This document shows positions 1 through 41,442 of a stretch of 41,442 nt of DNA, in pieces. Each line of letters begins with the position of its first letter. Positions within the stretch are counted from its first letter, which is position 1. The stretch covers positions 1 to 41,442 of the forward strand of contig JAAYBR010000127.1 of NCBI GenBank assembly GCA_012730045.1, given 5' to 3'. This DNA is from Candidatus Hydrogenedentota bacterium (lineage in GTDB: Bacteria; Hydrogenedentota; Hydrogenedentia; Hydrogenedentales; CAITNO01). A program made the translations under genes and the position numbers. The notes beneath the pieces were generated by a model that did no database searches, was not told the DNA's origin, and saw nothing but the letters and a program-made list of their open reading frames with translations.

Positions 1-233
<233 letters not shown>

Positions 234-249
234 CACAGTACAATCCGGG

Positions 250-280
250 CCGCGCCCCCGCCCAACAGGGGGCGCGGTTT
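250..280 (+). terminator. Hairpin between tuf and tRNA-Trp, possible terminator
   Basis: A 10-bp perfect GC stem (arms 250-259 and 268-277) with an 8-base loop is followed by only three T residues. It could be a weak intrinsic terminator for tuf or an RNase processing signal in a tuf-tRNA-secE transcript. The short T-run keeps the call uncertain. Confidence 0.5.
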
Positions 281-291
281 CCGACCCCCGC

Positions 292-367
292 AGGGGTGTA
301 GCACAATGGCTAGTGCAGCGGCCTCCAAAGCCGAAGGTTGGGGGTTCGAGTCCCTCCACCCCTGCCA
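292..367 (+). tRNA. tRNA-Trp (anticodon CCA)
   Basis: This 76-base cloverleaf has acceptor stem AGGGGTG paired with CACCCCT, discriminator G and an encoded CCA end. The anticodon loop CTCCAAA carries CCA, and the T arm contains GGTTCGAGTCC. A tRNA-Trp gene between tuf and secE is a widely conserved arrangement. The encoded CCA means no tail addition is needed for first maturation. Confidence 0.96.
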
Positions 368-407
368 GTTTTTCAGCGCGCCCGGCGCGTAAATGGAAGC
401 AGGAAAT

Positions 408-641
408 ATGGCCAAGCAGCTGGCGATGAACGACGAGAAGCCCGGCCTGTTCACCAGGGTCCGGTCCTTCTACGAGGATGTCATGTCCGAACTCCGGAAG
501 GTCACCTGGCCCTCGCGGGACGACCTGAAGGCCTCGACCAAGGTGACCCTCTTTTTGATCGTGGTCATGGCCGTGATTGTGTTTGTCTACGACACCGTGC
601 TCGGCGGTTTCATTATGGGCCTGCTCAGGCTGGCCGGCTAA
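408..641 (+). CDS. secE: Preprotein translocase subunit SecE
   Basis: Small single-spanning subunit of the SecYEG channel, which clamps SecY in the inner membrane. The 77-residue product has the conserved amphipathic segment ([19 protein letters not shown]) just before one transmembrane helix ([19 protein letters not shown]), the minimal SecE plan. I chose the ATG at 408 ([11 protein letters not shown]). An in-frame ATG at 393 adds five residues; an AGGAA lies only two bases before 408, while GGAAG upstream could serve it, so the start is not settled. It lies between tRNA-Trp and nusG, 12 bases before the nusG start. Confidence 0.93.
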
Positions 642-653
642 GGGGTTCCGCAA

Positions 654-1289
654 GTGACGGAAAAGCGCCATCAAGAAGTCGCCGGCATGGAGGCGACGCC
701 CGACCTTCCGGACGGGCTGAACCTGTTCCCTGTCCCGGACGACAACATCCCGCGCCGCTGGTACGCCCTGCACACCCATTCCGGCCAGGAGGGCACGGTC
801 CGCAACATGCTGCTGAGCAAGCGGATCAACCTTGAGAACAAGGACCTCGTCTCGAACGTCTTTGTGCCCATCGAGATCGTCAAGGAGACCCGCGGCGGCG
901 AGAAGAAAGTCTCCCGCCACAAGTTTTTCCCGGGCTACGTCCTGGTGCAGCTTCCCGAGCACCCGGAAAAGAACCCGGAACTCTGGATGCTCATCAAGGA
1001 GACGCCCGGCGTCACCGGGTTCATCGGATCGCGCACCGTCCCCGTGCCCCTTGAGGACGCGGAGGTGGAGGCCATCATCGAGATGGTCCGCGGCGAGCGC
1101 GAGCGGCCCAAGCCGAAGGTGGACTTCGAGGTCGGCTCCCGCGTGCGCATCACCGAGGGCCCCTTCGCCAATTTCCTCGGGAAAGTGGACGAGATCAACG
1201 TGGACCGCGGCACCCTCAAGGTGCTGGTGGAAATATTCGAACGCCTGACCAGCGTGGAAGTTGAAATCTGGCAGGTCGAGCAGATCTGA
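654..1289 (+). CDS. nusG: Transcription termination/antitermination protein NusG
   Basis: NusG binds RNA polymerase, suppresses pausing and links it to Rho or the ribosome. The 211-residue product has the NGN domain ([20 protein letters not shown], then [12 protein letters not shown] and TPGVTGFIG) and a C-terminal KOW domain ([22 protein letters not shown]). About 35 residues precede the NGN core, longer than in E. coli NusG. The GTG start at 654 has AGGGG at 641-645, overlapping the secE stop, at good spacing. Co-transcription with secE and rplKA is likely. Confidence 0.97.
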
Positions 1290-1308
1290 AAAACGGAGTG
1301 TCGTTCCC

Positions 1309-1743
1309 ATGCCGCCCAAAAAGAAACAGATAAAGGCCTATGTGAAGCTCCAGTGCCCCGCCGGCGCCGCGAACCCCGCGCCCCCCGTGGGCCCCGCGCT
1401 GGGACAGCACGGCGTCAACATCATGGAGTTCTGCAAGCAGTTTAACGAGCGCACCAAGGAGCAGTCGGGCCTCGTGATCCCGGTCGTCATCACCGTCTTC
1501 GACGACCGCAGCTTCACCTTCATCACGAAGACCCCGCCCGCCCCCGTCCTCCTCAAGCGCGCCGCCAAGCTCGCCAAGGCCTCCGGCAAGCCCAACAAGG
1601 AGAAGGTGGGCACGGTGACGGACGCGCAGGTAGAGGAGATCGCCAGGCTGAAGATGCCCGACCTCAACGCGGCCACCCTGGACGCGGCCAAGAGCATGGT
1701 CCGCGGCACCGCCCGCAGCATGGGCATCCTGGTCGAGGGCTGA
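1309..1743 (+). CDS. rplK: 50S ribosomal protein L11
   Basis: L11 forms the GTPase-associated centre with 23S rRNA and is the target of stringent-response sensing and thiostrepton-type drugs. The 144-residue product starts [19 protein letters not shown] and contains the conserved [24 protein letters not shown] block, followed by the C-terminal RNA-binding domain ending SMGILVEG. The length is normal. The ATG at 1309 has GGAG about ten bases upstream; an in-frame TTG at 1261 would overlap nusG and extend the protein beyond the family norm. Confidence 0.97.
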
Positions 1744-1819
1744 GCCCCGCGCACACGGTTTGTCGCGCCGCGCCTTGGGGCGCAGCGCTCCAGTGAAGGG
1801 CGTCCCCGGACGCCGAAAA

Positions 1820-1852
1820 GTGGGAGGGCCCGAAACGGCCCGCATGCACCAC
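1820..1852 (+). promoter_or_regulatory. Candidate L1-binding mRNA element before rplA
   Basis: A two-part hairpin is visible: outer pairing 1820-1823 with 1849-1852, an asymmetric internal loop, then a 5-bp stem (1826-1830 with 1837-1841) closed by a six-base loop. It has the GTGGGAG...GCATGC...CCAC layout that resembles the ribosomal L1 site in 23S rRNA and in L11-L1 operon leaders. It lies 13 bases before the rplA start, where bound L1 would block ribosome loading. The structure is seen; the regulatory role is inferred from the known L1 feedback circuit. Confidence 0.5.
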
Positions 1853-1865
1853 GGGAGAACATGAG

Positions 1866-2576
1866 ATGGCAAAGGCAAGCAAGCGCTGCACCGCCAACAG
1901 CAAGAAAGTTGAGTTTGGGAGGTACTACGCCCTTGGCGAGGCGGTGGCCCTCGTGAAGGAGTGCGCCAACGCGAAGTTCGACGAGACCGTCGAGCTCGGA
2001 TTCCTCCTGGGGGTGGACCCCCGCCACGCCGACCAGATGGTCCGCGGCTCCGTCGCCCTGCCCCACGGCACCGGCAAGACCGTCCGCGTCGTCGTGTTCT
2101 GCGAGCAGGAGGAGCAGGTGAAGGCGGCCCAGGAGGCCGGCGCCGACTTCGTCGGCTCCGAAGACCTCGCCAGCAAGATTCTCGGCGGATGGACGGACTT
2201 TGACGCCGCCGTCGCCGCCCCCGACATGATGCGCCACGTCGGCAAGCTCGGCAAAATCCTCGGCCCCCGCGGCCTCATGCCCAGCCCCAAGGCGGGCACT
2301 GTCACCCCCAACGTGGGGCAGGCCGTCCGCGAAATCAAGGCGGGTAAAATCGAGTACCGCGTGGACAAGAACGCGAACATCCACGTGCCCGTCGGCAAGG
2401 CCAGTTTCTCCCCCGAGCAGCTGGAGCAGAACGCCGCGTCCGTGATCGAGGCCATTGTGAAGGCGAAGCCCGCGGCCTGCAAGGGCACCTACCTCAAGGT
2501 CGTCTGCATGAGCAGCACCATGGGCCCGGGGTTCAAGATGGACCCCGTCGCCGCCGTCGCCACCAAGACCCGCTGA
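1866..2576 (+). CDS. rplA: 50S ribosomal protein L1
   Basis: L1 forms the mobile stalk that helps eject deacylated tRNA and, in many bacteria, represses its own operon. The 236-residue product has normal length, starts MAKASKRC and contains the conserved blocks [32 protein letters not shown] and [21 protein letters not shown]. An ATG at 1866 follows a short GGGAGAA. A strong terminator lies 13 bases after the stop, so the operon ends here rather than continuing into rplJ-rplL-rpoB. Confidence 0.97.
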
Positions 2577-2588
2577 TCCCGTTTTTTT

Positions 2589-2635
2589 CGCGCCAGCCCC
2601 GGACCCTCACGGTCGGGGCTGGCGCGTTTCCTTTT
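2589..2635 (+). terminator. Rho-independent terminator after rplA
   Basis: A long GC-rich hairpin (arms about 2589-2605 and 2611-2626, one bulged G, loop CTCAC) is followed by TTTCCTTTTC. It closes the secE-nusG-rplKA transcript. On the other strand the stem is followed by A residues, so it works mainly in the plus direction. Confidence 0.85.
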
Positions 2636-2659
2636 CTGCGGACGGACCCCCGCCGTCCG

Positions 2660-3622
2660 TCACTTCTCCCCGAGGTACGCCCCATACGCCGGGGCGATGT
2701 CCGCCTCCTCCGCGCCCCCCGCGTGCACGAGCACGCGGTAGCGAAGGCGCACCGGCTTTCCCTTCGGGAGGTCCGTGTATTCGCCGTTTTCCGGCCAGAA
2801 CATGGGGGTGGGGGAGAAGAACCCGTAGTCCCGGGTGAACCACGGCGCCGGATGCCACGGGTTTTCCGGGTGCTGGAGGATGGCCAGCCCCTCCGTTTTC
2901 CCATCGCGGGTGCCGCTGTAGTCGGCCCAGGACGCGGCCTTCCCGAAGGTGCCCTTCTCGTTTTGGTCCCCCGCCGCGTTGACCAGGGCACCTCCCTGCT
3001 TCACGCTCAGTTCCGGCACCATGCGCGCCGAGAACAGCGAATGGTTGGTTTGCCCGATCCGGACATCCTCCTGCGGGGTCATCACGATGTCGAAGTCAAT
3101 CTGGCGGACCGTGTCCGACGGGGCCGACACGGTGATTGTCCGCTCGTCCCGGATCACCGGGTCCTTTCCCGGCCGCACCCACCGGCACCGGTCGAGGAAA
3201 ACCACCTTTTCGCCCCGTTTCTGGAGGATTTCCACCCCCTCGCTCACAATCTGCCCCCGATCCAGCCCCTCCTGCCAGTAGTTCCCCCCGTTCACCTGGT
3301 CACACCCGAAAAACAGGGAATGGTGGTGTGGATACGGCTCGGAGGTCTCCGTGGTCACCGTCTTCCCGCTGAGTGGACCGTTCACAGGGAAAAAATAGGG
3401 GTACTTCTGGGAAACGGCGGTCTTGTAGATGGTGAACAGGTTTCCCGCCACCGATACCCGCACCCCGCCGTCTGCGGCCTCCGCCGTGACCCCGGCGGCG
3501 GACGCGCTGTCCGCCGCCCATCCCCCCGCCATTGCCGCCAGCCCCATGAAGGCCGCGCAAACGGCCCCCAGGATGCGTTTCGGGTGCGTCGTGTGCTGCG
3601 ATGCGCGCATGTTCATCGTCAT
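2660..3622 (-). CDS. Secreted PmoA-family (DUF6807) protein
   Basis: The product (about 320 residues) resembles the PmoA/DUF6807 family, common beside carbohydrate genes in planctomycete- and Verrucomicrobia-type genomes. Despite the name it is not the copper methane monooxygenase subunit, and its activity is not established. After a signal peptide (hydrophobic stretch ILGAVCAAFMGLAAMAGG) comes a beta-rich domain with the family-typical PHHHSLFFGCDQVNGGNYW segment and a C-terminal region ending PAYGAYLGEK. The start at 3622 is the first of two close ATGs behind AAGGGA; a longer in-frame start at 3670 lacks a ribosome site. The gene is isolated on the minus strand, convergent with rplA. Confidence 0.82.
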   Translation of the reverse strand: MTMNMRASQHTTHPKRILGAVCAAFMGLAAMAGGWAADSASAAGVTAEAADGGVRVSVAGNLFTIYKTAVSQKYPYFFPVNGPLSGKTVTTETSEPYPHHHSLFFGCDQVNGGNYWQEGLDRGQIVSEGVEILQKRGEKVVFLDRCRWVRPGKDPVIRDERTITVSAPSDTVRQIDFDIVMTPQEDVRIGQTNHSLFSARMVPELSVKQGGALVNAAGDQNEKGTFGKAASWADYSGTRDGKTEGLAILQHPENPWHPAPWFTRDYGFFSPTPMFWPENGEYTDLPKGKPVRLRYRVLVHAGGAEEADIAPAYGAYLGEK

Positions 3623-4035
3623 GGTCCCTTTCCGTTCCGCGCGGCACCCCGGCCGCGTCCGGTCGCCCAACAGTCTACCTCCCCGGAGGGGCGGGAAGCC
3701 ATTGAACGGAAGAAGGGCGGGCAGAGAGGGATGCCTGCCTCATTCGCTGTGAGGCGGACATTCCTGTCTGCCCGGCAGCCTTGGACCGGTTTGGGGTCCG
3801 CTGGCGTGCGGAATGGGAAACAAATTGCGCCGGAATGGAGTCCAACGAGCATGCAGACGGGGTTGTCCCCAAAAAGAGGTCCCTTTTTGCTGTTTTGGGA
3901 ACGTTTTTTGGAAGAAACGGATACATGACTGAAAGAATCCGCGCAAAGGACGTAATCCGGCAAACCCCGTTCCTTGGCGGCGGAAAGGCTGGGATTTATT
4001 CGTATTCGCACTTGTTGTATTTTCGACGTAACCTA
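3623..4035. other. Divergent intergenic region
   Basis: About 600 bases separate the PmoA-like gene from the isomerase-like gene. This part is less GC-rich than its surroundings, especially 3880-4035 with runs of T and A. No tRNA, ORF with a ribosome site or repeat family member was recognised. It presumably holds control sequences for both divergent genes; only the plus-strand promoter at 4036-4064 can be defined. Confidence 0.5.
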
Positions 4036-4064
4036 TTGACATTGAACGGACTATCGTGTACACT
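4036..4064 (+). promoter_or_regulatory. Sigma-70-type promoter for the isomerase-like gene
   Basis: Perfect -35 TTGACA (4036-4041), 17-base spacer and -10 TACACT (4059-4064). Transcription would start near 4071, leaving a 5' leader of about 150 bases before the ATG at 4224. No known riboswitch fold was recognised in that leader. Confidence 0.75.
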
Positions 4065-4223
4065 ATGCCCCGATGCGGCTTCGTTCGTCAAGCCGTGCAG
4101 TGCGGGAAGTGTGACCCCGGTCCCCAGAGAACCCTCTTTTGAACGGGGTGGCGTGCGTTAAAGTGGGGAATCAGTGCGCGGCGGCGTTGTGCCGGGGGTT
4201 GGATTAGAAAGGAGCAAACGGTT

Positions 4224-5204
4224 ATGACACTTAGACTTGCAACGGGATTGTGGGTTTTTTCCACCGCCTCCGACCGTTATTGCGCGGACGGCTACCGGGA
4301 CCTGCCCCGCACCGTGGACGTGCTGGCGACCATCGCCAAGCTCAAGGGCGTGAAAGGGGTGGAAGTCCGCCAGACGGACATCACGCCTGAACTGCCGGCC
4401 AAGGAAATGCGCCGCCTGCTCAAAGAGCATGGGCTGGTGTGCTCCTGCGTGGCCATGAACCTGTGCCATTCCCGGCGCTTCGCCCTGTCCGGATTCGGCC
4501 ACCAGCACCAGAAGACCCGCAACGCGGCCATTGACGAGGGCCGCAAGGCGGTGGACCTGGCGCGGGCGCTGGGCACCACGGAAGTCACGCTCCGGCTGAA
4601 CACCGACGGCTTCGACTACCCGTTCCACATTGACTATACCACCCACTGGAACACGGTGATCTCGTCCATCAAGACGATCGCCAAGTACGCCGCGCCGGAC
4701 GTGAACGTGGCCGTCGCCTACAAGCCGCGCGAGCCGCGCCGCCACCTCACCGTCTCCTCGGTGGGCAAGGCGCTGTCCATGTGCCAGGAAATCGCCATGA
4801 AGAACGTCGGCGTCGGGATGGACTTCTCCCACTCCCTCATGGCCGGCGAGAACCCCGCCGAGTCCATCGCGTTCCTCTCCCGGGCGAGCAAGCTGTTCCA
4901 GGTCTATTTCAGCGACGGGTACGCCCTCAACGACGACGGCATGGCCCCCGGCAGCCTTCACCTGTGGGAGACGCTGGAGGCGCTCTTCTACCTGCGCGTG
5001 GCGAAGTACAAGGGCTTCGTGACGATTGACATCGCGCCGCAACGGATCGAGCCGACCCACGCCCTCCAGATTGCCATGGGCAACCTGTCCATCCTCTGGA
5101 AGAAGCTCGAAAAGCTGGACGTGGCCGAGCTCCGCAAGGCCCAGAAGACTCTCGACGCCACCGAGAGCCAGCGCATCATCCGCCGGGTCATGCTCCAGGG
5201 ATAG
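4224..5204 (+). CDS. Xylose-isomerase-like TIM-barrel protein with altered metal site
   Basis: The 326-residue product is a cytosolic sugar isomerase/epimerase-type TIM barrel (AP endonuclease 2 superfamily). Family landmarks are the N-terminal LATGLWVFSTASDRY, DGFDYPFHIDY (about 128-138), AYKPREPR (165-172), DFSHSLMAGENPAE (200-213) and TIDIAPQR (267-274). Relatives as I recall them read EYKPREPR and HLND where this protein has AYKPREPR and YFSD, so two usual metal ligands (Glu at 165, His at 228) appear replaced by Ala and Tyr, while D200, H203 and D269 remain. It may be inactive or have changed chemistry. AAAGGAG precedes the ATG. It is transcribed alone, from a strong promoter to a terminator. 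Confidence 0.8.
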   Translation: MTLRLATGLWVFSTASDRYCADGYRDLPRTVDVLATIAKLKGVKGVEVRQTDITPELPAKEMRRLLKEHGLVCSCVAMNLCHSRRFALSGFGHQHQKTRNAAIDEGRKAVDLARALGTTEVTLRLNTDGFDYPFHIDYTTHWNTVISSIKTIAKYAAPDVNVAVAYKPREPRRHLTVSSVGKALSMCQEIAMKNVGVGMDFSHSLMAGENPAESIAFLSRASKLFQVYFSDGYALNDDGMAPGSLHLWETLEALFYLRVAKYKGFVTIDIAPQRIEPTHALQIAMGNLSILWKKLEKLDVAELRKAQKTLDATESQRIIRRVMLQG

Positions 5205-5240
5205 GGGGCGGTCCGCCCGTCATGCAGCCTCAGTGAACAC

Positions 5241-5280
5241 ACGCCGGTTTCGCGCCCGCCGCGCGGAACCGGCGTTTCCT
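5241..5280 (+). terminator. Rho-independent terminator after the isomerase-like gene
   Basis: A 9-bp stem (5241-5249 with 5267-5275), extended by inner CGCG pairing, is followed by TTTCCTCTT. It ends the isomerase-like transcript just before hflX. Confidence 0.65.
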
Positions 5281-5283
5281 CTT

Positions 5284-5302
5284 GGAAAGGAGCCGCGTTC
5301 TG
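5284..5302 (+). promoter_or_regulatory. Ribosome binding site pointing to a CTG start for hflX
   Basis: GGAAAGGAG (5284-5292) is a near-consensus Shine-Dalgarno sequence. The only in-frame near-start codon at normal spacing downstream is CTG at 5300. The TTG at 5282 overlaps this site and could not use it. Confidence 0.5.
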
Positions 5303-6955
5303 CCCAAAGGCAATGTCATCGGACTTAAGGCCTCGCAGCTGCGTTTTCTGGAGCGCCTTGAGCGGCGTTCCGTGCCCCCCGATGCGCTGGTCACCCCGGA
5401 GCTGGCCCGCTCGCTGACGGAGTTCTCCGCCGAAACGGGCCGCCAGTGCGGCGTGCTGCTGGACCGCCGGGGCCGGGTGGCGGCGGTGACGGTGGGCGAC
5501 GCCCATTCCGTGCCCCTGCCGGACGTGCCCCGGCGCGGGTATGACCGCCTCTGCGGCCTGCGCCTCATCCACACCCACCTGCGCGACGAGCCGCTGGACG
5601 AGGAGGACCTCACCCAGCTCGCGCTGCGCCGGCTGGACCTGGTCGCCGCGGTCGTCGTGGAGGCCGGCGGCCTCCCCGGAGCGGTCCACCGCGCGCATCT
5701 CCTGCCGGACAACGCGGGCGGGACCCCCTGGCGCGTGCTGCCGCCCGAGTCCGTCCACGCGCTCCCTGAAGACTGGCAGTCCTTCATCGGCGCGCTGGAG
5801 GAGGAGTTCGACCGGACCCGGTCCCGCGCGCTGGCCGCCGGGGTGGAGAGCCGGGCGCTGCTCCTGCACGTGTCCGAAAACACCCCCACGGAGGTGGAGG
5901 ACTCGGTGCGGGAACTGGCCGAACTGGCCCGGAGCGCCGGGGTGGACCCGGTGCACACGGTCATCCAGCGCCGCGCCCCGGACCCCAAACACGTGCTCGG
6001 ACGCGGCAAGCTGCGCGCCGTGCTCATCCAGGCGCTGCAGAAGGGGGCCGACCTCCTCGTGTTCGACATGAACCTCAGCCCCTCGCAGGTCAAGGCGCTG
6101 TCCGAATACACGGACCTCAAGATTCTCGACCGCACCCAGCTCATCCTCGACATCTTTGCCCGCCACGCCGTCACCCGCGAGGGGCGGCTCCAGGTGGAGC
6201 TGGCGCAGATGCGCTACCTCATGCCCCTCCTCAACCTGCGCCAGACGGCGCTGTCCCGGCTCACCGGCGGCATTGGCGGACGCGGCCCCGGCGAGACCCG
6301 GCTCGAGGTGGACCGCCGCCGCGCCCGCGACCGGCTTTCCCGCCTCGAAAAAGAGGTGTCCCTCCTCGGGGGCAGGCGGGTGCTGCGCCGCCAGGTGCGG
6401 GTCCGCCGCGCCGTGCCCACCGTCGCCGTCGTGGGCTACACCAACGCCGGGAAGTCCACCCTGCTGAACCAGCTCACGGGCAGCGAGGTCGTCGCCAAGG
6501 ACTTCCTGTTCGCCACGCTCAACCCCGTGTCCCGCCGCCTGCGCTTCCCCCGCGAGCGCGAGGTCATCATCACCGACACCGTCGGCTTCATCCGCCAGCT
6601 TCCCGCTACCCTCCTCGCGGCGTTCCGCACCACCTTCGAGGAAATCCGGGACGCCGACCTGCTCCTGCACGTCATGGACGCCTCCTGCGCGGACCTGGAG
6701 GCCCGGCGCGACACCGTCCTCTCCACCCTGCGCGACCTGGAGCTGGACACCAAGCCCATGGTCAACGTTCTGAACAAGGCCGACCTGGCCGATCCGGACA
6801 CTCTGGCGGGGCTGGTGGCCCGGTTCGACGGGGTCGCCACTTGTGCCCTCGACCGCAATTCCTTTACGCTCTTGCTTGAACGCATGGAAACGGCGCTCTG
6901 GCGCGACGCCGCCCCGGCGGCGTGGGAACACACACATGAGACCACGGAAGAATAG
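5300..6955 (+). CDS. hflX: GTPase HflX
   Basis: HflX is a ribosome-associated GTPase that splits stalled ribosomes. The ~550-residue product is the long form: an N-terminal domain beginning PKGNVIGLKASQLRFLERL, the HflX domain with the RRAPDPKHVLGRGKL and GGIGGRGPGETRLE signatures, then the G domain with P-loop GYTNAGKST (near residue 380), DTVGF and NKAD. No ATG or GTG lies near the conserved start. A TTG at 5282 has no ribosome site before it; CTG at 5300 sits seven bases after AAAGGAG and gives the expected N-terminus. I annotate CTG, with TTG as alternative. The stop overlaps the start of the next gene. Confidence 0.93.
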   Translation: MPKGNVIGLKASQLRFLERLERRSVPPDALVTPELARSLTEFSAETGRQCGVLLDRRGRVAAVTVGDAHSVPLPDVPRRGYDRLCGLRLIHTHLRDEPLDEEDLTQLALRRLDLVAAVVVEAGGLPGAVHRAHLLPDNAGGTPWRVLPPESVHALPEDWQSFIGALEEEFDRTRSRALAAGVESRALLLHVSENTPTEVEDSVRELAELARSAGVDPVHTVIQRRAPDPKHVLGRGKLRAVLIQALQKGADLLVFDMNLSPSQVKALSEYTDLKILDRTQLILDIFARHAVTREGRLQVELAQMRYLMPLLNLRQTALSRLTGGIGGRGPGETRLEVDRRRARDRLSRLEKEVSLLGGRRVLRRQVRVRRAVPTVAVVGYTNAGKSTLLNQLTGSEVVAKDFLFATLNPVSRRLRFPREREVIITDTVGFIRQLPATLLAAFRTTFEEIRDADLLLHVMDASCADLEARRDTVLSTLRDLELDTKPMVNVLNKADLADPDTLAGLVARFDGVATCALDRNSFTLLLERMETALWRDAAPAAWEHTHETTEE

Positions 6956-7934
6956 CGCGGCGGGGGCGGCCCTCTTCGCGGCGGCGCTGTTGGCCTGCGC
7001 CGGGGGCTGGGCGGACCCGCTGGAAGATGCCCGCGCAAAGGTGGAGGAGTACCAGGCCCTCGCCAGGACGGCGGCCAGCCCGGCGGCGATGCTGGCCCCC
7101 TCCGCCAAGGCCCCCGACCGGGCGCTGCTGCTTGACGCGCTCGACCTCTACCGCGCCGCGGGCGCCGACAAAAGCGCCGACCCCGCGCTGCTCAGTGAAT
7201 ACGCCGGGGTGCTGGAGGTTGCCGGATACTTCGACCTCGCCGCCGAAACCTGGGAGCGCATGGCCGGGGTGGACGCCGGAAACGCCGCCGCACACCATGC
7301 CGCCGCCGGGCGCAACTGGGCGCAGTCGGGGGACTACGGCGCGCAGCGGGCCTATGACGCCCTGCAAGCCGCGCTCGACGGCGGTTTGTCGGGGGCGAAG
7401 GCGGCGGACGCCTGGTACTGGCTCGGACACTTGCGCCACCGCGAGGGGCTCTACGACGGCGCGCGCCAGGCCTATGCCGGGGCCCTCAAGGCGCAGCCGG
7501 ACCTCATCCGTGCGGTCATCGGCCTCGCCGTGCTCGACGCGCGGGAGGGGAAGATCGCCGAGGCCTCCGCCGCGCTGGACAAACTGGGCCAGGCCGCCCA
7601 GCCGCATGACATTGAGACCCGGGTCCTGCTCAAGAAGGCGCTGTACGACTTCGAGACCGCCCGCGGGACCTTTGCCGACGAGCCCGCCCTGAACGCCGCC
7701 TACGCCAGACTCCTCTACCGCGCCGGACGCCTGCCCGACGCCGCCCTGGCCGCCCGCCGCGCCACGGACCAGAATCCCCAGGACGTGGACACGCTCAACT
7801 TCCTCGGCGCCATCCTGCTCCAGACCGGCAGCACCGACCAGGCCCGCCAGGTCTACGAGAAGTCCCTGGCCGCCAAGGCGGACCAGCCCAACGTGGAAAA
7901 GGTCCTCTCCCAGTTGAAGGCCGCCCCCCGCTGA
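6936..7934 (+). CDS. Exported TPR-repeat protein
   Basis: The 332-residue product has an N-terminal export signal (KNSAAGAALFAAALLACAGG); the LLAC sequence could also be a lipobox, so it may be a lipoprotein. The rest is helical tetratricopeptide-type repeats, clearest at AADAWYWLGHLRHREGLYDG, PALNAAYARLLYRAGRLPDA and VDTLNFLGAILLQTGSTDQA, which usually act as protein-protein scaffolds. No catalytic domain is visible. The ATG at 6936 lies within the last codons of hflX, and the stop shares one base with the next ATG (TGATG), so the three genes are probably translated from one message. The partner is unknown. Confidence 0.8.
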   Translation: MRPRKNSAAGAALFAAALLACAGGWADPLEDARAKVEEYQALARTAASPAAMLAPSAKAPDRALLLDALDLYRAAGADKSADPALLSEYAGVLEVAGYFDLAAETWERMAGVDAGNAAAHHAAAGRNWAQSGDYGAQRAYDALQAALDGGLSGAKAADAWYWLGHLRHREGLYDGARQAYAGALKAQPDLIRAVIGLAVLDAREGKIAEASAALDKLGQAAQPHDIETRVLLKKALYDFETARGTFADEPALNAAYARLLYRAGRLPDAALAARRATDQNPQDVDTLNFLGAILLQTGSTDQARQVYEKSLAAKADQPNVEKVLSQLKAAPR

Positions 7935-8932
7935 TGGAGACCGGTCCGGAACGCGCGTCCCTGCGGCTGCCGCCGGAGGCCCGCGCGCTTTCCATGGACC
8001 AGTGCCGCGGCTTCGCCATCGTCATGATGCTTCTCGGCAACTTCATGGGGCATTTCGCCTTCATGCCCTCCCTGCTCACGCACCACCGCACCGGCATGAC
8101 CCTGGCCGAGACCATTGCGCCCCTGTTCGTCTTCCTCGCGGGCATGTCCTACCGGGGCTCCTTCCTGCGCCGCGCCGCGGCCGCCGGCCCGGGCCCCGCG
8201 CGTTGGTGGGCCGTGCGCCGCCACGCGCTCATCTTCGCCGTCGGCGTGCCCGTCTACTGGGGCCACACCTGGGACGCCCTCACGCACATCGGCCTCGCGG
8301 GCATTCTGCTTCTGCCCGTCATCCACCGGGGCGTGGCGGCGCGGCTTGCGGCGGTCGTTGTCTTCGCGGCCGTCCACCAGGCGCTCTTCCTGGGCACGGG
8401 CTATGGCGACTGGGTGATGACCTCCCCCGTGTGCCTCAACGGCGGGCCGCTGGCCGCGCTGACCTGGGGCATGGTCATGCTCCTCGGCACCGTGGCGTGG
8501 GACATGCGGGCCGCCCGGTCCGGCCCGCGGCTCATGGCGGACTTCCAGCTGTGGGGATGGGGACTTGTCGTTCTCGGGGTGCTCTTCTCCCTCCCCTGGG
8601 GTGACCTCAAGCCCGCCTGGCCCTTCACCCGCTACGGCATGACCTTCCCGTACCCGCTCTTCACCGGCGGCGTAGCCTTCCTCACCTACGACCTCTTCTA
8701 CTGGTTCTGCGACCACCGCGGTGGTCGCGCGCCGCTCCTCTCGCCCCTCGGGCGCAACCCCCTCGTCACCTACGCCGTCCTCGGCGCCTGCGTCGGCCTC
8801 AGCCGCCTCGTCACCGGCACCTTCGGCGACCCCACCCCCGCCACCGCCATGACCGCCTACGCCGCCATGGTCGCCGTCGCCTACGCCGTCGCCCGCACCC
8901 TCGACCAGCGCGGCCTTCTCCTGCGCCTCTGA
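7934..8932 (+). CDS. Membrane acyltransferase, HGSNAT/DUF1624-like
   Basis: The 332-residue multi-pass membrane protein begins with SMDQCRGFAIVMMLLGNFMGH, typical of the heparan-alpha-glucosaminide N-acetyltransferase (NagX/DUF1624) family, which transfers acetyl groups across the membrane to sugars. About eight to ten hydrophobic segments follow, with short charged loops such as SYRGSFLRRA. Substrate cannot be read from sequence. Start and stop codons overlap those of the TPR gene upstream (TGATG). The three-unit repeat cluster starts 14 bases after the stop and may act as a transcription end. Confidence 0.8.
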   Translation: METGPERASLRLPPEARALSMDQCRGFAIVMMLLGNFMGHFAFMPSLLTHHRTGMTLAETIAPLFVFLAGMSYRGSFLRRAAAAGPGPARWWAVRRHALIFAVGVPVYWGHTWDALTHIGLAGILLLPVIHRGVAARLAAVVVFAAVHQALFLGTGYGDWVMTSPVCLNGGPLAALTWGMVMLLGTVAWDMRAARSGPRLMADFQLWGWGLVVLGVLFSLPWGDLKPAWPFTRYGMTFPYPLFTGGVAFLTYDLFYWFCDHRGGRAPLLSPLGRNPLVTYAVLGACVGLSRLVTGTFGDPTPATAMTAYAAMVAVAYAVARTLDQRGLLLRL

Positions 8933-8946
8933 CGCGGCGGGCAGAA

Positions 8947-9297
8947 GACAAGGCCAGCGAGACGCTGGCGGTACGGGGGCGGGCGAGCGGGACAGCTCCG
9001 TACCGCCGCCGTCCCGGCGGCCTTGTCTTGGGGCTTCGCGCCAACCGGCGGTCGGAACGAACGACAAGGCCAGCGAGATGCTGACGGTACGGGGGCGGGC
9101 ATGCGGGGGCTGTTCCGTACCGCCGCCGTCCCGGCGGCCTTGTCTTCGGGCTTCGCGCCGGACCGGCGGCTGGAACGGAAGACAAGGCCAGCGGGACGCT
9201 GGCGCTACGGGGGCGGGCATGCGGGGGGTGTTCCGTACCGCCGCCGTCCCGGCGGCCTTGTCTTTGCTCTTTCGCTCATCGCCGTTTGGAGGAATTT
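8947..9297 (+). repeat. Three tandem ~117-bp units, each a potential four-way junction
   Basis: Units start at 8947, 9063 and 9181 with GACAAGGCCAGCG. In unit 1 an outer 9-bp stem (8947-8955 with 9019-9027), two small hairpins (8956-8966 and 9008-9018, each a 4-bp stem with a 3-base loop) and an inner 10-bp stem (8967-8976 with 8998-9007) meet with no unpaired base at the junction. Units 2 and 3 keep the plan with one mismatch or wobble per arm. The rest of each unit is a spacer with TTCGCGCC...CCGGCGG, decayed in unit 3. No coding sequence fits. It resembles a REP/MITE-type non-autonomous repeat. Confidence 0.85.
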
Positions 9298-9360
9298 ACA
9301 TGGATAAACAGGACGCACAGGATTTTCTTGTCCAATCCTGTCTATCCTGTCCATCCATGT
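9298..9360 (+). repeat. Palindromic element, copy 1
   Basis: Two 26-base arms (9298-9323 and 9335-9360), beginning ACATGGAT and ending ATCCATGT, pair imperfectly around an 11-base loop. The arms contain repeated ACAGGA/TCCTGT. A better-preserved copy is at 19137-19198, also directly after sequence of the four-way element. From its end to the next gene (9361-9537) no further element was recognised. Confidence 0.85.
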
Positions 9361-9537
9361 GAGTAATGCTTCCAACACTCCGGGCAGTGAATAGGCCACC
9401 GTCCCGGCGGTCCTTGGCGGTGCCGTTTCCCGCAGCTCTGAGGAATGAACCGTCCGGCGGTGTGTTATCATGGAAAACCCCCGGTGCGGTATGTTCCGGA
9501 CCGGACGGCACCCCCTGGAGCGAAAAGGAGCCTGACC

Positions 9538-10182
9538 ATGAAAAAAGTGTTGTGTGTCTCCCTTTGCGCGGTGTTTTCCCTGGCCGGGCTGGCGGCGCTC
9601 GCGGCGGACGCCCCGGCGCCGGTCGTCTTTAACGGCAAGGACTTCACGGGGCTGAAGCTGTTCCTTCCCGACGCGTCGAAGGACCCGGCGACGACCTGGT
9701 CCGTGAAGGATGGCGTCATCCACTGCACGGGCGATCCGGCGGGGTATTTCCGCACGGAGCAGAAGCATTCGGACTATGAGCTGACCTTCCAGTGGCGGTG
9801 GCCGGGGGAGGGCGGGAACAGCGGCGTGCTGCTGCACATCCAGGACAAGGACGAGGTGTGGCCGAAGTCCATCGAGGGCCAGCTCCACAGCGGGGACGCC
9901 GCGGACATCTGGGTCATCGGCGGCACGACGTTCAACGAGCACAAGAACAAGGACGACCGGCGCACGCCGAAGATGAAGCCCTCCACCGAGCGTCCCCTGG
10001 GCGAATGGAACGACTACCGGGTGGTCTGCAGCGGCGACACCATCGAGCTGCACATCAACGGCACCCTGCAGAACAGGGCCACGGGCTGCACCGTCTCGTC
10101 GGGCTATATCGGCTTCCAGAGCGAGGGCACGCCCATCCAGTTCCGGAACATCCAGCTGACCCCGCTGAAGAAGGCCGAGTAG
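9538..10182 (+). CDS. Secreted DUF1080 protein (3-keto-disaccharide hydrolase family)
   Basis: The 214-residue product has a clear signal peptide (KKVLCVSLCAVFSLAGLAALAA) and one DUF1080 domain, a concanavalin-like beta sandwich. Family landmarks are FNGKDFTGL, WSVKDGVIHC, DYELTFQWRWPGEGGNSGVLLH, WPKSIEGQLHSGDAADIWVIG and GYIGFQSEG. Members are linked to hydrolysis of 3-keto-glucosides in Bacteroidetes, Planctomycetes and relatives. The ATG at 9538 has AAAAGGAG at ideal spacing. Only 24 bases separate it from the ABC transporter lipoprotein gene, so it probably shares that transcript, suggesting that the transporter may import its sugar products. Confidence 0.88.
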   Translation: MKKVLCVSLCAVFSLAGLAALAADAPAPVVFNGKDFTGLKLFLPDASKDPATTWSVKDGVIHCTGDPAGYFRTEQKHSDYELTFQWRWPGEGGNSGVLLHIQDKDEVWPKSIEGQLHSGDAADIWVIGGTTFNEHKNKDDRRTPKMKPSTERPLGEWNDYRVVCSGDTIELHINGTLQNRATGCTVSSGYIGFQSEGTPIQFRNIQLTPLKKAE

Positions 10183-10206
10183 CCCAACCCACGCGAGGAG
10201 AGGTTC

Positions 10207-11895
10207 ATGAATCCACGACGACTGACGGGCGCGGCCGCGCTGCTGGTGCCGGCCCTTGTCCTTTGCTGCGCCGGATGCTCGGGCCCCGGCCCCGCCGGGG
10301 GGGAGGAGGCGAGCACGCCGGTGGACCCCGGCTTGACGGAGTACATGCCCGACGCCCCGCCCGAACAGGGCGACTGGCTGGCGATGTGGATGGAGGCCGA
10401 GACGCCCCACCTGAACCCGGTCACCAGCACGGACGGCTACTCCCTCACCATGATCCTCCCCTATGTTTTCGACCAGCTCCTTGACCGTGACCCGACCACC
10501 CTCGAGCTCATCCCGTCCCTCGCGGAGTCGTGGGAGGCGTCTCCCGACCATCTGGTGTACACCTTCCATCTCCGGGAGGGCGTGGTCTTCTCCGACGGGG
10601 TCCCGCTGACGGCGGAGGACGTCAAGTTCACCTTTGACCGCATCATGGACCCCGCCGTGGACGCGCCCCACCTGCGCAACTACGTCCAGGACATCACGTT
10701 GGTGGAGGTGCTGGCCCCCCTGACGGTCCGGTTCACCTGCGCAAAGCGGTATTTCATGCACCCGGTGGTCATCGGCCTCACGTTCATCATCCCCAAGCAC
10801 ATCTATGGCGTCGGCGACTTCAACAACCACCCCGCCAACCGCGCGCCGGTGGGGTCGGGCATGTACGTCCTGGAGCAGTGGACGACGGGGCAGGAGGTTG
10901 TCCTCGCCCGAAACCCCCGGTACTGGGGAACGCCCCTCAACGGGCGGCCGCACGTTGACAAGATACGCTACGCCATCGTCACGGACCGGAACGCGGCCTT
11001 CCAGCTGCTCGCCCGGGGCGATCTGGACGTGATGACCCCGATTCCCGCCGAGGACTGGACGCGGCGCGCCAACACGCCGCGCTTCCGGGAGAAGTTCAAC
11101 CGCTTCGCCACCAACCTCCCCTCGTACAACTACATCGGCTGGAACCAGCGCAAGCCCCAGCTCAGCGACAAGCGGGTCCGCCGCGCCCTGGCGATGCTGA
11201 TGGACCGCCAGACGATCCTCACCCGCATTTACGAGGGCCTGGGAACCCTCATTGACGCCGGCTTCATGCCCGGGATGCGCGAGTTCAACGACGCCATCCC
11301 GCCGGTTCCCTTCGACCCCGCGGGCGCGGCCGCCCTGCTGGCGGAGGCGGGCTGGAAAGACACGGACAACGACGCCGTTCTGGACAAGGACGGGGTGCCG
11401 CTCCGGTTTGAGACGCTCCTTGCCAACCAGAGCCCCACGGCCGAAAAAATCCTCACCATCTACAAGGAGGAGCTGGCGCGGGTGGGGGTGGACCTGGTCA
11501 TCCGGCCCATGGAGTGGGCCTCCATGCTCGACCGCGTGGACAAGCGGGAGTTTGACTCCGTCATCATGCGGTGGCAGATGACGCCGGACCCGGACCCCTA
11601 CCAGCTGTGGCACTCCTCGCAGGCCGACAAGGGGTCGAACTACGTGGGGTTCGTGAACCCCGAGGCGGACAAGCTCATCGAGGACGCGCGGACCACCTTT
11701 GACAGGGAGGGGCGCATCCGGATGTACCACCGCTTCCAGGAAATACTGAGCGAGGAGCAGCCGTACCTGTTCATGCTCGCCCCGAAGAACCTGATGGCCG
11801 TGGACAAGCGCATCCAGGGCATACGGGGGTATCCTTTCGGGATGGACGAGCGCGAGTGGTTCGTGCCGAAGGCGCTTCAGCGGTACGGCAACTAG
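10207..11895 (+). CDS. ABC transporter substrate-binding lipoprotein, family 5 (Opp/Dpp type)
   Basis: The 562-residue product is a periplasmic solute-binding protein anchored through C24 (signal ending LVLCCAGC). Family-5 motifs include LDRDPTTLELIPSLAESWE, YTFHLREGVVFSDGVPLTAEDVKFTFDRIMDP, NRAPVGSGMYVLEQW and LSDKRVRRALAMLMDRQTIL. The family binds peptides, nickel or, in some bacteria, oligosaccharides; the ligand cannot be read here. It is the first of five transporter genes, with 15 bases to the permease gene. An AGGAGAGG ribosome site precedes the ATG. Confidence 0.92.
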   Translation: MNPRRLTGAAALLVPALVLCCAGCSGPGPAGGEEASTPVDPGLTEYMPDAPPEQGDWLAMWMEAETPHLNPVTSTDGYSLTMILPYVFDQLLDRDPTTLELIPSLAESWEASPDHLVYTFHLREGVVFSDGVPLTAEDVKFTFDRIMDPAVDAPHLRNYVQDITLVEVLAPLTVRFTCAKRYFMHPVVIGLTFIIPKHIYGVGDFNNHPANRAPVGSGMYVLEQWTTGQEVVLARNPRYWGTPLNGRPHVDKIRYAIVTDRNAAFQLLARGDLDVMTPIPAEDWTRRANTPRFREKFNRFATNLPSYNYIGWNQRKPQLSDKRVRRALAMLMDRQTILTRIYEGLGTLIDAGFMPGMREFNDAIPPVPFDPAGAAALLAEAGWKDTDNDAVLDKDGVPLRFETLLANQSPTAEKILTIYKEELARVGVDLVIRPMEWASMLDRVDKREFDSVIMRWQMTPDPDPYQLWHSSQADKGSNYVGFVNPEADKLIEDARTTFDREGRIRMYHRFQEILSEEQPYLFMLAPKNLMAVDKRIQGIRGYPFGMDEREWFVPKALQRYGN

Positions 11896-11910
11896 GCGGG
11901 AAGGCGCGCG

Positions 11911-12906
11911 ATGCGGGCGTACATCACACGCAGGCTGCTCCTGATGATTCCGACCTTCCTCGGAATCAGCCTGCTCACCTTCGTGCTCATCCAGCTCGCG
12001 CCGGGCAGCCCCGTGGCCGCCAAGCTGCGCGGCATGGACGGCTCCATGAAGGCCGACGCCGCCACCGCCCAGATCATCGAGCAGACCAAGGCCCTCTACG
12101 GCCTCGACAAGCCCCTGCACGTCCAGTATGTCCGCTGGCTGGGGCGGCTGGTCACGCTGGACTTCGGCGCGAGCATGAAGGACCAGCGGCCCGTCACCAC
12201 GAAGATCGCCGAGGCGCTCCCCGTCACCCTGCAGCTGAACCTTCTGACCATCCTGCTGGTCTACCTCATCTCCGTCCCCCTGGGGGTCTACTCCGCCACC
12301 CACGGCGGTACCCGGACCAACACGGCGCTCACGGGGGCGCTGTTCCTCCTGTACAGCCTGCCGGGGTTCTGGGTGGCCATGCTCCTCATCCTGTTCCTCG
12401 GCGGCGGGGAGTATCTCAACTGGTTCCCCATCCACGGGCTGAACTCCCCCGGCGCGGCGGCGTTGTCGCCGGGCCGCTGGTTTTTGGACCGGCTGTGGCA
12501 CCTGGCGATGCCGCTCTTCTGCCTCACCTACGGCAGTTTCGCGTTCCTGTCGCGCTACATGCGCGCGGGCATGCTGGAGACCCTCCGCCAGGACTACGTG
12601 CGCACGGCGCGGGCCTACGGGTTCTCCGAGCGCGTGGTGGTGTGGAAATATGCCATGCGCAATTCGCTGATTCCGGTGGTCACGCTGCTCGGCGGGCTGC
12701 TGCCCGCGCTCATCGGCGGCAGCGTCATCATCGAGACCATCTTCTCCCTGCCCGGCATGGGCCGCCTCGCCTTTGAGGCCGTCCTCAGCCGGGACTACCC
12801 GCTCATCATGGGCAACGTCGCCATCGCGTCCCTGCTGACGCTGGCGGGGCTCATCCTGAGCGACCTGCTGTACACGCTGGTGGACCCGAGGATCAAACTG
12901 GGATGA
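11911..12906 (+). CDS. ABC transporter permease, DppB-like
   Basis: The 331-residue inner-membrane permease starts MRAYITRRLLLMIPTFLGIS, typical of OppB/DppB, with a periplasmic domain rich in short helices (LRGMDGSMKADAA...IIEQTKALYGLDKPLHVQY) and about six transmembrane segments. The EAA coupling loop to the ATPases is readable near DYVRTARAYGFSERVVVWKYAMRN. It ends [14 protein letters not shown], as the family does. The stop overlaps the next start as ATGA. Confidence 0.93.
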   Translation: MRAYITRRLLLMIPTFLGISLLTFVLIQLAPGSPVAAKLRGMDGSMKADAATAQIIEQTKALYGLDKPLHVQYVRWLGRLVTLDFGASMKDQRPVTTKIAEALPVTLQLNLLTILLVYLISVPLGVYSATHGGTRTNTALTGALFLLYSLPGFWVAMLLILFLGGGEYLNWFPIHGLNSPGAAALSPGRWFLDRLWHLAMPLFCLTYGSFAFLSRYMRAGMLETLRQDYVRTARAYGFSERVVVWKYAMRNSLIPVVTLLGGLLPALIGGSVIIETIFSLPGMGRLAFEAVLSRDYPLIMGNVAIASLLTLAGLILSDLLYTLVDPRIKLG

Positions 12907-13922
12907 CGGACCGGGAACAACAGGAGCGCTCCGCCGGCTACTGGCGCCTCGTGTGGCGGCAGTACCGCAGGAACCGCCCGGCCCTGCTGGGGGCGGCGCT
13001 GGTCCTGTTTTTCGGGGTCCTGTCCCTGGCCGCGCCGTTCCTCGCCAACGACACCCCCGTGTGGCTGGTGAAGGGGGGGAAGACCTACCCGCTGCCCAAC
13101 CTCATCACCTACGCCGACCTTCAGGCCGAAAACCTCTACAACAACTTTGACCGGTGGCGGCCGGGGCCCGGCGAGTACGCCCTGTGGCCCCCTGTGCCCC
13201 ACGGTCCCCTGCGCCAGGACCTGCGCGCGCGCCTGTCGGCGCCGGGGCCGCGCCACTGGTTCGGCACGGACGACCGGGGCCGCGACGTGCTCAGCCGGAT
13301 CATCTGGGGCGGGCGCATCTCCATGTCCGTGGGGTTCATCTCCGTGGGCATCGCGGTGCTGGTCGGCGTGATCCTCGGCGCGCTGGCGGGATACTACGGG
13401 GGATGGGTGGACGCCGCCGTCCTGCGCCTCATCGAGATATGGATGTGCGTGCCGTCCTTCTTCCTCATCATCACCGTCATGGCCCTGCTGGATCCCGGCA
13501 TCATGAACATCATGGTGGTCATCGGGCTCACGAGCTGGCCCGAGGTCGCCCGGCTGGTCCGGGGCGAGTTCCTCAAGCAGAAGGAGATGGACTACGCGGC
13601 CGCCGCGCGCGCCCTGGGCCTGGGCGACGGCCGGGTCATCTTCCGCCACCTCCTGCCCAACGCCGTCAGCCCCGTGTTCGTGGCGGCCACCTTCGGCGTG
13701 GCCGGGGCCATCCTCACCGAGTCCGGCCTGAGCTTTCTGGGCTTCGGCGTGCCGCCGCCCACGGCGAGCTGGGGCGAGATTCTGAAGCAGTCGCAGAGTT
13801 ACGTGGATTTCGCCTGGTGGCTCGTGCTGTTCCCCGGCATCGCCATCTTCCTGACCGTGGTGGCGTTCAACCTGGTCGGCGACGGCCTGCGCGACGCCAT
13901 GGACCCGAGGCTCCGCCAATGA
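12903..13922 (+). CDS. ABC transporter permease, DppC/YejE-like
   Basis: The 339-residue permease pairs with the DppB-like protein. It has an N-terminal cytoplasmic tail and first transmembrane helix ([22 protein letters not shown]), then an unusually long periplasmic insertion of about 70 residues ([17 protein letters not shown] through WPPVPHGPL) before the conserved [19 protein letters not shown] comparable insertion is known in YejE of the microcin C/peptide importer. The EAA loop ([27 protein letters not shown]) and the end AMDPRLRQ are standard. It overlaps both neighbours by four bases (ATGA). Confidence 0.92.
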
Positions 13923-14959
13923 CGCAGCCGGACACCAAAGCCTCATCGGACAACGTGCTCTCCGTGCGGGGGCTCCGGACGGTGTTCCACACCGACGCCG
14001 GGACCGCCGTCGCGGTGGACGGGGTCTCCTTCGACCTCGCCGCCGGGGAGACGCTCGCGCTCGTGGGCGAGAGCGGCTGCGGCAAGAGCGTGACGGCCCT
14101 GTCCATTTTGCGGCTGATCCCCTCGCCGCCCGGCGAGATCACGGACGGGGAGGTGCTGTTCGACGGGCGCGCCCTGCTTGGGCTGCCGGAGAACGAGATG
14201 CGCCGCGTGCGCGGCAACGACATCTCCATGATCTTCCAGGAGCCCATGACCTCCATGAACCCCGTGTTCCGCGTGGGCGCGCAGATCGCCTCCGTCATCC
14301 GGCTGCACCGGGGGCTGGGCCGCGACGCCGCCTGGGCCGAGGCCGTGCGCGCGCTGGAGCGGGTGAACATCCCCGAGGCCGCGCGCCGCGCCCAGGACTA
14401 CCCGCACCAGCTGTCCGGCGGCATGCTCCAGCGCGTCATGATCGCCCTCGCCCTCGCCTGCGGCCCCCGCGTGCTCATCGCCGACGAGCCGACCACGGCC
14501 CTCGACGTGACCATCCAGGCGCAGATCCTCTCGCTGTTGCGCGACGTGCGGCGCGACACGGGCATGGCCGTGCTGCTCATCACGCACGACCTCGGCGTGG
14601 TCGCCGAGACCGCCGACGCCGTGGCGGTCATGTACGCCGGGCGCATTGTCGAGCGCGCCCCCGTGGCCGAGCTCTTCGCCAGCCCGGCGCACCCGTACAC
14701 CCGCGAACTGTTCCAGTCGCTGCCCGTGATGAACGCCGGGGCGGCGCGGCTGCACGCCATCCGGGGTTCCGTGCCCCCGGCCACGGCCTACCCGGCGGGC
14801 TGCCGGTTCCACCCCCGGTGCTCCCGCGCGCTGCCGGTCTGCGCCCTGCGCGAGCCGCCGGCTGTGAATGTCGGGCCGGACCACACGGCCGCCTGCTGGC
14901 TCCATTGTCCGGAAGCGTCCGCCGAACCGACGGCGGGGGAAGGAGGAAAGGGCGCATGA
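13919..14959 (+). CDS. ABC transporter ATP-binding protein, DppD/OppD-like
   Basis: The 346-residue cytoplasmic ATPase has Walker [10 protein letters not shown]-loop [10 protein letters not shown], signature LSGGMLQRV (Leu where most have Arg), Walker [13 protein letters not shown] and H-loop THD. The C-terminal oligopeptide-transporter extension carries the four-cysteine pattern (CRFHPRC...C...C), which binds an iron-sulphur cluster in characterised DppD-type ATPases. The ATG at 13919 overlaps the permease stop as ATGA. Confidence 0.94.
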
Positions 14960-15936
14960 GCGGTGACCTGCTGGTGGTGAGGGACCTCGTGAAGCACTTT
15001 CCCGTGCGCGGGGGCGTGTTTGGGCGGGCCGTCGCCTCGGTCCGCGCGGTGGACGGCGTCAGTTTCTCGATCCCGCGCGGGGCGACCCTGAGCCTGGTGG
15101 GGGAGAGCGGCAGCGGAAAGACCACGACGGGCCGGCTGGTGCTTCGGCTGGTCGAGCCCACGGCGGGGGAGGTCTCCTTCGACGGGACGGACGTGCTGCG
15201 CGCCGACAAGGGCACCCTGCGCGCCCTGCGCAAGCGCATGCAGATCATTTTCCAGGACCCCTATGCGTCCCTGAACCCCCGCATGACCATCGGCGGCATG
15301 CTCGGCGAGATTCTCCGGGTGCACCGGCTGGCGCGGGGCGCGGCCGTCGCCGCCCGCACCGCGGAGCTGCTGGACCTGGTGGGCCTTCCCGGCGCCGCCG
15401 CCGACCGCTATCCCCACGAGTTCAGCGGCGGCCAGCGCCAGCGCGTGGGCATCGCCCGCGCCCTGGCCGTCGAGCCCGAGTTCATCATCGCCGACGAGCC
15501 CGTGTCGGCCCTGGACGTGTCCATCCAGGCGCAGATCCTCAACCTGCTCAAGGACCTCCAGGAGCGCCTCGGCCTGACCTACCTGTTCATCAGCCACGAC
15601 CTCGCGGTGGTGCGCCACATCTCCACGCACGTCGCGGTCATGTATTTGGGCCGCATCGTGGAGACGGCGCCCGCGGCGGACCTGTTCGCCGCCCCGGTCC
15701 ATCCCTACACCAAGGCCCTGCTCGCCGCCGCGCCGGTGCCGGACCCGGCGGCCCGCCGGGACCGCGTCGTCCTCGCGGGGGACGTGCCCAGTCCCATCAA
15801 CCCGCCCTCCGGCTGCCCCTTCCATCCCCGCTGCCCGGATGTCCGCCCGGAATGTTCCCAGACTGCGCAGCGGCTGGTGGACACCGGGGGGGGGCATCGC
15901 GCCGCCTGCGCCGTCCACGCCCCCGAAAGACATTGA
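14956..15936 (+). CDS. ABC transporter ATP-binding protein, DppF/OppF-like
   Basis: The 326-residue second ATPase of the importer shows Walker [12 protein letters not shown]-loop [12 protein letters not shown], signature [15 protein letters not shown], Walker [13 protein letters not shown] and H-loop SHD. The C-terminal extension has CPFHPRC and two more cysteines. The ATG overlaps the preceding stop (ATGA). It is the last gene of the transporter operon; no clear terminator was seen in the 89 bases before the next gene. Confidence 0.94.
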
Positions 15937-16025
15937 CAACACCGGCCGCTTGGGGCGACAATGACAGGGGTTTGGACCGCGGCCCGACGGTCGGCGGGCG
16001 CATCCAAAGCCCCTGGAGGCACTTC

Positions 16026-18341
16026 GTGATCCGCACAGGCACATGGTTTCGGCTGTCCATTGTCTGCACCCTCTGCCTGTTTTTCGTGGCGTGCAAGCGC
16101 GAGGCGGTCCAGGTGTCTGTCGAGTATCTGGAGTTCGGGGAGACCTCCAACGGGCTGCGCTTTGAGCTCTGGAACGGCGAGGACGACCTCAAGAACATGA
16201 AGGTCACGCTGGAGGCCTCCGACGACTGGATCACTCTGGAGCCGTCGGAGGTGGAAAGCGCCGCGCCCCAGTCCACGGACGGGGGCCAGAAGGCCACGCT
16301 TCTCGACAAGAAGAGCATTGTGGTGACCGCCGACCGGACCAGGCTGAAGGGGGGGCGCGCCGAGGGGCGCATCACCGTCAAGGGCGCCAGGGTGAACACC
16401 GTGGAAATCCCCGTCTACATCTCCCCGCCCTATGAGGCCGTGGGCGTGTCCACCGGGGCCCTGGATTTCGGCGCGGACGACACGGTGCTGTCCCTGGAGG
16501 CCTGGAACACCAGCGAGGTCACGACCTCGCCGATGTTCACGGTCACGCCGACTGTCACCTGGATCCGGACCAGCCGCGCCTTCTTCTACAGTTCGGGCGC
16601 GGAGGACCGCCGGCTGATCTCCGTCTCCGTGGAGCGGGAACTCATACCCACCCCGGGGCCGCACAGCGCGGAGCTGGTCTTTTCCAGCGACGGGTTCGCC
16701 GACAAGAGGGTGCCCGTCACCGTCTTCAAGAAGTATGCCGCCATCACCGCCTCCAGTTCGGAGGTTGATTTCGGGCGGGATTATGCGCCCCGCACGGTCG
16801 AGGTGTGGAACTCCGCGGACGGGACGGCCGGTTTCCCGGTCTCCACTGTCGCCGGGGCCGCCTGGTTGCGGGTGACGCCCGGCACCATGACGCTTTCGCC
16901 CCCCGCGGAGGGGGTTCCCGTGAAGACGCCCCTGCTCATCACGCTGGACCGGGCCGCCCTGCCCGAGGGGGACCACGAGAGTTTCGTGGACATCGTGCCC
17001 GACCGCCCAGACCTCTCCGTCTTCCGCATCGCCGTGCGGGCGGTGCAGGATGAGACGACCATGGGCGCGGCGATACACTTCGAGAATGTCCAGGAGCGCT
17101 ATTCAGCACCGTACCTGCTGGATTTTGTCTTCAATGTGGCGGACGCCGCCGGGCTGCCCGTGGTCGCGGAGCCGGCCCAGTTCTCCGCAGAGGTCTTCGA
17201 AGGCGCGGAGCCGGGGCCGCCGGAGGTGGCGCCCCTGCTGCGGCGGGCCGCCGCGCGCCAGCTCCGGTGCGAGATGGTCCTCGACTACTCCCTGTCCATG
17301 CAGGAGTCGCCCGGCGCCGTCGCGGCCATGGAGGCGGCCGCCTCGGAGGTTTTCCTGAACGCCCTGACCCCCGAGGCCCTGGTGGGCGTCACCGCCTTCT
17401 GCCGCGACGACGAGGACGCCGCGCGGATCGCCGGTTTCACCACTGACCGGGATTTCCTGCGCGCCCGCATCGCCGCCATCCAGGGGGGGCATGTGGCGGG
17501 GTTCGCCTCCGGGCCGCGCCTGTACGACGCGGTTTACGGCGCCATCCAGGGGTTCGGCGAGGAGGATGCGGCGGGCGAGGAGCGCTATGTCGTGCTGTTC
17601 TCCCGGGGGCAGGACACCTCCAGCCTGCGCCGTCTGGGCGAGGTGGTCTCCTTTGCCGTCAAGCGCGGCGTGAAGATCATGGCCCTGGGATTTGGGGAAG
17701 TCTCCGACTACACCCGGCTGGACAATCTTGCCCTGCGCACCGGCGGGCGGCGGTTCACCGCCGAGGATTCCGGCGCCGTCGCGGGCGCGTTTGAGGAGAT
17801 CATCCAGCGCCTGGAGGGCCGCTACATCCTGCGCTGGGCCACCCTGCGCCGGGACGACCGGGCCTTCCTCCCCAGATTCTCCCTGTCCCTCGGGGAGCAG
17901 GGCGCCCTGTACACCGCAAAGGCATTCTTCAAGCCCTCGGACCACGCGGGGGAGGTGCGGCGCGGAGCGTTGCGGCTGGTGCCCAGCGGCGCCGGCACGA
18001 CCGCCGCGCTGGTCTTCCGCGCCGACTACATGCCCCGGCTCATCCCTTGGGTCCGCATGTATGTCGCCACCACGCTCCCGTTTACGGTGTCCATTGTCGG
18101 CGCCGCCGACGGCGGCGTGCTGGACGGATGGACGCTGACCCGGGAACCGGATTTCGAGCCCGGCGGATGGTGGATCACCGTGCAAAGCCCCGGTCCCGCC
18201 GCTGCCTTCTCTGATTTCGGCCCCCTTCTCCGGCTGGACTATCCGGACGTCCCCGATGAGACCACCCCGCTCATTGAGAATCTCTGGATTGACAACGACT
18301 ATGTCGGCGGGCAGTACCTGGAAGTGGTGAACTTCGACTAG
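16026..18341 (+). CDS. Lipoprotein with three BACON-like repeats and a von Willebrand A domain
   Basis: The 771-residue product begins with a lipoprotein signal (CTLCLFFVAC, lipidated at C23). Three beta-sandwich repeats of about 100 residues each open with L/V-x-FG: YLEFG near 34, ALDFG near 146, EVDFG near 246, each with a W-I/L-x-W-type core (DDWITLEP, VTWIRTS, AAWLRVTP), as in BACON carbohydrate- or mucin-associated domains. A vWA domain follows with MIDAS motif DYSLS (420-424), then a beta-rich C-terminus. GTG at 16026 has TGGAGG six bases upstream. It is probably a surface or periplasmic adhesion/binding protein; the ligand is unknown. BACON assignment is by eye. Confidence 0.78.
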   Translation: MIRTGTWFRLSIVCTLCLFFVACKREAVQVSVEYLEFGETSNGLRFELWNGEDDLKNMKVTLEASDDWITLEPSEVESAAPQSTDGGQKATLLDKKSIVVTADRTRLKGGRAEGRITVKGARVNTVEIPVYISPPYEAVGVSTGALDFGADDTVLSLEAWNTSEVTTSPMFTVTPTVTWIRTSRAFFYSSGAEDRRLISVSVERELIPTPGPHSAELVFSSDGFADKRVPVTVFKKYAAITASSSEVDFGRDYAPRTVEVWNSADGTAGFPVSTVAGAAWLRVTPGTMTLSPPAEGVPVKTPLLITLDRAALPEGDHESFVDIVPDRPDLSVFRIAVRAVQDETTMGAAIHFENVQERYSAPYLLDFVFNVADAAGLPVVAEPAQFSAEVFEGAEPGPPEVAPLLRRAAARQLRCEMVLDYSLSMQESPGAVAAMEAAASEVFLNALTPEALVGVTAFCRDDEDAARIAGFTTDRDFLRARIAAIQGGHVAGFASGPRLYDAVYGAIQGFGEEDAAGEERYVVLFSRGQDTSSLRRLGEVVSFAVKRGVKIMALGFGEVSDYTRLDNLALRTGGRRFTAEDSGAVAGAFEEIIQRLEGRYILRWATLRRDDRAFLPRFSLSLGEQGALYTAKAFFKPSDHAGEVRRGALRLVPSGAGTTAALVFRADYMPRLIPWVRMYVATTLPFTVSIVGAADGGVLDGWTLTREPDFEPGGWWITVQSPGPAAAFSDFGPLLRLDYPDVPDETTPLIENLWIDNDYVGGQYLEVVNFD

Positions 18342-18395
18342 GCGCGGGCGGCGCCCGTCGCGGCGTCCGGCCCCGTCCTGAAAAAGGAGACAGCC

Positions 18396-18917
18396 ATGAC
18401 ACCAAGGAAGGCGGCGGGTATTGCGGCGCTGTCGGCCACATTGCTGGTTGCGGGATGCTCCTGGCTGGGGGGCGGGCCCCCGTTCGACGTGACCGGCGCC
18501 TACCGGGGCGTCTGGTCGGGCACCCTGCTCAGCGACGGCAGGCCCCGCACTTGCAGCATGTCCCTCTCCCTGGAGCATGACGGGGACTATTCCCTCCTCC
18601 AGGGCTATGTCCTCGAGGGCACGGCCACGGTGTACTTCACCTGCCCGTCCCTTTTTGACGACATTGCCGACGACGGCCTGCCGACCCGCCTCAGCACGGA
18701 GGTCACCGGATACGTCACCCGCTCCGGAAGGATCACCCTGGTCAGCGCGGAAACGGACAGCGACACCACCCTGGCCATCAGCATCCAGGGCACGGGGTCG
18801 GACACCAACGATAATGGGGACATGGACGCCCTCGACGGTTCCTGGAGCCTTGCCGTCAAAGTCCCCGACCACGACCAGTTCTCCCTCAAAGGCACCGTCG
18901 AGGCCAAGAGAAACTGA
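18396..18917 (+). CDS. Small hypothetical lipoprotein
   Basis: The 173-residue product has a lipoprotein signal (SATLLVAGC, lipidated at C21). The mature part is short beta strands starting DVTGAYRGVWSGTL and closing GSWSLAVKVPDHDQFSLKGTVEA, suggesting a small barrel-like fold of the kind in many outer-membrane lipoproteins; I do not recognise the family. An acidic DTNDNGDMDALDG stretch could bind calcium. AAAAAGGAG precedes the ATG. It follows the BACON-vWA gene by 54 bases and may be co-expressed with it. Confidence 0.75.
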   Translation: MTPRKAAGIAALSATLLVAGCSWLGGGPPFDVTGAYRGVWSGTLLSDGRPRTCSMSLSLEHDGDYSLLQGYVLEGTATVYFTCPSLFDDIADDGLPTRLSTEVTGYVTRSGRITLVSAETDSDTTLAISIQGTGSDTNDNGDMDALDGSWSLAVKVPDHDQFSLKGTVEAKRN

Positions 18918-18971
18918 GCCCCGGCAAACGGGCGCAGTGCCCGGCCTGCCGGTTTCAGTCTGCGGCGGCAG

Positions 18972-19003
18972 TGGACGGCGTGGACAGGCTGGACGGAGTG
19001 GAC
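18972..19003 (+). repeat. Nine-base periodic TGGAC array
   Basis: TGGAC recurs at 18972, 18981, 18990 and 18999, an exact 9-base period. The reverse complement of the same theme (GTCCAT every 9 bases) occurs at 36664-36696. No start codon with a ribosome site places it in a gene. Confidence 0.65.
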
Positions 19004-19073
19004 CCCGCAGACGTCATGCGCGCGCCGCGCACCTTGGAGAGCGGCAGCGTGTTGGGCGGGGCTTGGCCGGTGT

Positions 19074-19130
19074 GCCGCCGCCGTCCCGGCGGCCTTGTCT
19101 TTGGGCCCCGCGCTGGTTGGCGGCCGGGGA
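19074..19130 (+). repeat. Decayed copy of the four-way-junction repeat (right half)
   Basis: The segment shares GCCGCCGTCCCGGC plus GGCCTTGTCTT with the units at 8947-9297, then a similar GCGC...GGCGG spacer. The left half upstream (about 19030-19073) is no longer clearly alignable. The rest of the 457-base gene-free stretch 18918-19374 holds this remnant, the 9-base array before it and the palindrome after it; 19199-19374 shows nothing else I can name. Confidence 0.75.
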
Positions 19131-19136
19131 CAATTA

Positions 19137-19198
19137 ACATGGATGGACAGGATGCACAGGATTTTCTTCCTTATCCTGTCCATCCTGTCCATCCATGT
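19137..19198 (+). repeat. Palindromic element, copy 2
   Basis: Two 26-base arms (19137-19162 and 19173-19198) are complementary with one mismatch around a ten-base loop TTTCTTCCTT. It is the better-preserved relative of 9298-9360, and both copies lie next to four-way-element sequence with the same AATT(T/A)ACATGG junction. Confidence 0.9.
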
Positions 19199-19374
19199 GA
19201 ATGCCCCTCCCCATGCCCGGGGCATCCAGCCGGCCGCCGCCATTCCATGTTCCAGGAGTCTTCTGCCGCATGGCGCGGGGGGCCGGGAATCCTGTATGCT
19301 GGGGCGGCTTTGCGCATTTCATTCTTCCCTGTCCGCCCGTTTTTCGGGCACCGCGTTGTTGGAAAGTGGCCTTC

Positions 19375-22300
19375 ATGGACATGTCTCTGAGTGGTTTGGA
19401 TCACAGCCCCCTGGCACCCCTGGGGTTTTTCGTTTCCGGGGATTCCTGGCACCGTTACGGATTGGACGCCCTCGTGGAAGGGAGGGAGGGCGCGGTTTCC
19501 GGCCGCGTGGCGCTGGCGCGCGCGCTGGCCGCGCGCATGAACGACGCCCGCGACCCCGCCCGTCCAGACATCCCGCACGCCCGCGCAGGGGAACTCCTCG
19601 CCCTAGAGTTGCTCACACGCATCCTCCGCCATGTGGCCGGGCAGTATTTCCAAGTGTTCTTTCCCATGGCGCTGGAGAAGGGACTGGCGGAGACGGCCCG
19701 CGCCGCGGGCCCGGATGCCGTGGACGAGACCCTGCCCGCGCTGGCGGGGCATTTCCCCCCGGCCGCCGTGCGGTTGGGCCGGGTTTCGGCGCGTGACTGG
19801 CTGCGGCTGGAGGAGGAAGGCCGTACGGGCCGGGAGACCGCCGCCGTCGAGGCGCTGCTGCTCCAGGTGACGGATGAGAACCCCGCCGCGGCCGCCTACC
19901 GCGCGCTGCACGACACCCGGCCCCTGCGCGCGCATTCGCCCTTCCCGCGCTACATTCACGCGATGGATTCCTGGCTGCTGGACCAGCCGCCCTGCCCCAC
20001 CACGGGACTGTCCCTGCCGGACACCCTGCGCGCGCCCCTGCGCGCGTGTCCGGACTCGCTGGAGGGACAGATCGCCTTCGTGCTGGAACGCTGGGGCGCC
20101 TGGCTGCCCCAGGTCTTCTTGGCGGAACTGCTGACGGCCCGGGGGGTGCTCCGCGAGGAGACGGCCCTGCGGGGTTTCGGCCCGGGGCCGAGCGAGGCCC
20201 TGACGTTCCGCCCGCGCGGCGGCGATGATGGGGCCGCCTATCCGGAGCCCGAGGCCTTCAGTCCGGACATGGACTGGATGCCCAATGTGGTGCTCATGGC
20301 GAAGTCGGTCTATGTCTGGCTGGACCAGCTCTCCAAGAAGCACGGCGTGCCCGTGCGCCGTCTCGACGAGATTCCGGAGCTGGAACTGGACCAGCTCGCG
20401 GGCTGGGGGTTCAACGCCCTGTGGCTCATCGGCCTGTGGGAGCGGTCGTCCGTGTCGCGGGACATCAAACGCCGCATGGGCAACCCCGAGGCCGAGTCCT
20501 CCGCCTACTCCCTCTACGACTACCAGATCGCCGCCGACCTCGGCGGAGACGACGCCTATCATGCCCTCGCGGAACGGGCGTGGCGGCGCGGCATCCGGCT
20601 CGCGAGCGACATGGTGCCCAACCATGTCGGCATCTACTCGCGCTGGATCGTGGAGCATCCCGACTGGTTCATCCAGTCCCCCGAGCCGCCCTTCCCCAAC
20701 TACCGCTTCACCGGGCCGGACCTCTCGCCGGACGACCGGATCTGCCTCTATCTGGAGGACGGCTACTGGAACAGGACGGACGCCGCGGTGGTGTTCAAGT
20801 GGGTGTCCCGCATCACCGGGGAGACGCGGTACATCTACCACGGGAACGACGGCACGAGCATGCCCTGGAACGACACGGCGCAGCTCAACTTCATGCTGCC
20901 CGAGGTGCGCGAGGCCGTCACCCGGGTCATTCTCCACGTTGCCCGCAAGTCGCCCATCATCCGATTCGACGCCGCCATGACCCTCGCCAAGAAGCACTAC
21001 CAGCGGCTGTGGTTCCCCCGGCCCGGCGATGCCGGGGCGATTCCCTCGCGGGCCGAGCACTCCCTGACGCGGGAGCAGTTCGACACGGCCTTCCCGGAGG
21101 AGTTTTGGCGCCAGGTGGTGGACCGCGCGGCGGCGGAGGCCGAAAACACCCTCCTGCTCGCCGAGGCCTTCTGGCTCATGGAGGGCTACTTCGTCCGCAC
21201 CCTCGGCATGCACCGGGTCTACAACAGCGCCTTCATGAACATGCTCAAGATGGAGGACAACGGCAAATTCCGCCAGACCCTCAAGAATGTGCTGGAGTTC
21301 AGCCCGGAAATCCTCCAGCGCTTCGTCAATTTCATGAACAACCCCGACGAGGACACGGCGGTCGCCCAGTTCGGCAAGGGCGACAAGTATTTCGGCGTGG
21401 CGGTCATGCTGGCCACCATGCCCGGCCTTCCCATGTTCGGCCACGGCCAGATCGAGGGGCTCACCGAGAAATACGGCATGGAGTACCGCCGCGCCTACTG
21501 GGACGAATCCCCGGACCAGGACCTGGTTGTCCGGCATGAGCGCGAGGTCTTCCCCCTGCTCCGCCGCCGCCATCTGTTCAGCGGTGCGGAGCATTTCCGC
21601 ATCTACGACTTCACGACCCCGGAAGGCTGGGTGGACGAGAATGTTTTCGCCTATTCCAACCTGGATGGGGACGAGCGGGCCGTCGTGCTGTATAACAACG
21701 CCTATTCCTCCGCGCAGGGGGTCATCCACACCTCCTCCGCCGTGAATGAGGGGGCGGCGGACGCGCCCCAACTGCGCCGCTGGTCCCTCGGGGAGGCGCT
21801 CCGTCTCCCAGACTCGGACAATGCGTATGTCATCTTTCGGGACTCCCGCACCGGACGCGAGTACCTGCACCATGTGTCCTCTCTCCGGCGCGACGGGCTG
21901 CATGTCGAGTTGTCGGGCTATGAGCACCGCGTTTTGCTGGACTGGTTCTTCGTGGAGGACCACGACCTCTCCTGGGCGCGTCTGCATGAGCAGCTCCAGG
22001 GACGCGGGGTGCCCTCCGTGGGTGATGCCTGGGCGGAGCTGCGGCTTGCCGCCGTGCTGGTTCCGTTCCGCGACATGGTCTCGCCGGACACCTTTCACCG
22101 CCTGTGCGCGGAGCATTTTTCCAGGCCGGACCGCGAGGTGGTCGCCGGCAGGCTCGCCGCCTTTCTCGCGGCGGCGGCCGCCCAGCTCGGCGGTCAGGCG
22201 GTCTTTGACGACCTCGTGGAGAATGCCCTGGAAAAGGTGGACGCCCTGCGCCGGGGCGGTGTTGCGGTGACCGCCGGCCGGCTGTGTCCAGAGGCCGCCG

Positions 22301-22881
22301 CCTGGCTGGAAGACTGGGATATTCCCGGAGCGCCGCTGCATTTGGGCACTTGGCGGGTGTTTCTCGCCCTGTTCCTGCTGGAGCCCCTGGGTGGTGTGGC
22401 GGCCCGCGTCCTGCCGGATACCGGCATCCCGGAGGCGCCCCATGTCCTGGGCGGTCGGCTGGCCGGGGAGTGGTTCCTCGCGCGGAACCTGGCCAAGGCC
22501 TTCGAGTCCATGGATGGCGACGCCTGGCGTGCGGGGATGGATGCCCGGCTCACGCGCCTGCTTCTCCTCCACGCGCCCGCCCTGCGCACCCTGCCGGACG
22601 CCGTGTGGGGCCCCGTGCTGCACCCGCTGTTCAGCGATGTGGACGCGGCGGGCTTCCTGCTGCTCAACCGTTTTGCGGGCCGGCGGTACATCAACCGGGA
22701 GCAGCTGGCACGCATGGCCGGGGCCTTCTGTTTCCTGGAGGCGTTTGACGCGCTGTCCCCTGGGAAATACGGAAACGCCGCCGACCGGCTGTCGTCGTCG
22801 GCGGAGTGCATGGACGCCCTGCTGGAGGCGGCGGAAGACACCAACTACGACTTGGACTGGATGCTGGAAGCGCTCCGGTAG
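19375..22881 (+). CDS. Large GH13 alpha-amylase-family protein
   Basis: The product of 1168 residues is far longer than a typical amylase. About 300 N-terminal residues of unrecognised helical sequence precede the GH13 barrel, whose blocks are LDQLAGWGFNALWLIGLWERS, SDMVPNHVG (region I), IIRFDAAMTL (nucleophile D532), LLLAEAFWL (acid/base E597) and NNPDED near 655-660, where a canonical NHD is expected. About 400 C-terminal residues follow. There is no signal peptide, so it probably acts on alpha-glucans in the cytoplasm. The ATG at 19375 has GGAAAG eight bases upstream; an ATG two codons later is also possible. It is convergent with the pilin gene, seven bases away. Confidence 0.85.
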   Translation: MDMSLSGLDHSPLAPLGFFVSGDSWHRYGLDALVEGREGAVSGRVALARALAARMNDARDPARPDIPHARAGELLALELLTRILRHVAGQYFQVFFPMALEKGLAETARAAGPDAVDETLPALAGHFPPAAVRLGRVSARDWLRLEEEGRTGRETAAVEALLLQVTDENPAAAAYRALHDTRPLRAHSPFPRYIHAMDSWLLDQPPCPTTGLSLPDTLRAPLRACPDSLEGQIAFVLERWGAWLPQVFLAELLTARGVLREETALRGFGPGPSEALTFRPRGGDDGAAYPEPEAFSPDMDWMPNVVLMAKSVYVWLDQLSKKHGVPVRRLDEIPELELDQLAGWGFNALWLIGLWERSSVSRDIKRRMGNPEAESSAYSLYDYQIAADLGGDDAYHALAERAWRRGIRLASDMVPNHVGIYSRWIVEHPDWFIQSPEPPFPNYRFTGPDLSPDDRICLYLEDGYWNRTDAAVVFKWVSRITGETRYIYHGNDGTSMPWNDTAQLNFMLPEVREAVTRVILHVARKSPIIRFDAAMTLAKKHYQRLWFPRPGDAGAIPSRAEHSLTREQFDTAFPEEFWRQVVDRAAAEAENTLLLAEAFWLMEGYFVRTLGMHRVYNSAFMNMLKMEDNGKFRQTLKNVLEFSPEILQRFVNFMNNPDEDTAVAQFGKGDKYFGVAVMLATMPGLPMFGHGQIEGLTEKYGMEYRRAYWDESPDQDLVVRHEREVFPLLRRRHLFSGAEHFRIYDFTTPEGWVDENVFAYSNLDGDERAVVLYNNAYSSAQGVIHTSSAVNEGAADAPQLRRWSLGEALRLPDSDNAYVIFRDSRTGREYLHHVSSLRRDGLHVELSGYEHRVLLDWFFVEDHDLSWARLHEQLQGRGVPSVGDAWAELRLAAVLVPFRDMVSPDTFHRLCAEHFSRPDREVVAGRLAAFLAAAAAQLGGQAVFDDLVENALEKVDALRRGGVAVTAGRLCPEAAAWLEDWDIPGAPLHLGTWRVFLALFLLEPLGGVAARVLPDTGIPEAPHVLGGRLAGEWFLARNLAKAFESMDGDAWRAGMDARLTRLLLLHAPALRTLPDAVWGPVLHPLFSDVDAAGFLLLNRFAGRRYINREQLARMAGAFCFLEAFDALSPGKYGNAADRLSSSAECMDALLEAAEDTNYDLDWMLEALR

Positions 22882-22888
22882 GCCGGGC

Positions 22889-23329
22889 TCAGGTGACCGG
22901 GTCCGATATGGGCGGGCTGCCCACGTCCGCGTCCGCGCCCTGGTTTGCGCGGATGATCCCGCTGGAGTCCACAAAGAAACCCCGCACCCCCGTCACCCCG
23001 TAGGTGGTGGCGTTGGCGTGCGAGGTGTAGTTGGCCTCCTCCCCCTCCAACGTGAAACTGTACCCGCTGCGCTGGGTGGTCCCCCAGTCGCCGTTCAGGA
23101 AGGGGGGGGTTGCCGTGGTCAGCTCTTCAAACTCCGTGGCGTAGCGGCTGTTGGCGGAGAAGTATCCCCCCTGCGCGGAGACAACCGCCCGGAGATTGTA
23201 GATGGCCGACGCCTCGTTGGCCTGGATGCGCGACCGCATCAGGTTGGGAATGGCAATTGCCGCAATAATGGCGATGATCGCCACCACGATCATCAACTCG
23301 ATCAGCGTAAAACCGCGTTGCCTGCCCAT
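22889..23329 (-). CDS. Type IV pilin-like / pseudopilin protein
   Basis: The product of 146 residues has a class III signal with prepilin peptidase site RQRG-FTLIE, E at +5 and a long hydrophobic helix (LMIVVAIIAIIAAIAIPNL). The globular part ends with GVRGFFVDSSGIIRANQG, typical of type II secretion major-pseudopilin or pilin-like proteins. It would be processed by a prepilin peptidase and assembled into a pilus or pseudopilus; no assembly genes are in the window. I chose the ATG at 23329, just before the signal; an upstream GTG at 23362 would add 11 residues. A sigma-54-type site lies about 85 bases upstream. Confidence 0.9.
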   Translation of the reverse strand: MGRQRGFTLIELMIVVAIIAIIAAIAIPNLMRSRIQANEASAIYNLRAVVSAQGGYFSANSRYATEFEELTTATPPFLNGDWGTTQRSGYSFTLEGEEANYTSHANATTYGVTGVRGFFVDSSGIIRANQGADADVGSPPISDPVT

Positions 23330-23412
23330 TTGCCCAACACCCCATAATTGCAAGTAGGACACGATGTCCCATACTTCTCACAAGGCGCGCACATAACCTC
23401 GACGGTTGTGGG

Positions 23413-23428
23413 AGCATTATCCATGCCT
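23413..23428 (-). promoter_or_regulatory. Candidate sigma-54 promoter of the pilin gene
   Basis: On the minus strand AGGCATGGATAATGCT keeps the invariant GG-N10-GC spacing and most of the -24/-12 consensus. It lies about 85 bases upstream of the pilin ATG. Pilin genes of several phyla are sigma-54 dependent, which supports the reading. Confidence 0.5.
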
Positions 23429-23486
23429 GAAAACGCAAATGGTTGATAATAAAGATCTTGTGAATAGAGTGGCTGTGGAAGGAGGC

Positions 23487-23514
23487 AAAAAAAGGCCGTT
23501 TAGAACAACAGGCC
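23487..23514 (-). terminator. Terminator of the 29568-23579 minus-strand operon
   Basis: Reading on the minus strand, GGCC-(T)-GTT pairs with AAC-GGCC around a 6-base loop and is followed by seven T residues. It lies about 65 bases after the stop of the beta-helix/propeller gene. Confidence 0.65.
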
Positions 23515-23578
23515 GCGACTGGATGCGCCGCTTTTTGTCGGTGGGCTTCTTTGGGACGACTGTTATCAGCAGGCCGTC

Positions 23579-25549
23579 CTATTTGCAGGAAACGCCCGGG
23601 GAGGGAAACCAGCTGTTCAAGAATGCGTCCGGTTTGTACGGATAGGTCGCCGATTTGATGTTCATCCAGGTGCGCTGGTCGCCCACGGCATAGAACAGGC
23701 AGGCATACCCCCCGTCGGATCCCAGGTCGGGGTCGCTGGCGTTGATGCCCTCGTCCAGCCCTTGGGGGGACAGCACGGGGTTTTCCCTGCTCAGTTCCCA
23801 GGCCTTCAGGTCGGCGGAACGGGCGATGTAGGTCTCAAAGAACCAGCGCGGTGTGCGGTGCTCGAGATAGAGGACGTAATAGAAGCCGTTGGCGAAGCGA
23901 ATGCAGGGGCAGGCGGCGTAGCGGTCCGTTCCGAGCAGGGCGTCGGGCACGGGGGTCCACTTCACAAGGTCATCCGACCGGGCGAACTTGACAGTGAAGG
24001 CGGGATAGGACTGGTCGTTGCTTTCATAGGCCATGACAAACCCGTCCGGACCCGCGCACACGGAGCTGTTGAACAGCCCCTCGTCCTTCTGCCTGCGGAC
24101 GGCGGGGGCATCCTCCCACGTTTTCAGGTCCTTGGACCAGAAATGGTGGATGTCGGTCCAGCCTCCCTTCTCAAACCGGCTCGCAAAGGCGTGGAACGTG
24201 TCCCCGGTGACAAAGGCGCAGCCCAGGCTGTGGCCCTCGCCAAAAGAGGCCAGCACCTCCCCCGTTTCCCCGTCGGCCAGTTCCAGCCGGTAGTCTGCGG
24301 CCGTTCCCCCGCTGGCGGGCCGAATGCATTTCATCAGGCAGTTCCGCCCCTTCCACGCGAAGGGGGAAACCTCGCACAGATCCCGCTGGACGAGTTTCTT
24401 GTTCAGCGGCGCCGACACCGGGGTGGTGTCCGGCGCGGGCGGGACGAGGTCGGCGTAGTGCTCCGCCGGCCAGTGGCCCAGCCGCTGGAAGCCCTCCGGC
24501 ACGGGCTGCTGGAACTGCACATAGGCCATGCAGTTTCCTTTGGTGGTGTGTTTGAAGTCGGGCAGGGTCTCCTTCTCGACCTTCACGCCGAAGAGGGTGT
24601 ACCCCATGAGCAGGCAGTCCTCAAAGTCGGCGGCAAAATGTTTCCCCGCCTGCACGCTCTGCACCACGCCGTCCGTGGGGGTGCCCGCGGGCTGCGAGAA
24701 GTTCAGGGCAATGAGCTTGCACCCGGTGCATTTCGCGCGGGTGAAGGTCTTGAACCCGAAGTTGCCGCCCTTCAGCGCGCACTGGGGCCCCACCATCACG
24801 CAGTCCTCGAAGAAGACATCGGGCCGGTCGGGCATGGCCTGGTTCTCCACACGGACATAGGCCGCCGCCGTGTCGCCCCACCAGTCCAGCGCGTGGAGGT
24901 GGCACCGCCGGTAGGTGATGGGCTCCTCCGGCCGGGCCAGGCAGCTCGCCACGCCGCCGCCAAAAGCGCGGCCGATGCTCACGCAGTCCTCCACCAGCAC
25001 CGAAAAAGGCTCCACCTTGTCCGTGCAGTCGAAGAAGAGACCGCCGTCGCCGCCGGTGGCGTACAGGCGCTTCAGCTCCCAGCGGTCCCACCCGATGGCC
25101 GAGAAGGTCTCGTCCTTGTGCTCCTTGGACCATCCCTTGGAGTACGAGCGGATGTTTCCCCACCAGTCATAGCTTTTGAACCCCTTTTCCGGGTCTCCGG
25201 AGTCCAGGATCACCCAGCCTTTGCGCCCGGAGCCCAGGCTGCCGTCAAAGTCGCCGACCAGCGTGTTCCACGCCCCCTTCGCCCCCTTGTGCGCAGGGTA
25301 CAGATTGGCCTCCATGTAGGTGTCCGGCCGGATGATGATCCGGTGCCCCCCCGTGTCGTCCGGAACGGCCAGCAGCGCCTTCTGCACGGTGCGGAAGGCC
25401 TTTTCCCAGGACGAGCCGTCCGAGTCGTCGCCGAGCTTGGACACATAGAGGGCTTTTCCGGCGGGCGCGGCGTCCTGCGCCCCAAGGGACGATGGGAAAC
25501 CCGCCAGGACGGCAACTGCCAGCAGGACGGCCAAGGTGTTTGTTCTCAT
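23579..25549 (-). CDS. Secreted beta-helix plus beta-propeller (GH43/GH32-like) protein
   Basis: The 656-residue product has a signal peptide (TNTLAVLLAVAVLAGFPSSLGAQ). The first ~350 residues read as a right-handed parallel beta helix (FRTVQKALLAVPDDTGGHRIIIRPDTY, then repeated VFFEDCVMVGP-type rungs). The last ~270 look like a five-bladed propeller of the GH43/GH32 kind (FHAFASRFEKGGWTDIHHFWSKDLKTWE, YYVLYLEHRTPRWFFETYIARSADLKAWE). Such fusions degrade or bind plant or algal polysaccharides; catalytic residues were not assigned. The start at 25549 follows AAAGGAAG at correct spacing. Last gene of a three-gene operon, 23 bases after the dehydrogenase gene. Confidence 0.78.
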   Translation of the reverse strand: MRTNTLAVLLAVAVLAGFPSSLGAQDAAPAGKALYVSKLGDDSDGSSWEKAFRTVQKALLAVPDDTGGHRIIIRPDTYMEANLYPAHKGAKGAWNTLVGDFDGSLGSGRKGWVILDSGDPEKGFKSYDWWGNIRSYSKGWSKEHKDETFSAIGWDRWELKRLYATGGDGGLFFDCTDKVEPFSVLVEDCVSIGRAFGGGVASCLARPEEPITYRRCHLHALDWWGDTAAAYVRVENQAMPDRPDVFFEDCVMVGPQCALKGGNFGFKTFTRAKCTGCKLIALNFSQPAGTPTDGVVQSVQAGKHFAADFEDCLLMGYTLFGVKVEKETLPDFKHTTKGNCMAYVQFQQPVPEGFQRLGHWPAEHYADLVPPAPDTTPVSAPLNKKLVQRDLCEVSPFAWKGRNCLMKCIRPASGGTAADYRLELADGETGEVLASFGEGHSLGCAFVTGDTFHAFASRFEKGGWTDIHHFWSKDLKTWEDAPAVRRQKDEGLFNSSVCAGPDGFVMAYESNDQSYPAFTVKFARSDDLVKWTPVPDALLGTDRYAACPCIRFANGFYYVLYLEHRTPRWFFETYIARSADLKAWELSRENPVLSPQGLDEGINASDPDLGSDGGYACLFYAVGDQRTWMNIKSATYPYKPDAFLNSWFPSPGVSCK

Positions 25550-25572
25550 CTCAGTCTTCCTTTCACCGTGCT

Positions 25573-26538
25573 TTAGGCCACCCGGTTGGGCGGCTCCCCG
25601 CCCCGCAGGACGGCGACGATGTTGCTCGCGGCGAGGGCGGCCATGCACGCGCGCGTCTCCAAGGACGCACTGCCGAGGTGCGGGATCAGGACCGCGTTTT
25701 CGCAGTCCAGCAGGTCGGGATGCACGCGCGGCTCCTTCTCGAAGACGTCAATGCCCGCCGCGAAGATTTCCCCGGACCGGAGGGCGCGGGCGAGGGCCGC
25801 CTCGTCCACGACGGGCCCCCGGGAGGTGTTGACGAACACGGCGGTCCGCTTCATCGCCGCGAACTCCGCGTCGGAGAAGGCGTGCCGGGTGTCCGGCGTC
25901 AGGGGGCAGTGGACGGTGAGAAAGTCGGCCTCGCGGAGGAGGGCGGCCTTGTCCGTGAACACCACGCCGAGCGCGTTCTCCGCATCCTCCGGGAGCCGGT
26001 TCACGTCGGTGTAGAGGACGCGCATGGAGAACCCGGCGGCGCGCCGCGCCATGACCTGCCCGATCCGGCCCATGCCGAAGACGCCCAGCGTCGCGCCGTG
26101 GATGTCCATGCCGAGGAGTTGCATGGGCGACCAGCAGGTCCATTGTCCGGCGCGCAGATAGCGCTCTCCCTCGCCGATGCGGCGCGCGGCGGCCATGAGC
26201 AGGGTCCAGGCGAGGTCCGCCGTGGTCTCCGTGAGCACGTCAGGGGTGTTGGACACGGCCACACCCCGCGCCCGGGCCGCAGTCAGGTCTATGTTGTCGA
26301 AGCCGACGGCGTTGTTGGCCACGATGCGCAGTCCGGGGCCTGCGGCATCGAGCACGGCGCCGTCAATGCGGTCCGTGAGCATGGGCAGGAGCGCGTCCGC
26401 GCCGCGGACCGCCGCCAGCAGCTTCGCACGGGGGATGGGGCCGTCCTGGGAGGTTACCAGCACGGCCTCCGCGCCGAAGGCCTCACGGAGCACGCGGAGG
26501 CCCTTTTCCGGTATGGTTTGCGTCACGACAATTTTCAT
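25573..26538 (-). CDS. D-2-hydroxyacid dehydrogenase (glyoxylate/hydroxypyruvate reductase type)
   Basis: The 321-residue cytoplasmic NAD(P)-dependent enzyme reduces 2-ketoacids such as glyoxylate or hydroxypyruvate to D-hydroxyacids. It shows the Rossmann motif GVFGMGRIG (152-160), the substrate loop NNAVGFDNID (75-84) and the catalytic triad R240 (VNTSRGPVVDE), E269 (FEKEPRVHP) and H287 (LIPHLGSAS). The best match by eye is D-glycerate dehydrogenase/GhrB; exact substrate is not fixed. It lies between two secreted glycan-type proteins, 18 and 23 bases from them, which suggests a role in catabolising their sugar-acid products. Confidence 0.9.
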   Translation of the reverse strand: MKIVVTQTIPEKGLRVLREAFGAEAVLVTSQDGPIPRAKLLAAVRGADALLPMLTDRIDGAVLDAAGPGLRIVANNAVGFDNIDLTAARARGVAVSNTPDVLTETTADLAWTLLMAAARRIGEGERYLRAGQWTCWSPMQLLGMDIHGATLGVFGMGRIGQVMARRAAGFSMRVLYTDVNRLPEDAENALGVVFTDKAALLREADFLTVHCPLTPDTRHAFSDAEFAAMKRTAVFVNTSRGPVVDEAALARALRSGEIFAAGIDVFEKEPRVHPDLLDCENAVLIPHLGSASLETRACMAALAASNIVAVLRGGEPPNRVA

Positions 26539-26556
26539 CTGTTTCAGCTCCCGGAG

Positions 26557-29500
26557 TTATTGTTTCTGGCTCAGGCTTTCCAGCGCCTCGGCGATCTGTC
26601 TGCGCCGCGCCTCGATGGGCGCGGGGTCCTTGGTGAACTCGGTCAGGCTTTCCGTGATTTCCGGCGGCACGGCCAGCAGCGCGGAGAGACGGTCCCGCTC
26701 CTCCGGCGTCAGCCGGTCCCCCTTCTCCTCCAGCGCCCGCCGCAGCAGGGCCAGGTACTCGTAGTCCTCAATGCCGTCGCGCAGCATCTCGATGCGCACC
26801 GTGTCCACCGGCGGCTCAAACACCGGCCCGGCGGGCCGCCCGTCCGCCACCGACTCGGGGGGATACAGGAAGCGCCCGTCGCCGTTGCCCCAGGGGCGGC
26901 GCCCCGGCTCGTTGCCGTAGCCGTACTCCCACCCCATCGGGTCCTCGTAGGGGTTCTGAGGGTGTTCGGGGTCGGGGTAGGCCGTCGGGCTGTTCCACAG
27001 CAGGGTTTCCCAGATGAGCAGGCCCTGCACGCCCCGCTGCCAGGTCTGCCACAGCCACACGCGCAGCTCCGTGCCCGGGTGGTCAATGAACAGCGTCGCA
27101 TAGGGCGCCTTGGGCCCCGTGCAGATGTACCACCAGATCCGCTCGCCCAGCGCCTGCCGCGCCTGGGCCTCCTTCTCCCGCCACTCCGGCGTGAGGGGGC
27201 ACCAGATGTTGGGGCCTCCCGCCAGCTCGTCGTGGATTTCCTCCGTCAGCATCCGGTGGATGCCCGGCGCGGCGTCTTTCAGGCGCAGGAACCCGTCCAT
27301 GACGAAGGCGTAGTCCTTGGGCTCGGGCTCGTCGAACCAGTACACAAACCCGTCGTCCAGCCAGCCCTTCTCGCGCAGGTGCTCCTCCACCTGCCGGCAG
27401 TATTCCGTGAAGAGACGCCGGTACACCGGCGACTCCTCCGGGAAGCCCAGGAGCGACGGCGGCGTGCGGGAGTAGTAGGTGCCGCCGCCCATGCCCTCCA
27501 TGGGCACCGAGAAGGTGTTGAAGTGGTACTTTTCAAAGGCCTCCGCCATGGCCCGGTCGTACCGGGTCCAGTCAATGGAGACCTCCAGCGACTCCGGGTC
27601 CGCGGGGGGATTGTCCGGCGACACCTCCGGCCACCGCACGGTGAACGGGTCGAACGGGGCGGGGTCGTAGGGGCAGATGTGGTGGTCCGCCAGCGCGCGG
27701 AGATAGGCGTCCACCACGCGGCGCTGGTCCGCCTCTTCGGAGACGCGGTGGTATGCCAGGGGCTTGGAGATGTCCATGCCGAAGGCGGTCGTGCAGGTCA
27801 TGCGGTCCGGCAGGGTGAACCCGAACACGCGCACCTCCAGCGGCGCCTCCGTCTCATACCCGTCGGCTGCAACGCGCAGCGTTCCCCGGTACTCGCCCGG
27901 CGGCGTGTCCTTGGCCGGTTTCACGCGCACCCAGTAGGGCTGGTTCTCCCCGGCGGGAACGTCCACGGGGGCCGTCTGCGGCGGCAGCGGATCGGGCCAC
28001 GGCGCGGCCACGCCCGTCCGGTCGGTCGGCGTGGTCACGGGCACATGCCGGACCCGCAGCACGGACACGCCCTCCGCGGGGATCAACGCGCCGCCCGGCC
28101 CCTCCAGCGCGGAGGCGGTCACGGTCACGCCCCGCAGGGTTTCTTGCGGCCGCACCACCAGCTGCGCCGCCTCGGCCTCGTTTTGGGCTGTCTCAATGCG
28201 GACGGCCTTTCCCTCCGCGGCGGGAAGCGGACGGCCCCGGGGGATTCTCCATCCGGAGGAGGCCCACCACAGGCCGTCCCCCAGCCGCTCCCCGTACGCC
28301 GTGCTGTAATACTCCGAGACGTCGAGGGTGTGGCGCAGCCGGACCCCCTTCGCCTCAATGGTGAGCGGGTGCCGGCCGGACGCTGAAGGCACGGGCAGGG
28401 GCTCGCCAAGCTTCCCCCGGGAAAAGACCGTGTCGCCGTCCAGCAGCGCGGCCTCCCCGCCGGTCTCCGCGCCGTTCTGGCGAAGGCGCAGGGTGACGCC
28501 CTTTTCCGCGTCGTCCGGGGAAAACAGTCCGGGCGCCTCCACGGACAGGTCCATGCCGTCGGCCAGCTCCTCCACGGCGAGCCAGCGCGTGTCGCCCTTC
28601 GCGGTCAGGGGCGGCCCGTCCAGTTCCGCCTCCACGCGGTAGCCGTGCATCTGCACGCTGCCGCCGGACGCCGAGCTGACGGACAGCCGGACCCAGAGCG
28701 CCTCTGCGGGCAGCAGGGTTTCGGGCACGGTCACTCCGGTCTTTTCCCCCTCTCCGGGCTCGCCGATCTCCGTCCAAGTGGCGCCGTCCCGGCTGGCCTC
28801 CGTCCGGAACACGGCTTCGCCGTAATGTTTGGTCCACAGGAACAGCCGCGCGGAAGTGACGGGGTGTTCCGCAATGCGGTGCTCAAAGGTCAGGTACATT
28901 CCATCGGAAAACACCATGCGGTATGTGTTGAATCCCGCAGTGAACTCCCGCGTGGGCCGGCACACGTTCGTGTTGTTCTCCGCCATGGGCGCCGCGAAGA
29001 AGTAGTCGTTGCCGGCGATCCGCTCGCCCGCGCCCAGCTCCACCGCCCCGAAACGCGCGTGGGCGGGCACCGCCCGGCAGAGTTGCAGCCCGTCAAAGCG
29101 GAACCGGAAGTCGCTTTCCCACTGTCCGAAACGGAACGACGACGGGCCCTCCCGGTGCGGGGTCGAGAACACCAGTTCCACGGGCTGCCACTGCTCGGTG
29201 AGGTTCGAGAGGTCCACGCTGAACACCCCCGTGCCCGTGACAGCCAAGCCGGCGTGCTTGCCCTCGCCGTCCCTGGCGGCGAAGAAGCGGAGGAGATAGG
29301 GCTTTCCGGGATCCAGCGAAAAGTCGCCGGACTGCCAGAAGGAGAGCGTCTCCCTCTGCCCCGTGCCCCGGATCCAGAGGCTGCGACTGCCGTCCCTGGG
29401 CTGCGCGTCGTCCAGCCCGCCCTCCCCGCCGGACAGGGTCCAGCCGGTTGGCGCGCCCGGAGCGCTCCCCTCCTCAAACGAGGGGTTGACCGTTTCCACA

Positions 29501-29568
29501 ACCTGTGCCGCGGCGAAACCGACCGGGATGGACACCGCAAGGGCGAAAATGCGCGCAAGACCCTTCAC
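26557..29568 (-). CDS. Secreted DUF4091 glycoside-hydrolase-like protein
   Basis: The 1003-residue product carries a signal peptide (IFALAVSIPVGFAAAQ). Order of domains: a carbohydrate-binding-like sandwich (NPSFEEGSAPGAPTGW..., residues ~25-170), a second beta domain with discoidin-like features (~180-320), a beta-rich linker, then the long DUF4091 region with a TIM-barrel-like core and the family signature LRDGIEDYEYLALLRRALEE near residue 920. DUF4091 proteins are predicted glycosidases of planctomycete-type and Bacteroidetes genomes. The GTG start at 29568 follows AAAGGAGG. First gene of the operon. Confidence 0.85.
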   Translation of the reverse strand: MKGLARIFALAVSIPVGFAAAQVVETVNPSFEEGSAPGAPTGWTLSGGEGGLDDAQPRDGSRSLWIRGTGQRETLSFWQSGDFSLDPGKPYLLRFFAARDGEGKHAGLAVTGTGVFSVDLSNLTEQWQPVELVFSTPHREGPSSFRFGQWESDFRFRFDGLQLCRAVPAHARFGAVELGAGERIAGNDYFFAAPMAENNTNVCRPTREFTAGFNTYRMVFSDGMYLTFEHRIAEHPVTSARLFLWTKHYGEAVFRTEASRDGATWTEIGEPGEGEKTGVTVPETLLPAEALWVRLSVSSASGGSVQMHGYRVEAELDGPPLTAKGDTRWLAVEELADGMDLSVEAPGLFSPDDAEKGVTLRLRQNGAETGGEAALLDGDTVFSRGKLGEPLPVPSASGRHPLTIEAKGVRLRHTLDVSEYYSTAYGERLGDGLWWASSGWRIPRGRPLPAAEGKAVRIETAQNEAEAAQLVVRPQETLRGVTVTASALEGPGGALIPAEGVSVLRVRHVPVTTPTDRTGVAAPWPDPLPPQTAPVDVPAGENQPYWVRVKPAKDTPPGEYRGTLRVAADGYETEAPLEVRVFGFTLPDRMTCTTAFGMDISKPLAYHRVSEEADQRRVVDAYLRALADHHICPYDPAPFDPFTVRWPEVSPDNPPADPESLEVSIDWTRYDRAMAEAFEKYHFNTFSVPMEGMGGGTYYSRTPPSLLGFPEESPVYRRLFTEYCRQVEEHLREKGWLDDGFVYWFDEPEPKDYAFVMDGFLRLKDAAPGIHRMLTEEIHDELAGGPNIWCPLTPEWREKEAQARQALGERIWWYICTGPKAPYATLFIDHPGTELRVWLWQTWQRGVQGLLIWETLLWNSPTAYPDPEHPQNPYEDPMGWEYGYGNEPGRRPWGNGDGRFLYPPESVADGRPAGPVFEPPVDTVRIEMLRDGIEDYEYLALLRRALEEKGDRLTPEERDRLSALLAVPPEITESLTEFTKDPAPIEARRRQIAEALESLSQKQ

Positions 29569-29624
29569 TGCTTCCTCCTTTCTTCTGTCGGCCGCATTTC
29601 TCCGTTTGCATCGCCGACCACCCG

Positions 29625-29654
29625 ATCATATCTCCAAGAGGAGGAAGGATACAA
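29625..29654 (-). promoter_or_regulatory. Promoter of the DUF4091 operon
   Basis: On the minus strand: -35 TTGTAT (29654-29649), 18-base spacer, -10 TATGAT (29630-29625), about 57 bases before the GTG start. The -10 is good, the -35 moderate. Confidence 0.55.
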
Positions 29655-29698
29655 TCGCCGGAGGCGGGGGATGCATGACCAGCCCACCGGCGGCACGG

Positions 29699-30160
29699 TC
29701 AGCGCAGGCGCTTGATCTGCACGAGCTGCCCGTTCAGTTCTTTGCTGCGGTGCCAGATCTGATCGCCGACGATTTCAAAATCAAAAACCTGTTCCTGTCC
29801 GCCGAAGGTGCCCGACACCCGCATCTTGTCATGGGTTACGGACCATTTCTCCTCGACGTAGTCCACCCCGTAGAGTTGCTTGGCCATCGGATTGGACGCG
29901 TACACCACGCCGCCTGCGGCCAGGGTGCATTTGGTCGGGAACCCATAGACGACAACCTCCCATTCCGAACCGATCAGGTTGCCCTCATTAAGCAGGGGGG
30001 GCGTCTTCGCGGGTTCGGCCGGAACGGAAGGCGCGGCGTTTGCGTCGCCGGCGACTGCAGGTGCCGGTTTCTGCCCCCGTATCATCTGCATCACAATCGG
30101 GAACCCGAGGAACACGATGAGCACCGCGCCAAAGATGAAGAGAAACTTGTTGTCTTCCAC
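29699..30160 (-). CDS. Membrane-anchored protein of unknown family, tandem paralog A
   Basis: Unrecognised family. The 153-residue product has the short cytoplasmic start VEDNK, one transmembrane helix (FLFIFGAVLIVFLGFPIVMQ), a Pro/Ala linker (~26-55) and a C-terminal domain of ~100 residues beginning TPPLLNEGNLIGSEWE, with NPMAKQLYGVDY, GTFGG and VFDFEIVGD and ending QIKRLR. Paralogs B and C share this plan. GTG at 30160 is chosen because it aligns with the ATG of both paralogs and because a promoter (30203-30230) lies between it and the longer in-frame start at 30250. Alternating strands suggest a small beta-barrel outside the membrane; this is inference. Confidence 0.8.
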   Translation of the reverse strand: MEDNKFLFIFGAVLIVFLGFPIVMQMIRGQKPAPAVAGDANAAPSVPAEPAKTPPLLNEGNLIGSEWEVVVYGFPTKCTLAAGGVVYASNPMAKQLYGVDYVEEKWSVTHDKMRVSGTFGGQEQVFDFEIVGDQIWHRSKELNGQLVQIKRLR

Positions 30161-30202
30161 GGCTAAGAACTCTCGGGTCGCCCAAAAAAAATCACTATTA
30201 TC

Positions 30203-30230
30203 AGTATACAGAGAAAGGTTTTTTTGACAA
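30203..30230 (-). promoter_or_regulatory. Promoter of paralog A
   Basis: On the minus strand: -35 TTGTCA (30230-30225), 16-base spacer, -10 TATACT (30208-30203). The leader to the GTG is about 35 bases. The rest of the 302-base gap between paralogs A and B (30231-30462) has a short GCCGTGG/CCACGGC hairpin at about 30380-30398 without a T-run, and nothing else recognisable. Confidence 0.75.
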
Positions 30231-30462
30231 GGATATATTGGTTCAACCAATTGGTCTGTGGGCCTGCGGCGCAGGGAAGGGATGGGGACGGCAACGGCTG
30301 CGGCGTCTTATCTCAGGAGGCACCCTCCGGCAGGGTCAGGAACAATCCTGCTCCGGACCATCCAAGTGCCTGTGAGGAGACGCCGTGGTCCCACGGCTGT
30401 GGAAGGGGGGGGCAGTCTCTCCCAAGTAAACGGGACGGGAAAGGACTGCGGGGGGGAATACA

Positions 30463-30924
30463 TCAGCGGAGGCGCTTCACTTCCCCCAGTTTTCCCTTTA
30501 ATTCAGGGTTGTGATAGAACAGTTTGCTTCCGATGATTTCGAAATCGAACTCGTAGTCTTTTCCCCCGAAAGACATAAACATTTTCACCTTCTCATAGTT
30601 CACCTGCCACCGGCCCTCCAAATAGTCCACACCGTACACCTGTTTCGCCATGGGATGGGACGCGTAGACAACCCCCCCGGCGGCCAGGCTGACCGTCACC
30701 GGAAACCCCTGCACGTCGGCCTCCCACTCGGTGCCGATCAGGTTGCCCTCATTGAGCAGCGGCGGCTCCTTTGGGGGCTGCGCGGGGGCTTCCGCCGCCC
30801 CCGCCGGGGTGCCGGGGGCGCCCGCCTTGGCCGGCCCCCCGCGGGCCGCCTGCAGGACCACGGGCAGTCCCAGAAACACAACCAGCACCGCCCCGAAGAA
30901 AAACAGAAACTTGTTGTCTTCCAT
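30463..30924 (-). CDS. Membrane-anchored protein of unknown family, tandem paralog B
   Basis: The 153-residue product shares the plan of A and C: MEDNK, one transmembrane helix (FLFFFGAVLVVFLGLPVVLQ), a Gly/Ala/Pro linker, then PPLLNEGNLIGTEWEADVQG, HPMAKQVYGVDYLEGRW, SFGGKDYEFDFEIIG and the end EVKRLR. Identity to A is highest in the membrane helix and the LLNEGNLIG-EWE and AAGGVVYAS-PMAKQ blocks. No cysteine, no catalytic pattern. The ATG at 30924 has AGGGACC at normal spacing and its own promoter upstream. Function unknown. Confidence 0.85.
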   Translation of the reverse strand: MEDNKFLFFFGAVLVVFLGLPVVLQAARGGPAKAGAPGTPAGAAEAPAQPPKEPPLLNEGNLIGTEWEADVQGFPVTVSLAAGGVVYASHPMAKQVYGVDYLEGRWQVNYEKVKMFMSFGGKDYEFDFEIIGSKLFYHNPELKGKLGEVKRLR

Positions 30925-30994
30925 TGCAGAGGGTCCCTAATGAAACGCCACCTGTTTCCTGACCTGAAAAACGCCGCCGCCAGCGCCCACTGTG

Positions 30995-31023
30995 ATTGTA
31001 ACAGGCCGCGCCTTATTCGACAA
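30995..31023 (-). promoter_or_regulatory. Promoter of paralog B
   Basis: On the minus strand: -35 TTGTCG (31023-31018), 17-base spacer, -10 TACAAT (31000-30995), about 70 bases before the ATG. Confidence 0.75.
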
Positions 31024-31109
31024 GGGAAAATTTACGAAAACCCCGAAGCGGGAGCCGGGATCGGCGGGACGGGTGTGCGGACAGAGAGCGCCGCGCGGGG
31101 GAAGCCCGG

Positions 31110-31556
31110 TCAACGGAACCTCAAGATCTCATCCATCTTCTTGGATTTTGGGTTCACGAAATACACCTTGTCGCCCATTATCTCCAAGTCTATGGCGTAA
31201 TCCGTGCCCCCGAAACTGGTGGTAACGTGGACCTTGTCATAGTTGATGGTCCACCGTCCTTCCAAGTAGTCCTGGCCTGTGAACTGCTTGGCCATGGGAT
31301 GGGTGGCGTAGGCGACGCCCCCTGGGCCCAGGGTGATCTTAACCTTATAATTCTCCACGGTCGCCTGCCATTCGGAATTGATCAGGTTTGCCTCGTTGAG
31401 CAGCGGGGGGGTCTTGGTGGGCGGGGGGGGGGCATCCGCTGTGACGGCGGCCCCTTCAGTGGCAGGCTTTCCCTTCACCACCTGCATCACGATTGGGAAA
31501 CCCAGGATGCCGGCCAGCACCACCGCAAAGACGATAAGAACTTTGTTGTCTTCCAT
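31110..31556 (-). CDS. Membrane-anchored protein of unknown family, tandem paralog C
   Basis: The 148-residue product is the most diverged of the three: MEDNK, a transmembrane helix (VLIVFAVVLAGILGFPIVMQ), a shorter Pro-rich linker, then TPPLLNEANLINSEWQATVE, HPMAKQFTGQDYLEGRWTINYDKV, SFGGTDYAIDLEIMG and the end DEILRFR. Blocks kept in all three paralogs (PPLLNE-NLI, EW, PMAKQ, DY-E--W, FGG, D-EI-G, R-R) probably mark the fold or a ligand site. AGGGAC precedes the ATG, and its promoter overlaps the stop of the agarase-like gene. Function unknown. Confidence 0.85.
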   Translation of the reverse strand: MEDNKVLIVFAVVLAGILGFPIVMQVVKGKPATEGAAVTADAPPPPTKTPPLLNEANLINSEWQATVENYKVKITLGPGGVAYATHPMAKQFTGQDYLEGRWTINYDKVHVTTSFGGTDYAIDLEIMGDKVYFVNPKSKKMDEILRFR

Positions 31557-31648
31557 GCCGTGAAGTCCCTAACAGACAGCGTTGAACCCCTGAAGAAACC
31601 GCCCCGCACCCGGGAGCGACCGGTCTGCCCCCTGGAAGGGGGTACCTT

Positions 31649-31677
31649 CTTATACCGTAAAACGGTTCCGTAGTCAA
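31649..31677 (-). promoter_or_regulatory. Promoter of paralog C
   Basis: On the minus strand: -35 TTGACT (31677-31672), 17-base spacer, -10 TATAAG (31654-31649). The -35 overlaps the stop codon of the agarase-like gene, so the paralog can be expressed independently of it. Confidence 0.75.
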
Positions 31678-33722
31678 CCACCCGCGCGCAACGAATAGAG
31701 ATTCGCGTTGGCTTTGCGCGCCCCGGCGCTCAGCTCCGGGTACGGCGTGTCCGTGACGTCCACGAAGCCGATGTTGTAGTTTTCCCCGTCGTGGGTGCGT
31801 CCCGTCACCGGCTCGTCCAGATACTGGAACCAGTGGCACCCCACGAAAAGCGGGTGGGTGGCCACGCTCTCCACATACCGCGCGTAGGCCGCCGCCCGCT
31901 CCTTCTGGTCCTTTGTCCGGACAAGCCCTGTGTGAAACATGCCCCGGTCCAGGGCGCCAAAGTGAAACTCCCCGATCAGGGCGGGCCGGTCTATCAGGTC
32001 GGTCCATTTCTCCCTGGGGATTTGGCGCTGGTAGAGGTTGAAAGACACCACGTCCGAGGTTTCCCCCGCCGCGCGCACCACAGGATCGGGCGCCCCGGAG
32101 AACCGGCATCCGAGATAGAGCTGGTGGGGGGCATGCCGGCGGACCGCCGCCTGCACCGTCTCAAAATACCGCCGGGCGAACCGGTGCAGAAAGGCCGACA
32201 TGTCCGCCAGAAACACCTCGCCCCGAACGGCGGGCGTGTCCAGATGCTCCCAGTCGGGGAAGGCGCTTTTCCAGGCGGCGTTCAGCGCGTCCAGGCTCCC
32301 GTGGCGTTCCTGGAGAAACGCCACCAGCGCCGCGCGGGCGGGCTGGGTGGGCGGGCTCTTCAGGCAACCGTCCCCCACGCCCTCCCAGGCCAGCTCGTTG
32401 TCCACAAAGTAGCCGATGCAGAGCGGGTTTTCCGCGTGGGCCTGCGCGATGCCCGCGAGGGCCTTGTCCACGGCCGCCTCAAATTCAGGGGAATAGACAT
32501 CCATCATCTTCGCCCAATATCCCTTTGCCGCCTCAATCTTCGGCACCCCCCACAGGCCCGTGGAGACCACATAGGGGAGGGGGCTGTTCTCCAGCACGTC
32601 CTGCTGGCTCCAGTTCCCCAGCGTGTTGAACCCCCAGTGCCCCAGCCGGGCATAGGCGCTGTCCCGCCAGCGTTCGGGCCACGGTTCCCCGTGCTTTCGA
32701 CGCAGGTTCGCCCGGTAGAAACTGAAGGTGCGCCCCCCGCCGCCGATGGGCTCCGCCATGCTGTGCACCCCCCTGACCTCGCCAAAGAACCCGCCGAACA
32801 CCGGGTCGTCCGGGGCGGGCAGCCACTCAAACCAGGGCTCGCGCTTCTCCACGAAGGTCTGCTCCCACGTGCCCACGCAGTCCATGCCCACGGAGAAGAA
32901 GAGCCGCCCCTCGGGCGTGACGAGCCACCATTTCCCGTCCACCTTCTCCGTTCGGAACCAGCCCGTCGCCTCCAGCTGCGGCCCCTTGGTCCAGCCGCCA
33001 AACCGGTCCCGGTCGCGGACATGGGGGGATTTCGCCCAGGCGCGCTCTTCGCGCCGCCGCCTTTCTTGAAACTCCCCCTCCTTCCGGAGTTTTCCGGGCC
33101 AGTCGGCGTGGAGATACTGTCCGAACCGGTTGATGAACGGAAGGGGGACCCCCGCCGCGCCCCCTTCTCCGAAGAGGGTGATCTTCTCGAGCACCAGCGT
33201 GTGCTCCCGGGCCGGCCGGGGCAGGAAGACCTGAAACGCCGTGATGCGCGCCGGGTCAATGACCTCCCCCTCCCCGCGCGGGGGAAGCACGGGCACCCCG
33301 CGCATGCCCCAGAGGGTGTCGGCCTCGCTGGATTTGAACCGCATCCTCAAGACGGCGCGCCCCTTGGGGGGCGCGGAACAGGCGGCGGTGTTGGTGGCGT
33401 GCCAGCCGTCCGCCCCGGCGTTGTCCACGCGCAGGGAGAAGTCAACCGGCTCGCCCGCCGGGTTGAACACCTGCACGGCGATGCCCGCCCGGCCCGACCA
33501 GTCCCACACTCCGCCGGCCGGCGGGGTGAACAGGACCTGCGGCCATTCCGCGGTTCCAAACCGCACCTCCAGCCCGCCGCCCCTTCGTTTGGCCGGAGCC
33601 GTTTCCGCATGATGGGTGACGGCATTCGCCGGCAGCAGCCCGGCGGAAAGATCAAACAGGGGCTCCTCGTTCGGGACGGCGGACAAGGCCGCCGTGCACG
33701 CCAGCACCGCCGCGAAAACCAT
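31674..33722 (-). CDS. Secreted GH50-like (agarase-type) glycoside hydrolase
   Basis: The 682-residue product has a short signal peptide (VFAAVLACTAALSA). An N-terminal beta sandwich of ~200 residues precedes a clan GH-A TIM barrel with acid/base candidate E443 in GYFVDNELAWEG and nucleophile candidate E585 in ALIGEFHFGALDRGMFH; the latter is typical of GH50 beta-agarases, as are GCHWFQYLDEP and NIGFVDVTDTPYPEL. Substrate is likely a galactan, but not proven. ATG at 33722 has AAAGGAGG eight bases upstream. It is monocistronic by appearance; no terminator was seen before the paralog C promoter, which overlaps its stop. Confidence 0.82.
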   Translation of the reverse strand: MVFAAVLACTAALSAVPNEEPLFDLSAGLLPANAVTHHAETAPAKRRGGGLEVRFGTAEWPQVLFTPPAGGVWDWSGRAGIAVQVFNPAGEPVDFSLRVDNAGADGWHATNTAACSAPPKGRAVLRMRFKSSEADTLWGMRGVPVLPPRGEGEVIDPARITAFQVFLPRPAREHTLVLEKITLFGEGGAAGVPLPFINRFGQYLHADWPGKLRKEGEFQERRRREERAWAKSPHVRDRDRFGGWTKGPQLEATGWFRTEKVDGKWWLVTPEGRLFFSVGMDCVGTWEQTFVEKREPWFEWLPAPDDPVFGGFFGEVRGVHSMAEPIGGGGRTFSFYRANLRRKHGEPWPERWRDSAYARLGHWGFNTLGNWSQQDVLENSPLPYVVSTGLWGVPKIEAAKGYWAKMMDVYSPEFEAAVDKALAGIAQAHAENPLCIGYFVDNELAWEGVGDGCLKSPPTQPARAALVAFLQERHGSLDALNAAWKSAFPDWEHLDTPAVRGEVFLADMSAFLHRFARRYFETVQAAVRRHAPHQLYLGCRFSGAPDPVVRAAGETSDVVSFNLYQRQIPREKWTDLIDRPALIGEFHFGALDRGMFHTGLVRTKDQKERAAAYARYVESVATHPLFVGCHWFQYLDEPVTGRTHDGENYNIGFVDVTDTPYPELSAGARKANANLYSLRAGG

Positions 33723-33942
33723 GAAAAAAGCCTCCTTTGTCCCTGTCCGTCCGCACCCAGTCCAAAAGGCGGATCATGGGGTCGTCGGAATATCCGCCTG
33801 CCCGGGGGATTTTGCGGCATGGCGGGCGGCCCGCGCAACCCCGCCCCCCAGCCGTGTTCTTCACCGGCGCGCAGCCCCCGTTTGTCTGGCGGTCCAGGCG
33901 GGTGTCTCCCGCCGCAAACCGCAGAAAAAGGGAGATGCTCCG

Positions 33943-33972
33943 GTGGAACAAAAAAGGGGGAATATGGTATAA
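33943..33972 (+). promoter_or_regulatory. Possible promoter of the REC-GGDEF gene
   Basis: -35-like TGGAAC (33943-33948), 18-base spacer, -10 TATAAA (33967-33972), about 60 bases before the GTG at 34033. The -10 is good, the -35 weak. The remaining gap between the divergent genes (33723-33942) shows nothing I can name. Confidence 0.5.
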
Positions 33973-34032
33973 ACCGGCAGGGTTGTTCGGTACAGAGGAC
34001 GTGCAGCCCCAAATTTCCAACTAGGAGGTGCC

Positions 34033-34956
34033 GTGGTCAAAGTCTTATATGTTGATTGGGACACCCGAGCGGGGGCCTGGGTTCGGGATGTTCTTTCGGC
34101 TGCGGGGATCGAGTGCATGCTCGAAACGCGCGGGGGGCGTGTCTGCGATGTGCTCAAGCAAAGCGGGGCCTCCGCCGTGCTCATGGAAGTGATGCTTCCC
34201 GAGGTGAGCGGGTTTGAAACCTGCCGCCGCATCCGCGCGGACCGGGACCTCTTCACCCTTCCCGTCATGCTCGTCTCGTCCATGTCCGCCGAGGAGGAGC
34301 TTCACCACGGTCTGGGGCAGGGGGCGGACGACTTTCTGCCGAAGCCCTGCGATCCCGCAACGCTCACCGCCCGCCTGAAGGCCCTGCTGGACGGGGCCGT
34401 CGGGCTGGACGAGCCGGACCCCCTGACCGCGCTGATGAACCACCGCATGGCCAAGTACGAGATACAGCACCGCATCAGCCGAAAGTCCCGTTTCGCGCTG
34501 GCGTGCATGGAACTCGTCAACCTGGTGGAGTTCGGGCGCGCCAAGGGGGTGGACGCGCGCAACAAGGCCCTTCGCCACGCAGCGCGCATCCTCGAGGCCG
34601 CCGGGGAGCGGATCAAGGACCCCGGTTTCCTTGTCGCGCACATGGGCGCGGGGCACTTCGTCGCCATGCTCTCCCCCGGAAGCGCCGAACGGTTCTGCAA
34701 GGCCGCGCACAAGTCCTGGCAGGAGCACGAGCCGGAGCTCTATGAGGCCCTGGGGATCACCGCGGCCGTCGCGGAGCATGAGAGGAGCCGGGGCCACGCA
34801 GGAGGCGTGCCCCCCGTCCGCGCCCTGGTCTACTGCACCGGGGTCCGGGCCTCCGCCGGGCACAGCGTCCAAGCGTGCTTCGAGAACCTCGCGCAACTGC
34901 GCCTGCACGCGCGCGGCCTCGGGGAGGGCGTCTACACCGACCGGCGGGTCCAGTAG
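34033..34956 (+). CDS. Degenerate receiver-GGDEF protein
   Basis: The 307-residue cytoplasmic protein has an N-terminal receiver-like domain (1-120) and a GGDEF-like domain (128-230) followed by ~75 residues. Receiver acidic pocket D8/D10, Ser82 and K104 (FLPKPCD) are kept, but the phospho-acceptor position reads LMEVMLPE with E52 in place of Asp. The GGDEF domain keeps DPLTALMNHR, but the active loop reads GAGHF (205-209) instead of GGDEF, and the metal-binding aspartate of the usual LDIDxFK stretch is absent (MELVNLVEF). Both domains are therefore probably non-catalytic. A near-perfect AGGAGGTG precedes the GTG start. Confidence 0.88.
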   Translation: MVKVLYVDWDTRAGAWVRDVLSAAGIECMLETRGGRVCDVLKQSGASAVLMEVMLPEVSGFETCRRIRADRDLFTLPVMLVSSMSAEEELHHGLGQGADDFLPKPCDPATLTARLKALLDGAVGLDEPDPLTALMNHRMAKYEIQHRISRKSRFALACMELVNLVEFGRAKGVDARNKALRHAARILEAAGERIKDPGFLVAHMGAGHFVAMLSPGSAERFCKAAHKSWQEHEPELYEALGITAAVAEHERSRGHAGGVPPVRALVYCTGVRASAGHSVQACFENLAQLRLHARGLGEGVYTDRRVQ

Positions 34957-34990
34957 AAAACGCCGCCGCACCCCTGCGGGAACGGCGGCG
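34957..34990 (-). terminator. Terminator between convergent genes
   Basis: An 8-bp stem (34961-34968 with 34983-34990) with an inner CCC/GGG pairing. On the minus strand it is followed by TTTTC, suiting the acyl-CoA-binding gene; on the plus strand there is no T-run. Confidence 0.55.
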
Positions 34991-35022
34991 CCCATGGATG
35001 TTCGCCTGCGAGGAGCTCCGCG

Positions 35023-35298
35023 TTATTTCGCCTTGTCCGCCGCCTTCAACTCCTCCACAAACCCAATGTACTGACGCTTCGCCTCGTCCTGCGGCGTGCC
35101 CTCCAGCTCCTTCCACTTGTCATACTTCGCCCGCGCGACAAAGTCCAGCATCCCCGGACGGGACCCCGCGCAGTCGCCCGCCGACGCCTGCTTATACAGG
35201 GCGTACAGTTTCAGTTTCGCCAGATTGTCCGGGGCCTCCGACAACTGGGTGACCTCATCACTTGCCTGTTTGAACCGGGCGTCAAGATCGTCGGACAT
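35023..35298 (-). CDS. Acyl-CoA-binding protein (ACBP)
   Basis: The 91-residue product is a whole ACBP domain: helix 1 DLDARFKQASDEVTQL, helix 2 DNLAKLKLYALYKQASAGDC, then RPGMLDFVARAKYDKWKELEGTPQDEAKRQYIGFVEELK. The family binds long-chain acyl-CoA in the cytosol and is mainly eukaryotic, with scattered bacterial members. Conserved ligand residues are present in YALYKQA and K-DKW. ATG at 35298 follows AAAAGGAG and a strong promoter. The base composition resembles its neighbours, so any transfer is not recent. Confidence 0.93.
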   Translation of the reverse strand: MSDDLDARFKQASDEVTQLSEAPDNLAKLKLYALYKQASAGDCAGSRPGMLDFVARAKYDKWKELEGTPQDEAKRQYIGFVEELKAADKAK

Positions 35299-35362
35299 GG
35301 GGTGACTCCTTTTCGGTTAAGGCCAATGTTCGCGCGCGCCATGGTGCCCGCGCGTGCCCTAT

Positions 35363-35391
35363 TGTATACAAGAATTTAGCAGAATTGTCAA
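35363..35391 (-). promoter_or_regulatory. Strong sigma-70 promoter of the ACBP gene
   Basis: On the minus strand: perfect -35 TTGACA (35391-35386), 17-base spacer, -10 TATACA (35368-35363), about 65 bases before the ATG. It lies in a local AT-rich patch. Confidence 0.8.
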
Positions 35392-35476
35392 GTGCGGCGT
35401 CGGAACTCACTCCGGAGCAGGCGATGGTATACTGGACAACGATCCGTGCCGCGCCAATTGCGTCAGGGCGGGAGAA

Positions 35477-36559
35477 ATGAAACCAAGAACCAAGATGGAC
35501 GAGATCATGGAGACGGTCTTCCGGAAATTCTTTTCCGGACAGGCAGTGGCCGCCGCCCCGGAGCTGACGGTGGCGGAAGGCGACGGCGCGGTGCGGTGTC
35601 TGGCGTGCGGGCACCGGTGTCTGGTGCGGCCGGGTCGGCGGGGGGTGTGCCGGGTGCGGGTCAATGAGGGGGGCGCACTGAAGGTGCCCTTCGGGTATGT
35701 GGCGGGGCTGGCGGCGGACCCGGTGGAGAAGAAGCCGTTCTATCATGTGAAGCCCGGGCGCGTGGCGCTGTCGTTCGGCATGCTGGGGTGCAACCTGCGC
35801 TGCCCCTTCTGCCAGAACTGGAACACGAGCCAGGTGCTGCGCGACCCGGCGGCGGGGGCGGCGGCGCACGCCTGCACGGCGCGGGAGATCGCCGAGGCGG
35901 GCGAACGCGCCGGGGCGGCGCTGATGGTCAGCACGTACAACGAGCCCCTGATCACGCCGGAATGGGCACGGGCGGTTTTTGAGGAGGCGAGGCCGCGGGG
36001 GATGCTGTGCGGTTTTGTGAGCAATGGCTTCGCCACGCCCGAGGCGCTGGATTTCCTGCTTCCCGCGCTGGATGTGTTCAAAGTGGACCTGAAGTGTTTT
36101 GACGCGCACCGCTACGGGGAGCTGGGCGGGCGGCTTGCGGAGGTGATGGACACGCTGGAGCGGCTGGTGACGGCGGGGGTGTGGGTCGAGGTGGTGACGC
36201 TGCTGGTGCCGGGTTTCAACGACGACGCGGAGGAGCTGCGGCGGCTCGCCGCCTTCCTGCACGGGCTGTCGCCGGACATCCCGTGGCATGTGACGGCGTT
36301 CACCCCGCAGTACCGGAAGAAGGGCACCCGACCTACCACGGCGGACGACCTGACCCGGGCGTGGGACATCGGGAAGGCGGCGGGGCTGCGCCATGTCTAT
36401 ACGGGCAACCTGCCCCGGCAGACGGGGTCTCGGGAGAACACCTTCTGCGCCGAGTGCGGCGCGGCGCTGGTGGAGCGTTCCGGATTCCAGGTGCGCGCCC
36501 TGCGGCTGTCCGGGGGGAAGTGCCCCGAATGCGGAGCGGCGGCACCGGGCCGGTGGTGA
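35477..36559 (+). CDS. amrS: AmmeMemoRadiSam-type radical SAM protein
   Basis: The 360-residue product matches the AmmeMemoRadiSam radical SAM subfamily, related to pyruvate formate-lyase activases. The cluster motif is CNLRCPFC (C-x3-C-x2-C), preceded by an N-terminal cysteine block (CLACGHRCLVRPGRRGVC) and followed by VSTYNEPLITPEWA, VDLKCFD and LVPGFNDD, with a C-terminal four-cysteine site (CAEC...CPEC). The system normally pairs it with AMMECR1 and Memo proteins; neither is in the window. The start at 35477 (MKPRTKMDEI) is the first ATG near the conserved N-terminus; the GGGAG before it is close, so the start is tentative. Confidence 0.88.
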   Translation: MKPRTKMDEIMETVFRKFFSGQAVAAAPELTVAEGDGAVRCLACGHRCLVRPGRRGVCRVRVNEGGALKVPFGYVAGLAADPVEKKPFYHVKPGRVALSFGMLGCNLRCPFCQNWNTSQVLRDPAAGAAAHACTAREIAEAGERAGAALMVSTYNEPLITPEWARAVFEEARPRGMLCGFVSNGFATPEALDFLLPALDVFKVDLKCFDAHRYGELGGRLAEVMDTLERLVTAGVWVEVVTLLVPGFNDDAEELRRLAAFLHGLSPDIPWHVTAFTPQYRKKGTRPTTADDLTRAWDIGKAAGLRHVYTGNLPRQTGSRENTFCAECGAALVERSGFQVRALRLSGGKCPECGAAAPGRW

Positions 36560-36570
36560 GGCGCGCGCCG

Positions 36571-36696
36571 CACGGACTGGCACGGACGAACACCGACGGA
36601 CACGGACAGCATCCGGCAGGCGGAGATGGGGGCTGCGCGAAGGCTCGGGTTTCGGCTCTCTCCGTCCATCTTGTCCATGCCGTCCATTGCGTCCAT
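36571..36696 (+). repeat. Ten-base CACGGAC array and nine-base GTCCAT array
   Basis: CACGGAC-like units (CACGGAC, CACGGAC, CACCGAC, CACGGAC) begin at 36571, 36581, 36591 and 36601, an exact 10-base period. After a 50-base spacer GTCCAT recurs at 36664, 36673, 36682 and 36691, an exact 9-base period. The second array is the reverse-complement theme of the one at 18972-19003. They fill most of the 251-base gap between the radical SAM gene and wecB. Confidence 0.75.
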
Positions 36697-36739
36697 GCTG
36701 ATTGAAGGTTTCCCCGGCACCCGCACCATGCCCCCGCCG

Positions 36740-36769
36740 TTGGGATGCCGCCCGCCGTTGGGGTATGAT
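36740..36769 (+). promoter_or_regulatory. Possible promoter of wecB
   Basis: -35-like TTGGGA (36740-36745), 18-base spacer, -10 TATGAT (36764-36769), about 40 bases before the GTG start. The -35 is weak. Confidence 0.5.
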
Positions 36770-36810
36770 GAACCCAGCCGGCATGGTGACCGGCCGGGAG
36801 CAGGATCATC

Positions 36811-37956
36811 GTGAACAAGACCGTCGCCGTCATTGCGGGCACGCGGCCCGAGGCCGTGAAGGTGTGCCCTCTCGTGCTGGCCCTGCGGGACCATGCGGAG
36901 CTTTCGGGCCGTCTGTGCGTCACCGCGCAGCACCGGCAGATGCTCGACCAGGTTCTGGCCGCTTTCGGGGTCACCCCCGACGCGGATCTCGACCTGATGC
37001 GGTCCGGCCAATCCCTGTGCGGGTTCATGGCCCGCGCACTGGAGGGGTTGGACACCCATTTTGCCGCCACCCCGCCGGACCTGGTGCTGGTGCAGGGCGA
37101 CACGGCCACGGCGTTGGCGGGGGCCATGGCGGCGTTCTACCACCACATTCCCGTGGGGCACGTGGAGGCGGGGCTGCGCACGGGGGATCTGGACGCCCCG
37201 TGGCCCGAGGAGGCGAACCGTCTCATGATTTCCCGGATTGCCACCCTTCACTTTGCCCCCACGGGGGAAAGCCGCGACAACCTGCTGCGGGAGGGCGTGG
37301 CCCCGGACCGCGTGTTCGTGACGGGCAACACGGGGATAGACGCCCTGTTCATGATGGTGGACCGTGTGCGGCGCAACGCCCCGGAGGCGCCCGGCCTGCC
37401 CCTGCAGTCCGATGCGGCCTGGTGGGCGCGCCCCCTGGTGCTGGTCACCCTGCACCGGCGCGAGAGTTTTGGGGAGGGGTTTGAGCGGTTCTGCGGCGTC
37501 CTCGCCGGTCTGGCGCGGGAGTTCCCCGGTGTGAACTTCGTGTATCCGGTGCATCTGAACCCCAATGTGCGCGGACCGGTTAACCGGGTGCTCTCCGCGC
37601 CGGGGCTTGAAAACGTCCGGCTCATCGAGCCCCAGGACTACCCGGTGTTCGTCTCCCTCATGGACCGGGCGCGGCTGATTCTGACCGATTCGGGGGGGGT
37701 GCAGGAGGAGGCGGCCACCCTCGGCAAGCCGACCCTGGTGCTGCGCGAGACGACAGAGCGGCCGGAGGCCGTGGCGGCGGGCGTGCTGCGGCTGGTGGGC
37801 ACGGACCCCGCCCGCATCCGGGAGGCGGCGCGCGGGGTGCTGTCCGGGAAGGAAACATGGGGGGCTGACGGCGGCACGCGGGTCTACGGGGAGGGCGCCG
37901 CCTCGGCGTGCGTTGTGAAGGCCTGTGCGGATTTCCTGCGGGGGCGCGATGCCTAG
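36811..37956 (+). CDS. wecB: UDP-N-acetylglucosamine 2-epimerase (non-hydrolysing)
   Basis: The 381-residue cytoplasmic enzyme interconverts UDP-GlcNAc and UDP-ManNAc for surface polysaccharide synthesis. Motifs are GTRPEAVKVCPLV (N-terminal), VQGDTATALAGAMAAFYHHIPVGHVEAGLRTGD, PWPEEANRLMISRIATLHF, TGNTGIDAL, VTLHRRESFG and TDSGGVQEEA with PTLVLRETTERPEAV. Length and order are standard. GTG at 36811 has AGGA about seven bases upstream. Its stop overlaps the start of the beta-helix gene by eight bases, so the two are translationally linked. Confidence 0.95.
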   Translation: MNKTVAVIAGTRPEAVKVCPLVLALRDHAELSGRLCVTAQHRQMLDQVLAAFGVTPDADLDLMRSGQSLCGFMARALEGLDTHFAATPPDLVLVQGDTATALAGAMAAFYHHIPVGHVEAGLRTGDLDAPWPEEANRLMISRIATLHFAPTGESRDNLLREGVAPDRVFVTGNTGIDALFMMVDRVRRNAPEAPGLPLQSDAAWWARPLVLVTLHRRESFGEGFERFCGVLAGLAREFPGVNFVYPVHLNPNVRGPVNRVLSAPGLENVRLIEPQDYPVFVSLMDRARLILTDSGGVQEEAATLGKPTLVLRETTERPEAVAAGVLRLVGTDPARIREAARGVLSGKETWGADGGTRVYGEGAASACVVKACADFLRGRDA

Positions 37957-39796
37957 CCGGCACCGCTTTCCCGCAGTCCTTCTTTTCCTGGCGGCCTTTC
38001 CCCTGTCTTTGGGGGCGCAGGAACCCGCCGTCTCCGTGCTCCATGCGGCGGACTACGGCGTCCAGCCTGACAAGGACCAGGACTGCGCCCCGGCGCTGCA
38101 GCAGGCGCTGGACGACATGGTCCGGCTTGGCCGTCCCGTTGTGGTGCAGTTGGAGCGCGGGGTATACCGTCTGGCTTCCGGGGATCCGGACGCCCCGATC
38201 CTGGCATTGCGCGGGGCGCGCGGGATGACCCTGCGCGGAAGGGGGGAGGGCACAGTGCTGCTGGTCAGCGGCCCCTGCGGCGGGTGCCTGCTCCTGGAGG
38301 GGTGCGAGGCCTGCTCCGTGGAGGAGTTGTCGGTGGACTATGATCCCGTGCCGTTTTCCCAGGGCGCGGTGCTTCAAGTGAACGCGGCAAAGGGCTGGAT
38401 GGATGTGGCCATCACGGAGGGCTTTCCCGAGCCGGACCATGCGTGGTTCGCCGGGGCTTCCCGCCCGGGCGACCGGTGGGGTCTGCTCTTTGAGCGGGAC
38501 CGGCCGCGGCTCAAGGCGGGCGCCCCCGGCGTTTTCTATGTGGACGCCTGGACCCGTCTGTCGGGCCGGGTCTGGCGGGTGCGGCCCGCGAACGCCCGGC
38601 GGGACGGGCTGGGCTGGGCGGTGATGGGGGACCGGGTGGTGTTTGTGCCGCGCCGCGCGGGGGCGGCGGTGCAGGTGACGCGGGGCGGCGAATGCGCGGT
38701 GCGCCGGGTCGTGATCCGCGCATCCCAGGGGGCGGCGGTGGCGGGCGCGGCCACGGGCGGCATGGTGGTGGACCGGGTGACGGTGGCGCCGCCGCCGGGG
38801 GGCGGGCGGCTGCTTTCCGCCAACAGCGACGGGGCACATTTTCAGCAGAACACCCTCGGGCCGCTGGTGATGGGCTGTCATTTCGGGGCGGTCGGTGACG
38901 ATGGCATCAACCTTCACTTTCCGCCCCAGCGCGTTTCCGGGGTCCTCTCCCCGGTCTCTTGCCGCCTGGAGGGGGGCGGCGAGATCTGGCCCGGCGATGT
39001 CCTTCTTTTTGTGGACACGGCGCGGGGCGCGGTGCGGGGATGGGGCCGCGCGGAGACCGTGCGCGGCGATGCCCGGGACGGGCTGCGCGTTGCTCTGGAC
39101 CGTCCGGTGCCCGGAGTGGCGGCGGGGTCCTCCTGGAAGACGGCGGACACCGTCGCCAATGTGAGCCGCTGCGGTGGCGGATACGTGTTTCGGGACAACA
39201 TTTTCCGCCGGGTCCGGGGGCATGGCATGGTGATGGACGCGCCGAACGGGCTGGTGGAGAACAATTTCTTTGACGAATGCGGCGGCATGGGCATCGTCTC
39301 GGGGGCGGATTTCACCGCCCCGCAGGGGGGGTACCCCTCCAACGTGGTGGTCCGGCGAAACACAGTGCGGGACTGCGGACGCGCGCCGGAGACGGGGATC
39401 TCCCCGCGCGGGGCGGCGGTTCATCTGGGCGCGGTGTGCCCGCGCGGGGTGTCGGAGGGGCGGCTGGTTGAAAATGTGGCGGTCGAGGACCTTTACTGTG
39501 TCAACCCGCCGGGGGCGGCGCTCTGGCTGGGCGGCGTGCGCGGCGCGGAGATCACGCGCCTGCGCGCCGCCTATGCGGCCGGGGCTGCGCCTCCCCGCGA
39601 GACGGCGGCGATGGTGGCCGAAAATGTGTCGGGCCTCCATGTGGACGATTGTTCGGTGGCCGCGCGCCAGCCGGAGATCACGGCGGCGCTCCGGCTGGGT
39701 CCGGACGTGGAACAGGCCACGGTCGGACGGCTCCAGGCGGACACCGCGCCGGGGTCGCCGCTGGTGGAAGAGGTTCGCGGCGACGGGGCGGAGTGA
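37949..39796 (+). CDS. Secreted right-handed beta-helix protein (pectate-lyase/GH28-like)
   Basis: The 615-residue product has a signal peptide (FPAVLLFLAAFPLSLGAQ). It opens with ADYGVQPDKDQDCAPALQQALDDM, the usual N-cap of GH28/pectate-lyase-type beta helices, and shows rungs such as SNSDGAHFQQNTLGPLVMGCHFGAVGDDGINLH, VFRDNIFRRVRGHGMVMDAPNGLVENNFFDECGGMGIV and NVVVRRNTVRDCGR. The NSDGAH and GDDGI segments resemble the GH28 aspartate region. Substrate is unknown. ATG at 37949 lies inside the end of wecB; the stop overlaps a weaker start of the next gene. Linkage with wecB hints at processing of a surface polysaccharide. Confidence 0.82.
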   Translation: MPSRHRFPAVLLFLAAFPLSLGAQEPAVSVLHAADYGVQPDKDQDCAPALQQALDDMVRLGRPVVVQLERGVYRLASGDPDAPILALRGARGMTLRGRGEGTVLLVSGPCGGCLLLEGCEACSVEELSVDYDPVPFSQGAVLQVNAAKGWMDVAITEGFPEPDHAWFAGASRPGDRWGLLFERDRPRLKAGAPGVFYVDAWTRLSGRVWRVRPANARRDGLGWAVMGDRVVFVPRRAGAAVQVTRGGECAVRRVVIRASQGAAVAGAATGGMVVDRVTVAPPPGGGRLLSANSDGAHFQQNTLGPLVMGCHFGAVGDDGINLHFPPQRVSGVLSPVSCRLEGGGEIWPGDVLLFVDTARGAVRGWGRAETVRGDARDGLRVALDRPVPGVAAGSSWKTADTVANVSRCGGGYVFRDNIFRRVRGHGMVMDAPNGLVENNFFDECGGMGIVSGADFTAPQGGYPSNVVVRRNTVRDCGRAPETGISPRGAAVHLGAVCPRGVSEGRLVENVAVEDLYCVNPPGAALWLGGVRGAEITRLRAAYAAGAAPPRETAAMVAENVSGLHVDDCSVAARQPEITAALRLGPDVEQATVGRLQADTAPGSPLVEEVRGDGAE

Positions 39797-39816
39797 GCGA
39801 CGCAAGGAGACGGGGC

Positions 39817-40254
39817 GTGCAGCATTTTGACGGTGATTATGTGGAATGGGTGCTGGAGCGGATTGGTCGGGCGCCGCGGCGCTCTTCAACCGGAGAGGTT
39901 TCTACGGCGGCCGTGACGGCGCACCTGCGCCATTCCGTCGAGCGGAGCCTGGGGCGCGTGCCGCCGGAGCCGTTCCGGGGCACTTGGTTTTCCGTGCATG
40001 TCCTGGGGCCTCTCGTGCTCGGGGGCTGGCTGCCGTTTCCCGAAGACGGCGCCGTGATGCCCTCCCTGTCAGATGCGGCGGTGGAAGGGGAGACGGCGGC
40101 GCTCAAGGCCGTTCTGGAGGAGTATCTGGCCCTGGTGCAGGCCGACGAGCTCCCGCCGGGGACGCACCCCCTCTACGGCCCCCTGGATGTCGCCGGATGG
40201 GAGCGGTTCCACCTGCGGCATTTCGAGCATCACCTGTCGCGGCTGGGCGTGTGA
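39817..40254 (+). CDS. DUF1569/DinB-like protein
   Basis: The 145-residue product is a four-helix DinB-superfamily protein of the DUF1569 type, recognised by the C-terminal HPLYGPLDVAGWERFHLRHFEHHLSRLG and the HLRHSVERSLG helix. The family has a putative metal site; biochemical role is unknown. GTG at 39817 is preferred because AAGGAG (39804-39809) stands seven bases before it; an in-frame GTG at 39793 overlaps the preceding stop but has no such site. It is the last gene of the wecB unit and is convergent with the LysM gene, 18 bases away. Confidence 0.78.
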   Translation: MQHFDGDYVEWVLERIGRAPRRSSTGEVSTAAVTAHLRHSVERSLGRVPPEPFRGTWFSVHVLGPLVLGGWLPFPEDGAVMPSLSDAAVEGETAALKAVLEEYLALVQADELPPGTHPLYGPLDVAGWERFHLRHFEHHLSRLGV

Positions 40255-40272
40255 GTTGCTGAATCCCGGCGG

Positions 40273-41442
40273 CTACTCCGGCTTCTTGGGCATCTTCACC
40301 TTGGCGCCGAGTTTGAGCGCGTTGGATGCCGGGATGTTGTTGAGCTTCATGAACGCCTCCTGCGTCATGCCGCACTTGATCGCCAGCCGGTAGACATTGT
40401 CGCCGGGCTGCACTGTGTACATCTCGTATTCACCCTCTGCGGCCTGCGGGGCCGCCGGCTCGGCCGGCGCGGCCTCCGCCGCCGGTTCCGGCGTCGGCGC
40501 GGGTTCCGTTGGCTTATCTGCGGACTCTTCCCCGGCGTCCTTCTCCTGCACCGGTTCCGGCGTTTCAGGCTCTGGCGCGGGCGCGGGTTCAGGGGCTGTT
40601 TCAGGCGCGGGCGTCGGTTCTGGCTCCGGTGTGACTGCTGGCTCTGGTGTCGGTTCCGGTTCTGGTGTCGGTTCCGGTTCTGGTGTGACTGCTGGCTCTG
40701 GTGTCGGTTCCGGTTCCGGTTCCGCTGCGGGTTCCGGTGCGGGCACCGCTTCGGGGATGGATTTCTGTTCCGGCGCAGGCGCAACCGCCTCCTCCTCTGC
40801 GGGGACGGCGTCTTTGTCTTCGGCTTCCGGGGCCGGTGGCGCGGGCGCGGGTTCTGCGGGAGGAGCGGGAGTCTCCTCCTGCGGCGGCGTCTCTTCGGCG
40901 GCCTCGGGAGGTGCGGGCGCTTCCGTCTCTTCGGGGGGCTCCACGGGAGGCGCCACTGCGTCTTCGGCCGGGGTTTCCGGAGTGGCGGGCGCTGGGTCTG
41001 TTGCTGCGGGGACGGATTCGGGAACCTCCGCCGGTGTCGGTTCTGACTGCGTCGCCGGGGCGGGGGCGGGGGCGGCCTCCTCCGGAGCTGGGGACTCCTG
41101 TTCTGGTGCCGCTTCCTGCGGGGTTTCGGCAGCCTCGGTCTCTGCCGGGGGAGCGGGAACGCCGGCCTCGGCATCTTCCGGCTTCGCCTCCGGTTCTGGA
41201 ACCGGGACGGCTATTTTCAGTTCCTGGCCAATCTTGATGGTGGAATCTTTGAGGTTGTTAAGCTCCTGGATGGCCTTCATCTCCACCCCGTACTTGCGGG
41301 AGATGGCCGTGAGCGAGTCCCCCTTCTCCACTTTGTGGACAACTTCCTGGAGGGCGGGGGCGGGCGGGGCGGCCGGTTCCGGTTGGGGTTCCGGTTGGGG
41401 TTCCGGTTGGGGTTCCGGTTGGGGTTCCGGTTGGGGTTCCGC
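40273..41442 (-). CDS. LysM-domain protein with long Pro/Glu/Ala linker (partial)
   Basis: The frame is open to the window end, so the N-terminus is missing. Reading inward: repeated P-Q-P-E, a first LysM ([30 protein letters not shown]), about 250 residues of Pro, Glu, Ala and Thr with repeated EPEPTPEP and PAVTP motifs, and a C-terminal LysM ([48 protein letters not shown]). LysM domains bind peptidoglycan or chitin-like glycans; the linker would span the envelope. No catalytic domain is visible in this part. Strongly biased codons follow from the repeats. Confidence 0.9.
40629..40720 (-). repeat. 54-bp direct repeat within the LysM gene
   Basis: The same stretch GTGACTGCTGGCTCTGGTG plus CGGTTCCGGTT starts at 40631 and again at 40685, a 54-base (18-codon) period encoding [14 protein letters not shown]-type sequence. 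It is in frame, as expected for slippage- or recombination-driven length change of the linker. Confidence 0.8.
41379..41438 (-). repeat. Five 12-bp units encoding PQPE
   Basis: The unit CCGGTTGGGGTT (plus strand) is repeated five times exactly and runs to the window edge, so more copies may lie outside. Each unit encodes four residues (P-Q-P-E) before the first LysM domain, and any unit change keeps the frame. Confidence 0.9.

Follow-up and report, generated by a model that had tools for sequence, protein, structure and literature searches.

Three tandem genes on the minus strand of a 41,442-nucleotide stretch of Candidatus Hydrogenedentota DNA (referred to as the window) may encode membrane-tethered, extracytoplasmic, lipocalin-like binding proteins of a new Hydrogenedentota family, a reading in which we place about even confidence. 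The fold is already known, and the family itself is new and uncatalogued. It provides an uncultured phylum with a conserved envelope family that is missing from the catalogs, whose fold is predicted and whose function can be tested; its one barrel domain occurs on different membrane anchors and in secreted proteins.

All three proteins are built on the same plan, with a short N-terminal tail, one transmembrane (TM) helix, a Pro/Ala linker, and a C-terminal domain of ~100 residues (Table 1). An earlier note on this DNA had described three diverged tandem minus-strand paralogs with this common plan and a set of conserved motifs, and both the coordinates and our alignment agree with that description. 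Pairwise protein identity among the copies was 45–56%, the motifs listed in the earlier note were invariant or nearly so in the three-protein alignment, and the DNA of the copies formed repeats that are 68–75% alike. The sister species G001 possesses the same triple array with the same hydrolase on its upstream side, and its ortholog of gene 3 has an ATG at the same start position. The dN/dS ratios of the three ortholog pairs with G001 were 0.14, 0.14, and 0.30, with gene 3 being the fastest-evolving copy, and hence these are three real coding genes. Judged from these sequence comparisons, all three genes are intact, functional, and under purifying selection. The array had also been called old. 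It does predate the split between the window's genome (G000) and G001, but the triple set was absent from the other genera searched, and the array is a duplication product within the genus of the window and an expansion of one subfamily (subfamily A). The profile search additionally retrieved three more paralogs elsewhere in the same genome, on contigs C83, C147, and C98, which the earlier note had missed; a further match in this genome, on C75, was judged to be due to chance.

Table 1 Features of the three-gene array and of the adjoining genes in the window
Feature	Position	Strand	Details
GH42-like glycoside hydrolase	31674-33722	minus	directly upstream of array
Promoter-like site, gene 1	31649-31677	minus	TTGACT-N17-TATAAG
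Gene 1 (P0001)	31110-31556	minus	subfamily A; ATG; 148 aa
Gene 1, TM helix	about 31485-31541	minus	
Gene 1, C-terminal barrel domain (predicted)	31113-31409	minus	
Weak intrinsic-terminator-like hairpin	31041-31053	minus	between genes 1 and 2
Promoter-like site, gene 2	30995-31023	minus	TTGTCG-N17-TACAAT; TG before -10
Gene 2 (P0002)	30463-30924	minus	subfamily A; ATG; 153 aa
Gene 2, TM helix	about 30853-30909	minus	
Gene 2, C-terminal barrel domain (predicted)	30466-30765	minus	
Promoter-like site, gene 3	30203-30230	minus	TTGTCA-N16-TATACT
Gene 3 (P0003)	29699-30160	minus	subfamily A; GTG; 153 aa
Gene 3, TM helix	about 30089-30145	minus	
Gene 3, C-terminal barrel domain (predicted)	29702-30001	minus	
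GH123-type glycoside hydrolase	26557-29568	minus	downstream of array

Profile searches, as the earlier note had suggested, uncovered a phylum-wide uncatalogued family that had escaped it. Of 60 related genomes, 36 had family members according to a six-sequence profile, among them all 17 genomes of the same taxonomic family, and a 46-sequence profile detected it in 46 of the 68 Hydrogenedentota genomes searched (E ≤ 1e-5). All relatives fetched by sequence, using degenerate back-translation of the three-paralog alignment, belonged to Candidatus Hydrogenedentota, and the plasmids searched contained no match. As far as searched, the family thus appears to be specific to the phylum Hydrogenedentota. 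In a tree of 75 members, subfamily A comprised 27 rows (support 100/99) found only in the taxonomic family of the window, and subfamily B comprised 28 rows (support 97/95); the remaining rows (“C”) did not form one clade. A C gene is directly followed by a B gene in eight genomes from three other taxonomic families of the order (G018 and G026; G022, G034, and G039; G025, G031, and G036). The diversification of tethered binding proteins can be studied here along a clear history: two adjacent genes in the order's other families, a third subfamily in the family of the window, and a triple array in one genus.

Neither Pfam nor NCBIfam contained a family that matched the window proteins above its cut-off, in keeping with the earlier statement that no family was recognizable; matches to DUF2207 were too weak and were discarded. 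The nearest catalogued model was TIGR03066 (Gem_osc_para_1), which by its name also describes a paralog family, of Gemmata, and was matched by nine of 46 members (best E 0.0089). However, these matches lie far below its cut-off of 93.25 bits, with the best relatives at about 17 bits, no match for the window proteins, and none of 60 genomes passing. For Pfam Lipocalin_4 (PF13648; gathering score 22.4 bits), the best relatives reached 16–17 bits and the window proteins had no match. Several relatives also matched DUF5640 and META weakly, and none of these matches passed the gathering score.

AF2 models of the whole of protein 2 and of the isolated domain of protein 1 both showed eight antiparallel strands, the first preceded by a short helix (pLDDT block means of 75–91 over residues 51–153 of the whole protein, mean pLDDT of 81 for the isolated domain). 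When the models were compared to the PDB with Foldseek, TP0435/Tp17 of Treponema pallidum was the best match of the family domain (probability 1.00 for both models; the isolated domain aligned with TM 0.61/0.65), and further matches included avidins, FABPs, UnaG, BT_0846, NlpE, and, for the domain model, potempin E (8ehd). No PDB match of either model reached E 0.001, and a viral fold library yielded nothing at E 0.001 either, its best match being a phage lipoprotein (E 0.003). The family profile matched intestinal FABP at E 0.002, and the sub-threshold Pfam matches of relatives comprised Lipocalin_4, DUF5640, META, and GH43_C. The fold matches, the FABP profile match, and the sub-threshold Pfam matches converge on a calycin-type barrel, and we predict with moderate confidence that the domain is an eight-stranded antiparallel up-and-down barrel of the calycin (lipocalin-like) type. 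Structure prediction and Foldseek matches thus both agree with the small beta-barrel proposed earlier.

With the calycins (lipocalins, FABPs, avidins, and VtrC), the family shares the predicted eight-stranded antiparallel barrel with a helix before strand 1, a tryptophan on strand 1, and a near-invariant arginine on the last strand. It differs from them in having GTxW instead of GxW, in lacking a significant sequence or fold E-value, and in consisting of phylum-specific paralogs. The SCR1 signature of lipocalins is a GxW at the 3-10 helix and first strand (PMC5040251). Strict GxW was not found in the family, as the motif reads GTxW or GSxW in 65 of 76 members and NTxW/ATxW in the other 11, whereas the first-strand tryptophan itself is 100% conserved in these 76 members. 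Arginine R151 on the last strand (91% conserved) may correspond to the SCR3 basic residue, which stacks on the SCR1 tryptophan in calycins. Because of the deviating GxW signature, we refer to the fold as lipocalin-like and do not file the family as a lipocalin. The conserved residues are structural (W67, W106, G132, G84, G121, R151, and P21 in the TM helix), and no catalytic-type residue set was found among the conserved positions. A reading as enzymes was rejected on this ground, and binding is favored over catalysis. Against a background of widely divergent linkers and domains, residue P21 (P0002 numbering) is conserved in 95% of the members, a hint that the TM helix is more than an anchor.

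Two characterized proteins resemble the architecture of the window proteins. VtrC combines a TM anchor at its N-terminus with a calycin-like barrel in the periplasm, and binds a bile salt together with VtrA (PMC4933562). TP0751 of Treponema pallidum, which shares an anchor, a disordered linker, and a lipocalin-like barrel with the lipoprotein-type relatives, consists of a disordered region and a lipocalin domain that binds heme with a Kd of 11.7 uM; its authors propose that the disordered part aids loading and offloading, and liken Tpp17 to TP0751 (PMC7521688). TP0435/Tp17, TP0751, and NlpE are, however, lipoproteins, whereas the window proteins use a TM helix, and none of the three has detectable sequence homology with the window proteins; their function cannot be transferred. 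By analogy with TP0751 and VtrC, we propose that the window proteins are membrane-tethered binding proteins, and that members of the family probably act outside the cell membrane, binding either a partner protein or a small molecule. Each copy has, as its tether, a minimal N-terminal tail, a TM helix that is not cleaved and contains the conserved proline, and the flexible Pro/Ala linker. In the most likely mechanism, the interior or rim of the barrel would bind its ligand near the membrane, either a partner protein or a small molecule that is probably hydrophobic or derived from the envelope, and the linker would give the barrel enough reach to collect this cargo and pass it on. After duplication, the copies probably diverged both in their ligands or partners and in their expression.

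Potempin E, a small Tannerella protein that inhibits a protease, raises the question whether the three proteins are protease inhibitors or other binders of protein partners, with a barrel that would block or dock to an envelope enzyme in the manner of calycin-type metalloprotease inhibitors, and paralogs that differ in target. Periplasmic metalloprotease inhibitors with a calycin-type fold have been described (PMC4933562), and small size, tethering, and paralog divergence would fit target specificity. However, no protease gene was a conserved neighbor in the loci compared, and neither an inhibitory N-terminal strand nor an inhibitory motif was found; on balance, we regard this function as unlikely. 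The matches to NlpE and TP0435, which is 35% identical to NlpE (PMC4861935), would likewise be consistent with NlpE-like sensors of envelope stress or trafficking, whose tethered barrel reports defects to a membrane sensor, as would the occurrence of family genes across most genomes of the phylum. Yet the loci compared contained no sensor kinase or regulator as conserved neighbor, and the window copies lack a lipobox and did not match NlpE models, which makes a sensor role rather improbable.

The domain architectures of the relatives bear on the side of the membrane. Nine relatives are lipoproteins, in which a signal peptide with lipobox precedes a Pro/Ala linker and the same domain, and one TM-anchored and one lipoprotein-type copy lie side by side in G047. 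In three larger secreted proteins with signal peptides (L140 in G050, L142 in G035, and L143 in G046), the family domain comes last, after redoxin, c-type-heme (CxxCH), and Cu-monooxygenase-like parts. It also forms the C-terminus of a secreted BNR/glycosylhydrolase-like protein (L141) and follows two DUF1579 domains in a TM-anchored protein (L144:801-2312, G018:C49). Heme attachment to c-type cytochromes takes place exclusively outside the cytoplasm, and the lipoprotein relatives and secreted c-type-heme proteins therefore indicate that the domain works there. Its extracytoplasmic location is well supported by these architectures, which agree with the placement on the outer face in the earlier note, and the same orientation is likely for the three copies in the window. 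In these copies, the stretch that follows the TM helix carries more positive charge than the one before it, which leans against an extracytoplasmic domain; over the family, the charge rule gave no clear answer, with flanking charges pointing one way in 29 members and the other way in 30.

Of 97 distinct proteins, 90, large secreted ones among them, carry the domain at the extreme C-terminus (≤3 residues after the match), as would be expected if the barrel were an attachment or sorting module that places proteins in the envelope without binding a ligand. Most members, however, have an anchor of their own (TM helix or lipid) and no other domain, and no known sorting-domain model was matched, so that such a role seems very improbable. 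Extending the preferred reading as tethered binding proteins to the whole family, we tentatively suggest, with somewhat less than even confidence, that a mobile, phylum-wide lipocalin-like module serves as the main envelope carrier or adaptor for small molecules, in the form of tandem TM-tethered proteins, of lipoproteins, and of a part added to the C-terminus of secreted proteins with redox or hydrolytic activity.

The genes of the array are separated by wide intergenic gaps (185 and 302 nt here, 180 and 322 nt in G001). The earlier note had assigned each copy its own sigma-70-type promoter, and the hexamers indeed sit at the positions it gave and are real consensus matches for all three genes (Table 1). 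The best site in each 150-nt upstream stretch scored better than 97.5–100% of its own shuffles. The site of gene 1, whose -35 overlaps the hydrolase stop codon upstream, is kept in G001 as TTGACT-17-TATAAA, and that of gene 2 as TTGCGG-N17-TATACT, with a changed but still well-matching -10 and a weaker -35. The third site, in contrast, is missing from this position in G001, where a different TATAAT lies slightly farther upstream. A separate promoter for each copy is thus plausible from sequence. Over the whole protein family, promoter enrichment was weak (mean best score of 8.2 versus 7.4 in shuffles), and own promoters can therefore not be claimed as a family trait. That the copies are used at different levels or times, as the earlier note suggested, is a weak lead. 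The hairpin between genes 1 and 2 was not seen at the same place in G001, and intrinsic-terminator-like sites were no more common than by chance. An Rfam search of the window returned only a tRNA, far from the array.

The earlier note had placed the array between two glycan-degradation loci, and glycoside hydrolase genes do flank it on both sides (Table 1). In G000, G001, G015, G018, and G050, the GH42-like gene is the immediate upstream neighbor of family genes and shares their strand; in G026, it lies 1.1 kb upstream of them. These six genomes represent three taxonomic families of the order and, together with the BNR/glycosylhydrolase-like part of L141, could point to accessory proteins of glycan degradation tied to the neighboring hydrolases. 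Nevertheless, the GH42-like hydrolase is present in 42 of 60 genomes, mostly away from family genes, the GH123 gene was not a conserved neighbor in the loci compared, and subfamily B is linked instead to a short-chain dehydrogenase (PF00106), encoded within about 160 nt after the B gene in 17 genomes. A role in glycan degradation thus remains a weak lead and, in our view, improbable. Four of the 17 dehydrogenase-linked genomes also carry the tight C-B pair, and C, B, and the dehydrogenase gene therefore probably represent an old operon. The B-dehydrogenase pair is conserved within the taxonomic order (loci include L012, L065, L078, L079, L081, and L088). A YhbY gene is found beside A genes in five genomes and, in G026, beside the C-B pair. 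Two other apparent neighbor groups (comps 2 and 4) proved to be antisense shadows of family genes.

Elsewhere in the window, a protein with two LysM domains is encoded at the contig end (40276-41442, minus); its very long, repetitive Pro/Glu/Ala linker contains 12-, 18-, and 54-bp tandem repeats. Positions 22889-23362 (minus) encode a single pilin-like protein whose N-terminus carries a methylation motif (PF07963). Beside a gene end, positions 8945-9264 hold a 118-bp tandem repeat in 2.7 copies, with an inverted pattern around GACAAGGCC. The pattern “WMDRMDRI” recurs in intergenic translations at about 9300-9440, 18600-19200, and 36400-36760, and corresponds to a dispersed DNA repeat of the GGATGGACAGG type.
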